From positions 59,235,914 through 59,299,913 of the forward strand of contig JALMGJ010000002.1 in NCBI GenBank assembly GCA_023362775.1: a stretch of 64,000 bases of DNA. The letters are read 5' to 3'. Below, one piece after another: positions 1 to 64,000 of this stretch (position 1 is the first letter of the stretch; the number at the start of each line of letters is the position of its first letter). The notes under the pieces were generated by a model, which saw nothing but the letters and a program-made list of their open reading frames with translations, was not told the DNA's origin and did not search any database. The DNA comes from Charina bottae. Lineage: Eukaryota > Chordata > Lepidosauria > Squamata > Charinaidae. Made by a program: the position numbers and the translations under genes.

Positions 1-489
1 GTAAGGTCCATCCCTGTTTGCAAAATGTAGCTTCTGTTTCATTGTAGTAAAAGTATTCCCATATGACTAAGAATGTCACAGAACAGATAAAACATCCTGT
101 TTCCATGCTTACCTGATCTACTATCAGATTTAAAGACAAAAAGAACTTAACAATTGTTTTCACCCAAATGCATTTTAGGATTGTGGGATGTTTGAAGAAG
201 GCTGTTGCATGTTCCCAGGATAAGATGCAGTTGCTCTAAGAATAGCAGACAGGTATTGTGTTTGCCCACTGGGAGCTCCAAAGCACCATGTTAACATATA
301 GTTGTCTATGGAGTTTAGCAATTGAAATATTAGGGTTTATATGATTAAAGCAATGAGAACATGGCTAATAACTCAGGCTTTTTAAAAATCATGCTTATCT
401 ACATTCTAGGTTTCCTTCTGGTAAAGTAGAATATATTACTTGTATGTCTTTTCTAAACCTGAAATAATTTGCCTTAGGTATTTTTCTAG

Positions 490-528
<39 letters not shown>

Positions 529-1105
529 AACTATAGCTTCTCAAATAAGAGAAAACTGGCTCAGAATAACAGATTTCTTTTTTCCCTAGCTATTTATTAA
601 CAGGCCAGAGGGGGGAAAAGTGCTAAGATAGAAACCACAGAACTTTTATTTAGGTAGGTATTAGGATTTGGCCAGAAAGACGTATGATTTATATAAGTCA
701 TGTAGTAGGAAAGAAACTAATGTTGAATAATACTAATTACTATTAATAGAGTTCAATTTTGATTCCTAAATCCTGCTTTTTTCCCCACCTTAACTATACT
801 TTTTGACTGTACAGATTAGTTTTCATTATTATTTTCTTGCATTTTTAATATTTGCACTTCTCTTTAGGAAAGACTTTTATCAATCGTGGAGTTGTGAAAA
901 GTTTGTATAATCTTGTAGGTATATGATCATAGCTTAAAGTTTTACAACTCATGAAGTAATTAAATGTGTGAACATAGCTACAGTCTTTTTTGGGTGGTTT
1001 TATTTCCAATATAAATAACTGCAATTAATAAGAAAAGCTAGAGGCTTCTGCACAAAACAATTACAATTTTTGATGAAACAAACATTTATGTATTTAAAGA
1101 AAATA
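1..1105. other. AT-rich non-coding stretch
   Basis: No coding region or recognisable transposon terminus is visible. It holds a (CA)n microsatellite at about 491-526. The rest is AT-rich single-copy-looking sequence, compatible with intron or intergenic DNA. Confidence 0.6.
491..526. repeat. (CA)n microsatellite
   Basis: Uninterrupted AC dinucleotide run of about 36 bp in AT-rich DNA. Confidence 0.95.
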
Positions 1106-1264
1106 CAGGTGGTTCTCAATTAATGACTACTTGTTCAGTGACTGTTCAAACTTACAACGGTGCTGAATGAGTGGTAGTTACGACCGGTCCTCATGCTTAC
1201 TTCAGTTGCAGCATCCCTGCAGTCACATGATTGTGATCTGGACACTTGGTGTCTGGCTTGCAAC

Positions 1265-1429
1265 TTATTTATTTAATAAATGTATATGGCCGCCCAACTC
1301 GTAATGTATAATGTATAACGATGTATATGTATGAAGATGTATGTAAGCCGCCTAGAGTCCTCCGTTAGGGAGGGGATAGGCGTGGTATAAATACAAAAAT
1401 AAATCAATCAATCAATCAATCAATCTCAC
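1265..1429 (+). mobile_element. L2/CR1-group LINE 3' tail
   Basis: Short 5'-truncated 3' end with the hallmark tail block (gccgcctagagtcct ... gggataggcgtggtata) followed by AAATCAATC repeats at 1400-1425. This block recurs downstream of RT-coding sequence at 12200 and 60910, which identifies it as a LINE 3' end. Confidence 0.65.
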
Positions 1430-2245
1430 ACACAGTGACTCTGGGCAGCTTGCAAAATTAAAATCCACAATATAAAAAACCCATTGACCCCCCACCCCCT
1501 ACGGCAGCTACAAACACAATCAAATCAGCCACTTGATCAGCTCTGTGTCAACCTGGGGTCCCCAGGCCCGCTGACAGAATCACATCTTCAGGGCCTTTCG
1601 GGATAGTATCAAGGTAAGGCCAATCTAATCTCTGGAATAATGATGTTCCACAGGGAGAGAGCCACCATGGAGAAGCCCTTTTTCATGACCCCACTTCCCT
1701 TAAAGAAGGGACCCATAACATACGCTACTTTCCAACTCTGGTGGGCCAGGTAGATGTAACTGGGGAAAGGCAGTCCTTCAAATAACCAGGCCCCAAGCCA
1801 TGTAGGGCTTTAAAGATGATAACCAGCACCTTGAATTGGAACTGGAAGCAAATCGGCAACCAGTGCAGCTCCCACAGAAGAGGTGACACATGCGCAAAAA
1901 TAGACTTGTGCAAAACTGCATTTTGAGCCAACTGAAGCTCCTGATATTCTTCAAGGGCAGCCCCATGTAGAGTGCATTATGGTAGTCCAAACGGGAGGTG
2001 ACTAGGGCACGGGTGACTGTGAGAAGGGCACGTTGGTTCAGGAATGGGCACAGCTGGTACACAATTCGTTGTTGTGCAAAGGCCTTCCTGGCCACGACTG
2101 CCACCTGCTACTCGAGCAGGAGTTGCAAGTCCAGGAGAACCCCCGGATTGTGCACTGGGTCCATCTGGGGCAATGCAACCCCATCCATGACCAAAAATGG
2201 TAATTCTCCAAAACCAAGGAGCCCTGAACCCAAAGCGACTCCGTC
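1430..2245 (-). pseudogene. L2/CR1-group LINE fragment, RT C-terminal region
   Basis: On the minus strand, broken frames read through the region after the RT palm. Recognisable peptides are SRLDYHNALYMGLPLKNI and, in another frame, LLWELHWLPICFQFQFKVL. They match the C-terminal segment of L2/CR1-group polyproteins, also seen at 11.5 kb. Frameshifts and stops make it non-functional. The tail block lies at the 1430 end and meets an opposite-strand L2 tail, so two LINE 3' ends lie tail to tail inside the MITE. Confidence 0.8.
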
Positions 2246-2624
2246 AATTATGATGTTGCAGTGTCCTGCAGTCACGTGATCACCATTTGCTACCTTCTTT
2301 GCTGGCTTCCTACAAGCAGAGTCAATGTGGAAGCCGGCAGGAGGTTGCAAATGGCGACCACATGACGTCCTTGCTTAACGTCCCACGGTGATTCACTTAA
2401 TGAAGGCAACTGGAATTTCTGTTGCTAAATGGCACAGTAGCATGACATTGTGCTTCATGACCATGTCGCTTAATCACCAATTATTGTTGTTAAGTGAGGA
2501 CTACCTGTATAATTATTTTCTGAAAACAGAACCATTTATGATATATATCTGTTTGATTTGGCTGAAGAGATTTTTACTGAATGTATGGTGTTGTGCGCTT
2601 TTTACTAGCATTTCCAGCTGAAAA

Positions 2625-3142
2625 CTCGTTTGGTATAGTATTTAAAGGTAAGGTAAAGGTTCCCCCTGCACAGTTGTGCAGTCGTGTCCGACTCTAGGGG
2701 CCGGTGCTCATCTCCGTTTGTTAGCCGAAGAGCCAGCGTTGTCCGAAGACGCTTCCATGGTCATGTGGCCGCATGACGCGTGCGGAACGCTGTTACCTAC
2801 CCACTGAAGTGGTACCTATTAATCTACTTGCATTTGCATGCTTTCGAATTGCTAGGTTGGCAAGAGCTGGAGCTAGTGCGGGAGCTCACTCCGTACGTAG
2901 GGCTAGGGATTCGAACCTCTTACCCGCTGAGCCACCACGTCCCCTAGTATTTAAAGGTACTGGGCTAGAAACTGGTATACTGTGAGTTCTAGTCCTGCTG
3001 TAGGAACAAAGCCAGCTTTGTGACCTTGGCCAGTCATTCCCTCCTGGCCCTAGGAAGAGAGCAAGGGCAAGCCACTTCCAAAACTGTTGCCAAGAAAACT
3101 GCATGGACTCTAGGACTCAAGAATGACTTGAAGGTGCTTCCC
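2625..3142 (+). mobile_element. tRNA-like SINE (SINE2), split by a Sauria-type SINE
   Basis: The head (2625-2650) and body (2960-3142) form one copy of a second tRNA-derived SINE, here called SINE2. Its pattern is a 'gtttggtgtagtggttaag' head, a B-box-like 'gagttctagtcctgc', a 'gtgaccttgggccagtca' body, then 'ccacttccaaaa.gttgccaagaaaa' and 'gacttgaaggcacc'. The same order recurs at 6891-7431. The copy is interrupted at 2651-2944 by another SINE. It has no coding capacity. Confidence 0.75.
2651..2944 (-). mobile_element. Sauria-type SINE with 15-bp TSD
   Basis: On the minus strand the copy has a tRNA-like 5' head with 'ttcgaatccct' B-box sequence, a body and a 3' tail 'gagtcggacacgactgcaca' ending in ACCTTT-type repeats. 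The tail resembles the BovB LINE 3' end, which is how Sauria SINEs are thought to borrow BovB machinery. Perfect 15-bp target duplications (tagtatttaaaggta) flank it at 2636-2650 and 2945-2959, showing target-primed insertion. Part of the head is missing: the sequence passes from the B-box area straight to the terminal ccaccacg block. Confidence 0.88.
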
Positions 3143-3904
3143 CCCCGGCCAAAAAATCTCCAGCTAGGAATTTAGGGAAAAATAATACCTGAGACTAGAC
3201 TTTCCACTACAGTATATTGCTTCTTAAGCAAAATTTCACAGTGGGCAAAACATTCATGCTCTTGCAAGAAAAGCGTTCTTAGCTAGTTTTATATTCAGGT
3301 AGACTTGGGATTGTAGTACTTAACATTTTAAAAGATTTAAGGAATGTAAGTAATTATTTTACTACATGAAATTTCAGGTATCCTAGAAGGTTTCATATGC
3401 TGCTATTTAATGTTTAATCCACGTTAAAAAGTCCTGGAAATAACTTTCTTTTAAAATAGAAGTGAAAAGTATTTTGGAAGATAGTTGATTTTTGTTTAAA
3501 TAATTGAAATACCATCCTGCATGACTTACAATACAGGCAAATTGCAGCATTCAAGTACTTGACTGCAGTTGGTGAGCTGGCAGGAAATTATGCCAGTTTA
3601 AAATTTCCACACTTCTGAACCCTATTCTTGTTTGTCAACATGGTACCAAGAGAAGCAGGAGGGAGGAGAGAAGCACCTTCTTTTGTGACTGTTGCTGGCA
3701 ACAGAAGACCACTGGGTCTTCTGCTATATCTTCTGTGAGCCTGTGGAGTGATCACTGGGGGACTGGAGAAATGGAACCACAGAAGTGTTCTCCCTCCTTC
3801 ACCTACTCAAGTCAAGAGAATGGGATAATGGAAAGGACAAGCAGGTCTTCTGCTTTCAGTTCTCAGATCCCATTTGAGCAAACCCAAGCAAGACTGAGTG
3901 GCTT
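3143..3904. other. No gene seen
   Basis: AT-rich sequence to about 3540, then moderately GC-richer DNA leading into the L2 fragment. The open frame over 3735-4334 is L2-derived in its second half and has no independent gene signature. Confidence 0.5.
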
Positions 3905-4711
3905 TGGGTTTTTCGACCTCCTGGTCCTGGGGATCTTCCATCTTTGGTTCTGGGTGGGGTGGCACTGCCTCAGACAGACCCAGTGCACAAACGGGGGGTC
4001 CTCCTGGACTCACTCCTGGCTTCTGCTCGAAGAGCAGGTAGCAGCTGTGGCTAGGAGGGCTCTTGCAAAGCTTTGGGTTGTGCATCATTTGCACCCATTT
4101 CTGGACTGGGAGGCCCTGCTCCTCCAACTGGTGCAGAACGTGGCAGCACAGGCAGTTAATGGCGCCAGTTGTTCGGTGCATGTGACACCATTGCTCCGCA
4201 AGCTGCATTGGCTACCAGTATGCTTCCAGGTGCAATTCAAGGTGTTGGTAGTCACCTTTAAAGCCCTTCATGGCTTGGGGCTGGGATACTTATGGGACCG
4301 TCTCTCCCTAGTTTTTTCTACCCATCCTATCTGATCTGATATCGTTGGCTAAGGAGTGTTGATTAGCAGGGGCCAGAAGAGCCTTTTCCGTTGTGGTGCC
4401 ACCCTCTGGAATATCATCCCCCAGGGATAAGATTGGTCCCAACCCTGCTGGCCTTTCATGAGGCCTTAAAGATCTGGTTCTGTGCTCAAGCCTGGGGCCC
4501 TGAGTGTGTGCAGGAGCCTATTTCCTGGCTGCTGTTTTGCGTGTTTTTTCCCCAGCTGCTCTGTGTCTTAATTTTTTTGAGATGTATGTGTCTCTCTGTG
4601 TGTGGGTATACATATGTGTGTGTTTTTATTTACTTTTAATGTTGTTAGCCTCCCAGAGTCCACTGAGGTGGGTGGCCATATAAATCGATTAAATCAATCA
4701 ATCAATCAATC
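3905..4711 (+). pseudogene. L2/CR1-group LINE 3' region
   Basis: Plus-strand remnants of the post-RT region. Peptides include LLRKLHWLPVCFQVQFKVL and FKALHGLGLGYL. They are followed by the non-coding 3' end and the tail block 'ctcccagagtccactgaggtgggtggccatata', with AATC repeats at 4690-4711. An internal deletion joins the 'FLDWEALL' region directly to 'LQLVQNVAA'. It is a decayed 5'-truncated copy. Confidence 0.82.
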
Positions 4712-5596
4712 GGTATTGGAGAAATAACACCAAAGGAACTGTTTTCTCCCACGTCTCTCCCTTAGCCTCTCCTACCATCCGTTGCAAAAAAGAGGGGAAA
4801 TGGGTCTCCTGCTCTTTTCCACTCCCACAGAGTGATTGCTCTGAGGGACTGAAGAATTGGCATTGAGGAACCATTCCCTTGACTCTCTTCTCACTTCGTT
4901 TCTTGCCTAAAGGCAATGGATCTGGAAATTAGTGGCCTGGAATTATGTGTGTGTACCTGCAGCAGCCTCAAGTGGCGAATAGGGGCCACTCCCCTACTTT
5001 CCCCCCTCCCTCCTTATGGCAAAGGTGGGGGGAGAGAAAGCAGGTCTATTTGGTGCCAGTTTTACAGGGAATTGCCACCCAAATGGCCCATTTCTTGCCA
5101 CACTTTACTGTGGAAGGGCAGCAGTGGAGGGTGGCCAGGTGCCCCCCATTGATGCAAGACACAACAGACTGTGTGAACTGCAAGATTTGTTGGCAGATGA
5201 TAGAAGACACCACTTTAAAACTGGAACAGGAAAAGGCAAATTCAGGCTGCCTTTACTGTGGGGTAGGAGTGAGTGGAAGATGATGTCATTGATTTATACT
5301 TACCCAAAATGTTTAATGTGGCATCTTTCTGCTGTAGTTAGTATCAGTGCAGAAGAGCTCTTAGGGGAAAAAATGACTCCGGATATTTAATGAGTATATT
5401 CAACATGGAGAAAAAAGTATTCAGCAATATAGGATTCAGAAGGAAAATCAGTCCTCTCCATTCTCCATGTTTAGTTTCAGTTAATAATGTCTTAGTCCCA
5501 AGCAGTAATTCTGTTAGTAATTTTATTTTTAATCTTTTTCCTTATTTTCACTAAATTACTATGGCATGGTACTTAGAGGATGAAAATAGTCAGGAA
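4712..5596. other. No gene seen
   Basis: Mixed-composition sequence with short overlapping frames only. I recognise no domain, splice structure or repeat terminus in it. Confidence 0.45.
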
Positions 5597-6492
5597 TAGT
5601 CAACCTATATGCTGAATATATTCTAAGGGAAATTGGATTGGAAGAAGATGAACATGGTTTTAAACGTGGAGGAAGGAACATCAATAACCTGTGCTATAGT
5701 GATGATGACACTACCATGATAGCCAAAAATGCAAAGTATCTGCAAGCCCTAGTAATAAAAGTCAAGGAGCACAGTGAAAAAATGGGACTAAAATTAAATA
5801 TAAAGAAGACAAAACTAAGGACAATAGGTAGAACAACCAGCCTTAGAATTGACAATGAATATATTGGAGTGGGGGATAGCCTTTTAGAATCAACCATCAA
5901 GAATAAAGGAACAAGCAATCTAGAAATACACCACAGACTAGCACTTGGTAGAGCAGCCATGAAGGCCTTGGAAAAGACATTCAGATACTATGATGTGTCT
6001 ATACCTACAAAGATCAGAATTGTGCAAGCTATAATATTCCCTGTGATACCTCTATGGAAGCAAATGTTGGACTTTGAAGAAGCAGGATAGGAAGAGTACC
6101 TTTGAACTTTGGTGTTGGAAAAGACTCCTGAGAATACTGCAGACAGCCAAGAAAACAAACCAAGGAATCATCAAACAAATCAACCCAGAGTTTTCACTCA
6201 AGGCACAAATTCTCTTTGATTGGTAGCACGAATGACCAGGCTCAAATTATGCTACTTCAGACACATTATGCAAAGACCTAGCTCTCTGGAAAAAGGCTCT
6301 AATGCTGGGAAAGGTGTAAGGAAAGAGAAGAAGAGGATGACCAGCAGCAAGGTAGATGGACTCAGTTACTGTGGCGATGGGTGCATTGTTAGAAGACCTT
6401 AAAGTCCAGGCCAAGGATAGATTGTCATGGAGAAAAATATGTATGGTTGCTAGGAGTAAAAAATGACTTCATGGCACATAATCGATAAAGCT
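5597..6492 (+). pseudogene. BovB (RTE) LINE RT fragment
   Basis: The frame from about 5597 reads NLYAEYI-like sequence, then GGRNINNLCYSDDD, where the last residues replace the YADD RT active site. KMGLKLNIKKTKL, DVSIPTKIRIVQAIIFPV and, past stops and frameshifts, CWKRLLRI and LMLGK follow. This order (YADD, GLKLN..KTK, LPTKVRIVKAMVFPV, CWRRLLRI) is characteristic of BovB/RTE. It is an old copy with several stops after 6090. Such elements supply the tail recognised by the Sauria-type SINEs in this window. Confidence 0.9.
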
Positions 6493-6890
6493 GTTCTTAA
6501 TTTATAATTTTTGTGTCTGGATATAAACTCTAGGAAGCATGTGATTTTAAATATGTTTTAAATATGTGCAGAACAGATTTTTATTAGGTTTTTATGCTGC
6601 CAGTTATGTACACCATTTTATACTAATTATCAGAAAAGTATGTGATTGTAGTGATATTGTAGGTTTTTTATTTTTATTTAAAAAGACCTTGATTTCCTGA
6701 CTAGGAAGAATGAAAAAAGTCCCATCCAATTGCTGTAGTATCTAATAACAACAGAGAAATTATGCAACTATAAACGTTTCAGAGGGAAAAGGATATGATA
6801 AATGACTTCTAGGTCTAGTCTTTTTATGAAAATGTGAGAGTTATATGAAAAGGGTTGGATAGAACAGTCTATTCCTAATTAAGAAATACA
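6493..6890. other. No gene seen
   Basis: AT-rich spacer between the BovB remnant and a SINE2 copy, with no recognisable feature. Confidence 0.5.
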
Positions 6891-7431
6891 GCCAGTTTGG
6901 CATAGTGGTTAAGACAGAGCTTTCCAAACTTTTCATGTTGGCGACACACACCAACGGCGGCAGCGGCGTGGCCTGCGGTGTCCTGGTGTGTCGCGCGAAA
7001 ACCCGAAAGCGCTGATGGGGGAACCGGAAGAAGCGGCACCCCCACCAATCAGTGCCGCCACTGCGCTGCCACTGGCGGCGCTGATTGGCAGGGGTGCCAC
7101 TTCTTCCAGTTCCCCCATCAGCACTTCCTGTTTTCGCACAACACCAGGACACCTCAGGCGACACAGTATTGTGTTGCGACACACACTTTGGAAAGCTATG
7201 GGTTAAGACATCAGGCTAGAAACCAGGAGACTATGAGTTCTAGTCCTGCCTTAGGCACGAAGCCAGCTGGGTGACCTTGGGCCAGTCACACACACTCAGC
7301 CCTAGGAAGAAGGAAATTGCAAACCACTTCCAAAAAACGTTGCCAAGAAAATGGCAGGGCCTACTCCAGGCGGTTGCCAAGAGTCAAAACTGACTTGAAG
7401 GCACCAAAGAATAAATAAAATAAAATAAAAT
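6891..7431 (+). mobile_element. SINE2 copy split by a hAT MITE
   Basis: The head 'gccagtttggcatagtggttaaga' (6891-6914) continues after the hAT insert with 'catcaggctagaaaccagg', the B-box-like 'gagttctagtcctgcc', 'gggtgaccttgggccagtca', the 'ccacttccaaa' block and an AAATA-rich end at 7410-7431. It is the most complete SINE2 in the window. The head plus B-box order supports a tRNA-derived RNA polymerase III promoter, although I cannot assign the tRNA species. Confidence 0.85.
6915..7200. mobile_element. Foldback non-autonomous hAT MITE
   Basis: 286 bp with ends CAGAGCTTTCCAAACTTT and, inverted, CATAGCTTTCCAAAGT. It is flanked by a perfect 8-bp duplication ggttaaga (6907-6914, 7201-7208), the length diagnostic of hAT. 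The interior is a large imperfect palindrome, with arms near 6972-7063 and 7072-7153, and is GC- and CpG-rich. There is no transposase. It shares termini with copies at 13599, 20280, 39478 and 62872. Confidence 0.9.
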
Positions 7432-7559
7432 AAACTTTAACTTGGATTTTGCTTGGATTTTGGACAGAGCTTGATTTGGTTACTCTGAATAATGTAGAGA
7501 AGCTCTCTTAAAATGTTAAATATTATGGCCTCCTTTTGGCTTATACTGTATGTATAGGA

Positions 7560-8480
7560 CACACTATTATTTGATTTATTTGAAACATTCCTATATACCT
7601 TTTCATTAAAAGAACTCTTAAGGCAATTTACAATTAAACATTACAATGCTGGTAAAAAAACAGTAAGTGAATAGAATTAATAAAACATAAATTAAGACAT
7701 TTTATAAAAATACAGTACAAAAATATGAAATAAAATCAAGCTAAACATTAAAACAAAAAATAGAAATGAAAACAATAAATTAAAAAACACATCAGGATAA
7801 ACACATTGTTAAAAAGACTGAGAGAATAAAAGTGTTTGTGCCTAGCATTGAAAAGAGAGGATAGTGCCAGGCATTTTTCACTGGGGAGGGCATTCCAGAG
7901 ACAGGAGGCTACCATGGAAAAGGCCAACTTCAAGATAGCCACTTGATGTATTTCAGCATGAGAGAACAGCTGGACCACGGTTTTTTAAGATGACCATAGG
8001 GACTGTTAGGTGTTTCTACAGGTTCTGTGGTCCCAAACTGTGAAGAACTTTATTGGTTAAAACTAGCACCTTGAACTGGAACTAGAAACAAATTGGAAGT
8101 AAGTGATGATCATGTTGTGATATGTTGATATTGCCCAGAGTTCCAGTCAGTACCCTTGGTGCTGCATTTTGTATTACTGAAATATCCAGGCCATCTTCAA
8201 GGGCAGCCCAATGTATATCACATTCCAGTAATCTAAATGGGATGTTACCATTAAGTAAGTATTACTGTATTAGTAAGTATTACTGTAAGCAAAGCTATCT
8301 TTATTTAACTAGGCCTGAACCTGGTTCACCAAACTAAGCCAGTGAAAGATGCTTTGTTGCACAGACATTAGACTTCTGATGAAACCTTCAAGCTACAAAC
8401 TTTTTATTTTAGGGAGACTGCAACCCCATCCAGAACAGGCTAAACAAATAAATCCTCCACCAACAGCATATTTACAGTAT
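7560..8480 (-). pseudogene. L2/CR1-group LINE 3' region, decayed
   Basis: Minus-strand match by pattern to other L2 ends in the window, including 'gcaccttgaactggaac', 'cttcaagggcagccc' and the 'tggaaaaggcc..' region, preceded by an AT-rich tail at 7560-7780. No intact frame remains. Confidence 0.65.
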
Positions 8481-10262
8481 CTTGTTGGATTCAGCTTCTC
8501 ATTATCACAACTAGCACTGGTTCAGAATTCAACTGGCTTATCTTAATTTTTTGAGAAGGAGATATAAACAATGTTATTGAGGTTTAGTTAGATATTTGTA
8601 CAAGGCACAAAAATGTGCACTTTACCAATATTTTATTTCATCCCATTGCCATTATTACCACATATTTTATATACAATTTTAATTTAGTGTCTACTTGAAC
8701 AGTTTGATTTTATCTCTAAATTCCATCTCTTATTAATAAAATTCCTATGTTAGTTCATTCTTATAATAAAGAAAGAAATGGAAGACATAAAAATGGAGGG
8801 AATGCAACAGTTATACAGTATTATGTAATCTAAGACACTGAGAGTGAAAAACATGGGTAGAAAACTACCAACATGATCACTAATAAAATAAAAGCTAAAC
8901 ACCATTAAAGGTCAGTGTAACTGAATTGGTCTCTTCACTGTATTATAAGGAAGTAATGAGAAACACCTTCATTCTCAAACAGAAGTCAATAGAAAATCAG
9001 CAAACAACTACTGCAGATATCCTTTATCTACAAGAGTCAACATGCACGCATTCTAGAATAGCACACAAAAAGCCTTTTAAAAGAGGACAAACAACTTGCA
9101 GCAAAGAGCAAAAGCAACTAGCTCCATTATTTTATCTCTTTGTACCATGTTGGTGAAATAATGAAAGAAATACAGAGAAAACCACCATTTTTTTCAGGCA
9201 TAAAATTGTACACAATTTAGATTTATAGCAGCAGATGGCTGCAGAAGTGAAACTAAATTGAGTGCTGTATGAATGAAGGAGAGAAGGGGGTATTTGAAAC
9301 CCAAGTTAAAGGTGACACACATTCCTCTCCCTAGATATAATCGCAACAGAACAGCTTGTTATTAGAGACATTAGGAATGTTTTGAGAAAATATTTCAAAT
9401 TGTGGTAGAGATAATTGCTACTGTAGCTCAAATGTAGTCATCTAACTTCAGAAATTTCAGACATTGATGTTGGATGTAAAACACATTTTAATGCATAACA
9501 TGGGACTGTGGTAGAAAAGTAAATACATGATTAACTAGGTAGTGTACATAACCTCTAACATAGCGCTCAAAATATAATCGCCCTAATTTACAATGGTAAA
9601 TCTCTTGTTATCAATTAATTTCCACTGCACAAGTAACTATCTGATTATCTTCTTACATAGCAGTATTTACACAGTAATTAAATTGTAACTAATTAACATG
9701 TAATTGCACATACTTATTTGTACCTTGCAAAGTGAATTATGTATTTAAACATACAGTAGTTAAAATACTTGCAACTAAAAAAAAATGAATACTTTTTATT
9801 GCAGATAATTATGTATAAGACTAAAAATTATTCCAAGTGATTTGTCAAGGGTATACTGATTTTGGGAGTTGTCTTTATGAAAGGATTTTGCTTCTTCAAA
9901 TATCCAAAATTGGTAACAGCACTAAGTAACCCCCAAATATTTGATTCTTGACATTTGATCTCCATACTATGTAAAACTGTTCCTTTAAATATATTTCTGA
10001 TGAGAATTTCTTATAGGAGAATTCTCACAATAAGTAGCACATTGGCAACCTTAGTGCCTAGCATAAACAGTGGCATATTATGGAATAAGTATAACCAAAA
10101 TAATACTGTTTACATTACATTTGCTCTGGGTGTGTTCTGTGGATGTTATCAAAGATGATAAGGGAACAGAATTTTTTTCTAGTAATGTGGAATTGAACTT
10201 CTATTTCTCTCATGCTCTTCTTGTTTTTTTGACATTTTAAATTCTTACTGCTTTCATTAGTA
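8481..10262. other. AT-rich stretch without recognisable gene
   Basis: About 1.8 kb of AT-rich sequence with short frames only. I see no transposon terminus and no convincing exon. Confidence 0.5.
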
Positions 10263-10876
10263 CAGGTAGTCCTTGCTTACTGACCACTAGTTCAGTGACC
10301 ATTCATAGTTGTGATGGTGCTGAACAAGTGGTACTTATGACTGGTTCTTGAAGTTCTGGCTGTTGTACCACCACCCTGGGCACGTGATCACAATTCGGGC
10401 ACTTGGCAATTGGCTTGCACTTACGATGCTCGCAGCGCCCCATGGTCACATGATTGCTATTTGCGACCTTTCCTGCCAGCTTCCCACAAGAAACATCAAT
10501 GGGTAATCTGGCACGGAAGGTCGCAAGTCGCAGTAAGTCACTCCAGCCTCCCTGTGCTCACACCCTGCCGCAGCCACCTTCCACTGGCCCCCATGCGGCA
10601 CTGCGGTCCTTCCCCCAGCCTCCCTGCACTTGCATGTGGCCTACGTTGGGCCTTCCAGGGCCTCCCCCACCCTCCACGGCAGCCCCGCACTCCTTACCTG
10701 GGACTTCCACTGCTTCCTGCTTAACAACCCGCATGTCTTGGGGTTACAATGGCAACTGGGACTGCTGGGATTGTTGTTGCTAAACGATGCTGTCACATGA
10801 CATTGTGCTTTATGACCACATGACTTAGCAACAGCAATCCCAGTCCCAGTTGCCGTCAAAACATGAGGACTACCTG
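10263..10876. mobile_element. Tigger-like MITE with GC-rich cargo
   Basis: 614 bp bounded by TA+CAGGTAGTCCTTG and GAGGACTACCTG+TA. The outer parts are typical of the family ('tcagtgaccatt', 'gcttgcacttacga', 'catgacattgtgctttatgacc'). The middle (about 10535-10735) is C-rich sequence unlike the outer arms and absent from the roughly 220-bp members. Frames across the cargo are low-complexity and are not supported as a gene. Confidence 0.82.
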
Positions 10877-10894
10877 TATATTCAAACATACTTT

Positions 10895-11003
10895 TTGTTG
10901 TTTATTCGTTCAGTCGCTACCAACTCTTCGTGACTTCATGGACCAGCCCACACCAGAGCTTCCTGTCGGCCATCGCCATCCCCAGCTCCCCCAGACTTTG
11001 CAT
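10895..11003 (-). mobile_element. BovB LINE 3' end
   Basis: The minus strand ends with 'gactgaacgaataaacaacaa', preceded by 'cgtgacttcatggaccagccc' complement-type sequence. This is the characteristic BovB 3' terminus. It is strongly 5'-truncated, about 109 bp. Confidence 0.75.
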
Positions 11004-11184
11004 AGTACTAAAAGTTGAATTTGAATATATTATGTGTGTGTGTTATCCATCCATCATCCATCATCCATCATCCTATCTAAAATACTGATTAAGCAACTAA
11101 AATAAATTATAGCTTCATATTAAGTAATCTTTCATATTTCATAGGTCATACATTAAGCTTTGCAATGACTATTAAAGCAAAAAA

Positions 11185-12309
11185 TGCAATAAAGCAATAT
11201 GCTGATGATACTCAGTTATACATCTCTGTCCCGGGTGAGATAAGTGATGCTGTGACTGCTCTTTCTCGGTGCCTGGGGGCTGTAGGGGCCTGAATGGGTT
11301 CCAACAGGCTTCAGCTGAACCCTGGTAAGACGGAGTGGCTGTGGATTAATGGCTCTTCCCAGTCTGGGACATTATCATCTTTGGTTCTGGATGGGGTTGC
11401 ACTGACCCAGACAGATCCGGTGCGGAATCTGGGGGTCCTCCTGGACTCACGACTCCTGCTTGAAGAGCAGGTGGCAGTCGTGGCCGGAAGGGCCTTTGCA
11501 CAACTTCGTGTTGTGCGCCAGTTACGCCCGTTCCTGGATCAGGAGGCCCTTCGAACAGTCATTCATGCCCTTGTTATCTCCCATATAGATTACTGTAATG
11601 CACTCTAAATGGGGCTACCCTTGAAGAGTATCCAGAGGCTTCAGCTGGTCCAGAATGCAGCTGCATGGGCCATTGTTGGTGCCCCTAGATCGGCACACAT
11701 AACACCTTTATTGTGTGAGCTGCATTGGGTACCAGTTTGCTTCCAGGTCCAATTCAAGGTGTTGGTTATCACCTTTAAAGCCCTACAAGGCATGGGACCA
11801 AGTTACCTGAAGGACCACCTCGTCCCCAATACATCTACCCGTCCCACCTGATCATGCAGAGAGGGCATGCTGCAGACCCCATCTACAAGAGAGTTCCATC
11901 TGGCGGGGTCCAGGAGGCGTGCCTTCTCTGCAGTAGCTCCCGCCCTGTGGAAGAACTTGCCCCTGGAGGTGAGATTAGCCCCTTCGCTCCTGACCTTCCG
12001 AAGGAACCTGAAAACTTGGTTCTGCCGCCTTGCTTGGGGCCAAGGAAGAAGTAGTCACTCTTGGGGATGGCTAATACCTTAGAGAGCCCCTCTCCTACAT
12101 TGGATTGAGTTAGATCTTTTTATTATTCTTGGATTTTAATCTTGTTTTATAACCTAGTATTTTTATATTGTATGTATATTTTATGTCTTTTGTTTTATTA
12201 TCTTGTTGTAAACCGCCCAGAGTCCCTCCGGTGGAGGGAGATGGGCGGTGATATAAGTTTGATTGATAGATAGATAGATAGATAGATAAATAAATAAATA
12301 AATAAATAA
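11185..12309 (+). pseudogene. L2/CR1-group LINE 3' half with YADD
   Basis: Best preserved L2 in the window. The plus strand reads QYADDTQLYISVPG (RT catalytic motif at about 11197-11238), then LQLNPGKTEWLWING, LVLDGVALTQTDPVRNLGVLLDS, a stop near 11606, MGLPLKSIQRLQLVQNAA, LLCELHWVPVCFQVQFKVL and PSYLKDHL. The 3' UTR ends in 'gtaaaccgcccagagtccc', a hairpin-like GGAGGGAGATGGGCGG block and GATA/AAAT repeats (12265-12309). It lacks the 5' half with the endonuclease, and single stops make it a pseudogene. Confidence 0.9.
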
Positions 12310-12376
12310 GCATTATTATAAATGATTAGTCCACCAAGTTGCATCAAGTGATTTAGCCAGTGCTAATACCACTGTA

Positions 12377-12714
12377 TTAGGGGTGTGGTGGCTCAGCGGG
12401 TAAGACGCCAGGCTTGTCGATCAGAAGATCGCAAGTTCGGAGGTTCGAATCCCTAGCCCTGCATGCAGAGTGAGCTCCCGCACTAGCTCCAGCTCTTGCC
12501 AACCTAGCAATTCGAAAGCATGCAAATGCAAGTAGATTAATAGGTACCACTTTGGTGGGAAGGTAACAGCGTTCCACACGTGTCATGAGGCCACATGACC
12601 GTGGAAGCATCTTCGGACAGCGCTGGCTCTTCGGCTAACAAATGGAGATGAGCACCGGCCCCTAGAGTCGACACGACTGCACAAATGTGCAGGGGGAACC
12701 TTAACCTTTACCTT
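12377..12714 (+). mobile_element. Near-full-length Sauria-type SINE
   Basis: 338 bp in plus orientation. The tRNA-like head starts 'ggggtgtggtggctcagcgg' (A box) with a canonical B box GGTTCGAATCC at about 12441. The body follows, then the BovB-like tail 'agagtcgacacgactgcac' and an ACCTTT-type end. Duplications of 13 bp (taataccactgta) lie at 12364-12376 and 12715-12727. It is transcribed by RNA polymerase III if active. This is the reference copy for the other Sauria-type pieces here. Confidence 0.92.
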
Positions 12715-12727
12715 TAATACCACTGTA

Positions 12728-13598
12728 ATATTATAACTTATGAATATGGTTACTGTGATGTTCTGATACCTTATTGCTGTTTATTATTTAAGCCCCGGGG
12801 AGCATTCAACATGTAGACACACATACTAATTAATTACTGATTATTGGCATGATATTCAACACATCTTAGTAAATTTTAGAAATGCATTAACATCAGTCAT
12901 ATTTTCTTCCTGAGACAAAGAGACAAATCCACGTGCTGTGGATCACTACTGTGGCCATGCTGAGAAAAGCGGTACAATGACTGAATGGTAATGTTAGGAA
13001 TGTTTTAAATCAATATTTGTTCATGTGGTTCAGCTGGTTACCCATATGGCCACCAAGCCCCCTCAATCCTTGCACCCAGTGAAACTGGGATAAATGAGTT
13101 GAAATTTGTGATGCATCTAGAAGAACCACATAATGTTTTCATGCTTTTTATACATTTGCCATTTGCCATGCCTATTCTTGCATTGTTAGCATAGGGTTAT
13201 TTTTCTTTAGCTCAGAATTAATGTCTGCCTTCCACTGAAATACCCCTGCGTATGCTATATCAATTTTTCTACTCATTAATTGACATTACCAAGGCCCTGG
13301 CACTTAGTGACCTAGCTAGCATCAGAAGCATCTCCCTGCGTCTACCAAGTCCTTTTATAGAAAATAGCTCTGGCATCTATATGCTTTTTTTTCTCTGAAT
13401 AGAGAGCCAGGGCTTTGATTTTCTAAAAAGATCCAATTGTTTTTACAACCCCCAGCTTACATGTACTTCTCAGAAAAAGCTTTAAATTAAATGAGCAGTG
13501 TTTTCAGGTACATTTAGAAGGCAGGCAGCAGTCAGAACAAGCGATGTAACACAAGGGTGTCATTTTCAAAAATGCTTTTCGAAGATAGCAGTCTAGCT
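12728..13598. other. No gene seen
   Basis: Moderately AT-rich, apparently low-copy sequence without domain, terminus or exon signal that I can support. Confidence 0.5.
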
Positions 13599-13860
13599 CA
13601 GACCTTTCCAAACTGTGTGTCGCAACACAAAAGTGTGTCGCCACACACAGTATGGTGTGTCGCCACACAACCTGGAAGCGCTGATCATCATCAGCACTTC
13701 CGGGTTTCCCCGCGGCGACACACCAACTGCAGCGCGCAAAACCCGAAAGCAGCAGCAGCGCTTCCGGGTTTTTGCGCGCTGCCGCACTTCCGGGTTTTCC
13801 CGCGGCGACACACCAACGCCGGTTGGTGTGTCGCCGCGGGAAAAACTTTGGAAAGCCCTG
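13599..13860. mobile_element. Foldback non-autonomous hAT MITE
   Basis: 262 bp with ends CAGACCTTTCCAAACT and, inverted, CAGGGCTTTCCAAAGT. A perfect 8-bp duplication gtctagct lies at 13591-13598 and 13861-13868. The interior repeats 'gcgacacaccaa' and 'cttccgggtttt' in both orientations, giving several overlapping hairpins. The termini place it with the copies at 6915, 20280, 39478 and 62872. Confidence 0.9.
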
Positions 13861-14059
13861 GTCTAGCTGTTGTAATCTCTGCAGTTTGGTGAAGTAGCCC
13901 TACATAATCGAAGACATTGACTATGATGCCAGCCCTATGATTAAATAATTGTTTGAATGTGATTTATTTAGTTAAAGGTAGATAGGAAAAATCATCCTCT
14001 CAAGAAGCAGAAACATGGTAAAGCTACTGTATTTTGATACTTAGAAGCAACGTATAGCA

Positions 14060-14325
14060 TGCAAATTTATTTATTTATTTGTTTGTTTGTCTGTTTATTT
14101 ACTTTTTATCCCGCCTTTATTATTTTTATAAATAACTCAAGGTGGCGAACATACCTAATACTCCTTCCTCCTCCTATTTTCCCCACAACAACCCTGCGAG
14201 GTGAGTTGGGCTGAGAGAGAGAGTGACTGGCCCAAGGTCACCCAGCCAGTTTTCATGCCTAAGGCGGGACTAGAACTCACCGTCTCCTGGATTCTAGCCC
14301 AGCACCTTAACCACTAACCAATTTA
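14060..14325 (-). mobile_element. SINE2 copy
   Basis: Minus-strand SINE2. The head is near 14325 (complement of 'ttggttagtggttaaggtgctgggctagaa'), then 'gagttctagtcccgcc', 'gggtgaccttgggccagtca', 'aactcacctcgcagggttg' and the tail 'ggcgggataaaaagtaaata'. The long 3' section with 'gaggaggaaggagtattaggt' differs from the 'ccacttccaaaa' type seen at 2960 and 7320, so SINE2 has at least two 3' variants. Confidence 0.82.
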
Positions 14326-14650
14326 TTGTTACATATGTGACAATATGAGTACATTTTATTGTTCTTTTCATATCCTTCTTTTCATATCCTTTTTTTCTAC
14401 TGGTTGGTGGAAACCATTGTGCAAATTTAGAAAGGAAACTTACACTGTTTTTTTAAATGAAAAAAATCCAAACAAGAAAGAATCGATCAGCAGCCTAAAT
14501 ACAATTTATTTTGGAGACAAGATAAGCTCTATATACATTTCTACCTGAAAGGTAATGAGCATACTAGAATGTTGTGACATGAACTATTTCAGTGATTATT
14601 TATTTTCACTGTGAGATACATTGTATTAACTTTCAAAGATGTCCAACATA

Positions 14651-14923
14651 TGTATTGTCGAAGGCTTTCACGGCCGGAGTTCAATGGCTGTTGTGGGCTG
14701 TGTGGCCGTGTTCTGGAAGTTGTGGTTCCTAACGTTTCGCCAGCATCTGTGGCCAGCATCTTCAGAGGGCAGGAGCACAGATAGAGTACAGGAGTACAGA
14801 CAGAGATTTTGCTTCTATCTGTGCTCCTGCCCTCTGAAGATGCTGGCCACAGATGCTGGCGAAACGTTAGGAACCACAACTTCCAGAACACGGCCACACA
14901 GCCCGGAAGACCCACAACAGCCA
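14651..14923. mobile_element. Penelope-like element terminal inverted repeat
   Basis: Two long inverted arms (about 14652-14784 and 14814-14923) around a 30-bp loop. They carry 'gaagatgctggccacagatg', 'ctggcgaaacgttaggaac' and 'cacggccacacagcccgg', a terminal sequence I associate with vertebrate Penelope-like elements. A perfect 12-bp duplication atgtccaacata flanks it at 14639-14650 and 14924-14935. There is no RT here. A remnant of the same ends is at 17919. Confidence 0.7.
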
Positions 14924-15034
14924 ATGTCCAACATACTTCTGTATGTCCAACATATGCTGAATAGAAAAGACTAACCTGCAATCATATTCTTCATTTCTGA
15001 TCCTGGTTGTAAGCAGTGCAATGATACTATGTCT

Positions 15035-15690
15035 TGCCAAGTGTCCAGGCACTGGCCAGGTGCCAGACAGTTGGTTCTTTTAGAATCCAGAGACAATGAA
15101 CACACCAGTAAGTAAGGAGATGTTAAGCTTTATTGTGAACTTTAGCAGGCAGATTAAACAGAAACATGAAAACAACACATAAAAGCATAACATATCAAGC
15201 CAAATGAAGCCGGCTGGGTGACCTTGGGCCAGTCACTCACTCTGAGCCCAACTCACCTCACAGGGTTGTTGTGGGGAAAATAGGAGGAGGAAGGAGTATT
15301 AGGTATGTTCGCCGCCTTGAGTTATTTATAAAAAAATAATGGGATATAAAATAACATAACAAATCTCACTTCAGCTTTCCGGAGCCCCAGTGAACAACAG
15401 CAGAGTCCCCAAGCCAATTTAGCACAGCACCCAGCACTAGGTCTGTGCCCAACTCAAGAGGCAATCTTAAGGTTTTTATCAAAGTCTGGCACTAAAACCT
15501 CATGACCCTGTTTCCATGGTGCTGAGATTGCAGGACATGATCTTGACTAGATGATGCACCTGCTCATCATGTGAACTAACAAAACCCTCGAATGTCTGGG
15601 AACTATACAGACAAGCCAGTGCTACCCTAAACAATCTTGAGGTCTTCCCACAACTCTGTGAAGATTCCTCCCCTCCTTTCAAGCAAGAGT
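15035..15690 (-). mobile_element. LTR of an unidentified LTR retroelement (copy A)
   Basis: On the minus strand this aligns by eye with 19712-20642. Shared words include 'catggaaacagggtca', 'gccagactttgataaaaa', 'gattgcctcttgagttggg' and an AATAAAGCTT polyadenylation signal; the end is 'ggacacttggca'. A purine-rich tract (gaaaggaggggagg) near 15665-15680 precedes it, as expected upstream of a 3' LTR. A SINE2 piece (15206-15355) interrupts it. Neither the family nor the exact LTR start is determined. Confidence 0.6.
15206..15355 (+). mobile_element. SINE2 3' fragment inside LTR copy A
   Basis: 5'-truncated plus-strand SINE2: 'agccggctgggtgaccttgg', 'gccagtcactcactctgagc', 'gaggaggaaggagtattaggt' and a 'gccgccttgagttatttata' tail with AT-rich end. 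The corresponding block is absent from LTR copy B, so it is a later insertion into copy A. Confidence 0.75.
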
Positions 15691-15832
15691 GAAAAACAAG
15701 CAGGTTTTTCACATAGATCTTAAACATAGCTCAGAATGAACTCTAATCTTCTATAATTGTCTTAATTTGAAGGAGAAATCAAAATATGTCACTTAACTCC
15801 TCGAAATACAATGGTCTTCCACATTGCCAGTA
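15691..15832 (-). mobile_element. Internal 3' end of LTR element copy A
   Basis: On the minus strand, sequence upstream of LTR A matches the corresponding 19564-19626 sequence upstream of LTR B ('gtggaagaccattgtatttt', 'aagtgacatattttgatt'). So each copy preserves the last part of the internal region plus its 3' LTR. No frame is recognisable. Confidence 0.55.
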
Positions 15833-17359
15833 CATACTGTCAACAGATATGGTAATCAAAATTCCAGACTACCCTCAACTCAATAATACTGACTTCAAGC
15901 TGTTTACTTACAGTTCAAACTTCACTGAGAATAATTCATATAGACTTTTATTCAGTCATGCAATTGTTTATGCAGGAAACTAGTTCAATTCTTCAAATGC
16001 CTATTTTTTTTTCAGGGGACTGTATCTTTAGGCTTCTATGTAAATAATCTTTGTTACACTAGTGTGAAGAATAATTCACACCATAGGTGATAATACCTTT
16101 CAATTCCCCATTTTCAAATTGTAATTAAATTAAAAAACTTGTGCCAGCTTCTGTTGCATTGATACGTTCAAAGTATCATCAAAGGCTGCATCCAGAACGT
16201 GGGGGGGGAAATGGTCTTCACTCTATGCTTCTCTTGCCTGAGTATTTATTTTATTTATTTTTATTTAATTAAATTTATATAACCAGTATAAATTTCAGTA
16301 AGTATCCAGTAAGAGTTGGTGATGGTTGAAGGTAAGTATCAGTAAAAACAGTTGGGCTTATTTTCAAGAAATACATTTGGACTTCTGGCAAACTAGCAGG
16401 TCTCTGAAAGAGCTGAGATGATGACCATGGCAAAGACCAAAGAACCGCGAGTAGACCAGTTTCTGTGGAACCTCTCTGGATAAGAAGAGGATGGGAGATT
16501 ACCCTCATACAGTGGTCTCCCATGGGTTTGAGTGCCAGTAGACGAAGGGATCAGCCATCATGCTTACAACCACAACGGAGTCTTTTAAAGGACACTGGGT
16601 TCACTAACCTCACTTTCTAATCACTTTTGGAAATTGCCTGTTTAACTATTTTAAGGCCATTAGAGATCTTTGTAATGACAAGTTTGAAAAGCCACCTGGT
16701 GAGTTTACCTTCATTCTTCAACAAAAGAAAAATTTAAACACTAAGTTTAAGAATTTAAAGAATTGGAAGTAAATGGCAAAAAGCTAAATAAGACTTTGAT
16801 CCAAGAAAGTTATAAATGAATTAAGGGTGCAGACAAATTTGGAATATTGAGACTTTTACTATATGATTTTGGAAATAATTAAATAGCTTTTCATGGGAAC
16901 CAAATTGTTTTATCTATCTTAAGTCATAACAGAGATTTGAGACTTTATGATTTCAGAAATTGGACACTAGAGGGGACTAAAGATTTCAGGCAGAAAAGGA
17001 AAAGGAAAAAAAAATGAAAACTTGCCTTTGGTTTTCGGTTAGTATGAGGATTTCCAAAATGACACAAAACCTTATAACAGGAGTTTTTTGAAGAATGAGA
17101 TCAGAAATTAGCAGCTACAGTGTCAGGAATGATGTCTGCTTCCATGGATAGACTATGTCCAAAAGATGATAACGAAGGAAAGAGATGTGAAATAAACTTT
17201 GCCTGGTGTAGAAATATGAGAACCAGAAATACTGGATAATAAAAAAACCATACACATTTTGTTTATTATCTATTAAGATAGATTTACTGTATATACATTC
17301 ACTGAGCACTCTGATTGTACTGTCTACGACCATAATGAATTGAATTGAATTGAATTATA
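15833..17359. other. No gene seen
   Basis: AT-rich sequence between inverted LTR-element ends, with a short (GAATT)n repeat at about 17336-17358. Possible decayed retroelement pieces are present, but I cannot assign them. Confidence 0.45.
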
Positions 17360-17710
17360 AAAAAGTGTGGAATATAAGACAGAAGGCAGCTAAAGTGGAA
17401 ACCCAAATGACAAGCCAAGAGAATGACCCAGAGAAGGACTTTCTATTGGATATACAAAAGAGGTTGGTTGAAGCTTTAACCAACAAATGATACAAATGGT
17501 AAACCAAGAGAATGCCTGGATAATGACATTTTATTGGATTTATCAAAGAGGTTTGCTAAAGCCCCAAAGAAGCCTTTGAGATGGGAAAAAGAAAAATTGA
17601 AGAGATACCAAATCCTAAGACAACATCTGAATGAATTAAAGATCAAGATTGTTAGAAGTAAAAGGAAGGAATATAAAGTTGGTTGGTTTGACCAAGGTTA
17701 AAATACGACA
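17360..17710 (+). pseudogene. Unidentified retroelement ORF fragment
   Basis: A broken frame encodes ENDPEKDFLLDIQKR and later KKPLRWEKEKLKRYQILRQH, followed by a lysine-rich stretch. A minus-strand segment at 61560-61830 encodes a related series (LENDLENVFLLDLPKAF, VRWDKEELKRNQIL), and the DNA 'aaaaggaaggaatataaagt' is shared. Charged helical character and repetition suggest an ORF1-type LINE protein, possibly L1, but I do not recognise it securely. Confidence 0.45.
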
Positions 17711-17903
17711 TGTTTCTATAAAGCTCTGGTAACCCTTTATGGACTTTTTGCTGACATCAGGACTGAAAAGTTGATGATTCATGGATTTGCATATAGATAA
17801 GTGATGGGTTATGGGAAGAAGAGATATTTGTTTGTAACCTTATAGTGGGTAGAAATATTCTGGAAAGTTTCTCCCAGTCACAATTTACCATGAGAAAAAT
17901 CAA

Positions 17904-17960
17904 ACATTTTTGTTTGATGGCTGTTGTGGGTCTTCCTTCGACAATACATTTTTGTTTGAT
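17904..17960 (-). mobile_element. 27-bp Penelope-like end-only remnant with TSD
   Basis: A 27-bp insert (17919-17945) consists, on the minus strand, of the left end 'attgtcgaagg' joined to the right-end sequence 'aagacccacaacagcc' of the element at 14651. It lies between perfect 15-bp repeats acatttttgtttgat (17904-17918, 17946-17960). So nearly the whole element is missing while both tips and the duplication remain. Confidence 0.72.
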
Positions 17961-18379
17961 TTGTTAAATATGTATCATAACAGGACAAAACATTATATTT
18001 GTTTAATACCATAATGATTTGTTCTATTAAGATACCTATTTCATACGTATTTGTAGGACATTTGACCCTTACGAGGAGATGAAGCTCATTACATTTAACA
18101 AAAATGGGTGCAGGATTGTTTAATACAACTTAAATAAAGTAATACTTTTACAGTTTGAGTTTATAAAAAAAAACTTTTTTGCTTTTTGAACAAGACTGAA
18201 GTTAAGCTATTATTAACTGATTAAACTTACTTAAATTCACTAAAAGTAGTTTATCATCTTTTGCCTGTATCAACCACTTTTCAGCCCTCCCATAATCAGT
18301 TGCCAATGCAATCAATGGATTGAGAACGGCCCTTGCACTCAGGATTTGAGGAAGAACTGTAGCCATCTAGATTTCATTT
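17961..18379. other. No gene seen
   Basis: AT-rich spacer between the Penelope remnant and an L2 tail. Confidence 0.5.
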
Positions 18380-18555
18380 TATTCTATTCTATTTACATCT
18401 TTTAATAATTATAATGATATTGTATATTTATTCCATTTCCATTGGGATCTGTTTTGTATTTTAACTCAGGTTTTATTGTAAACCGCCCAGAGTTCCCCCT
18501 TTGGGGGAAGATGGGCGGTAATATATATAAATTAAATAAATAAATAAATAAATCT
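18380..18555 (+). mobile_element. L2/CR1-group LINE 3' tail
   Basis: Short truncated copy with 'tattgtaaaccgcccagagt', 'gggggaagatgggcggtaat' and AAAT repeats (18533-18555), matching the 3' end of the L2 at 11185. Confidence 0.8.
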
Positions 18556-19563
18556 GGCTAAACCCTTCACCGCCCTGCCCTTAATCTCTTTGGTGGCATT
18601 ACCCAATATACTAAAACACATGTGTTAGTAGGGCCAAAATGCAACGTAGGGGGATAGTGCTAACAGAGATAAATGAACAAATACACACAAAGAGTATTAT
18701 ATACAATTACAGAAAATAGTAAGTACGTGTGGGAGATGAGAGCCAGTGTTTTCTCACAGCAGGAGATGTCAGTTATCTCAACAAGCAACAGTTGCACAGC
18801 TTCAAGGTTAAGAAGAGCAGGATAAAATATCTGTTAAGCCACAGGAAGAAAGAACTGCCAGATTTAAACTACAGTGGATATAAAAAGGGAATTCCAGTTT
18901 CAAGTTGACCAAGTGCAATCAACTGTTTTAGTGGCTTCTTCCTAATATGCAATAAAGATCCTTACCTAGCTGTGCCATATGGCGTGTCGGCAAGTGTTAA
19001 GGCTAGTATTGAGTGAGTTGAGTAACCAGTAAATTTTGCTGAAGTTTTCCAGTGACCCTGATAATACAGGAGGGAGACGTAAGTAATGGAGATGACTAAG
19101 TAAACAAAATGCAGTTGAAAATTTATTGTCGTTATACAAGATGAAATAGTGAAATATTTTATGAAGTGGATTGGGATGGAGAAAGGGAGGAATGAAAAGT
19201 GGAATAGACTGAATGAATGAATGTTAAGTTCTTCACAAGAAAGTGCCATCATAAAAACAAATATTGGTTGCATATTTATGTATATGCAACAGTATCTCCA
19301 ACTTCTCCCATCTCTCTTAATCTTGCCAGTATAGAAATCCCATCTTGCTGACCAGATGCTCATGCTGATGCCCCTAACAGTCTCACTTTTTGAGCTAGCT
19401 GGGGTTTGAGCATTGTATTGGATTATCCTAGCTTCCTTATCTTGGGGAATTTCAGTGCCCATTTGGAGAATTTGCAGTCAGGTGCTGTAGTTCTCATATG
19501 GGAATTTAATTTCAAGAGCCCCAAACATTGCAAGGGTTAAAGGAAAATCAGTTGATTGGTGTA
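18556..19563. other. No gene seen
   Basis: No recognisable repeat terminus or domain. The open frame on the minus strand at 18962-19462 resembles nothing I can name and lacks exon-like boundaries. Confidence 0.45.
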
Positions 19564-20642
19564 GTGGCAATGTGGAAGACCATTGTATTTTGAGGAGTTT
19601 AAGTGACATATTTTGATTTTCTCCTTCACACAATGAAGCTTAGGGTTTATTTTGAGTTATACTAATGTTTAGCTGGCTTGTTTTTTATTTCTGTTTGAAA
19701 TGGGGGGGGGGATAAAAGAAAACCCTAAGATTGCTTATGTTAGCACTAGCTTATCTGTAAAGTTTCCCAGGCACTTGGATTAAACAAGTGTTACAGATCC
19801 TTGGAATTATCCAGGCAAGGTCAGATCCTGTAGTGTCATCACCATGGAAACAGGGTCACAAGATTTCAGGGCCAGACTTTGATAAAAAAAACTTAGGATT
19901 GCCTCTTGAGTTGGGAGCTTGGCCACAGACCCTGGTATCAGGTGCTGTGTGCAAAATGGGCTTGGGAAGATTCCCCTCAGATTTAGGGCTGTGTACTCTG
20001 GAAATGGAGCCATTCTGGGGTATCTTTGCTGGGAACTTCTGCACAGACATGAGCGCTGGGTGCTGTGGAAATTCAGCTACCCTGGGGTACAGTATCTCCA
20101 CTGTCTTTATTAAGGGGCTCCAGACAGCCTATGGGAGATTGGGTATCATCTTGCTTGGTATGTTATGATTTTCCTTTTTTATGTTATGCTATTTATGATT
20201 CTGTTTAATCTGTCTAAACTATGTTTTTCTTAAAATCTGTCTGCTTAAGTTAATAATAAAGCTTACAATCTCTTTATTCCAGAGCTTTCCAAACTTTTCA
20301 TGTTGGTGACACACTTTTTAGACATGCATCATTTCGCGACACACTCTTACAGCAGGGCATCATTTCACAACACACTCTTACTACAGGGCACAAGGCAGGC
20401 ACTAGGACCTGTGCGGAATCACAGCAGGTTTGGAGGCAGCAAGGCACAAGGCAGGCACTAGGACCTGCATGGAAGCCAGGAGGCAGAAGCAGCCGCGACA
20501 CACCCAGACACTGCAGCCGACACATTAATGTGTCCCGACACACAGTTTGGAAAGATCTGCTTTATTCACTGGTGTGCTACTTGTCTCTGGATCTAAAAGA
20601 ACCAATTGTCTGGGCACCTGATCACTGCTTGGACACTTGGCA
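19564..20642 (+). mobile_element. LTR element 3' end (copy B), interrupted by hAT MITE
   Basis: Plus-strand counterpart of 15035-15832. The internal segment (19564-19700) is followed by a G-rich tract GGGGGGGGGGAT at about 19703 that could serve as polypurine tract. The LTR contains 'ccatggaaacagggtcacaa', 'cagactttgataaaaaaaac', AATAAAGCTT at about 20255 and the end 'ggacacttggca' at 20642. The hAT MITE at 20280-20559 splits it. The LTR start is not resolved. Confidence 0.6.
20280..20559. mobile_element. Non-autonomous hAT MITE, GGACCTG subtype
   Basis: 280 bp with ends CAGAGCTTTCCAAACTTT and, inverted, CAGATCTTTCCAAACTG. A perfect 8-bp duplication ctttattc lies at 20272-20279 and 20560-20567. 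It has repeated 'gcgacacactcttac' at its left and tandem 'caaggcaggcactaggacct' units in the middle. The closest relatives are at 39478 and 62872. Confidence 0.92.
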
Positions 20643-21479
20643 GAACAATTGGGTAATGGATGGAGTCAACAGGAATACAGGAAACTCAAAGGCTGAGAAG
20701 CTAATCAAGAGAGTGGTTTCCATTCTTAACTGGAATTTTCTAAGCGGAGTCTCCATAAGTAGTCTACATTTTGTTTTGTAGAAGTTTTTTTCCCCCCTTA
20801 AGGCTGGCAGAAAACAAGGAAAGGGTAAAGTCTCTAACCAATAGCAACGGAGCTGGAGTCTAGTGAATTTGATCAGCACGCTAGGATCAATGAAGCTAGT
20901 TGTAGTATAGGTTCTGATTTATTTTTATGGACTCAGGTTTGGACTGAGTTCAAGTGTGTGTGCTTGTGTGAGATCCTGGACTGAGGGAGTAGCTGACTGA
21001 GACCAGCCTCTTCAGAAAACAATAGTTCATTCTTTTTCCCTCCTTCCCTTTTTTCTCCTTTTTTCCTTTGTTTTTGTTCTCTGACTTTGCCATGTATAAT
21101 AAAAATTCATTAAGATAGAATTATTAATGAACCTGTGATGTTCATTCATAGCTACCGTGAAAATTATGGGCTTCTCCCAAATGATCACAGACTTGCCCAC
21201 ACAGGAAGTCACATAGTAGACCTTATTTTTGTCTCAGTGCATGTGAAACATGATCTGAGGTGTGGATATTTTCATCAGTCCTTTGTTGTTGTGAGATTAC
21301 TCTCTGATTTCCTTGCTCAAAGCTTCCTCTACTTGAATCCACCCAGCTCCTCTAGAGCAGGCTCCTCTGTGTCCTACTCCTCTGTATCAGAGCTGGCCAT
21401 AACACATATAGCAACCAGCAGCACTGTTTGCTGGCCATAACAGATATAGCACTTGATCTCAACCCAGCTAATTTAAATA
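20643..21479. other. No gene seen
   Basis: Unassigned sequence. The last part (about 21340-21480) leads into an L2 fragment and may belong to it. Confidence 0.45.
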
Positions 21480-21665
21480 ATGGTTGTCTGGTCTCCAACT
21501 TTCCTTTTACAGGGGTGGGAGAGAACAGAGTGAAATTGAATCCTAACAAGACAGAGTTACTATTTGTCCATTAGAGTTCTCCGTCTGTTCCAGTGATGTC
21601 TCTTGATGGGGTGGCACTACCCCTCAGGGGCAGATCCATGACGGGGATATTCCTGGACTCCTGGC
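21480..21665 (+). pseudogene. L2/CR1-group LINE fragment
   Basis: The plus strand reads VKLNPNKTELLFVH, then MSLDGVALPLRG and IFLDSWLSW. This corresponds to the 'LNPGKTE...LDGVALP...LGVLLDS' stretch of the L2 at 11.3 kb. It ends abruptly at a SINE 3' fragment. Confidence 0.75.
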
Positions 21666-21675
21666 TATCCTGGCT

Positions 21676-21768
21676 AGCGCTGGCTCTTCGGCTAACAAAC
21701 GGAGATGAGCACCGGCCCCTAGAGTTGGACACGACTGCACAAACGTGCGGGGGGAACCTTTACCTTTT
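21676..21768 (+). mobile_element. Sauria-type SINE, 3' fragment
   Basis: Only the last roughly 93 bp of the SINE: 'gcgctggctcttcggctaac', 'agatgagcaccggcccctag', 'gttggacacgactgcacaaa' and 'ggggggaacctttacctttt'. It is 5'-truncated and directly abuts L2 sequence. Confidence 0.88.
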
Positions 21769-21967
21769 TAGTAACAGTTTAAGAATATTTGTCTAGAACT
21801 ACATTAGTTGACATGCATAGTACTGTAGCTGGCATCTACCTTTTTCATTCTTACAGAATACACACACACACACGCATATGCACATAGACACATACAGTAC
21901 ACTAAATGGGATAAGTTCAACTGAATAGAATTTGACTTAAAGGTTGGAGTCAGTTATAGCTTTATTC

Positions 21968-21992
21968 TTTTGTTGTTGTTCAGTCGTTTATT
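21968..21992 (-). mobile_element. BovB LINE extreme 3' end
   Basis: About 25 bp whose complement reads 'aaacgactgaacaacaac', the BovB terminal motif. The copy is very short, so it is a weak call. Confidence 0.45.
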
Positions 21993-22953
21993 CATGTTTA
22001 TTCTTAGTCATATATAAATCCACTGAAATCCACAAGGCAAAAGTTGTTCATGACAAAGGTATTATGGGATAATGTTCATAGAGTAAATCCAGTTCATTCA
22101 TAAGAATGATGAACACACTAAAAGTTCTAGTTTATTTTTTGTAGAGTACATCACTTTTGCCCTTTCTTGTATATCACTTTACATTGAAGAAATGGTTGCT
22201 TCCTTCAAACTTTAGTTGTGACCAAATGCAATTTTAAGTTTTTCCCAGCCAATGAACAAATATAGAAGTTCTTATTAACAGCTTAGTGTTGCTATGAACC
22301 CCCTATCCTATCCTTTATGTCCAAAAAAGCATATAGGTTGTTTCTTCCATAGATACAAATGGATTTTTGAGAAATGAAGTGATGGACATATTTTCTTTTT
22401 TCTGTAACTGTTTCTTGTCTGATGTTCATGTTACTACTTCATATCAAATAGGAAACATTTTCAAACAGATTTATCTCTAGATATAGCTGAGTGAACAAAA
22501 CTTAGTGCTGAAGAAGAAAAAATCACATTAACGGATGTCACTGCCTGGATCCAGGGCTCTCCTGCCACTCTCAACCTCTTCCTCACTCTTTTGTAAGCGT
22601 CAGCAGTGAAAATTTTGAGTCGATAACAGTCTTATTCATCCTTACGGTAGTGCATTGTAGAGTATTGTGTAGGAGAGTGCTATATATGTCACACAGCAAT
22701 TTTACAGTTATGATTCCCAGAGTGATCTTTGTTAAAGAAGCAAGCAGTTGAGTTGATTGATAGGTGACAGATACTTATTTTAAAGTTAAATTGTGTTGGG
22801 CTCGCTGAATACTGTGTAGAATCACATTTTTGGTTCATTAGCTTTAAGCATTAAATGTTCAACAGGATCTATAAAGAATTAACAGCATTAGCATATTTTA
22901 ATCAGTACTAATGCATGAATCCCATGGTAGTATTTATAGATAATACTAATTAT
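21993..22953. other. No gene seen
   Basis: AT-rich, apparently low-copy sequence with no recognisable feature. Confidence 0.5.
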
Positions 22954-22968
22954 CTGTACTAAACTATA

Positions 22969-23302
22969 GTAAAGGTAAAGGTTCCTCCCGCACATTTGTG
23001 CAGTCGTGTCCGACTCTAGGGGCCGGTGTTCATCTCCGTTTGTTAGCCGAAGAGCCAGCGTTGTCCGAAGACACTTCCACGGTCATGTGGCTGCATGACG
23101 CGTGCGGAACGCTGTTACCTACCTACTGAAGTGGTTCCTATTCATCTACTTGCATTTGCATGCTTTCAAATTGCTAGGTTGGCAAGAGCTGGGGCTAGTG
23201 CGGGAGCTCACTCAGTCACGTGGGGCTAGGGATTCGAACCTCCAAACTTGCAATCTTCCGATCGACAAGCCTGGCGTCTTACCCACTGAGCCACCACGCC
23301 CC
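22969..23302 (-). mobile_element. Sauria-type SINE with 15-bp TSD
   Basis: 334-bp minus-strand copy with full head (complement 'gtggctcagtgggtaagacg', B box 'ggttcgaatccct'), body and BovB-like tail with ACCTTT end. Perfect 15-bp duplications (ctgtactaaactata) lie at 22954-22968 and 23303-23317. It is the cleanest minus-strand copy. Confidence 0.92.
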
Positions 23303-23496
23303 CTGTACTAAACTATACTATGTACTAAAAGATAATGCTTATTATAGAACCGTTTTTGTTCAGTTTTGTGGAATTAAAAATTTTTCAGCTATTTTGTTTA
23401 CCTATTTTTTTAAAATAAAAACACCTACAAGAGTCATGTTAGATTGGCAACCAATATTTTTTTTTAATATTCTATTAAATGTATCTTATTTATTCA

Positions 23497-23815
23497 TTCA
23501 TTTATTTAAAACATTTATATGACCACCCATCTTAAACCAAACTCTGGATGGCTCACAGCCCAAGGATAAAAATGATATATACCAACAATAAAATAAAAAC
23601 AGTAAAACAGAAAACAAGACCTGGTACCACAGCTAAAGTTTCTGATGCGGCCCACAACACATTTGTCCCATGTCCATCTTATCTTATCCCTGTGCTTCGG
23701 GGGAAAGCTAGGGCTTAAGTGCTTTTCAGAAGGTTAAAATGGTAGGGGCCCTGCCGGATCTCAGGAGGAAGGGTGTTCCATAAGGTAGGCGCTGCCACGT
23801 TAAATTTGTGCTAAC
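23497..23815 (-). mobile_element. LINE 3' end, CR1/L2 group
   Basis: The plus strand reads 'tttatttaaaacatttatat', 'gaccacccatcttaaaccaa' and 'ggatggctcacagcccaagg', then the C-rich part with 'ggtgttccataaggtaggcg'. Similar order recurs at 59262, so it is a repeated LINE 3' end distinct from the 'aaccgcccagagt' type. Confidence 0.6.
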
Positions 23816-24441
23816 CTGTGCTTTTGTGAATACGTATATAAATAATAATATTAAAACATCAACATTATACTTTGAAGAAATATGTAACTAATACTGAATT
23901 TGGGGATGCTTCAAAAACATTTTTGAAAATAGAACTTATTTTCCTGTGATTTGGGGTTCATTTGGTTACATACAAATCTCATCACTGGTTACTCTGCATT
24001 GAACTGAGATAGGAGTTGTCAACATGGACCAGAAACTGCACAGTGATCTCCAGGAAATTTTCAGCTGCTTAAATACCTCCTCTTCTCTTCAGTGCCACTT
24101 GTCAAGCCTCTGTAAAACTGCAGAACCTTTCAAAGAAAAGAAGATAATTCTAATGGGTATATACAGAAGTTTTCTGAACTAGTTCTTTGGAATTGTTCCA
24201 GACTCCAGTCTCTATGTGACAACTTTTCCCCCCTAGGATGGTTACTTGCATCATTGCTCATCAAATACAATTATGTAATGATCTTGTATTCTTCTCCCAC
24301 TGAACCTTCCTTCCTATATGATAAAAGTTATCATATATTTGTAATATAATAAAAAATATAATATTTCAGTTAGATATTGCCAAATGACATACTTCCTCTA
24401 GTGTGGGTTTTTCAGAGTTCATGAAAAGCTTTGACACAGTA
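23816..24441. other. No gene seen
   Basis: AT-rich spacer with no recognisable feature. Confidence 0.5.
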
Positions 24442-24850
24442 CAGGTAGTCCTCGACTTACAATCGTTTGTTTAATGATGGTCTGAAGTTACAATGGTCTC
24501 AGGACGGGTGCTTACAGCCTGTAAAGCGCTTCTCAGCATCACAAAACATTGTACCTCCCCCCGCGGTCACATGATCACATTTCTGGTGCTTGGCAACTGG
24601 CTCATATTTACAACCGGTTGCAGCATCATGTGATCGCGTTTTATGACTTTTTTGCAGCTTTCCAGAAAAAAACACCCATTGGGGAAGCACTTAATGACTG
24701 TGGTGTTTGCTTAATGACCCTTGATTCGCTTAATGACTGCTGTAAAAATGGACATAAAATTGGGTCCAGTCACGTGACTTGACTTATGACCACAATGACT
24801 TACGATGGAAATTCCAGTCCCGATTGTGGTCGTAAGTTGAGAACTACCTG
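24442..24850. mobile_element. Tigger-like MITE
   Basis: 409 bp bounded by TA+CAGGTAGTCCTCGACTTAC and GTAAGTTGAGAACTACCTG+TA. The terminal inverted repeats extend more than 20 bp. The interior carries several 'cttaatgac' and 'cacatgatc' words in both orientations. No transposase frame. Confidence 0.88.
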
Positions 24851-24852
24851 TA

Positions 24853-25694
24853 TCTCAAATATGTTTAGCTTCTTGAGTTCTAGCTTTGTGCAGTATCAAA
24901 TGTAAACTAATCTGAGTTGTTTTCATGACAATGAGATGGTTTACCTATTCTGGAAGGCCTCGTAGGAATTGTCCTTCTTAATCCCACAGTTCATATCAAG
25001 CTTCTCTTTCCTCTACCTAATCTGGGTAAAAGCTACTACAGAACAAAGAAACAGCACTAAGACTGCAGAGTCGTGGCTGCCATTTTCTCCCTCGGTTTGC
25101 GAACATGACTCACCAGCACCAGCTAAGATATGTCACAATTGCTCTCTGGGATACATTCTAATTATATGGGCGCTGTATATACGATAACCCTTTCATTCTG
25201 GAACAGCAACACATAATTCTCTAGCCAAAATTACAACCAGCAAAATTGTTAAATAAGCTAACAGGTGAGTCTAGTATGAATTTGATGAGAATTTTTCTTT
25301 CACGTTCAATTAAAAGAATTGAAAAAGTATTTTTACAGGAGAAGAGAATAGCTTATAAGGATACAATGAAATCTGTTCTTACAAGGTGGCTTGCAAATGC
25401 AATAAGAAAACCAGATGACAAACACATCCAAATTGTTAAAATCACAAAAATCAGGATTAAAATAATGCAAATTCACATATGACTTGTAATGACTGCATTA
25501 AAAGTGGTAAGCAAAAATGCTGCAGTAGTTTTTTTCCCTTTTTCTATTGTGGCCAATATCTTCAGTTAGATTGCTGTAAGTATTTAAGCATTGTTATAGC
25601 AGAGCTGAATTAAACGTAATTAGGTTTCACTAATTATGATTTGGAGAACAGTTTTTTCTGCTAGTCAGCAGAGCATGTTAAGAGTACCAAAATA
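24853..25694. other. No gene seen
   Basis: Mixed-composition sequence with no recognisable gene or repeat terminus. Confidence 0.45.
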
Positions 25695-26185
25695 ATCTAT
25701 TTATTTATTATAAAACAATCCAAGGCTGCTTATTAAAATAATCTGTTAGTGCTGAATAGAAGAAAATATAAACACAAAGCAATTACATAAAAGTCAGTAT
25801 GAGCATCAATATATGAATTTTAATAAAATCAGTATAGCATCATATTAGAAGGACTGAGCAAAGATATCATCAAAGTTGTTGTAAACACAGGACTGAGTGC
25901 CTCTCCTGTAGCTGTGGGGAAAGGATCCCAAAGCCAAAGGGTAGGAGATCTTTTAAAACTCCTGGGAAAGAGGAGGAGGGGGCTGCTGGAGAGACTGCAT
26001 CACCACCACGGCCCTCAATGTTGCTTTGAATAGGGGGATCTCAGCATGGAAACACAATCCCATTCCCTACTCCTAACCTGCTCCAGCACAAAACAAGTTT
26101 CCCTCTCTTAGACCCCAAGACTCGACCCCTTGGATAGTCCCATCAACCCTAGGGGATCAATATTGACCACTTTGGGGAATCCTGG
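25695..26185 (-). mobile_element. Possible decayed LINE 3' end
   Basis: The plus strand starts with 'tttatttattataaaacaat' followed by 'ccaaggctgcttattaaaat', then a richer section. This resembles the arrangement of the LINE ends at 23497 and 59262 but is too diverged for a firm call. Confidence 0.35.
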
Positions 26186-27327
26186 TCTAGAAGTATACCA
26201 TGATTACTGGTTCAGAAAGCCACAGAGTTTCTGCAAAAGAGTAACATTCTCCCTGTCTCTCCCCCACAAAAATAATCCATCAGGGTAACCAAAGTTGTTT
26301 CTAACTGAAAACTGGGTCCAAATACAGAGATAAATGAAGCACAATAATCGGGTTTTTTCAGAATAATTGAACCTCTGTTTGCTGCTGTCCTTTAGTGAAA
26401 GAGAACATTTTTCAAGATTTTCACTTAATGAATACTTAGAATACTTACCTCCATTATTAACAGTCCCATATTTCACAGATTTTATTTCTGAACAGATTTT
26501 AAATTGGTGATTAAAGCTTTATATCATTCTTTTTAAAAAAAGTATAAATCTTTGGTTTTAACTGGTTTCTACCACACTTAATCCTTTGATGTCAACTTCA
26601 TGAGGAGACAGTTTACATATTCTTTACCCCCTAAGTGCGTCAAATGTATAGTTGTTCTTTAGTTTTTTTGGAAAGCAGTTTCACCCTAGCTTCCCTGAAA
26701 TTGAATGGAAATAAATACTGCCCTTTTGAATCCACATTTTTTAAATCCATATTTTGGTCCCAGGCAATTTAAGGGAATTGCTCCTGAGATTCTTTGTACA
26801 GCTGGAGTCTGTTAGTTCTAGCTCAGACTGCTGACTGGCACACGGAGGGTATCAGGGGAGGCGAGGGAAGAGAAAAGCTTTCTGAAAGAGCTTGGCATGC
26901 TCCATGATGAGAGTCGGTTTCAGGCAGCTGGGTACTGATCCCGGGCAGCCTAGTGATCAACGTTACAGAGCTGTAGGTAGAATACCTGAACTTGAAGCCT
27001 TGTGAACTGTGCACACCATAGTGTCTACTTGCTGAGAGTTATTTAGGGGAAAAGTAGTATCTCTGGTAAAAGGAATGTGATGATTCATATGGCAGAACAA
27101 TAAAAGGAATATTTGGTTGCTTAAAGTGTTGATTTTACTTTCTAAATTAACCTTGTTCATATAAAACCTTTTCAAAATCTAATTTGTACACAGGCAGCAT
27201 ATTCAGAAGAAATGTAATTTTATAGGAATACTATAATATTTCCTTTCTTCATGTAAAACTTTATTTTAATTCATAATAATGACCCAAACAATTTCAAATT
27301 TAATACATCACCCTCTAATATTCAGTA
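26186..27327. other. No gene seen
   Basis: Low-copy-looking sequence. A somewhat GC-richer block at 26800-26990 has no supportable frame or splice sites. Confidence 0.45.
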
Positions 27328-27544
27328 CAGGTAGTCCTCGTTTAGTGACTGCCTCATGTAGTGACCATTCGCAGTCATGACAGTGATGAAAAAGTAACTT
27401 TGTGACCAATCCTCACATTTATGACCGACACAAGTCTGTAAAGCAAAGGAAAGCTGAAGTAAGATCTTAAGCACAGCCACAGTTTCAGTTAGCGACTGTT
27501 TTGCTTAATGACTGAGTTGCTGGTCACTAAATGAGGACTATTTG
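27328..27544. mobile_element. Tigger-like MITE, short subtype
   Basis: 217 bp from TA+CAGGTAGTCCTCGTTTAGTG to AAATGAGGACTATTTG+TA. It shares the interior 'gcaaaggaaagctgaagtaa' with the copy at 31871, so the two form one subfamily without GC-rich cargo. Confidence 0.88.
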
Positions 27545-27639
27545 TATTTTAAGGGATGTCTTCTCTAGAATTGTGTAAACCTGGTGCAAAATAACTTTAT
27601 ATCCATAAAATCCATAACACTATATATGTATTCTTCCAG

Positions 27640-27680
27640 GTGAGAGTGAACTGAAACAGGATTCTGTATTATGCCTTGAA
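27640..27680 (+). other. Candidate 41-nt exon or recursive splice site
   Basis: The sequence reads tattcttccag|GTGAGAG...CTTGAA|GTAAGTA: a 3' splice site, 41 nt, then a near-consensus donor. One frame is open across it (ESELKQDSVLCLE). The 3' site is immediately followed by GTGAGA, so it could also work as a juxtaposed acceptor-donor, the arrangement of vertebrate recursive splice sites followed by a short exon. The length is not a multiple of three. The pyrimidine tract is weak and no neighbouring exon is seen. Confidence 0.3.
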
Positions 27681-28000
27681 GTAAGTACCGTTCCATTTCA
27701 GATTTCTTTTTTTTTTTGTTATTTTTTTCGCATTATAATATTTCTCTGTCACTGAAAGAAAAGAAAAATGCTTATGCTGGTCTCTTCCATACTTATTGCC
27801 CTGTACCCAAAAATAGAAATCAAGGTACCAATCATACAGATAGTATGTAAGGAAGTATTAGAGAAGGAAAATTTTCTCCCAGGTAAATTCTGGAGATGTT
27901 TCTCACATGTAAAGCAAGCTGATTAAAAAGGAACTGTGGAATAAAAGAATTGAAGAAGAAAGAACAAGCCAAGCTATAAGAGAAACTGAAAATATTTATA
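27681..28000. other. No gene seen
   Basis: AT-rich DNA with a poly-T stretch near 27708, downstream of the candidate exon. Confidence 0.5.
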
Positions 28001-28199
28001 CAGGGTGTCCCAAAGGCAGGCCCCATAGACAGTGTATTATATAAATTACATTAAATGTTTGAATTGGTTGCTATTTTCTTCCAAACAGTTTGGACTTATG
28101 ACCTTTGACCATTCCTAAGTACAGTAACATTTTATCTGAAAAAATAATTAATAAAACACATTGTGATTGGCCTATGGGGCTGACTTTTGGTACACCCTA
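28001..28199. mobile_element. Mariner-like MITE
   Basis: 199 bp with left end TA+CAGGGTGTCCCAAAGG and right end CTTTTGGTACACCCTA+TA. The inverted repeats are about 30 bp with few mismatches and include 'ccccatag/ctatgggg'. TA duplication and CAGGGTGT-type ends fit Tc1/mariner. No transposase is encoded. Confidence 0.65.
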
Positions 28200-28942
28200 T
28201 ATATGTGTGTGTGTGTGTGTATGATTATAATAAAGAGATGAGAATGAAATGACCCTGAAAAATTCTTGGTTCTGTAGTGTAATTATCCCTAATTACATAT
28301 TAAGAATCATTATGTTAATTGTAGTCTTCAGCCATCAGCCAGAATCTGGCCTTAGGAGAGCTTTAGTCTACTAAATCAAAGTCCAAAGAAACTTCTGTGT
28401 AGGGTCACAAGCTTTTTTTTTTTTAGTTTTGTTTTAAGTAGTAAACAAACTCTAAAGAAAACACAGAGACAGCTATGATTAGAAACCTTATGTGAAGACA
28501 AAATAGGAGGTGGTTGTTGTTTTTAAAGAGTTTAATGTGTTTCAGCCAAATATGCTTTGTATATTACAAAGTCAGCATTAAATGTCACATTTGCATTAAG
28601 GAATTATAGTAGGATTCATGTATGCTTGATGTAAAAATACAAATATTCAGCAGCTGCAAAATGATTGCAAGGAAGACTAAATGCGCATTTGTAGTGCTAC
28701 TTGCATTTCATCAAATATGGAAAAATACTTTAGGCAAAAGTGCTATGCAAAACAAATTGAGTTTCGATCATATTTGATTTGCAAATTAAAAAGAAAAAAA
28801 ACTAAAATATATAAAACGGTATCTGTAAAATGGGAGCTATATACATAAGGCACCCATTTAGGCTTGTCTCTTGCCTTTTCTTGGTACCATCCTGAAGTTT
28901 ATGATCACCATCTCAGAGAACATTTTTTCTAACAGTATAGTA
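28200..28942. other. No gene seen
   Basis: AT-rich, with a short (GT)n at about 28203-28221. No gene feature. Confidence 0.5.
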
Positions 28943-29077
28943 TAGTGTTTCTCAACCTTGGCAACTTTAAGAGCTGCGGAATTCAACTCCCAGAATCCCC
29001 CAGCCAGCCATGCTGACTGTGGAATTCTGGGAGTTGAAGTCCACACCTCTTAAAGTTGCCAAGGTTGAGAAACACTG
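28943..29077. mobile_element. Palindromic hAT MITE
   Basis: 135 bp. Almost the whole element is one inverted repeat ('gtttctcaaccttggcaact' ... 'ggttgagaaacactg') around a small centre near 29005. A perfect 8-bp duplication gtatagta lies at 28935-28942 and 29078-29085. Its ends differ from the CAGAGCTTTCC family, so it is a second hAT MITE family. Confidence 0.92.
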
Positions 29078-29129
29078 GTATAGTACTTGTAGAGACAGAG
29101 TTCTCATCAGTAACCAGTATATACTGAAG

Positions 29130-29247
29130 ATTTTTATTATAATTGTTTTTATATATTTATTGTTTTATTTGATTTTTATATGCCGCCCAGAGTCACTTCT
29201 TGTGAGACAGATGGCCATATACATTTAATAAATAAATAAATAAATAA
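29130..29247 (+). mobile_element. L2/CR1-group LINE 3' tail
   Basis: Truncated tail with 'tatgccgcccagagtcactt' and 'gagacagatggccatataca', ending in AAAT repeats (29226-29247). Confidence 0.75.
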
Positions 29248-29536
29248 TTTTGTTGCCTTAAATTAAAACAGTAACCCCTAATCTGAAATTCTCCAGGTGT
29301 TTTGAGATTACAGTGTTCTAACCCACTATAGTGGATGAGTAATTTGAGGGGTTGCAGTTAGCAGCATAGATGGGGAGAGTCTTAGAATCTAGAGTTAGCA
29401 TAGGTGGTTGATGAAGTCAGTCAAGCCATTAAAATCCCCAGTTCAAGTATCACCTCTTCCAGAGTCAAGCTAGATAACTTCTAGCAAGTTATTGTTTTCA
29501 TTCTTAATCACATATAGCAATATAGGGGTAATAATT

Positions 29537-29860
29537 AAAAGGTAAAGGTTCCCCCCGCACATTTGTGCAATCATGTCTGACTCTAGGGGCCGGTGCTCAT
29601 CTCCGTTTGTTAGCCGAAGAGCCAGCGCTGTCCGAAGACGCTTCCACGGTCATGTGGCTGGCATGCACGCGGAACGCTGTTACCTACCCACCGAAGTGGT
29701 ACCTATTAATCTGTTTGCATTTGCATGCTTTCGAATAGCTAGGTTGGCAAGAGCTGGGGCTAGTGCGGGAGCTCACTCCATCACGCGGGGCTAGGGATTC
29801 GAACCTCCGTGCGATCTTCTGATCGACAAGCCTGGCATCTTACCCGCTGAGCCACCACGA
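29537..29860 (-). mobile_element. Sauria-type SINE
   Basis: Minus-strand copy with the BovB-like tail at its left (complement of 'ggggggaacctttacctttt') and the tRNA-like head at its right ('ggttcgaatccct', 'ggctcagcgggtaagatg'). I find no convincing target duplication; the extreme head is lost. Confidence 0.88.
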
Positions 29861-30929
29861 TTACATTACTATAAAATGGTATTGTAAGTGTACAAATATT
29901 ATGAATGTGAAGTATTTTGAATGTTCTTTATTTTTTAAAATTATACTGCAAATGGGGAACCAAAAAAGAGGAGGAAAAATGTTTTGAAAAAGATATTTAA
30001 AATAGAAGCATCCTGTTCATTAAAAATGTCATCTTATTACAAATAATAAAATAGGGTCAATTAGCATTCTTGACAACAAGCTGGCAACCCTAGGAGAACA
30101 CATGAATAATTCAAATGTGGAAAAATGAGAAGAATTGACAAAATAAATATTTTAATGATCTGGCCATCTGTAACCATTTGAGAGAGAGAGAATAAATCTG
30201 AGATTAAAAGAAGAGCACTGGGGGAACGATTATTGATTGATTTTAAAATCCCCCACATATTACCTTTCAAAGGCGGTTATGAAGACTTTGTAGATTTCCA
30301 TGAATTGTAGAATTAATCTGGCATGTAAATGTGGACAAGAGCTCCCACTAAAACAAATAAAAAACTTTTAAGCAGGAAAGGCTAGCAAAAGATTTATCAA
30401 GAATCCTTCCATATTTGGTCTTAAAAAATGATGTTTTTGACTGACAACAATAAGGTTGTCATGACTGTTGCTTAGGCACGTTTATTTGTTCCATATTAAA
30501 CTGCAAGATCAGCAGCTCACCTCATAAACTGCTCATTACAGTACCAGAATTCCAATGAAGGAAAAAGTAATTAAAAGACCTCAGAAAAGAAGCTTGACTT
30601 TTTATGCTCAGCTTACATCTTGCTCATCAATCCTATCCAAGTTTTTTTAATGAACATTATGTTACATACTTTTGCATCTCATGATCTCATCTTTCCTATA
30701 TAAGTACTGCATCAAGATGTCAATGTCTGCAAAAGGTTGCATAGATAATTTTTTTATAAAGAAATATAGTGTGACACTGAATTCATTTGCATTTTTTGAT
30801 AATCATGAAATGTATGTACTATTTTGTTTGATTAATATTATAAAATCCATTACTCGCAGTATTAGAACTGTCTTTTGCCTCATTGTTTGAGCTGTTATTA
30901 TTACTAGATTTTTAACCCTTTTTTATATA
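29861..30929. other. No gene seen
   Basis: AT-rich sequence with short frames and no recognisable feature. Confidence 0.5.
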
Positions 30930-31539
30930 CAGGTAGTCCTCGAGTTATGATGGTAATTGGGACCAGAATTTCCATCGCTAAGTGATGCAGTCATAAAGTG
31001 CAATGTCATGTGGGCATATCATTTAGCAACCGCAATCCTGGCAGTCCCCGTTGCCATCGTTAACCAAATCTCACCAGTTGTTAAGTGAGGACCCAGCCCC
31101 AAGGCTTGGTAAAGTAAGGGACTGCCTCCTCTGCCTCCTCTTCAACTCTCCTCACCCGCCTATCTCCCCATCTCTGCCCTTTTTGCCTCCCTGCACAGTG
31201 GTACTCCTCGGCGGCAGCAGTGCTGGGGCTGAAGTAGAGGCCCGGGGTAGTGGTGGCTGGCTGAGACTGCTGAAGGGCCCAGGCCTCTTATTTTAGCCCC
31301 AGTGCAGGGCGATCAAAAGGGCAGAGATATGGGGAGGAGATAGGCAGGTGGGGGAAGTTGAAGCACTCCTGCGGTCGTAAGTGCAGGCAAGCTGCCAAGC
31401 ACCCAAATTTTTATCATGTGACCCATGGGGGTGCTGCAATGGCCGCAACTTTGGAGACTGGCCATAAATACCATTCGTTCAGTGTTGCCATAACTTCGAG
31501 CAGTCGCTGAACGAATGGTCATTAAGTGAGGACTACCTG
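30930..31539. mobile_element. Tigger-like MITE with GC-rich cargo
   Basis: 610 bp from TA+CAGGTAGTCCTCGAG to AGTGAGGACTACCTG+TA. The arms are typical of the family. The centre (about 31090-31370) is GC-rich, unlike the arms, and unlike the cargo of the copy at 10263 as far as I can align by eye. No gene can be supported in the cargo. Confidence 0.82.
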
Positions 31540-31541
31540 TA

Positions 31542-31723
31542 TAACTCAAGGTGGAAAACCTACCTATGACTTTTTCCTTCAACAACCACCTTGTAAGGTG
31601 AGTTGGGCCAAGAGAGAGTGACTAGCACAAAGTCACCCAGCCAGCTTTCATGCCTAAGGGAGGCCTAGAATTCGCAGTCTCCTGGTTTCTAGGCCAGTGT
31701 TTTCACCACAACAGCAAACTGGC
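31542..31723 (-). mobile_element. SINE2 copy
   Basis: Minus-strand SINE2 lying immediately beside the MITE end: 'aactcaaggtggaaaaccta', 'gtgagttgggcc', 'gtcacccagccagctttcat' and the head 'gtgttttcaccacaacagca' complement. The spacing of 2 bp suggests the MITE landed at or next to the SINE 3' end. Confidence 0.75.
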
Positions 31724-31870
31724 TAGGAACACAGTTACTGTATAGGCATTCTTTAAAACTGAATGTTTTAAATATCACCTAACCATTCCTTTCCTTATTG
31801 TAATATTAGTGTGATTATTAATCTCAAATTCAAGTAATTTCCTTTTAATTAATTCAACTGGATCACTATA

Positions 31871-32092
31871 CAGGTAGTCCTCGTTTAGCCACTGCCTTAT
31901 ACAGCAACCATTTGCATGGTGATGAAAAAATAACTTTATGACCAATCTTTGTATTTATAACCTTCATAGGTCTGTAAAGCAAAGGAAAGCTGAAGTAAGA
32001 TCATAAACACAGTCACAGTTTCACTTAGCAACTGCTTCACTTAACGACCGAGTTGCCAGTCCCAGTTGTGGTCGCTAAATGAGGACTACTTG
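31871..32092. mobile_element. Tigger-like MITE, short subtype
   Basis: 222 bp, left end TA+CAGGTAGTCCTCGTTTAGCC and right end AAATGAGGACTACTTG. The interior 'gcaaaggaaagctgaagtaa' is shared with 27328-27544. The right TA is mutated to GA. Confidence 0.85.
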
Positions 32093-32989
32093 GAATGGAT
32101 TTATGAAATCCTTTTGATATAAGAGCAAACATTGTGTTGAAATTTTTTTCTAATCGTGTAGATGTGCATTTAGGTTAAACAGAGAAAATAAATACCTGTT
32201 CTGTTGTACTGTTTTCTGTCACACATTATGTGTCAGCTGGTATATGTTTCTTGTATATCATCTTGCAATGATACAGCAAGATGTTTGGCATGTTACTTCA
32301 CACATTGTGCTAAACCACTGTTTGATTTAACAGTGGCCTGGTCCATAGGACTTGTATTGGCTTGTTACACTGAACTGAAACCAAACAAAGGAAATAATGG
32401 TTTACCATGAGGTGTGACTCAGCCATTAACTGGAGACTGGCTGAAAGAAGGAAGAAGGGTTTGCCATCTGTTCTCCTGCTTAAACTACAGAGAGTGAAGT
32501 TGTCAGCCTGGAGAAAAAGTACTTCCTTTCAGGAAATAAAAGCTGCCTTATCAAGGCCATCAACCAGTACAGCCTGCTTGCCTTTTGCTAAGGAGTTCTG
32601 GCAGCCAGTGGAGGATGCTGGCCTGGTCTATAGAAACAGAGGCTTGCAATAGAGAGCAGGAAGAACCAGCAGCAACAATAAAGCAACAAGTAGAATAGAA
32701 GAGCTGAATATTTTGGGAGGGAGAGAGTTGGTGATTGGGTAGCTTTTAATTGGGTGGCTTTTAATTCCCACCTGGGAAGGCAGGTGGGAATGTTGTAGAA
32801 ATTTTGTTTTTTTTCAGTTACTTAAAACTAATAGCAAGGTCCTCCACATTTTCTGCTATATGGGAATTACAGTGGGCTGTGTTCTCAGGGAAGATATCTG
32901 TGGTGTCTTACACCGATTCTACCTTCCAACATTTGGTCTTAACCCCAGTGCATGGTCATTGGATTGTTAGCAGCCCTGGCACAGGCTGT
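32093..32989. other. No gene seen
   Basis: Unassigned sequence. The final 150 bp may be the upstream part of the L2 that follows. Confidence 0.4.
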
Positions 32990-35265
32990 TGCTTCTTAGT
33001 GCCTTGTCAGCCTGTAATAAGGTGCCCTGCATCCATGATCTTAGAGTGTAGGGGAATGGCTATTGTCATCTGGGAGAGTCTCTTCACTTTCAGAGGTGCT
33101 GCTCTGCAGATAACTGGACGTAAGATCCTGTTTGTGAAGTGAGGTCTAGGGAGCATATAGAATTTCTAGTACTGTACAAGCTTCCCTGCTGCATAGTGGC
33201 TTCCTTCCTGAGGTGCTTGATGCAGTGTCTGGGTTGCTGGTGGATTTCCCCAGACTTACGATTCTAGGAAATTGCAACCTGCCTTCCCTGGGCATGGAGT
33301 CTGAAGCAGCTTGGGAATTCTTGGCCAAAATGGTAACCATGGATCTGTCCTATCTAGGGCTTGAAGTACAGGGGAAAGATCACATGTTGGATATGGTTTT
33401 TGTCTTTGGAGCAGTGGCAATGTGATCTGGTATTGGGAGATACCACTGTTTGCTCCCTGTCATGGATGGATCACTCTGGTTGCTGTAGAGTTCTCTCTAC
33501 CTGCTCCCCACCACAGGGAAGTAGATTGGTCCACCTATTGGGTTTCAGAGGTTACTGAGGATTTGGTGGACTGACATCTTAATCACTTTTCAGAATGAGT
33601 GGGTGATAACTGCCCTAGTTGGATTGCCCTTGAGTGGTTTCTCTCCATGTGGATCTCAGAGGTCTCTCCATTTTTAAGAGGAACTTTGAGAGATAAAGCA
33701 GTAGAAGAAAAGCTTAGAGTGCCACTGGAGAAAGATGAACAGCAAAACTAACCATAATTGGATAACACTATTAAGGAATGCACCAGGGTGATAAGAGCTG
33801 CAAAACTTGATTTTTCTGCCCTCCTTGCATACACAGACTGCCATCCCATGGCCTTGTTTACGGTGACTTGGCCTGTCTTAGGAAGGTAAGGGTCAGAAAA
33901 CAGTTTGAAGGGTCTCTCTGAGGATTATTCAAGGGATCTGTCAGATAAAGAATGAATTACTTGGATTCATTCTAGCAAGGTTATCTGGGAAGGCCCACTG
34001 GCCCCAACGGTGTCCTAAGAACTGTTTGAGTAGCCAGCTGCATGTTAGATCCATGTCCTTTCTGGTTGATCAGGGCCTCCTGGGAGGTTATGTGTGGGTG
34101 CATCCATGCAATGGTGAATTCATCCTTGGGGGGGGGGGGCTCATCTGCGCCTAAGGAAGCAGTGGTCTTCCCCCTCCCCAAGAAGCCATTGTGGGACCCC
34201 ATAGTGTTGGATAATTTCTGACCACCCCTAACCTTCCCTTTTTGTGGGAAGTGCTTGAGAAGGTGGTTGACCTTCATCTTCAGAGGGCTCTTGAGGAAGT
34301 AAATTAACTGGACTCCTTTCAGCTGAGTTTCAGGCTGGGTGCAGTACTGAAAAGGCATAGATTGCATATGGTGCAGCCAGGAAAGGAATGGTGCATCCAC
34401 CCTCGATCTCTCAGCAGCCTTTGATACTATAGATCATGGCATACTTCTGGACCAGGTTAGGGGTTGGGATAGTGAGGTATGGTGTAATGTTAGTTTTCCT
34501 CCTTCCTCCAGATTTAAGTATTGCTGGCAAAGAGTGATCCAGCCCTTGGCTCCTGCTCTATGGGTACCTCAGGGTTTGATTCTCTCCCTGTGCCTTTTTA
34601 ACTTCTATATGAAACTGTTGGGTTAGGTCATCTGTTAGCATGGAGTATGCTGACATACACAGTAACAGATCTCACCCTTTAGTTGTCCAAGTGATGCTGT
34701 TGAGAGTATTTCTCTGAGCTTGGATGCTCTGTGGATCCGGATGGAAGTGGGGGAAGACTCAAGTTCAACCCCAGCAAGATTGAGTGGCCGTGGATTTGGG
34801 AGCCAGCTAGATCCAGGGAACTTCATCTTTGGTCTAGATGGGAAGTCCTAGTACAGACAGATGCAGTGTATAATTTGGGGTTCTGTACATCCAGCTCTTG
34901 TGTGAAGAGCAGATAGCAACCATGATGTTGGACATCAATTACACCCATTCCCTACTCACCTTTGTGTGTCCAATTGCAGGATTTTCTTTTTCCTATAACT
35001 TTTTCCTATGTTATATGATCTGAAAGGGTGGGCATGCTCCAGGCCTATCACTTAATCATGTGGCAGGACCCAAGAGACATACCTTCTCTGTTGCTGCAGC
35101 TGCTCAGTGGAACAGCATTCCCCCTGAAATTCAGATAGTCCCTATCCTATCTACCTTTCAGAAGACTCTCAAGACCTTCCTTTCCCTCTGACAATGAGTT
35201 GGGTGGTTTTGTGCCTGTAGGCTGTTGTCAAATATTCCATGTTTAACTATGCTGATAAAGAAGGT
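32990..35265 (+). pseudogene. Long decayed L2/CR1-group LINE with endonuclease and RT
   Basis: The plus strand shows, in order and in broken frames: an APE-type endonuclease region (LLDAVSGLLVDFPRLTILGN then NLPSLGMESEAAWEFLA, replacing the usual LVLGDFN), the RT entry 'STLDLSAAFDTIDHGILLDQ'-type sequence near 34400-34460, SMEYADIHSN near 34640 (YADD decayed to YADI), QPQQD/LNP-type sequence, and a 3' end near 35110-35190 (PPEIQIVPILSTFQKTLKTF). At about 2.3 kb it is the longest L2 here. Many stops and frameshifts show great age. Confidence 0.8.
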
Positions 35266-35289
35266 AGTAGTGCTGAAGCTCTAGGATTT

Positions 35290-35520
35290 CTTAAATAAAA
35301 CTGATCAAGATCCTTTTTACTCTGGATTCAGATCAAGACTTGATGTCGAGACAGATTTAGTTGCTCTGATGGCTGATTTCTACTGAGAGATATAAGAACA
35401 GTGTGACATGTGGATACATGTGTGACATGTGATCTCTCAGTGGGTTTTGACCTGTCCTGGCTTCACAAACAGCAGCTCTTATTTAGGTAAAAGCTGGATT
35501 AAATCTATTTATTTTGAAGT
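35290..35520 (+). pseudogene. L2/CR1-group RT fragment
   Basis: The plus strand reads SGFRSRLDVETDLVALMADFY and later ISQWVLTCPG. The first part matches the 'SGFR.G..TETALVAL.DD' stretch just upstream of the RT palm in L2-type LINEs. It is a separate piece from the preceding copy. Confidence 0.55.
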
Positions 35521-38499
35521 TGTAAATTCAACACTGGTTTTGGATAACCGTATAAAACCCATGACAAGCTTTATTATATTTAGATAATAAACCAGTGGTG
35601 CTTTTCTCTCTAGAAGACAGACCTAGCATTTGTATGGCTTTGTTTTGTACAGAGAGCACTGATTTTAAAGTGATTGATTGGGTGTTGCTATTTTTGAATG
35701 CTAGCCAGTAATCTTCCGTATTGTATATCTGCATTGATTGATTTTTTAATTATGTGCTGTCAAGTCAGTGTAACTCTTATTGAGCATATAAATTATTTTT
35801 CCCTCCCGTATGAGCTGTCCCCAGGCTGGTCTTTCAGGTCTTCTAATAGTGCACCCATTGCTGCTGTGTATATGCACTAATGAGTGCCTACTTTATTATC
35901 TATAGGCGAATTCTTATGGTATTGATTTAATCCTCCCCGCCTTGGATGCTTCTGTAATAGCTTATTTTACTGGATTCAGGATTTTGAATTTTTATCAAAA
36001 ACAGTTGGAGTTCAGTTATCTCCCAAGAAAGCTTTTAACAAGGAGTTATATTAACAACTTTTAAGCAACTTTCTAGACGAGGGATAGGAAATAGTATAAA
36101 TCTTCAGTGGCAAGTCTTATTTACTTAGCAAACTCCAATCCCTACACACTGTTTTATAGTATGAATAAATATAGAAGCAAGAACTAGTAAACAATGTGCA
36201 ATAGTTATAATAAACTCTACAGGGAGAAAAAAAGACCTGAAGCATAATAAAAATAATAAAACCTATAGTTTAAAATACTTTTAAGAGACTGCTGCAGTTT
36301 TAGTAACTGCGAGGAAATTCAAAGAATGGCCTGATGTCTTATGAATTATATATATTGGTCTCTCACCTCTCCTCCAGAAGATGAAATCAAGATAGGGTGC
36401 CTGTATACAGCAAAAAGCATAATGTATAGCTTTACAAGAGTCCTTCTGATGAACCCTGGCTACAACAGCATGATTTTTCAATATACTTACTGGCTTATTT
36501 TGCTCAGGCAGGCAGGATCCCTTACAATCACAAGTTTGTTTATTATTTTGTTCTTAGAACAAAATTATTTTAAGTGACCACTGTTTGAACTTCAGCCTTC
36601 CATCATGTCCAAAGGGCATTATTGTTTATAATCCCTTTCCACCATGGTTCTGAAGTCAGAGAAGAAAAGCAAATCTCGCTGTATCAAGTGGAAAATTTAG
36701 AAGGCTTCTCTAGCCCCTAGGATATCTATATCACCACACTGAGTAGTTGAAACTGCTTATATGCAACTCTCTAGGATCAGTACATCATAAATCTCAGTGA
36801 AGTTCATCCCCAGTAGGAGGAACTTATTAAGAAACAATTAGAAGACAAGTTTTGTAGGTTGAAACAACAAAACTGTGAAATTGATTCTAGACTAATTCTA
36901 ACAGGATCTTTAGATACGGAGCCTTTAAATTCAAAGACATATACCAGAACATCAGAAATGTACAAAATCCACCTTTTTCTGCTGTGCTAGTGGTATTGGG
37001 AGGAATAGAGCAACCAAGTCCTTAAAACATTAAAACTGTTCTCCTTTCTCTCTTATCTGACCCTTTTATAAGAAGAAACTTATTTTCACTCATTGAAGGC
37101 AGAGAGCCACATGGTGACATGAACCTTGGTTTCTGAGGTATGGAGAATTTGGGTTCATGTGGCATTCCTGCTTCTCCTCTCTGCTGTTCATAAAGTTGAA
37201 ACAAATCCTGCCAGTTTCACATTCAGCACCATCCTCAGTTGCTCTGAGTGTGGCTGGAGTAGTGTTTTCAGAAGTCAAAACATTTATCCATGGACATTTA
37301 TGTGTCTAGCAATAATTAGCATGAAATTGCAGTGCAGTTGAAGAATGACTCCTAGTCTGAAGACAGTACTCCTGATTCATGGTGATGCCCATGCACTTAA
37401 GCCAATGTCCAGCACAACAATATATACGATAGATAATATTATCCATCTGAACAAAGGAAAATTTACTCTTTGTTATTTTGCAAATTCAGTTATCAACATC
37501 ACCTTTGGCGAATGCAGAAATTGAGATAATCTCAGCCTGCTATTGTTTTATTAGAGTTTGATTAACTCACTTTCTGCAGAGTGCAAGGAAATGTGGCTGA
37601 AAACAGCCCAGTGAATGCTCAAAAAAAAAACCAAAAAAAAAAAAAAACCCCATCCTGACAGCAACAGAGAAGGCTGGACACTTTTAACTGCCAAGTGGGC
37701 AGTTCCCTTTAATGCAGCTACTCCATGCACACCCACCCATGGGCACAGTTCCCCTGTATTCAACTCCAAATATTTGTATGTCTTAAAGTAATTAACATAA
37801 TAGTCCCTACATATTTTAAAATAAGTTAAAGGAATGAATTTCTCTTCATAAAAAAATGAAAAGCAAATTAATTTGCTGAGATTGTGATTCAACTGGTAGA
37901 AACTCAGAGCAATCAGCTGTTGCAGTTGTAGTCACAATGTCACTTGTGCTGTAGGGTGGCAGCATTGGTGAATTATAAAGAGTTATGTAGACCCAATGAT
38001 CAGATTACATGCTTTGGTTTTTAAAGAGTGTGGCGGGTTGCACTACCCACAAACAGGTGTGAGTATCAGTAGCAGTCAGCTATTTTATTGGGTAGCTATT
38101 GAGCTTTGTCTTAATACTGATTTTCTTGTCTTGTTTCAAAATACATTTTGTTGGTTTAACAGGTACTTGGTTTTATTTTTAAAGTATTAGGTGCAAAAAT
38201 CTGTATTACAGGCTTAAAGTATAGTCATAGGAAGCCAAACGTTTGAATATATCTTTCTAGCTACATCACTTCTGGATGAAGAACATAAACTTACACCCTA
38301 TTTTAGAAAACTTTATTCTTAAAGCTACAGTAGGAAGAATAAAATGTAACAACATGTAACAGAGTAAAAGGCACAGAAATAGAAGATTTCCACAGTGCTC
38401 CTTACTTACTTCACAGAAGTGGGGTATAACCAAAACTTTCTCCCAGGAGGAACATACGAAATGCACCAATTCAGGAAGGAGGAAGAAATGCACCAAGAC
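35521..38499. other. No gene seen
   Basis: About 3 kb of AT-rich sequence, with a poly-A-like run at 37621-37648. Short frames only. I cannot support exons or transposon ends. Confidence 0.5.
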
Positions 38500-38990
38500 A
38501 TATAGAGTTCTATAGGTTCAAAGCAGCACTTTGAATTGCACCTGGAAATCTATTGCTAGCTAACGTAGGGCCTGGAGCATAGGTATAAGCATAGGTGACA
38601 CCCACCTATATGTGGGCTGCTACATTTAGCAACGATTGCAGATTCTGAGTGGTCTTAAGGCAGCTGCATGTGAAGTGCGTCGCAGCAGACAAATTGAGAA
38701 GTTATAAGGGCATGAAGAGCATACTTTATTTTTACATGAAATCCTTTCACCAACCCTGTTACATTTAGATCAGGGAAATATGGAAGAATTAATCAAGTTT
38801 TATCAATGGATGAACTGAGAAAATTATATTTAAGATGAACTGAAGATCACTTAAGAGTATTCCATGTTTCTTTCTTTCTTTATTTGATTTATATACATGA
38901 CTCTGGGTGGCTTACAATAAAATAGATAAACAGAAATAAAATACATAATATAAAATAAAAACACATAGCTGAGCATTATAAAATAACCAT
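38500..38990 (-). mobile_element. Possible decayed LINE 3' ends
   Basis: The plus strand contains 'cagcactttgaattgcacct' and 'gggctgctacatt' (like the L2 'gcaccttgaattggaac' region). Nearby is a tail-like 'tttgatttatatacatgact' with 'ctgggtggcttacaata' at 38880-38920. Divergence prevents a precise boundary. Confidence 0.4.
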
Positions 38991-39477
38991 CAACAGATAT
39001 CTTACTGAAAAATGGAGAATTAAGAATGACCAACTGTATGGCAAACACAGATCAGAATAAAATTCTTAGATATGATAAATGTATTACTGTAAATATATAT
39101 CTCAAATGGATTAGTGTAAACATTCATTATAGTCAAATAATTAAATTAACAACATATGATGATGATGATGATGCACCACATATTGACTAGGTTATTACTA
39201 TTTTACAGACTGAAAAGGCTGTCTGGTTGCCTGAGTATGCATGCACAGGCAACAGTTTACTAGACTCTATGCACGCATTGAGACAGCTGTGGTCAGTCTT
39301 TAAGCTTTTTTTCACTTTAAGAAGTGTGCTTCACTTGTGTCAAAATACTTTATTGACCACCCCCCTTTAATTGGTTCTACATTTAGAACTTCATCATTCT
39401 ACTTAATTATGAAGTTCTAAGCAAAAACAATGCCAGGAACTTAGTTGCTTTGATTTTCAATTTCCCTAGTTCTAGAT
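38991..39477. other. No gene seen
   Basis: AT-rich, with a (GAT)n repeat at about 39157-39173. Confidence 0.5.
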
Positions 39478-39742
39478 CAGAGCTTTCCAAACTTTTTATG
39501 TTGGTGACACACTTTTTAGACATGCATCATTTTGCGACACACTCTTACAGCAGGGCATCAATTTGCGACACTAGGACCTGCACAGAATCACAGCAGATTT
39601 GGAGGCAGCAAGGCACAAGGCAGGCACTAGGACCTGTGCAGAATCCTGGCAGGGCAGGTTTGGAGGCAGCAGCAGCCGCAACACATGCAGACACTGCAGC
39701 TGACACACTAACGTGTCCTGACACACAGTTTGGAAAGCTCTG
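39478..39742. mobile_element. Non-autonomous hAT MITE, GGACCTG subtype
   Basis: 265 bp with ends CAGAGCTTTCCAAACTTT and, inverted, CAGAGCTTTCCAAACTG. 8-bp duplications ttctagat and gtctagat (one mismatch) lie at 39470-39477 and 39743-39750. The interior matches 20280 and 62872 closely, including 'gcaggcactaggacctg' units. Confidence 0.92.
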
Positions 39743-39750
39743 GTCTAGAT

Positions 39751-41229
39751 ATTTGCAAGCATGCTATTTCTCTTCTTTTAAGCTGTTTCTCTTCTTTTAA
39801 TTCTTAGAATCTTGCTCATACTTAAGCAAAAGTTTCAGAAGTCATAAAAAAATTGAAAGGACAGAGCAATGAATATACACTGCATATAAAGTCAATATTA
39901 TTTACAACTGTTCAGTAAATTCAGTGTGCTACTATATGTGCTTTTCCTTTAACAAAAATAGCTGGACTGTAGCTATATATTTCAAATGCTATATTTATAT
40001 TCTGTGGACTGAGCACTTTCATAGGCTGAAGCATAACAAAATATGAAAAAGTTGACATTTTTGGATGAGAAAACATGCTAACTAGAAGAGCAAGTGTGTA
40101 GTCTCCTGATATTAGAGCAAATTTGTCACAAATTGATTATTTTGAGGTTACCCTCACCATTTCCATTTCATTCTGAATGAACTCTCAAAGGTTGATCATT
40201 GCTTAATACTGAAGTCAAGATGTTAAGAAAGTCAAAGAGAAGTAGGTTTTTAATCTGCTCAGATATAAGAAGAAAGATTTTTAATGTCTATGAAATTGCC
40301 TAATGTTTAAATATTAGGAACTCTGCTTGAACTAAACCCATTTTCATTAAATAAAGTAAGAAAAGAGGCTTTAAGTAAAAAAAAACAAAAAAAAATGCTT
40401 TCATGGAAAGTGCATTAAGAAACTGAGGAATGGTTTGGGGAAGAATCAAGTATATTGAAAAAAATGAAACGTTGAGAGCACTAGAGCAAAAAAAAAAAAA
40501 CACGGGTTGGGTATAAATAACATCTTGGGAAAAAAACTAATGTGAGGAACAACTATTCTTATGCGTCCTTGAGATTACACCTGACAGCTGTATCCAGGAC
40601 ATTTCTTTTCATGGCAGAAGAAGATGTAGAATTAAGTTTTTCTGAAATATGATGTATTCATATTTGAGGTAATTACTGGAACACTGATTTGCTCCAATTC
40701 CTTAGTGGCTTGAATAAATATTGGAGAATTTGTCTTTGGCATTAGACTATTTTGCAAAAATATAATTTAAATAAAAGATTGAGCAAAATATAAATGTAAA
40801 AATCCAGACTGTTCTGCTTCAAATACAAAACTGAAATCAGAGACAATGCTATGTATATTTTTTTTCTTTTAAAAATATTGAATTAAACAAAAGAACTAAA
40901 GTTTATGAATTGAACCTATTGCTATATTTCACTGTACGCCAGGGCTACAGAAAAGTAGTAAGTTGTCATGAAAGCTGTACAGTAGAGTTTTGTCTGAATA
41001 ATAATAATAATAATAATTTAATAAATTTATATGTCACCAACCTCTAAGTTGATGAGATGTGGCAATAGTATGTTGTCTCGCAAGCCTCTACATTTTAGAC
41101 CCTAATTTGTATAGAAAGAATGACCATGCATGCTTGGGGTTAAAAGTGGACTTTTGTTATGCTTGTAGCAGACTGACCAAAACTTCCCAGTACTGTCTTC
41201 ACTATTGGCAGAGAGTACTGTATGTGACA
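39751..41229. other. No gene seen
   Basis: AT-rich, with a (TAA)n repeat at about 41000-41018. No gene feature. Confidence 0.5.
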
Positions 41230-42460
41230 TGGGTAAAACTAAGATTGGTAACCTAGTCTAAACTATCTCTATATTATGAAAAAGCATTATGTGAAAGCCT
41301 CAATTTACCAAAGCCATGACAGACAGACAGCAATGGCTGTGATTTTGACTGTAAGAACAATAAATGGCAATACTTTTGCTCTTCAGCAAGTCATGGAGAA
41401 ATGTATGAATGTAAGAAAGAAAGTTCATTGTAGATTTGATTTACAGAAAGCACATAATGAAGTGTCTTGGCTTGAACTATCGAGTATTTTGTGCAAATAA
41501 GGAGTTGCTGAATGTAATAATAGTGATGTATTATGGAAGGAAAGTATGCATGAGAAAATTTAAAGACTTAATAAATTGTTCAATGTTCAGCAGAGAGTAA
41601 GATGCCTCTGTTGTTTGATGCATTTATTTTATGTTGTGGTGATGTTAGAAGTGTGTTAGTTGGGTATGTGAAGATATGTATACTTTTGGGGGACAGATGT
41701 TGCCATGTTGTGACTGAGAAACCAAATAAATGATGTGAATCAAGTGTTATATACTGTAGATAGTATAATGCAATGAGAGAATGGATCTGAAAATTAATGT
41801 ATCAGAACCAAAGGGATATGTGTTAAGAGAAAATGGTCTGAATGACAAAAATAAGAGTAACAGATGAATTTGTGCACCTTAGTAGCATGTGAAAGATAGG
41901 GAAATGGATAGAAAATTTTTTAAATGTGCAAATATTGGTTGAAAGACATTGGGTAGTATGTAGTCCATAGTGAAGAATTAATGTTAAAGCTTAAATGGCT
42001 ATATATAAGGATATGTACTTGCCCATTTTGTTATATAGAAGTGAGAGTTACAAGGAGAAATGTGAAAGTAAGTTGAATGCATTGGGAATGGGATTTTTAA
42101 GAAAAGAAAGAATCTGGAAAGAATTAATGGATGTTGAATGAATGTGGATTTAATACAAAAGTGACCATTATGAAAATGATTAGATGGTTTGTCATATAGA
42201 AAGAAAGAATGAGGAATAAATTACAAAGCAAAAAGAATCACAATGTAAATACATGAAGGAAGAATCAGTGGGTCAAAGGAAAGGGAGGATGAAGAAAGTC
42301 ACATTAGGTGTAGTTGATAGGTGAGGAATTTAAAGAATCAAAGGAAATGTATTAATCAGCGTGTGAATGTAGAAGCAAGGATCATTTGCCAGGATAGAAA
42401 GTATGGAGATGTGTAATGAACAGTGAGATAAGAAGAGAAAAAGAAATACAGCTGAGTCTA
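41230..42460 (+). pseudogene. Decayed RT-bearing LINE, clade uncertain
   Basis: The plus strand has RQTAMAVILTVRTINGNTFALQ, CRFDLQKAHNEVSWLELSSIL (like the RT 'DLEKAFD.V....LW..L' motif), then in other frames VHLSSM-type, PILLYRSESY and LNALGMGFLRK. That order resembles the RT and C-terminal domain of RTE/R4-type LINEs. Many stops. I cannot choose the clade from sequence alone. Confidence 0.5.
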
Positions 42461-42474
42461 GAGTAAATTTAGTT

Positions 42475-42625
42475 ATATTTATTTATTTATATGTCAACTT
42501 GTATTACCGCACCATCTCCCCCAAGGGGGACTCTGGGCGGTTTACAATACAACAATTTAAAGTCTTTAAAAATAACTACAATTTAAAATACATTACAAAA
42601 CTAATAAATTAAATATAAAAATCCA
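42475..42625 (-). mobile_element. L2/CR1-group LINE 3' tail
   Basis: The minus strand reads 'gtaaaccgcccagagtcccc' and 'gggggagatggtgcggtaat' followed by AAAT repeats, as at 11185 and 60610. Confidence 0.78.
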
Positions 42626-42879
42626 ATATTTCTTTTTCTCATCTCATGTCTATAATTTCTTTGGCTTACTATCTCTTGCTTCCTTTCTGTGTTTTGTAGA
42701 TCCTTCCTTATTCTAAAAGGGAATAGTATGATGAATATGTATTAGGGTATCTGCGGAGGGTGGGCTACAAGGCCAGTTGGTGAGCATGACTGTGTGATCC
42801 ACAGTCCTTTTTATGGACTATAGACCCACCCCTTTTTATGGGCATCAGTGTTGCACATACATACAAAAATGTGGAGATT

Positions 42880-43175
42880 CATGCAGTTATGCTACTGTCA
42901 TGGCCTCCCCCTCCCCACCCTCATGGATACCCTGGTATGCACATCTGTGTATAACTGTGGTGTACATTGTGGTACCCTCCTGGTTTGACTATTATAATAC
43001 ACACTGCATGGGGCATCCTTTTGATTTTGGCTAGAAACTCATCAGGCAGGTTGATGTCTAGAAGAGACCACATTCCAAAATAGTTGTACTGACTGTCAGC
43101 AAATTTCTAGGCATAATAGAAAGTGCTGATTATGACTTTTAAAGCCCTGTATAGTTTGACAGCTTGGGTCTAGAT

Positions 43176-43178
<3 letters not shown>
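42880..43178 (+). pseudogene. L2/CR1-group LINE fragment
   Basis: The plus strand reads SWFDYYNTHCMGHPF (cf. SRLDYCNALYMGLP) and, after stops, DYDF then an 'fkal'-like segment up to the microsatellite. Decayed. Confidence 0.6.
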
Positions 43179-43259
<81 letters not shown>

Positions 43260-43347
43260 TACATATATATACATATATATACATATATATACATATATAT
43301 ACATATATATATATATATACATATATATACATATACATATATATATT
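43179..43347. repeat. Compound (GA)n-(ATATAC)n microsatellite
   Basis: About 78 bp of uninterrupted GA followed by about 90 bp of ATATAC/ATATAT units. It lies inside L2 sequence. Open frames across it are dipeptide repeats and not genes. Confidence 0.97.
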
Positions 43348-45154
43348 TTCCTGCCAGGAATATTTTATGGAAAACTTAGAAGCAGACTCTCCATATGTGG
43401 GAACAGCTTTATCTTTTTCATTCACCATTGACAAAGGATTTTTATCTATTCAGATATTTATTTATGGTGTAGTTATGTGAGCATGTGTGTGCAACTGTTG
43501 TCCAAAAATGATTCTATAGAAGCAACTCCCATTTAAGTTGATGATTTGTACTGTTTTCTTAATTTTACAACAACTGAGAGAAATGGAAAGAAAAACCAAC
43601 AGGAATGCATGGAATCAATGTCCCAAGTGGAAGGTTGGAATTTGTAGCTTGGAGCCTTTCTTCTCTCAGGGCAATTACATCCTGCCTTCAGTTCTGGGTC
43701 ATCCTCTGCATGTCAGATGCAGGCCTCAGTAATGTTTTTTTCAAACATAGGTCATGGGGGGAGTCACCATCACCATAGGAAAAGCGTTAACTTTGTTTAA
43801 CTAAACAGAAGAAAATGTTGATGAAGAGAAATCTATTTAAAAAATTTTAAGTCACCTGAATCTGAAATTTTCCCAGAGCACTAGAGAAAGTGCATGAGAA
43901 AGCAGGATGATTTTTTTAAAAAAATCAATCCTATATAAATCTGGTTTAGGGAAACAAATGAACCATGTTTTATAAACCTGCCCTTGTTATTCTAAACTCT
44001 AGTGTAAATTAACTATAGTTTCTATATTTTCAGTCATAGACACTGTAAGTATCCTTTGCAGCCACTTTGGCGCTTTTACTGTTATGTCAATTTCTTCCTA
44101 GGATGGTACCAGCAACTTTATGAGAAGGATCTCTTATTCTTGTCTGTGAAAGTTAATGTCACAACATTATAATTATCTTAGTATAATACAGGTTTTTTCC
44201 TGTATTAATTTATCACAGCTACCCTTTTAAAATTTGCCCAATAAGGAATAGAACACTAGATCAAATGGTATTTCATGAAAACTTATTTCCCAGACAGTCA
44301 ACATCTCAGTTGTCCCTCCTTTGTTTGTTAACTCATAGTCTGCTATCTTCTTACTATTTAATACACAAGGTTAGCTTTAACACAGCTCAGTGGTTTCTGA
44401 GATGACTTTTTTATCCATCAAAGGGTGAATTAAAATTACCTGTGAATTCCTGGTCTTGGGGAGGCTTGTCCCTGTATAATACTCATTCAATAATTGCAAT
44501 AACTTTCCTTCTAACTTCTAATACTTCTTGTTTCCTTACCCCACCCCACCACCTGCCACTGTATTTTTTTTTCCTGATATTTTTGTTTGTCCTGGTGGTT
44601 TATAAAGGTAAATTTTCATCACACTTGTTTATATAAATTGTTGTCTAAGAATAAATAAGGAAATGAAATGATCATTTTCTTTATGATCTTTTGCCTCTAT
44701 GATATCCAACAAAATATGTAATGGTTTTAAATGTACTTTCTGTGCTCCCCTGAAACTTGTTGCTATTATCTAGATTTAAAAAATACCCAATATTTTAAAA
44801 AATTACTGATTAAATGTTTCTTAAATGCTTACAAATCTGCACACCAGTTGAGTAGAAGAATTATTAGTTTGTTTGTGAAAATGTGTCTATTTCATCTTAC
44901 ACAATTACTTTTTCTTTCTTTTTTTTACTTTTTCATTGTAAAGTATATACAGTATTCTCTTTAGAGTTACTGGTATTGTAAACTACAGTATGTCCTTACT
45001 TTGTAATGAACTAATAGTTCATCTCAGCTTTAGAATTAGGAGTTAATTTTAAGTGGGATCCTTTAGAACACAGGTGAAATGTCTGATTTCTACTTTAATG
45101 AAGCTCAAGTGGGATTCTTTGTTCAGTTGAGTAAAGCTTTATTTTAACTAACTG
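43348..45154. other. No gene seen
   Basis: AT-rich, apparently low-copy sequence with no recognisable feature. Confidence 0.5.
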
Positions 45155-45166
45155 TAAGATCGGACA

Positions 45167-45259
45167 ACGCTGGCTCTTCGGCTAAGAAATGGAGATGAGC
45201 ACCGGCCCCTAGAGTCGGACACGACTGCACAAATGTGCGGGGGGAACCTTTATTTACCT
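45167..45259 (+). mobile_element. 5'-truncated Sauria-type SINE inside L2
   Basis: Only the last 93 bp of the SINE ('acgctggctcttcggctaag', 'cggacacgactgcacaaatg', 'ggggaacctttatttacc'). It is flanked by taagatcggaca (45155-45166) and taagatccgaca (45260-45271), a 12-bp duplication with one mismatch, so truncation happened during insertion. Confidence 0.82.
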
Positions 45260-45269
45260 TAAGATCCGA

Positions 45270-45815
45270 CAGAGTTGATGTGCTTCAGATCCCATCTATC
45301 AAGCAATGCCATTTAATGGGACTCAGGAGGTATGCCTTCTCTGACATAGCATCTGCTTCTGGAATAGCATTCTCCCTGCAAGCCCAGGTAGGCAAGGTCA
45401 AGAAACAGAAGCAGCAGGGAGTCCAGGAATGCTCTGTATTGTAGTAGGGTATGATAGCAGTATTGAAAGCCTGTCAGAATTTCTTTCTACTCTATCTTAT
45501 ACCAAACAAAATCAGTGTGTTATTCTTTTGAATTTCTTTCTCATGCTTACTTCTTTCTCAGGACTTTTCTTAAACTTCTCCCCTAATGGTTTGATCATTC
45601 CTTTCCCCTTCCCAAGACCATGTCTTCATTTTTTTAATACCCCCTGAGATCCAAACAGTCCCAACCTTGTTCTCTTTTAAGACAAGCCTTAAAGCACTGG
45701 CTGTTGGCTCACTGTGTGTTAGCTCTGTTGTTATGCTCTTTGTTGTCTCCCTGTTTGGCTATCTTGTCTGTTGTTTTATTTTTTATATTTTTAATTTGTG
45801 ATCTATAAATAAATT
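45270..45815 (+). pseudogene. L2/CR1-group LINE 3' region
   Basis: Contains the sequence equivalent to 'HLAGSRRRAFSAVAPALW' ('atgggactcaggaggtatgc' and so on) followed by a decayed 3' end and AT-rich tail ending near 45815. It follows the SINE above. Confidence 0.6.
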
Positions 45816-47447
45816 GATAAACATATCTATCTTTATTTCTTTAAAGTTCTGTCACATAATGTCAGACTTTTATGCATGTGTTCCCTCTAATATGTATGAT
45901 GGGTATAGGTATAGAAGCATTCTAAGTAGTTGTAGTGTACACTACCTGACAAAATCCATTCATTCTTTTTACACATGCATAAAATCCCATTAGCCATCTA
46001 ATAGATATTTGGGTCTCATGGACATCCCTTTCCAACTATATCTCTTTAAATCAGGTATGACTGAAGTGACTTTCCAGACATCCATCTTCATAGTGGACTT
46101 AGATTATGGCAGCATGTGAACTGGCATTATATAAAGGGGTCAACTCATTTTATTTTAACCAGCATCTCCATATAGATTATATAACCTAGGTATGTTCACC
46201 ACCTTGAGTTATTTATAAAAATAATAAAGGTGGGATAAAAATTAATTGATTAATTAATAACCTTGAATATCAAGACACCTGTAATGGCTTATTTGTATAA
46301 TATTATATTTGTAGCTTATAATTATTGTAAAGTAGAGCTGTGTCTCCTTATTGCTAGTCCTGCTAATGAATCCTGAAGTTGCATTTGAAGTAATGCAGAT
46401 GATTTATTAATATACAATTAATAGGTTGTTTTCAGTGTTTGTATCCAAAGTGCTGCAGCATCCTATAATACTCGGCTAATTGTCTCTGGCTTAAATTGGC
46501 TACATTCTGACTTTTAAAACTCAAGTGTTTTGCATCCAGACTTGGGTATTTTTAAAATATACCAATTTAAATCAATATGACTTCTATTCAATTCATGACT
46601 ACTTATATCTATATTTCATGTATTTCCATTAAGTGCAGCTCATACAAACCAGTTGTTATGGAAAATATCACTTGCAAAAGATGATGCTAAAGGGCTGCAT
46701 TTTCATTATGTTATCCTGTAACACTGAGAACGATTTTAGAAGGCTTTCACTTTCATTTTTGCCCCACATTCACTGGAGTTGTGAATTTTAAAGCCATTTG
46801 TGCATTCAAGCAGCTTAAGCTATAGAATATTTTGACTAATGAAGTGTTCACACCAGCAGTTCAACATTTCTTGCACTTGCAAGAAATAGCTAAAGTTCAT
46901 TTTGAAAAGAGAAAATGCAGGCTGTAAAGAGTACCAAACTAGTAAGAGATACATTCATTTTCATGCACTCTTCTGAAGAAATAATTAGAATTGGCCTAGG
47001 ATCAAATTAAATGTTCCATTTAGTGAAAGATGTCAGCTAGGAATTGATAACGCATTCTGTCTGAATGGGTCTGGCATGATAATCTCTGTGATGTGCAAAT
47101 GGGCTCTGAATGCTGCAGAAATGTGGAAGTTTTGAGGTTTTGCTTAGGTCTTGATTCTTAATATTATTTCCCAACATGCTTTTCAGGTCAAACTTCCTGT
47201 TAAAACATAAAAGGCATCCACATAGTGGATACAGACTCTCTCTATTATTCAAATTACTCAATATTCTTGTGAGAAACCTGTGTCTTTTGTGTTAGGAACA
47301 ATACACAAATAGACAGGTACTGCTTGAGAATCACTCACATGGGTTTGGTCCAGGAACTGTTAATAGCAGCAAAATATGGATAACAAAATATGGATAGAGC
47401 AGTAAACTAATAGCAAAATATGGATAATATAAAGTGCTTGGATTTTT
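45816..47447. other. No gene seen, one SINE2 tail
   Basis: AT-rich. A SINE2 3' piece lies at about 46189-46258 ('aggtatgttcaccaccttga', 'aataataaaggtgggataaa'). The rest is unassigned. Confidence 0.5.
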
Positions 47448-49580
47448 TTTTATCCTGCCTTTATTATTTTTATAAATAAATCAAGGCAGGGAACATACCT
47501 ATTACTCCTTCCTCCTCCTCTTTTCCCCACAACCACCACCCTGTGAGGTGAGTTGGGCTGAGAGAAAGTGACTGGGCCAAGGTCACCCAGTCAGCTTTCA
47601 TGCCTCAGGCGGGACTAGAACTCAAAGTCCCCTGGTTTCTAGCCTGGTACCTTAACCACTAGACCAGGGGTCAGCAAACTTTTTTTGCCGGGAGCCATTT
47701 TGACATGCTCGTGCACATTTTGAAGTGCTTGAGAGCCAGGGGGCGGGGTTTGTGGGCGGGGGCCAATCGCGTGGAAGGGGGCGGGGTTTGCGGGCGGGAA
47801 CCAATCGCGTGGAAGGGCGGGGGGCTCACGGAGGGAGGGGGTGCAGCCAGCGGCTCCGCGCAGCCAGCGGCTCCGCGAACCTGGCCCGGCCGCCCCACCG
47901 GGAGTGGTGGAGAAACAGCTGCCACCCTCCGCTCCCCAGAATATCGTGGGGCAAAGGGAAACCTGCCCGGAGGGGTCATCAGGAGCACAGGATCCGGCCC
48001 CAGCCCAGCCCGGCCCGCAGCTTTGGCGCCCTCCCCTTGCCATCGCGAAAGTCCCAGGCGACTGCGGCCCAGGAATCCTGCCGCAGATGGGAAACCCAGC
48101 CTGCTCTCTCCACCCGCTTCCCACGCTCTCCACTCCCCAGAATATCGTGGGGTATTCTGGGGAGCGGAGAGCGTGGGAAGCGGGTGGGGAGAGCAGGCTG
48201 GGTTTCCCATCTGCGGCAGGATCCCCGGGCCGCACATCCTCCGCCACCGCCGCGGCCAAGAAGGCGAGAAGGGGAAAGGCCTTCGCCAGCGTGTGACGTC
48301 AAGGGCGGCACGCGGCGCGGCACCCTCCCGCCCCATCAATCCCCCCACCCCGCCATTCGGCGTCCCAGGCTCTTCACCCTGCGCCGCCCTGCCGCTCGCG
48401 TCCCGGGATGCAGCGCTGTCGGAGGCGGCGCAGGAGCGGCTGCAGGGGCAACGTGTGTGCGTGAGAGTCAGCTCCGGGGGTTGCGGGGAGGGGGAGGCTG
48501 TGTTTCCCCCCTTTGGGTTGCAAACGGCCTTGCATGTGGGATCAGGCCCACATGCAAGGCCGTTTGCAACCCAAAGGGGGGAAACACAGCCTCCCCCTCC
48601 CCGCAACCCCCGGAGCTGACTCTCACGCGCCGCGTCCTGGGCCGCGTTTCAAAAAAAAAAAAAAGCGTTTTGGCTTTGATCAGGTTGCGGGGAGGGGGAG
48701 GCTGTGTTTCCCCCCTTTGGGTTGCAAACGGCCTTGCATGTGGGCCTGATCAAAGCCAAAACGCTTTTTTTTTTTTGAAACGCGGCCCAGGACGCGGTGC
48801 TGTCGGAGGCGGCGCAGGAGCGGCTGCAGGGGCTGCTGTGGCTGGAGATGGTGCTGCTCCGCGGCATCCAGGTGCTGGGCGAGGGCGCGGGCCCGGGACG
48901 CGAGCGGCAGGGCGGCGCAGGGCGCCTGGCTGGGGCAGTGGCGGCGGGGGGATGGAGCCGGCGGAGGTTTGCCGGGCGGCAGGACGGGGCGGGCGGCGCT
49001 GCTGGCGGAGCTGGAGGGAGCAGAGGGACCAGGCGTTCCCATGGGCGCAGCGTGCGCTCTGCAACCCGCCTTGGAGAAGCCGCCGCGGGAGGCCCTCTGG
49101 GTGCACCCTCCTGCCCCATCAATCCCCCCACCCCGCCGTTCGGCTTCCTCTCCCCCCGCTAACCCGAGCCCTGCGGTGGCCGGGGGAGCCGAGCCAGGCT
49201 TGGACCAGAGGCGGCCAAGGGGAGAGCAGGCGGCTCTTCGCCCTGCACCGCCCTGCCGCTCGCGTCCCGGGCCCGCGCCCTTGCCCAGCACCTGGATGCC
49301 GCGGAGCAGCGCCATCTCCAGCCGCAGCAGCCCCTGCAGCCACTCCTGCGCCGCCTCTGACAGCGCCGCGTCCCGGGCCAGCAGCGCCTCCCTGCCGTGC
49401 CGGGCCTCGCTCAGTGCAAGAGCCAGGGGGCGGGGTTTGCGGGCGGGGGCCAATCGCGTGGAAGGGGCGGGGGTGAGTTCAGCTGCGGAAGAGCCACACT
49501 CAAGAGGCCAAAGAGCCGCATCTGGCTCGCGAGCCGCCATTTCCGACCCTTGTACTAGACCAAACTGGATCAGGATAATG
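47448..49580 (-). mobile_element. SINE2 copy split by a 1.9-kb hAT element
   Basis: Minus-strand SINE2. The body runs 47448-47656 (complement includes 'gggtgacc', 'gactttgagttctagtcccg', 'ggtaccaggctagaaacc'). The head resumes after the insert at 49552-49580 (complement 'gatccagtttggtctagta'). The insertion point lies in the head, close to where another hAT hit the copy at 6891. Confidence 0.82.
47665..49551. mobile_element. GC-rich non-autonomous hAT element built of nested palindromes
   Basis: 1887 bp with ends CAGGGGTCAGCAAACT and, inverted, CAAGGGTCGGAAATGG. 8-bp duplications cactagac and tactagac (47657-47664, 49552-49559) fit hAT. Subterminal blocks 'ggggcggggtttgcgggcgg' plus 'ccaatcgcgtggaag' occur twice on the left and once on the right. 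The interior holds at least four inverted repeats: about 48069-48140 with 48155-48226; 48466-48537 with 48546-48620; 48632-48684 with 48744-48797; and 48796-48926 with 49239-49370. No hAT transposase motif is seen. The long open frames on both strands follow from GC-rich, stop-poor sequence and mirror each other across the palindromes, so I do not call them genes. Confidence 0.88.
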
Positions 49581-49824
49581 CAGTTTCCATTGAGTAATGG
49601 GATGCTCTAGGTTTTGTGTAGTATGTGAAGAAATGCAGACCAAAAATATGAAGGGACAGGATCCAGAAGGAGAAGGTTTCAAGGGTTTTATGGAGCAAAG
49701 TAAGTGCCTCATATCTGTAAAGCTTAAGGCACCCAGTTTCCTAATATCATTCCAAAAAATGTAAAAAAAGCTCCAACATTTTGAACCTCACTCACCTTGG
49801 GAACTTGGGAGGCCACATACAGAT
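49581..49824. other. No gene seen
   Basis: Spacer between SINE2 and the L2 that hosts the copia element. Confidence 0.5.
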
Positions 49825-50156
49825 TGTACTTTTACATCTTAATGAGACAGTGTGCATGGGCCCAGGTTATCTGAGGGACCGCCTCATCCCCATTACAGCG
49901 TCCCGTCCTACCCGATCTTGCAGAGAGGGCATGCTGCGGACCCCCTCTATGAAAGAGGTCCATCTAGCAGGGTTTCGGAGGTGAGCCTTCTCTGCAGCGG
50001 CACCTGCCCTATGGAACATCCTTCCCGCAGAGATAAGACAGACCCCTTCACTCCTGGACTTCGGAAAAAAATTGAAAACCTGGCTCTGTGATCTCTCCTG
50101 GGGCAAGAGAGAAAGTGGTCAAGCTTGGGGATGGCTAATTTTTTAGAGCCGCCCCA

Positions 50157-50189
50157 AATATTTTAAATATGTTCAGCGTCACTACGAAC
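50157..50189 (+). repeat. 33-bp direct repeat, left copy
   Basis: Host L2 sequence beginning AATATTTTAAATATG and ending CACTACGAAC, directly followed by the first base of the copia 5' LTR. The identical sequence is at 53916-53948. Confidence 0.98.
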
Positions 50190-50863
50190 TGTTAAGGATA
50201 TTTGGTTAAAGCATTCTATGCAGAATTAAACGCATGGCATTTCTTCCACTATGTCTGGCCAGAGAGTGGAAAAGTACAAGTTACAAGTGAAAACAAACAT
50301 TGTTGTCCGCATTGAAAGTTTGGTTCTCAAAACATCTGAGACGTAGATGGCAGATGTTGAGATGTAGATGTCCCTCTAGCTAGACATAATAAACTTTTAT
50401 CACGAATGTTCTCAAAACAACTGTAGCCCGAGGAAAGGCCAATACACAACACTGCCATCGTGTGACGCTGTATAGTAAGTACAATTACTACCAAAATGCT
50501 ATACAGAAAGAGATGCCCATGTTTGAACCAATCAAATGTGAGCTATGAACCATGGGTATTCCTTCATACTTATGTTCTCACTTATGTTCTTTACATATGC
50601 CTTCTGTTCTATATGTAGACTGCTATCTACATGTACTTGTATCTGAACTGTAACCATGCCTGGTCTTTGCACAGACCATGATGTTTTTCTTTCCTCACTT
50701 CTGGTGATGGAACTCTGCTTATGCTTTGATTTTACCTTTTTGCAATAATGCACTATACATCCATTATTGCCTTATGCTATCAATAAAGATATTGTTAGAC
50801 TTACAACACGTTGTTTGGATTACTTCAAGCCTGAAACCCCGCATAGTTAACCATCACCTAACA
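50190..50863 (+). mobile_element. 5' LTR of Ty1/copia element
   Basis: 674 bp starting TGTTAAGGATATT and ending ACCTAACA, so TG...CA termini. The polyadenylation signal AATAAA is at about 50782. It is immediately followed by a primer-binding-site-like sequence. No matching LTR exists downstream, so LTR-LTR divergence cannot date it. The start is fixed by the adjoining direct repeat and the end by the primer site. Confidence 0.8.
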
Positions 50864-50881
50864 GGTTATGGTGGCCCAGAG
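50864..50881 (+). promoter_or_regulatory. Primer-binding site, half initiator-tRNA-Met type
   Basis: GGTTATGGTGGCCCAGAG directly after the LTR. Drosophila copia uses GGTTATGGGCCCAG, complementary to the anticodon-arm region of initiator tRNA-Met. Here the same string carries two extra bases (TG) in the middle. The location and similarity support minus-strand priming by an internal tRNA fragment. Confidence 0.65.
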
Positions 50882-50984
50882 AGAATTTTGCGTTTTCTTT
50901 GCTGCGCTGGATCTAGCTGTAACAACTGGGTTTGTTTTTAAGGCTGCATTTTGAAGTAAACGTGTTTTTCTTTGAGTGGTCAGC

Positions 50985-53900
50985 ATGGCTGCTGCTGCTG
51001 GGCTAACCAGTCTGCCCTTTGAGCGTTTGAATGGCACAAACTATCGGACCTGGTGTGTGAAGATCAAGTCTTTCTTCCTAAAAGAAGGTTTGTGGAAGTA
51101 TGTGAAAGACCCACCTCCAGCCGGTGCTATTACTGCAGAAGTGCAGTTGTGTTTGGATCGTGCTTATGGCAATTTGATTCTGGGACTAGAATCATCACAG
51201 CTACTGCATATCAGTAATTTGGAGACTGCACATGCCTGTTGGGAAGCTCTTAAAGCCCTTTATTCCAAGCAAACCTCTGCTGCCATTGTTGGTATCTCAC
51301 GTCAGCTTTACAACTTGAAGCTACAGCCCGGTGGAAACGTGATGACCCACCTCCATAAAGTCAAGACTTTGTTTCTTGAACTTGAGGACCGGGATGTTGT
51401 GATCCCTGATACCCAGAGAGCTTGTATCATCCTGTCAAGCTTGGACAAGAGCTTTGACATGCTCATCGAGGCAACTCAGACGTTGAGGCCCCAAGACCTA
51501 ACTGTGGATTATCTTACAAATCGGCTGCAAGAAATCCAGCAAGCTCGTGATTTGGAGAAGATGCAGAGTAAGTCATCTGTTGCTGTTCCTGAGGCTTCAG
51601 CTCAGCGTTATCCAGTTGGAACAGAGGCTGCGTGTGCTGTGAGGAGATGTTTCCGGTGCAACTCGACCCAACACTTCATGAGAGACTGTCCCCAGCCACC
51701 TCGCCCAGCCGGTGGAGCCAGTGGAAAGAGGTTCGTGCGAAAGAAGGGGAAACAAGCGCCTAGACAACGTACCCAGGTGTCTGCTTTGCTCACGGCTGTG
51801 AGTAGACGTTCCCCAGAGACTTGGCTTTTGGACTCAGCCTGTAGTCAAATCATTGTCAACAATGAACAGTTGTTGTTATCAAAAAGCAAGCCTAAAGTCC
51901 AACAGGTTGCTCTGGCTGATGGATCTATGGCTGATGTGTCCTTTCAGGGTGAAGTATACATTCCTTGTTTGGGGATAAATATGCAAAATGTGTTGTGTGT
52001 ACCTACACTTGACTTTTCCCTCCTTAGCGTTCCAGCCCTGGTAAAGTCTGGTTATACTGTTGTGTTCAAGGGTACTGGATGTTCTATTGAAAAAGATGGG
52101 ATAGAATGTGCTAGGGGGAAGTTAGTGAATCAATTGTATGAAATGCTTCCTAAGCAGGGGATTGTGTCAGGAAATTGTATTTCCAATGTTCCCCCACATA
52201 ACAAATGCATTCACTATTATCACAGAGTTCTGGGACATCCCGGGTGGGGACGTTTGTCCCAACTGGCCAAGGTGTATCCTGAGTTAGGATCCAAAAAGTG
52301 TGATGACTTTCTTGATTGTACTGTGTGCAAACAATCTAAAATTAAGGCTGCTCCTGTTGCTAGAAAAAGTGACCGAGTATCAACTAGGCCTTTTCAGTTG
52401 GTTCATGGAGACTTAGCCGGCCCCAATGCTCCTAGTGAAGGGGGGGCGCGTTTCATGTTCCTTTTGGTAGATGACCATACTCGCTATACGTTTTGTTATT
52501 TGCTCAAATCTAAAGCGGAGGCTTTTGCTCGCTTTAAGGAGTTTGTTGCAATGGTGGAGAGACACTATGGCTATCAAGTAGGTCAATTTCAATCGGATTG
52601 TGGAGGAGTGTTTCTAGGCGAGTTTCAGAATTGGCTTCGTAGAAAAGGAATCTCCCATAGACTTGCCAATGTTGGTGTTCCTGCTGAGAATGGAATAGCT
52701 GAAAGGAAGATTGGTGTTGTTAATACCATTAGAAATAGCCTGATGTTAGATGCCCAGGTGCCAGCCTGTTTTTGGGGTGAGGCTACCATGACTGCAGTGT
52801 ATCTGACTAATAGGGTGTGGAATTCAGCTGTGAATGAAGTTCCTTATTTCCTTTTGTTTGGCAAGCGCCCTTCGCTGAAGCATCTGCGTGTTTTTGGAAC
52901 ATTTGCATATGTGCATATTCCTAAGTCTCAGCGAAGGAAGAACCAGCCAAAAGCACAACGCTTAAGGTTTGTTGGTTATTCATCTAGATCTAAGGGTTAC
53001 CGTTTTTCTGCAGGCTATGGTCGTGTGGTAGTCTCCAGAAGTGCTAATTTTGAGCACCCTACTGGTTGGGATAGGTTGAATGCTAGTTCAGAGGTATTGT
53101 TGCAATCTAGTGTACAGCCAACTGTCCATGCTCCTGTGGCTGGACAACAACCAGTTCAGCTGCCTTCTGGTTCCCAGTCTCCTAGTGTGGTGAGAGGATC
53201 CCCTCAGGTGAAGGAAGAGGAAATTTCACCTGAGCAGGTTCAGGATCTGAAGGGGGATTCAGGTAGTGAAAAGGCAGAGGACAGTGATGAGGAAGAGGCA
53301 GTGGTAATTCCTCGTAGGTCTGCACGCTCCACAAAGGGTGTGAAGCCTGACAGATTTGTGATTCAGCAGGTGAGAGTGTGTCAGATTACCTGTGAACCCG
53401 TGTCTTTCCAGGAGATGTTGCTTCTGCCTGTTGAAGAGCAAGAGAAGTGGAACACAGCGATGGATAAGGAGTTTGAGGCATTAGTGAGTCAAAAGGTGTT
53501 TGAGGTCACTGATTTGCCCCCATCCCAGAAAGCTGTTGGTTCCAGATGGGTTTTCAGAAAGAAGCTTCTTCCTGATAATACAGTGCAGTACAAAGCCAGG
53601 CTTGTTGCTCAGGGATTTGCACAGGAGAGGTTTTTGAACTATGATCTCACATATGCACCCACAGCTAGACCAGAGTCTTTACGTATGGTACTTTCTCTGG
53701 CTGCACAGCGTGGACTTGTTGTCCATCATTTTGATGTTGACACAGCATATTTGAATGCAGAGCTCCCTGAAACTGTGTACATGAAGCAGGCTCCTGGCTA
53801 TGCTTGTGACAATTCTCAAAAGGTGTACAGACTGCGCAAGGCGCTGTACGGATTGAAGCAGGCCGGACGTTGTTGGCATCAATGTTTAGATAAGGCTTTG

Positions 53901-54035
53901 TTAGAGCTAAAGTTTAATATTTTAAATATGTTCAGCGTCACTACGAACCACCTGCCACTTGGTTTTAATTTAAATTTATATTTATTGTATTTGTATTTTA
54001 TTGTGTTTTACAGTATTTTAGTGATATTTTTATAG
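50985..54035 (+). CDS. Ty1/copia gag-pol polyprotein, truncated in RT
   Basis: The single open frame gives 1016 aa from the ATG at 50985; an upstream GTG is in frame but is not a normal start. Domains in order: Gag N-terminus (FERLNGTNYRTW..KIK, about 12-30) and Gag core to about 190; CCHC zinc knuckle CFRCNSTQHFMRDC at 222-235; protease with LDSACS around D283, where copia proteases usually have DSGA; GAG-pre-integrase HHCC with H410, C445 and C448; integrase with D476, D538 and E573 (D-x34-E, ending AENGIAER); RT from about 820 with SRWVFRKK and the first aspartates in FDVDTAYLNAEL (D917, D919). Copia sequence stops at about residue 977, before YVDD; RNase H and the 3' LTR are absent. The last 39 or so residues translate host L2 DNA. 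No stop or frameshift occurs in the remaining frame, so the insertion looks recent. It cannot retrotranspose by itself. Confidence 0.92.
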   Translation: MAAAAGLTSLPFERLNGTNYRTWCVKIKSFFLKEGLWKYVKDPPPAGAITAEVQLCLDRAYGNLILGLESSQLLHISNLETAHACWEALKALYSKQTSAAIVGISRQLYNLKLQPGGNVMTHLHKVKTLFLELEDRDVVIPDTQRACIILSSLDKSFDMLIEATQTLRPQDLTVDYLTNRLQEIQQARDLEKMQSKSSVAVPEASAQRYPVGTEAACAVRRCFRCNSTQHFMRDCPQPPRPAGGASGKRFVRKKGKQAPRQRTQVSALLTAVSRRSPETWLLDSACSQIIVNNEQLLLSKSKPKVQQVALADGSMADVSFQGEVYIPCLGINMQNVLCVPTLDFSLLSVPALVKSGYTVVFKGTGCSIEKDGIECARGKLVNQLYEMLPKQGIVSGNCISNVPPHNKCIHYYHRVLGHPGWGRLSQLAKVYPELGSKKCDDFLDCTVCKQSKIKAAPVARKSDRVSTRPFQLVHGDLAGPNAPSEGGARFMFLLVDDHTRYTFCYLLKSKAEAFARFKEFVAMVERHYGYQVGQFQSDCGGVFLGEFQNWLRRKGISHRLANVGVPAENGIAERKIGVVNTIRNSLMLDAQVPACFWGEATMTAVYLTNRVWNSAVNEVPYFLLFGKRPSLKHLRVFGTFAYVHIPKSQRRKNQPKAQRLRFVGYSSRSKGYRFSAGYGRVVVSRSANFEHPTGWDRLNASSEVLLQSSVQPTVHAPVAGQQPVQLPSGSQSPSVVRGSPQVKEEEISPEQVQDLKGDSGSEKAEDSDEEEAVVIPRRSARSTKGVKPDRFVIQQVRVCQITCEPVSFQEMLLLPVEEQEKWNTAMDKEFEALVSQKVFEVTDLPPSQKAVGSRWVFRKKLLPDNTVQYKARLVAQGFAQERFLNYDLTYAPTARPESLRMVLSLAAQRGLVVHHFDVDTAYLNAELPETVYMKQAPGYACDNSQKVYRLRKALYGLKQAGRCWHQCLDKALLELKFNILNMFSVTTNHLPLGFNLNLYLLYLYFIVFYSILVIFL
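53916..53948 (+). repeat. 33-bp direct repeat, right copy
   Basis: Identical to 50157-50189. It joins the broken RT sequence (ending ELKF) to the L2 3' UTR, which then continues with CACCTGCC. The junction is inside the open frame. Confidence 0.98.
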
Positions 54036-54133
54036 CTGCGAACTGCCCAGAGTCCCTCCTTGAGGGGGAGATGGGCGGTCATAGAAATTTAATAACTAAC
54101 TAACTAACTAGCTAACTAACTAACTAACTAACC

Positions 54134-54689
54134 TCATACTGTAATATTCTCAGAGTTCCTACCTTTTAAAGATTAACACCCTTCTGAATTTCAGTCTACA
54201 TATTGAAGGCTATTCCAAGATTGAAGAGAAGAACAACGATGCACTTTAAATCATATCCCCATGAGATCCACCGTGTATGCACTTACTGTATATGCTGTAA
54301 GCTTATATACAGTTACTGTATATACACTATATGCCATAAGATGCTATTTAAAGGGCTTTTGGGAGGGAAAGGGCGTAGAGATGCCAGAGTTTATCTTCTT
54401 GAAACGAGGAACATAAAACAGGGTAAATGTGATTTATATTAGGTGGAAGCACTCAAAAAGAATTCAGGGCTTTGGGGATTTTCACTAAGTTGTTTGGGAG
54501 GTTTTTTTTCTTCCACTGGGTTGTAAGGTATGTTTGGCTTTTGCACATCCTTGAATTTCTAAACCTCTCATTTAAGGCAGGCTCTTTTATTTATTTTGAA
54601 TATTTTTTAACTTTGTAGAATATTTTAAAACTTTTTTTTAATCTATTAAATCATGTCCGATTTTTGGAGACTGCCTGGATAAGTCCCTG
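54134..54689. other. No gene seen
   Basis: AT-rich spacer between the L2 microsatellite tail and a SINE2 copy. Confidence 0.5.
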
Positions 54690-54853
54690 CAGTTTTCTTG
54701 GCAAGGTTTTTCAGAAGTGGTTTGCCATTGCTTGCTTCCTAGGGCTGAGAGAGAGTGACTGGCCCAAGGTCACCCAGCTGGCTTGATGCCTAAGGCGGGA
54801 CACGGTCTCCCGGTTCCTACCCTGATGCCTTCACCACTGCACCAAACTGGCTC
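54690..54853 (-). mobile_element. SINE2 copy
   Basis: Minus-strand SINE2 of the 'ccacttccaaaa..gttgccaagaaaa' 3' type: plus-strand 'ttttcttggcaaggtttttc', 'aagtggtttgccattgcttg', 'ggcccaaggtcacccagctg' and the head complement 'ttcaccactgcaccaaactgg'. Confidence 0.82.
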
Positions 54854-55055
54854 TCTTGAAAACTACAGTTTAAAACTGTAGAAATACAGAAATAATTGTT
54901 GCAGAAATAAAAAACATTAAACAGCAATCATATGGTGAGACATTAAAATAGTAGTCTCAGTTAAACCATGATTGATAATACTTTAAAGTATACATTTCAA
55001 AGCTAAATTTAAAATATGAATTCTGACACTTTTCCAAAAAGCATGAGGGCCATAC

Positions 55056-55349
55056 TGTCAGGGCAATCGGCAAAGAAACAACGCTGAGTCCAAGTTCCAA
55101 CTCTAGTATCTTTATTGTTTCTACCATACACAGAATCTTGCAAAACTAAAGGTCACTTTTCTGACCCTAAGGGAAAAATGCCCTTGGGAATCTAGGGCGG
55201 TGCTAGCCTACTCCTCTTCCTTGGTACCCCCACACTTTCCACACTAAGCAGGCTGAGACTTCTCTTATCAGCCTGGAATGTGCTCTCCTCTCCCCCCTCT
55301 TCAAGCTCCATCGCAAACACACCCCTCCTCATGGAAACATTCCATCACA
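55056..55349 (-). mobile_element. Solo LTR with catac TSD
   Basis: 294 bp. On the minus strand it starts TGTGATGGAATG and ends TGCCCTGACA. A polyadenylation signal 'caataaag' lies about 60 bp before the end. Perfect 5-bp duplication catac at 55051-55055 and 55350-55354. With no internal region present, it is a solo LTR from LTR-LTR recombination. The family (Gypsy or ERV) is not determined. Confidence 0.85.
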
Positions 55350-55492
55350 CATACTTTCAAACAGTACATTTTATAGGGTTTGAACCACAGAGATAATTCA
55401 ATCCCACTCCTAAGTAGGAATCAGTTCATGACCCCAGGTGTAAGGTCACACAGCTACCTAGAAACATATTTAGGATTCCCTTACCAACTTTG

Positions 55493-55620
55493 CTCAGACT
55501 GAAGAAGCTCCTTGGATAAGGAGCGAAACGTTTCCACTGAGAAAATAGAAATCCAGTTGACATGATTCAAGCTACAGACAATTCCACCTGGATGACTGAG
55601 AACCTTCATAGACTCTTAGG
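55493..55620 (+). mobile_element. Possible Penelope-like element end
   Basis: 'ctcagactgaagaagctcct', 'gagcgaaacgtttccactga' and 'ggatgactgagaacc' form a block I associate with the end region of vertebrate Penelope-like elements, similar in theme (gaagaagct..gaaacg) to 14651 but different in sequence. No duplication identified. Confidence 0.45.
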
Positions 55621-56065
55621 AATCAGTTCAGTTCAGCAGATGATACTTTAAATGGTTTTGCTGATTGCTTGCCTTGTTTCAGCAGTTGTAATGTTGCCAA
55701 TTTTTTATCTTTTTCTCTAGACATTCTGTGTTATTGGAGCATAATTCAATTGGTTGAAATACAACAAATTAGCTCTCAATCATCCCAGGGTTCTCGATCA
55801 CAATGAAAAGTACATCAGAAAGCACAGAAAATATGCCATGGACTTTATTTCTATAGATATACTTTTGGCTCATGGTTTTTCCATAGAATAAGAATTTATC
55901 ATCATACTCTGTAATGTCACAAATAATTTTACTTTTGGGAAGCTTTTCCCATCTCGCAACTGTATGGCTGGAAAAGAGCTTCACTGTTTTAAATTCCTGC
56001 ATTAAGTTAGTGACAAGCTTAAAATCCTTATGCTGCAGAAGTTCAGTTTCATATTGCTAGATTGC
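55621..56065. other. No gene seen
   Basis: AT-rich spacer between the Penelope-like piece and a solo LTR. Confidence 0.5.
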
Positions 56066-56070
56066 TTAAT

Positions 56071-56320
56071 TGTCCTGACTTCGAGTGAAGGAAAACACGC
56101 TGAGACTTGGAGTTGAGGCTCTGGTGCTTTATTGTCCTACTCTACTAGACAGAATCCAGCTAAACTAAAATGAACTAGTAATGCTTAGAGAAAGGGCCCA
56201 AGAAATCAGGGCGGGGCCTTCTTTAGCCTCTTGGGAGGAAAGCAAAGTGATTCAGTACTACGCATGTGTTTCTCCCCCTGGAGGGAGCCCCCTCCTCCTT
56301 TGCCAGTTATCTCCCTGACA
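56071..56320 (-). mobile_element. Solo LTR with ttaat/ttagt TSD
   Basis: 250 bp. On the minus strand it starts TGTCAGGGAGATAACTGG and ends GAAGTCAGGACA, with polyadenylation signal 'caataaag' before the end. 5-bp flanks ttaat (56066-56070) and ttagt (56321-56325) differ at one base. Same orientation and overall plan as the LTR at 55056 but different sequence. Confidence 0.8.
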
Positions 56321-56439
56321 TTAGTTTTCATAATTTGTTCTCTGTAGTAATACTATCCTGTGTGTAAGAAATGACAAACTTGACTAGATAGAAGTGGATG
56401 TCCAATCTTATGTGTCTTCCCCTCCCCCTACTTCATCCC

Positions 56440-57220
56440 CATTCCTATGTCAGTCTAGCTACTCTAGATTTGATACCCTTGAAGAGTATCCGGAAGCTAC
56501 AATTGGTTCAAAATGTGGTCACGCAAGCAAGGGAACCGCCCAGAGTTCCCTTGTGGGGAGATGGAGCGGTATATAAATTGAAACATAAATAAATAAATAA
56601 ATAAATAAATTTTGGGTGCCCCAAGGATGGCACATGTAACACCTTTGCTGCGGGAGCTGCATTGGGTGCCGGTCTGCTTCCAGGTCCAATTCAAGGTGTT
56701 GGTTATTATCTTTAAAGCCCTACATGGCAGGGTCCAGGTTACCTGAGGGACCGTCTCATCCCCATTATATCAACCTGTCCCACCTGGTCAGGCAGAGAGG
56801 GCATGTTGCGGGTCCTGTCTCTGAAAGAATGTTGACTGGCGGGTCCCAGGAAGAGAGCCTTCTCTGCCGCTGCCCCCGCCCTATGGAATACTCTTCCCCC
56901 TAGAGGTGAGGTGAGCCCCCACTCTCCTGGCCTTCCGGAAAGGAGTGAAGACCTGGCTCTGCCATCTTGCATGGGGTGTGAGGAGGGGTAACCAACCCTG
57001 GGGGTGGTTATCCCCTGAAGACGTTCCCTGGAAATTAAATTAAGAACTTCTTACCATCCACCTCTTGGAATATATTATTTATTAAGAAGGTTTTTTTTGT
57101 TTTACTCTTTTATTTTACTAATATTTCTTGTTTTATTGTAAACCACCCCGAGTCACACTCTGAGTGAGATGGGCAGTGACTAAATTTGATATATAAATAC
57201 AGTGAATAAAATAAATAAAT
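56440..57220 (+). pseudogene. L2/CR1-group LINE 3' region with tail-only insertion
   Basis: The plus strand starts near LKSIRKLQLVQNVV. It is interrupted at about 56526-56612 by a short L2 tail, then resumes with LLRELHWVPVCFQVQFKVL, a 'GYLRDRL'-like segment and the C-terminal 'ESVDWRVPGRE'-type region. It ends in 'gtaaaccaccccgagtcaca', 'gatgggcagtgactaaattt' and AAAT repeats (57205-57220). Frames are broken. Confidence 0.85.
56526..56612 (+). mobile_element. Tail-only L2 insertion
   Basis: About 87 bp consisting only of the L2 3' terminal block 'gggaaccgcccagagttccc', 'ggggagatggagcggtatat' and AAAT repeats. It splits the body of the surrounding L2 between two adjacent coding blocks. This is an extreme 5' truncation. 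Confidence 0.75.
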
Positions 57221-58049
57221 AAAATGTGTTACTGTAGTCTGAAAAGGTGCTACCAGATTCCTCCTGAATTTGGCTACTATTGAATAACCCAGCTCTCTTG
57301 CTACTACATTTCCAATGTGTACTATACATTCTGTGTTCCGACATGGTGCTGCGTGGCAAAAACTTATGCTTGATCTGGTACTATGCTAATATTCAAATTA
57401 TTTTTGACAGAGAAATACTAAATAATCATGTACTAGCTTTGTTTCAAAATAAATAAAATAATCATTATTCTGTTAGAAATATTCTGATTGGAAAGGTCAC
57501 CATGCATAAAAATAAGTTAATTTACATCTGTATGAATAGTGAAATGGATTCTTCAATGTTAATGCTATTGAAATGAATGCCAAAGGATGAAATTAAATTG
57601 ACCCAAATGAACAGCAAGTAATAAAGAGCAAGATGGTCAAGCTAATTTTTGTATGTAAATATTTTCATTTATGCATGGAACCCTTTTAGGCACATCTTGT
57701 CCATAGCTCTGGAGGGATGGCCTAAATAGAGATATCTCCTTCATCAGAATAACATGTGGGAAAACAAGAAAATGTATTCAAATACTAGCTGCAATATCCT
57801 ACATAATGAAATCTGGTTTTTAGTGTTTTCAGCACTAGCTTCTTTAATTAAAGTAATTAAGACAAATGGCTGCAGAATTTTTCATTTCTGCTTTTTCATA
57901 TAAGTTGATGTTGAAAATCTCACCTGTATTCTTAAAGGAGAAAAACTTGTGGAGGTGAAAGGTCTTCCCCTGATTTTAGATAAAAAAAATAGATGCACAG
58001 TTATCAGTAATTAATTGCATCCTTATCTTTTCATAAGCTTAGGGTGGGA
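57221..58049. other. No gene seen
   Basis: AT-rich, low-copy-looking sequence. Confidence 0.5.
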
Positions 58050-58500
58050 AACATTTATTTAATATATTTAATAATTTATATCCCATTTTGATATACAAGA
58101 TTAAAAAGTGGTTTATGAGGTATAAAAACAGAAAAACAACACAGTTTATCCACATCAAATTTCAAAATAGAATTCAATCAAATTCTAATAAAAACTAAAA
58201 ATAAAATATTGAAATTAAAATTAAATAAAACTTCAAAAGATGCAGTCACAACTAGACATGCAACTATGAACCACCAAAAAAACCAAATGCTTAGGACTCA
58301 AATGCCTCGCAGAACAAAAGTATCTTCTCTAAAGTTAACAGTTTTGGGGCCATCAGGATTAGTGGGGACAAGGAGTATTGCAATGGGATAGACTTTCGCA
58401 AAAAGAGAGATCCAAAAATCCTTCCCAGGTGGAATGCGTACAACAGGCAGATTCCATTGGTGCTGGCAACTTAAATCAGCATGACAACTATCATCCACCC
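58050..58500 (-). mobile_element. Possible LINE 3' end, CR1/L2 group
   Basis: The plus strand opens with 'tttatttaatatatttaata' and 'atttatatcccattttgata', then an A-rich stretch and a section with 'gcaacttaaatcagcatgac'. The layout is like 23497 and 59262. A (CCAC)n microsatellite lies at 58495-58521. Confidence 0.45.
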
Positions 58501-58521
58501 ACCCACCCACCCACCCACCCA

Positions 58522-59261
58522 CAGAACAAAGCAGAACTCTCATTTTAAAATAGCGATAAAATGAAATAGAGAAATAGAGCCTTTGCATTTTTTTGCTCAG
58601 TTTTGTCTTATGTTCATAGATTTCTTTCCAGTGTACCTGCATTAATCTGATTATTTTAGTTATCTCATTATGAATAATAGTGAAGACTTATTAGAAATGT
58701 AATCCTATTCTTGATTTTATATAACAGAGGCTGTATCTATAATCTTCAAGAATCCTAATATAAGCAGAGAGAAGGGTGCATGTTGTTTGAAGTTATTTGC
58801 AAGTACCTCTCTAACCAGTCAACTGGAAAAATTGACAAAAAGCTTTATTTTTTTCCCTTCTCTCCTGCTATTATCCCCTTCCTTTGCTATACTGATTATA
58901 ATTAAAGCCCTGTTCTTTGAACAATCTTGGTTCAAATTTCCAGACTATAGAATTTTATAAAAGTTTTCATACCACATTCAAGTATCTTAATGTTTCACAC
59001 CCGACAAAACTCTTTGAAAAATTAAACTGCTTCTAGCACACATATTATCACAGTTGTCACAAACAGTTTTTTACAATGACTTTCAATCTGTTTAAATGAA
59101 GAGGTAAATCTAGGATGAGCTAATATGCATTATCAGTTGTTGTTTTTTGGTGAGGATGCAGTGTTTCCCACTGATACTAAAAAAAATGGAAATACGGTAG
59201 CACAAATATAACCAAAAATGCAATAAAGTTAATATACGAATAATAGTAAATCATTTGTTTG
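58522..59261. other. No gene seen
   Basis: AT-rich spacer with no recognisable feature. Confidence 0.5.
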
Positions 59262-59690
59262 TTTGTTTATTTATTTAAAAGATTTATATGGCCACCCATC
59301 TTAAGCAACTCTTGGTGGCTCACAACAACCAATACCAGTCTGTGTGGCTGCAGGTGTAATGCAAAGGCATTATATGAGATATAATATATTATATTATACA
59401 TATATTATATTATACATATATTATATGTATGAGAGGACCTTTGAGGTGAGGCTGTCCCCCAGGGTGGGGATCACTGCAGAGAAAGACTCTGAGCTCTCCC
59501 CCCTCCTAAATTCAAATTTGTGAGGAATAGTGAACAACCCCACTTGGATAAATAGGAGCTTTGTTTTTCTAGGGTTCAACTAATTCTTTGAATAACTAGG
59601 TTCTAAATATTTTGGCTTTAAAAGTAATAATCAGCATTTTCAGTTCAGTCCAGAAATGGACTGAAAGTCAGTGTAAATGAAATTGTAATT
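59262..59690 (-). mobile_element. LINE 3' end, CR1/L2 group
   Basis: The plus strand reads 'tttatttatttaaaagattt', 'atatggccacccatcttaag' and 'ttggtggctcacaacaacca', interrupted by a TATATTA-rich repeat (59370-59428). It then continues with 'ggggatcactgcagagaaag' and a body ending near 59690. Matches the order at 23497. Confidence 0.62.
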
Positions 59691-60609
59691 GAATCACCTG
59701 ATCTGCAAAATTTGATCTGATTAGAATACTTAAACTAAATGAAACTAAAGTGTTTTATAAGTCTTTACAAATACATGCCCAAGTAAAGCATAGTATACTA
59801 GAAAGTCCAAATGATTGTGTGTTTTTTCCAGAAGTGGGTACAGATGGTACCATCCTAACCTAAGCAGAAACATTCATAGCAACAGCTGCTTCCTAGCCAT
59901 CTAGTAAATAATAGATACACTTTAAATCTTAAGGATTTTTTTAATGGCTTGTTAATAGTGACCTCATCACGTTGGTCAGGATGAATTTCATAATAGCAGT
60001 CTGCCTAGTGTGCAGTACGTCATTGTTTTCAACACTGTGCAGAAGACCCAGAAACTCCTTATGACTCTTTTTCCTGAGTACAAATGACTCTTCCAGTTCA
60101 GAGAAATGGCAACAAGGATTAAATGAGTAATTGCCAATGCATTGTCCTGTAATATGTACAGCATGATGTTAAATGACGGAGACTGCATGCTGTTATGGAT
60201 CCTGCTACACAATAGGACCACAGTAAGTCTTTAAGTTATCAAAGAGTGAATTGGCAGCTGAAACATTGGTATGAAAGAATGAAGAAGTACTACTACTAGA
60301 CTCACTGCAGCTCACAACAAAACATACAAGATAATAAATAAAACATCCATGGTACAAAATACATAATATATAAAAATAACAATGAAAATAGCAATAAAAT
60401 AACAATAAATAAAAATTAATCATAAAAAGAAGAATCATCCAGAGGTGAAAAATCATTCCATAAAGGCCCAACTAATGGCTATCTATGCCTGAGTAGTTAT
60501 TTTAAAGGATGAAACAAATTTACTTTTACATTAGATTTCTACATTAATTCTGCACTAACAAATGTTAAATGCCTAATCTAAGAGAATTGGATATTGTAGA
60601 TAAATGTAT
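59691..60609. other. No gene seen
   Basis: AT-rich. The 60300-60480 portion is A-rich and may be a LINE tail in minus orientation, but I cannot define it. Confidence 0.45.
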
Positions 60610-60974
60610 ATATTTTAAATTAAAAGAATTCCATCTAGCGGGGTCCAGGAGGCGTGCCTTCTCTGCGATAGCACCCGCCCTGTGGAATAACTTGCCCCCT
60701 GAGGTGAGACGGGCACCCTCGCTCCTGGCCTTCAGGAAGTCTTTAAAGACCTGGTTCTGCCGCCTTGCCTGGAATGAAGGAAATAATAGTTCCTCCTGGG
60801 GGTGGTTAGCTTAGTTATATCCTCCTTTTAAGAACACACCATCTTTTGGATTTTTTTAATTTATTTTTTATAGTAGTTTTTAGATGTATAGGTTTTTAAC
60901 TTTTTATATTATGGTTGTAAACCGCCCAGAGTCTACCATGGTGGAGATGGGCGGGGATAAATCCAAATAATTAA

Positions 60975-61005
<31 letters not shown>

Positions 61006-61010
61006 AAAAA
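60610..61010 (+). pseudogene. L2/CR1-group LINE 3' end
   Basis: The plus strand encodes EFHLAGSRRRAFSAIAPALW, then NLPPEVRRAPSLLAFRKSLK and TWFCRLAWNEG. A stop, UTR, 'gtaaaccgcccagagtctac', 'gtggagatgggcggggataa' and AAAT repeats (60970-61005) follow. Only the last roughly 400 bp of the LINE is present, but it is well preserved. Confidence 0.9.
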
Positions 61011-61388
61011 ATTTGTGCTCGTCTGAATAGTGTTCTTACACAGCTCCTCTTGTGGGCAGTTGGGTTATTGCTTTGGTAGTGGAGCACTTGGTTAGTGTGG
61101 GTAGATTTCCGGTAGACTTGTGTTTCTAGAATGCCATAATTTCCTCTACTGATGAGGATGTCCAAGAAGGGTAGTGTGTTGTTTTCTTCTTCCCTTGTGA
61201 ATTTTATTCCTTTGAAGATGTGGTTGATGGTTTCATGTGTTTCTTCCAGTTGATCCTTTTTTATTATGATGAAGGTGTCATCTACATCCCGGATCCATAC
61301 TTTGGGTTGTATGCATGGGAGTGCTATCCTTTCCAGACTTTGCATTACAATCTCTGCTATGAGTCCTGAAAGTGGTATCCCATAGGTG
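61011..61388 (-). pseudogene. Penelope-like element RT fragment
   Basis: On the minus strand from about 61388: YGIPLSGLIAEIVMQSLE (Penelope RTs have GTPMGSPLSG...), IQPKVWIRDVDDTFIII (RT active site, usually RYVDDTF), then FTREEENNTLPFLDILI and VYRKSTHTNQVLHYQSNNP (PLE-type FLD and YRK.T.T..YL...S.HP blocks), ending AHKRSCVRTLFRRA at the L2 tail. N-terminal RT and the GIY-YIG endonuclease are missing. The Y-to-D change near the active site and the truncation make it dead. Confidence 0.92.
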
Positions 61389-61559
61389 TTCCTTTATCTC
61401 TCCATCCCACATCCCATCCCATCCCTTATCTATAAGCAAATCCATAAAACATCAACTTTTCAATCCTGGTATCAGCAAAAAGTCCATAAAGGGTTGCCAG
61501 AACATTGCAAAAAAAAAAGAGTCTTTTTTAATTTTAATCAAATAAAGCAACTTTATATT
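61389..61559. other. No gene seen
   Basis: Short unassigned stretch, including a (CATCC) repeat near 61404-61423. Confidence 0.5.
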
Positions 61560-61830
61560 CCTTCCTTTTATTTCTAACTGTCTTAATCTTTAATTCAAAT
61601 ATTGTTGTAGGATTTGATTTCTCTTCAATTCTTCTTTATCCCATCGCACAGACTTCTTCAAGGGCTTAACAAACGCCTTTGGTAGATCCAATAAGAAAAC
61701 ATTTTCCAGGTCATTCTCTAGGTTTATCATTCGTATATCCCTTTTAATTTTTTAAACTTCAGCCAGTTTATTTTGTATATCCAGTAATTCCCCCACAGAT
61801 GCCCCTGATGGGGAAGTTGTTAAGGCTGTA
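61560..61830 (-). pseudogene. Unidentified retroelement ORF fragment (second copy)
   Basis: The minus strand reads LENDLENVFLLDLPKAF, then SVRWDKEELKRNQILQQYLN, with lysine/arginine-rich sequence after it. It parallels 17360-17710 at both protein and DNA level. The charged, helix-prone character is compatible with a LINE ORF1 coiled coil, but the family is not recognised. Confidence 0.45.
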
Positions 61831-62871
61831 TTAATGTATACTTTCCAGAATAATGTTTCCTGGAAAGAAACATCTATCTTGTCAAATTAGATAGTTATTG
61901 TCAAGAATACTACACAGACATGTCTTGTAGTGACCAGGAGTTGATTGTACCTTGCAGGGGTCTTTGCCTCTTACATGATATAATCATAATATAATTAAAA
62001 ACAATCTTTCAGTTAGCTATTAAAATTTAATCCACCAATTAAAGTTGGATTTAGAGTCAATTAGTCAACTAATTAAGCTTTATAGCCTTAAAATGTACTT
62101 TATATACAGGATTGGATCCAAAAGACTATGAGCATATTCAGATTGAAATTGCATTGTTCTGTACAGACTTGCAAAAGTAATATTTTCATCTCTTCCTTCT
62201 TTTAGATGTCACTCCATTTCTTGTAAAAGTGGATGACTATTGTTGAATTGGTTTCACTTTTCTCAGATTTCATCTGTTGCTAACATAAAGTTTAAAGTAG
62301 CATCTCTTGACTTGAAGACACTTCTTCAGGCAGGAACACAATTCTGGATATGTTCCAAGGAATACGGTTTTTTTAAATATAGTTCTAGGTGTATTAAAAC
62401 ATCAGCAGCAAAGTTGGGAATTAGAAAAATAAATAATGAATACATAATGTGCTTACTAAGCTTTAATATAATCAATATCTAATGCTAATTATTGCAAACT
62501 CTTATTATATTAATTTAATCAGATATGTTTTCTTGGCACGTTGGCAGCTGAAACATTGATTAATTAATTTGAGTTCCTAGAGTGAACAAAGCTTCCAACA
62601 GAGGAAGTTTAAACTGTTCAGTGGCACTGTGAGTCATAAAACAGTGTCGTAAAAAAATTAAGTGGTCTCTTGCTTAAGATCTTTACACAACTATTTTTTA
62701 TCAGTTACAACAGTTTGATAAAAATGTATCATTGTCAAATTAGAAATAATATAATCATTATATGTATCATTTGAAAAACTACAATTGGACATTCAGAGAA
62801 CTATTCATTTTATAGCTTTAATAGTACTTTTCAGTGGGTAATTTTAATAACTTTCCAAATATTATCTAGAT
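61831..62871. other. No gene seen
   Basis: AT-rich. The part up to about 61950 may belong to the preceding retroelement. Confidence 0.45.
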
Positions 62872-63130
62872 CAGAGCTTTCCAAACTTTTCATGTTGGTG
62901 ACACACTTTTTAGATATGCATCATTTCATGACACACTCTTACAGCAGGGCACAAGGCAGGCACTAGGACCTGCGCGGAATCACAGCAGGTTTGGAGGCAG
63001 CAAGGCACAAGGCAGGCACTAGGACCTACGTGGAATCCTGGCAGGGCTTGGAGGCGGCAGCAGCCGCGACACACCCAGACACTGCAGCCGACACACTAAC
63101 GTGTCGCGACACAGAGTTTGGAAAGCTCTG
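62872..63130. mobile_element. Non-autonomous hAT MITE, GGACCTG subtype
   Basis: 259 bp with ends CAGAGCTTTCCAAACTTT and, inverted, CAGAGCTTTCCAAACTC. A perfect 8-bp duplication atctagat lies at 62864-62871 and 63131-63138. The interior is nearly the same as 39478 and 20280. Confidence 0.93.
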
Positions 63131-63138
63131 ATCTAGAT

Positions 63139-64000
63139 TGATCTAAGATCCAACCAAGTCTAGCTACTAAATTTTGTGGCAGATATTTATAATATTGACA
63201 TTTCTCTGAAATAATAAATTCACACAGCTTGTTATTATGAGGCAACTGATGTTTTTAGCAACAGATTCTCACTCATTTTCATTATTTGTTATTTATTAGA
63301 AAACAAGTGTTAAAATGTTCTTCTGATTTATCATCACATATTTTTATATATGGTTTAAAGGGCATTTCAAGGATGCAAAAGATTTTGAACCTACATCACA
63401 AGTTAGCTCTATTTTTAAATGGAAGTGAAGCTTCATGGTCTTGATACATTCCACATTCCAGAATTCTTTAAATGACATTCTACATATGTGCTGGGTAGAT
63501 ATTCCATCTTTTTTTGTTCAATATACTCATCAGTTTTCAAGATTAAAATGCTTGAAATAATGTACCAGCATAGCATTTAATGTAAGATTGTTTCAGTACT
63601 GTATGTTCAAACCCTGAGAATATATAAGCTCATGCTTCGGTCAATGTTTGTAATCTTCATATTTAACATATCTGAACAGTGGGACCCAGTAGAATTACTT
63701 TCCCATTTTCAACAGATCAGATTTTTAGATTCTTCAGGGGTGATCCCCTTATTCAGGTAAGATCTATAGCACATTGCCAAAAATACCCAGCAGTAGTAGT
63801 TAGCTTCTGGACAGTGTTGTCCTTTTGGTATAGTAGATAATCGTTGTTTTATTTTATTTTACTTTTCTACCAATAATTTCCAGGTTATTCAGTATTTACA
63901 GAACAATAGTGATCTTGCTTATTTGCTCTATTCTGTCACACAGAGATCCAATATGTTGTTATAAATTGGCTTTAAACTTCCTGAAGTGAGCTTTCAATGA
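63139..64000. other. No gene seen
   Basis: AT-rich sequence to the window end without recognisable gene or transposon terminus. Confidence 0.5.

What the first reader, a model, noticed from the sequence alone, without database searches (positions are those of the whole stretch)
50157..53948. Copia element with intact 5' LTR, broken RT end and a 33-bp target repeat
The 5' LTR begins exactly where a 33-bp host L2 sequence ends. The other end is not an LTR but a break inside RT, followed at once by the same 33 bp (50157-50189 = 53916-53948, no mismatches) and then the L2 continuation. Copia integrases normally leave about 5 bp. The structure fits one-ended integrase joining of an incomplete cDNA with repair by template switching about 28 bp upstream, or capture of cDNA at a widely staggered break. 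A simple deletion of a full element does not explain the second 33-bp copy.
Basis: partly seen in the sequence, partly recalled or inferred. Interest (0 to 1): 0.75.

Follow-up and report, generated by a model that had tools for sequence, protein, structure and literature searches.

The report
Half-inserted copia retrotransposon with target duplication
A jumping gene (a copia retrotransposon) was probably fastened properly at one end only, and the cell seems to have mended the other, broken end by copying nearby DNA; a second copy in the same genome bears the same kind of scar, and the accident resembles one known from retroviruses.

Summary
A Ty1/copia element (50190-53915) has an exact 674-bp 5' LTR, is cut off inside reverse transcriptase, and has the same 33 bp of host repeat at both junctions (31-33 bp; two bases are shared with the element). 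Of 19 siblings with both flanks held, 18 have the normal 5-bp duplication. 29 of 29 other copies run through the break. A second copy, C1:50419139-50425108, has an exact 5' LTR, no 3' LTR, and a 583/583-identical duplication of host DNA found nowhere else at full length. Of 100 listed 5' junctions, 92 have a second LTR, two are nested and unresolved, one is broken at both ends, and five lost the 3' LTR: two with long duplications, three with none found. Best explanation: one-ended integrase joining, then host repair synthesis from the element's free 3' end, as described for HIV and avian retroviruses (PMC5041404); a HERV-K provirus of similar structure is published (PMC5488345). A new member of a known kind. 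That the cDNA's plus strand was unfinished is my inference. Exchange with the empty allele, or an assembly error, is not excluded.

The parts
   Evidence: aligns at 92% to paralog L172 straight across the joined site
50157..50189 (+). first copy of the 33-bp host duplication; its last 5 bp (CGAAC) would be the normal target duplication (inference)
   Evidence: 5-bp rule
50190..50863 (+). complete 5' LTR, 674 bp, TG...CA
50864..50881 (+). primer-binding-site region (label recalled); the two extra bases (TG) relative to L007 are common in the family
50985..53915 (+). open gag-pol frame: Retrotran_gag_2, gag_pre-integrs (below its cut-off), rve integrase, SH3, RVT_2 cut at profile position 143 of 244; the frame stays open to 54035 inside the host repeat
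53915..53917 (+). break point inside reverse transcriptase, with 2-bp microhomology (AA at 53916-53917)
53916..53948 (+). second copy of the 33-bp host duplication, joined to the broken element end
53949..54107 (+). right host flank, continuation of the same interspersed repeat

Best explanation
It is a one-ended (aberrant) retrotransposon integration. Integrase joined only the 5' LTR end of a copia cDNA to the target. The other end, with no usable 3' LTR, was left free. Its 3'-OH, which is the plus strand ending inside RT, paired over about 2 bases with host DNA about 33 bp upstream of the join. A host polymerase extended it through the target and into the right flank, which duplicated 33 bp instead of 5, and the ends were then joined. 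The same happened with 583 bp in another copy. Shown: exact LTR end, truncated other end, long duplication ending at the LTR, 5-bp rule in siblings, a second independent case. Inferred: the order of steps, the host polymerase, and that the cDNA was incomplete before joining. An unfinished plus strand would give a finished double-stranded 5' LTR and an unfinished 3' end.
For: Exact LTR end and 33-bp repeat. 5-bp duplications in 18 of 19 checked copies. The break is private to this copy among those held. Second case: L060/L061/L074, exact 5' LTR, element ends 43-46 bp before where the 3' LTR would start, 583/583-bp duplication, and that 583-bp sequence was found at full length only at these two places. 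Its element differs from the window copy by about 3%, so it is a separate event. Short homology (AA) at the window junction and about 5 bp of filler at the other. PMC5041404 (Discussion; passages) describes one normal junction, an often truncated other end, most commonly a host duplication that is usually much longer than 5 bp and can reach hundreds or thousands of bp, and usually a short homology at the aberrant end.
Against: A 2-bp overlap is weak evidence for priming, and the second case shows no clear homology. Three of the five copies that keep an intact 5' LTR but lost the 3' LTR (L064, L019, L159) show no host duplication: none in about 4.9-5.3 kb of right flank held. For L159 the first roughly 190 bp after the primer site were not held, but the last 19 bp of its left flank occur once in the genome. 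These three may be host deletions, an outcome PMC5041404 also reports, or later deletions. No empty allele, related species or reads were available. The plus-strand idea predicts a polarity that the data cannot test: 0 of 4 tested 5'-truncated copies had duplications in the flanks held, too few to conclude.
Confidence: 0.66

Rival explanations
1. A complete element inserted normally with a 5-bp duplication. Later, while the site was still heterozygous, a break in the element was repaired by switching to the empty homologue or sister 28 bp (or 578 bp) upstream of the insertion and copying onward, which deleted the 3' part and restored host sequence.
For: It gives exactly the same final structure. 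The duplications are identical (33/33 and 583/583), as expected of young events, though one-step insertion predicts the same.
Against: It needs a second event within the heterozygous life of the insertion, twice in 100 listed junctions. The one-step process is experimentally documented in retroviruses (PMC5041404).
Confidence: 0.15
2. Assembly artefact: a contig of the inserted haplotype ending inside the element was joined to a contig of the empty haplotype that begins upstream of the site, making a false duplication.
For: It produces the same structure and would leave identical copies; no reads were available to check.
Against: There are no N in the window or in the pieces held of the second case, and only 2 bp are shared at the window join, so chimeric reads would be needed. 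A similar locus in human (6p25.2) has its pre-integration allele determined by PCR (PMC5488345, passages and Discussion).
Confidence: 0.1
3. The host repeat already carried a local tandem duplication; a full element inserted in the first unit and a plain deletion then ran from RT into the second unit.
For: A comparable model (insertion in one of two duplicated regions, then deletion) is one of those discussed for the HERV-K 6p25.2 locus in PMC5488345.
Against: No tandem 33-mer is seen in the 100 listed rows other than the window pair, and the one paralog read has a single copy. For the second case it would need an independent tandem repeat of at least 583 bp of DNA otherwise not found at full length.
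Confidence: 0.06
4. cDNA captured at a host double-strand break with wide 5' overhangs, without integrase.
For: Fill-in of a 33-nt stagger would give a 33-bp duplication. HERV-K insertions tied to break repair are described in PMC3625200 (passages).
Against: Both cases start at the exact LTR terminus, which break repair alone need not give. A 583-nt stagger is implausible. The four non-classical insertions in PMC3625200 lack target duplications, delete target DNA and are truncated at both ends.
Confidence: 0.03

Closest known systems
Aberrant one-ended HIV-1 and avian retrovirus (ASLV) integrations, Hughes laboratory (PMC5041404: abstract, passages, whole Discussion read)
   Same: One correct LTR junction, often truncated other end, large host duplication instead of 5 bp, usually short homology at the bad junction.
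   Different: Those are cell infections with drugs, integrase mutants or mutated viral ends; here it is a copia retrotransposon in a genome assembly with no known trigger.
HERV-K(HML-2) truncated provirus at human 6p25.2 with a 111-bp target duplication (PMC5488345: passages and Discussion read)
   Same: A natural inherited element, 3' LTR missing, long duplication on both sides.
   Different: A retrovirus; the authors discuss rearrangement models and leave the question open. Here there are two cases in one copia family, one in DNA that is mostly unique, and normal siblings for comparison.
Ty1/copia LTR retrotransposons
   Same: The element itself is an ordinary copia: gag, integrase before RT, 5-bp target duplication in siblings.
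   Different: This copy lacks the 3' end and has a 31-33-bp duplication.
Non-classical HERV-K insertions at breaks (PMC3625200, passages read)
   Same: Host repair takes part in the insertion.
   Different: Truncated at both ends, with target deletion and no classical duplication.

Membership tests
Ty1/copia LTR retrotransposon | RVT_2-type reverse transcriptase and copia-type gag | tested here: met
   RVT_2 E 5e-48, Retrotran_gag_2 E 4.2e-23
Ty1/copia LTR retrotransposon | integrase encoded before reverse transcriptase | tested here: met
   rve at residues 467-564, RVT_2 at 837-977
Ty1/copia LTR retrotransposon | two LTRs and a 5-bp target duplication in siblings | tested here: met
   18 of 19 checked copies (8 with two LTRs, 11 solo LTRs) have exactly 5 bp; one solo LTR has none
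Ty1/copia LTR retrotransposon | primer-binding site pairing with the inner part of initiator-Met tRNA (recalled) | not tested
   the sequence after the LTR resembles the recalled motif; no tRNA comparison was made
One-ended aberrant integration | one LTR end joined precisely | tested here: met
   LTR starts at 50190 as in siblings; second case
One-ended aberrant integration | other element end truncated or non-standard | tested here: met
One-ended aberrant integration | host duplication much longer than the family's normal one, ending at the good LTR | tested here: met
   33 bp and 583 bp against 5 bp
One-ended aberrant integration | short homology at the aberrant junction | tested here: inconclusive
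   2 bp in the window; about 5 bp of filler in the second case
One-ended aberrant integration | formed in one step during integration | not testable with these tools
   no reads, alleles or relatives held; one search states that the genome has no relatives here

The most novel reading that the evidence does not exclude
Copia cDNAs with an unfinished plus strand are a regular integration substrate. Integrase docks the finished 5' LTR end alone, and the unfinished plus-strand 3' end primes on host DNA. LTR retrotransposons would thereby make 5'-LTR-bearing, 3'-truncated copies bracketed by host duplications of tens to hundreds of bp, as a steady and so far uncounted source of inherited duplications (2 of 100 listed junctions here).
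Probability: 0.25. Interest if true: 0.62.

Novelty: new member of a known kind. Interest (0 to 1): 0.45.

Why it matters
In the papers I read, one-ended integration with long host duplications comes from retroviral infections crippled by drugs or mutations. Natural cases in a retrotransposon family with hundreds of similar copies would let its rate, polarity and repair signatures be counted. They would also suggest that a long target duplication with a missing LTR can be a type of insertion and not only a later rearrangement.

Tried and rejected
The two extra bases in the primer-binding site (50864-50881), first thought a sign of faulty strand transfer, are common in the family: 173 places within one mismatch, the 100 listed rows all exact. 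Dropped.

A LINE-type (target-primed) origin of the duplication was rejected. The insert begins at the U3 end of the LTR, which is not the 5' end of the RNA, and there is no poly(A) at either junction (sequence; retrovirology recalled).

Ectopic exchange with another copy of the host repeat was considered because the 33-mer exists exactly at 12 other places. It cannot explain the second case, whose 583-bp sequence was not found elsewhere at full length.

Mirror class (3' LTR kept, 5' end lost): of 43 unpaired 3' LTRs, 39 were screened at the expected 5' end. Thirty-one showed element sequence there (in L106 and L107 the LTR start itself was not seen) and 8 were followed further. Of those 8, L114 has a 5' LTR, and L118 has a 5-bp duplication with most of its 5' LTR deleted. 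L122, L123, L124 and L127 are 5'-truncated and showed no duplication in the flanks held (0.5-1.3 kb left, about 0.34-0.36 kb right). L125 and L126 could not be judged. Four of the 43 were not screened.

Copies left out of the duplication count: L015, L022 and L066 had an end that was not found or was broken and are not among the 19 checked.

PMC12786077 (passages) describes integrase-independent insertion by recombination at homologous sites; it does not fit a host repeat without element homology.

Unanswered calls (not completed): 6, 7, 9, 15, 17, 19, 21, 23, 26, 27, 28, 30, 33, 38, 43, 45, 47, 54, 57, 59, 62, 77, 79, 81, 84, 85, 88, 91, 93, 94, 96, 99, 102, 105. Most were repeated unchanged until answered. 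The LTR-start pattern and the host-flank search were given up.
Full report
WHAT IS THERE. A copia element occupies 50190-53915. Its protein has copia gag, integrase and the first part of RVT_2, with integrase before RT. The frame is open from the gag ATG to the break and on into the host repeat to 54035. The LTR is 674 bp; the end was defined by comparing the two LTRs of a sibling, which differ only after position 674. The 33 bp before the LTR are repeated without mismatch directly after the break. Siblings continue AAGAAGTC at the break, so two bases are ambiguous and the duplication is 31-33 bp. The missing part is 1101 bp plus the 3' LTR, measured on L006.

CONTROLS. (a) 18 of 19 sibling copies with both flanks in hand have exactly 5 bp of target duplication; one solo LTR (L018) has none. 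(b) 29 of 29 other loci in RT run through the break. (c) The joined flanks align without a gap at the joint to one paralog of the host repeat, 462 of 503 columns identical. (d) The 33-mer has 158 places with up to 3 mismatches, 14 exact including the window pair; in the 100 listed rows no other pair lies closer than about 28 kb (read by eye). The commonest listed form (52 of 100 rows) differs by one base (G for A) from the form shared by both window copies. That fits a local copy but does not prove it, because 12 other loci have the window form.

SURVEY FOR OTHER CASES. I listed exact LTR/primer-site junctions (100 listed of 371 with up to 2 mismatches) and exact tract/3' LTR junctions (100 listed of 743). 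In the stretch covered by both lists, 57 of 64 5' junctions pair with a 3' LTR within 15 kb (pairing by strand and distance could hide a neighbour's LTR). The 7 unpaired were read (L016, the other six). L068 and L070 are complete, L016 and L062 have internal deletions with normal duplications, L066 is broken at both ends, L064 lost its 3' part without a duplication, and L060 is a second case. Of the other 36 junctions, 1 was read whole (L072, complete), 31 were probed at the expected 3' end, 2 pair, and 2 are the window copy and L019. Of the 31, 25 have a 3' LTR start there (24 by exact motif, L142 by alignment), 3 have a second LTR after internal deletions (L139, L144, L152), 2 carry nested insertions and were followed only partly (L145, L156), and 1 ends within about 190 bp of the primer site (L159). 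In total for the 100: 92 with a second LTR, 2 nested and unresolved, 1 broken at both ends, and 5 that keep the 5' LTR and have lost the 3' LTR. Two of those five have long duplications (window and L060). Three have none found: L064 and L019 over 4.9 and about 5.1 kb of right flank, and L159 over 5.3 kb in two pieces. For L159 the first stretch after the primer site was not held, but the last 19 bp of its left flank occur only once in the genome.

THE SECOND CASE. At C1:50419139-50425108 host DNA of 583 bp precedes an exact 5' LTR. The element runs to 43-46 bp before the place of the 3' LTR, losing the presumed polypurine tract (label recalled). After about 5 filler bases the same 583 bp follow with no difference, and then the host continues. 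A whole-genome search finds the 583-bp sequence at full length only at these two places. The other matches cover only a short repeat within its last roughly 90 bp (40 of 484 candidates were scored). So a largely unique target was duplicated locally. Its element is about 97% identical to the window copy, so it is a separate event.

MECHANISM. In PMC5041404 (abstract, passages and the whole Discussion read) HIV proviruses made under partial integrase failure mostly have one normal junction, an often truncated other end and, most commonly, a host duplication that is usually much longer than 5 bp. The authors propose that the free viral 3' end primes a host polymerase on nearby DNA, usually over a short homology, and that homologous recombination then joins it to the chromosome: on one side this gives a duplication, on the other a deletion. 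The two copia copies match the duplication outcome, and the three truncated copies without duplication could be the deletion outcome (untested). When the 5' LTR end is the one joined, the free 3' end is the plus strand at the truncated side, which is the side observed. My added inference is that the defect was an unfinished plus strand, because such a molecule has a complete double-stranded 5' LTR and no double-stranded 3' LTR; this rests on the textbook order of reverse transcription (recalled).

WHAT IS NOT EXCLUDED. Exchange of a full-length insertion with the empty allele gives the same sequence, and so does a false join of two haplotypes in the assembly. Neither can be tested without reads or other individuals. 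The pre-existing-tandem model survives for the window but is strained by the second case.

NOVELTY. PMC5488345 (passages and Discussion read) reports a HERV-K provirus at 6p25.2 without a 3' LTR and with a 111-bp duplication, and other HERV-K loci with estimated duplications of 13-450 bp; it discusses rearrangement models and gives no final answer. The kind is therefore known. What is added here is a copia retrotransposon, two cases in one family, a largely unique target, and a normal-sibling baseline. The rows listed by my paper searches showed no copia case by title or start of abstract. They cover only open-licence PubMed Central and are no proof of absence.

The distance to the missing 3' LTR is 43-46 bp. 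The 35 sibling contexts at the break are 34 copies. The gap in the L159 test is now stated and was checked by one more search.

Noticed in passing
C1:50419139-50425108 of the same genome (L074, L060, L061): Second copia copy with intact 5' LTR, no polypurine tract or 3' LTR, and a 583-bp perfect host duplication not found elsewhere at full length.
   Followed up: yes
window 48459-48776: GC-rich stretch with nested, near-perfect inverted repeats (82-bp arms at 100% with a 6-bp spacer; 69-bp and 32-bp arms), upstream of the copia locus; it could fold into large hairpins or be an assembly fold-back.
   Followed up: no
L064 (C1:160130500-160133300) and L066 (C1:215976900-215979700): Two copies break at almost the same element position (1778 and 1779) and continue into different sequence; coincidence or a fragile point.
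   Followed up: no
L124 (C1:141632163-141634163): A copy whose 5' end lies inside the primer-binding site, with no 5' LTR and an internal deletion; possible product of cDNA that failed the second strand transfer.
   Followed up: partly
L018 (C110:27029200-27031400): Solo LTR without any target duplication, the single exception among 19 checked.
   Followed up: no
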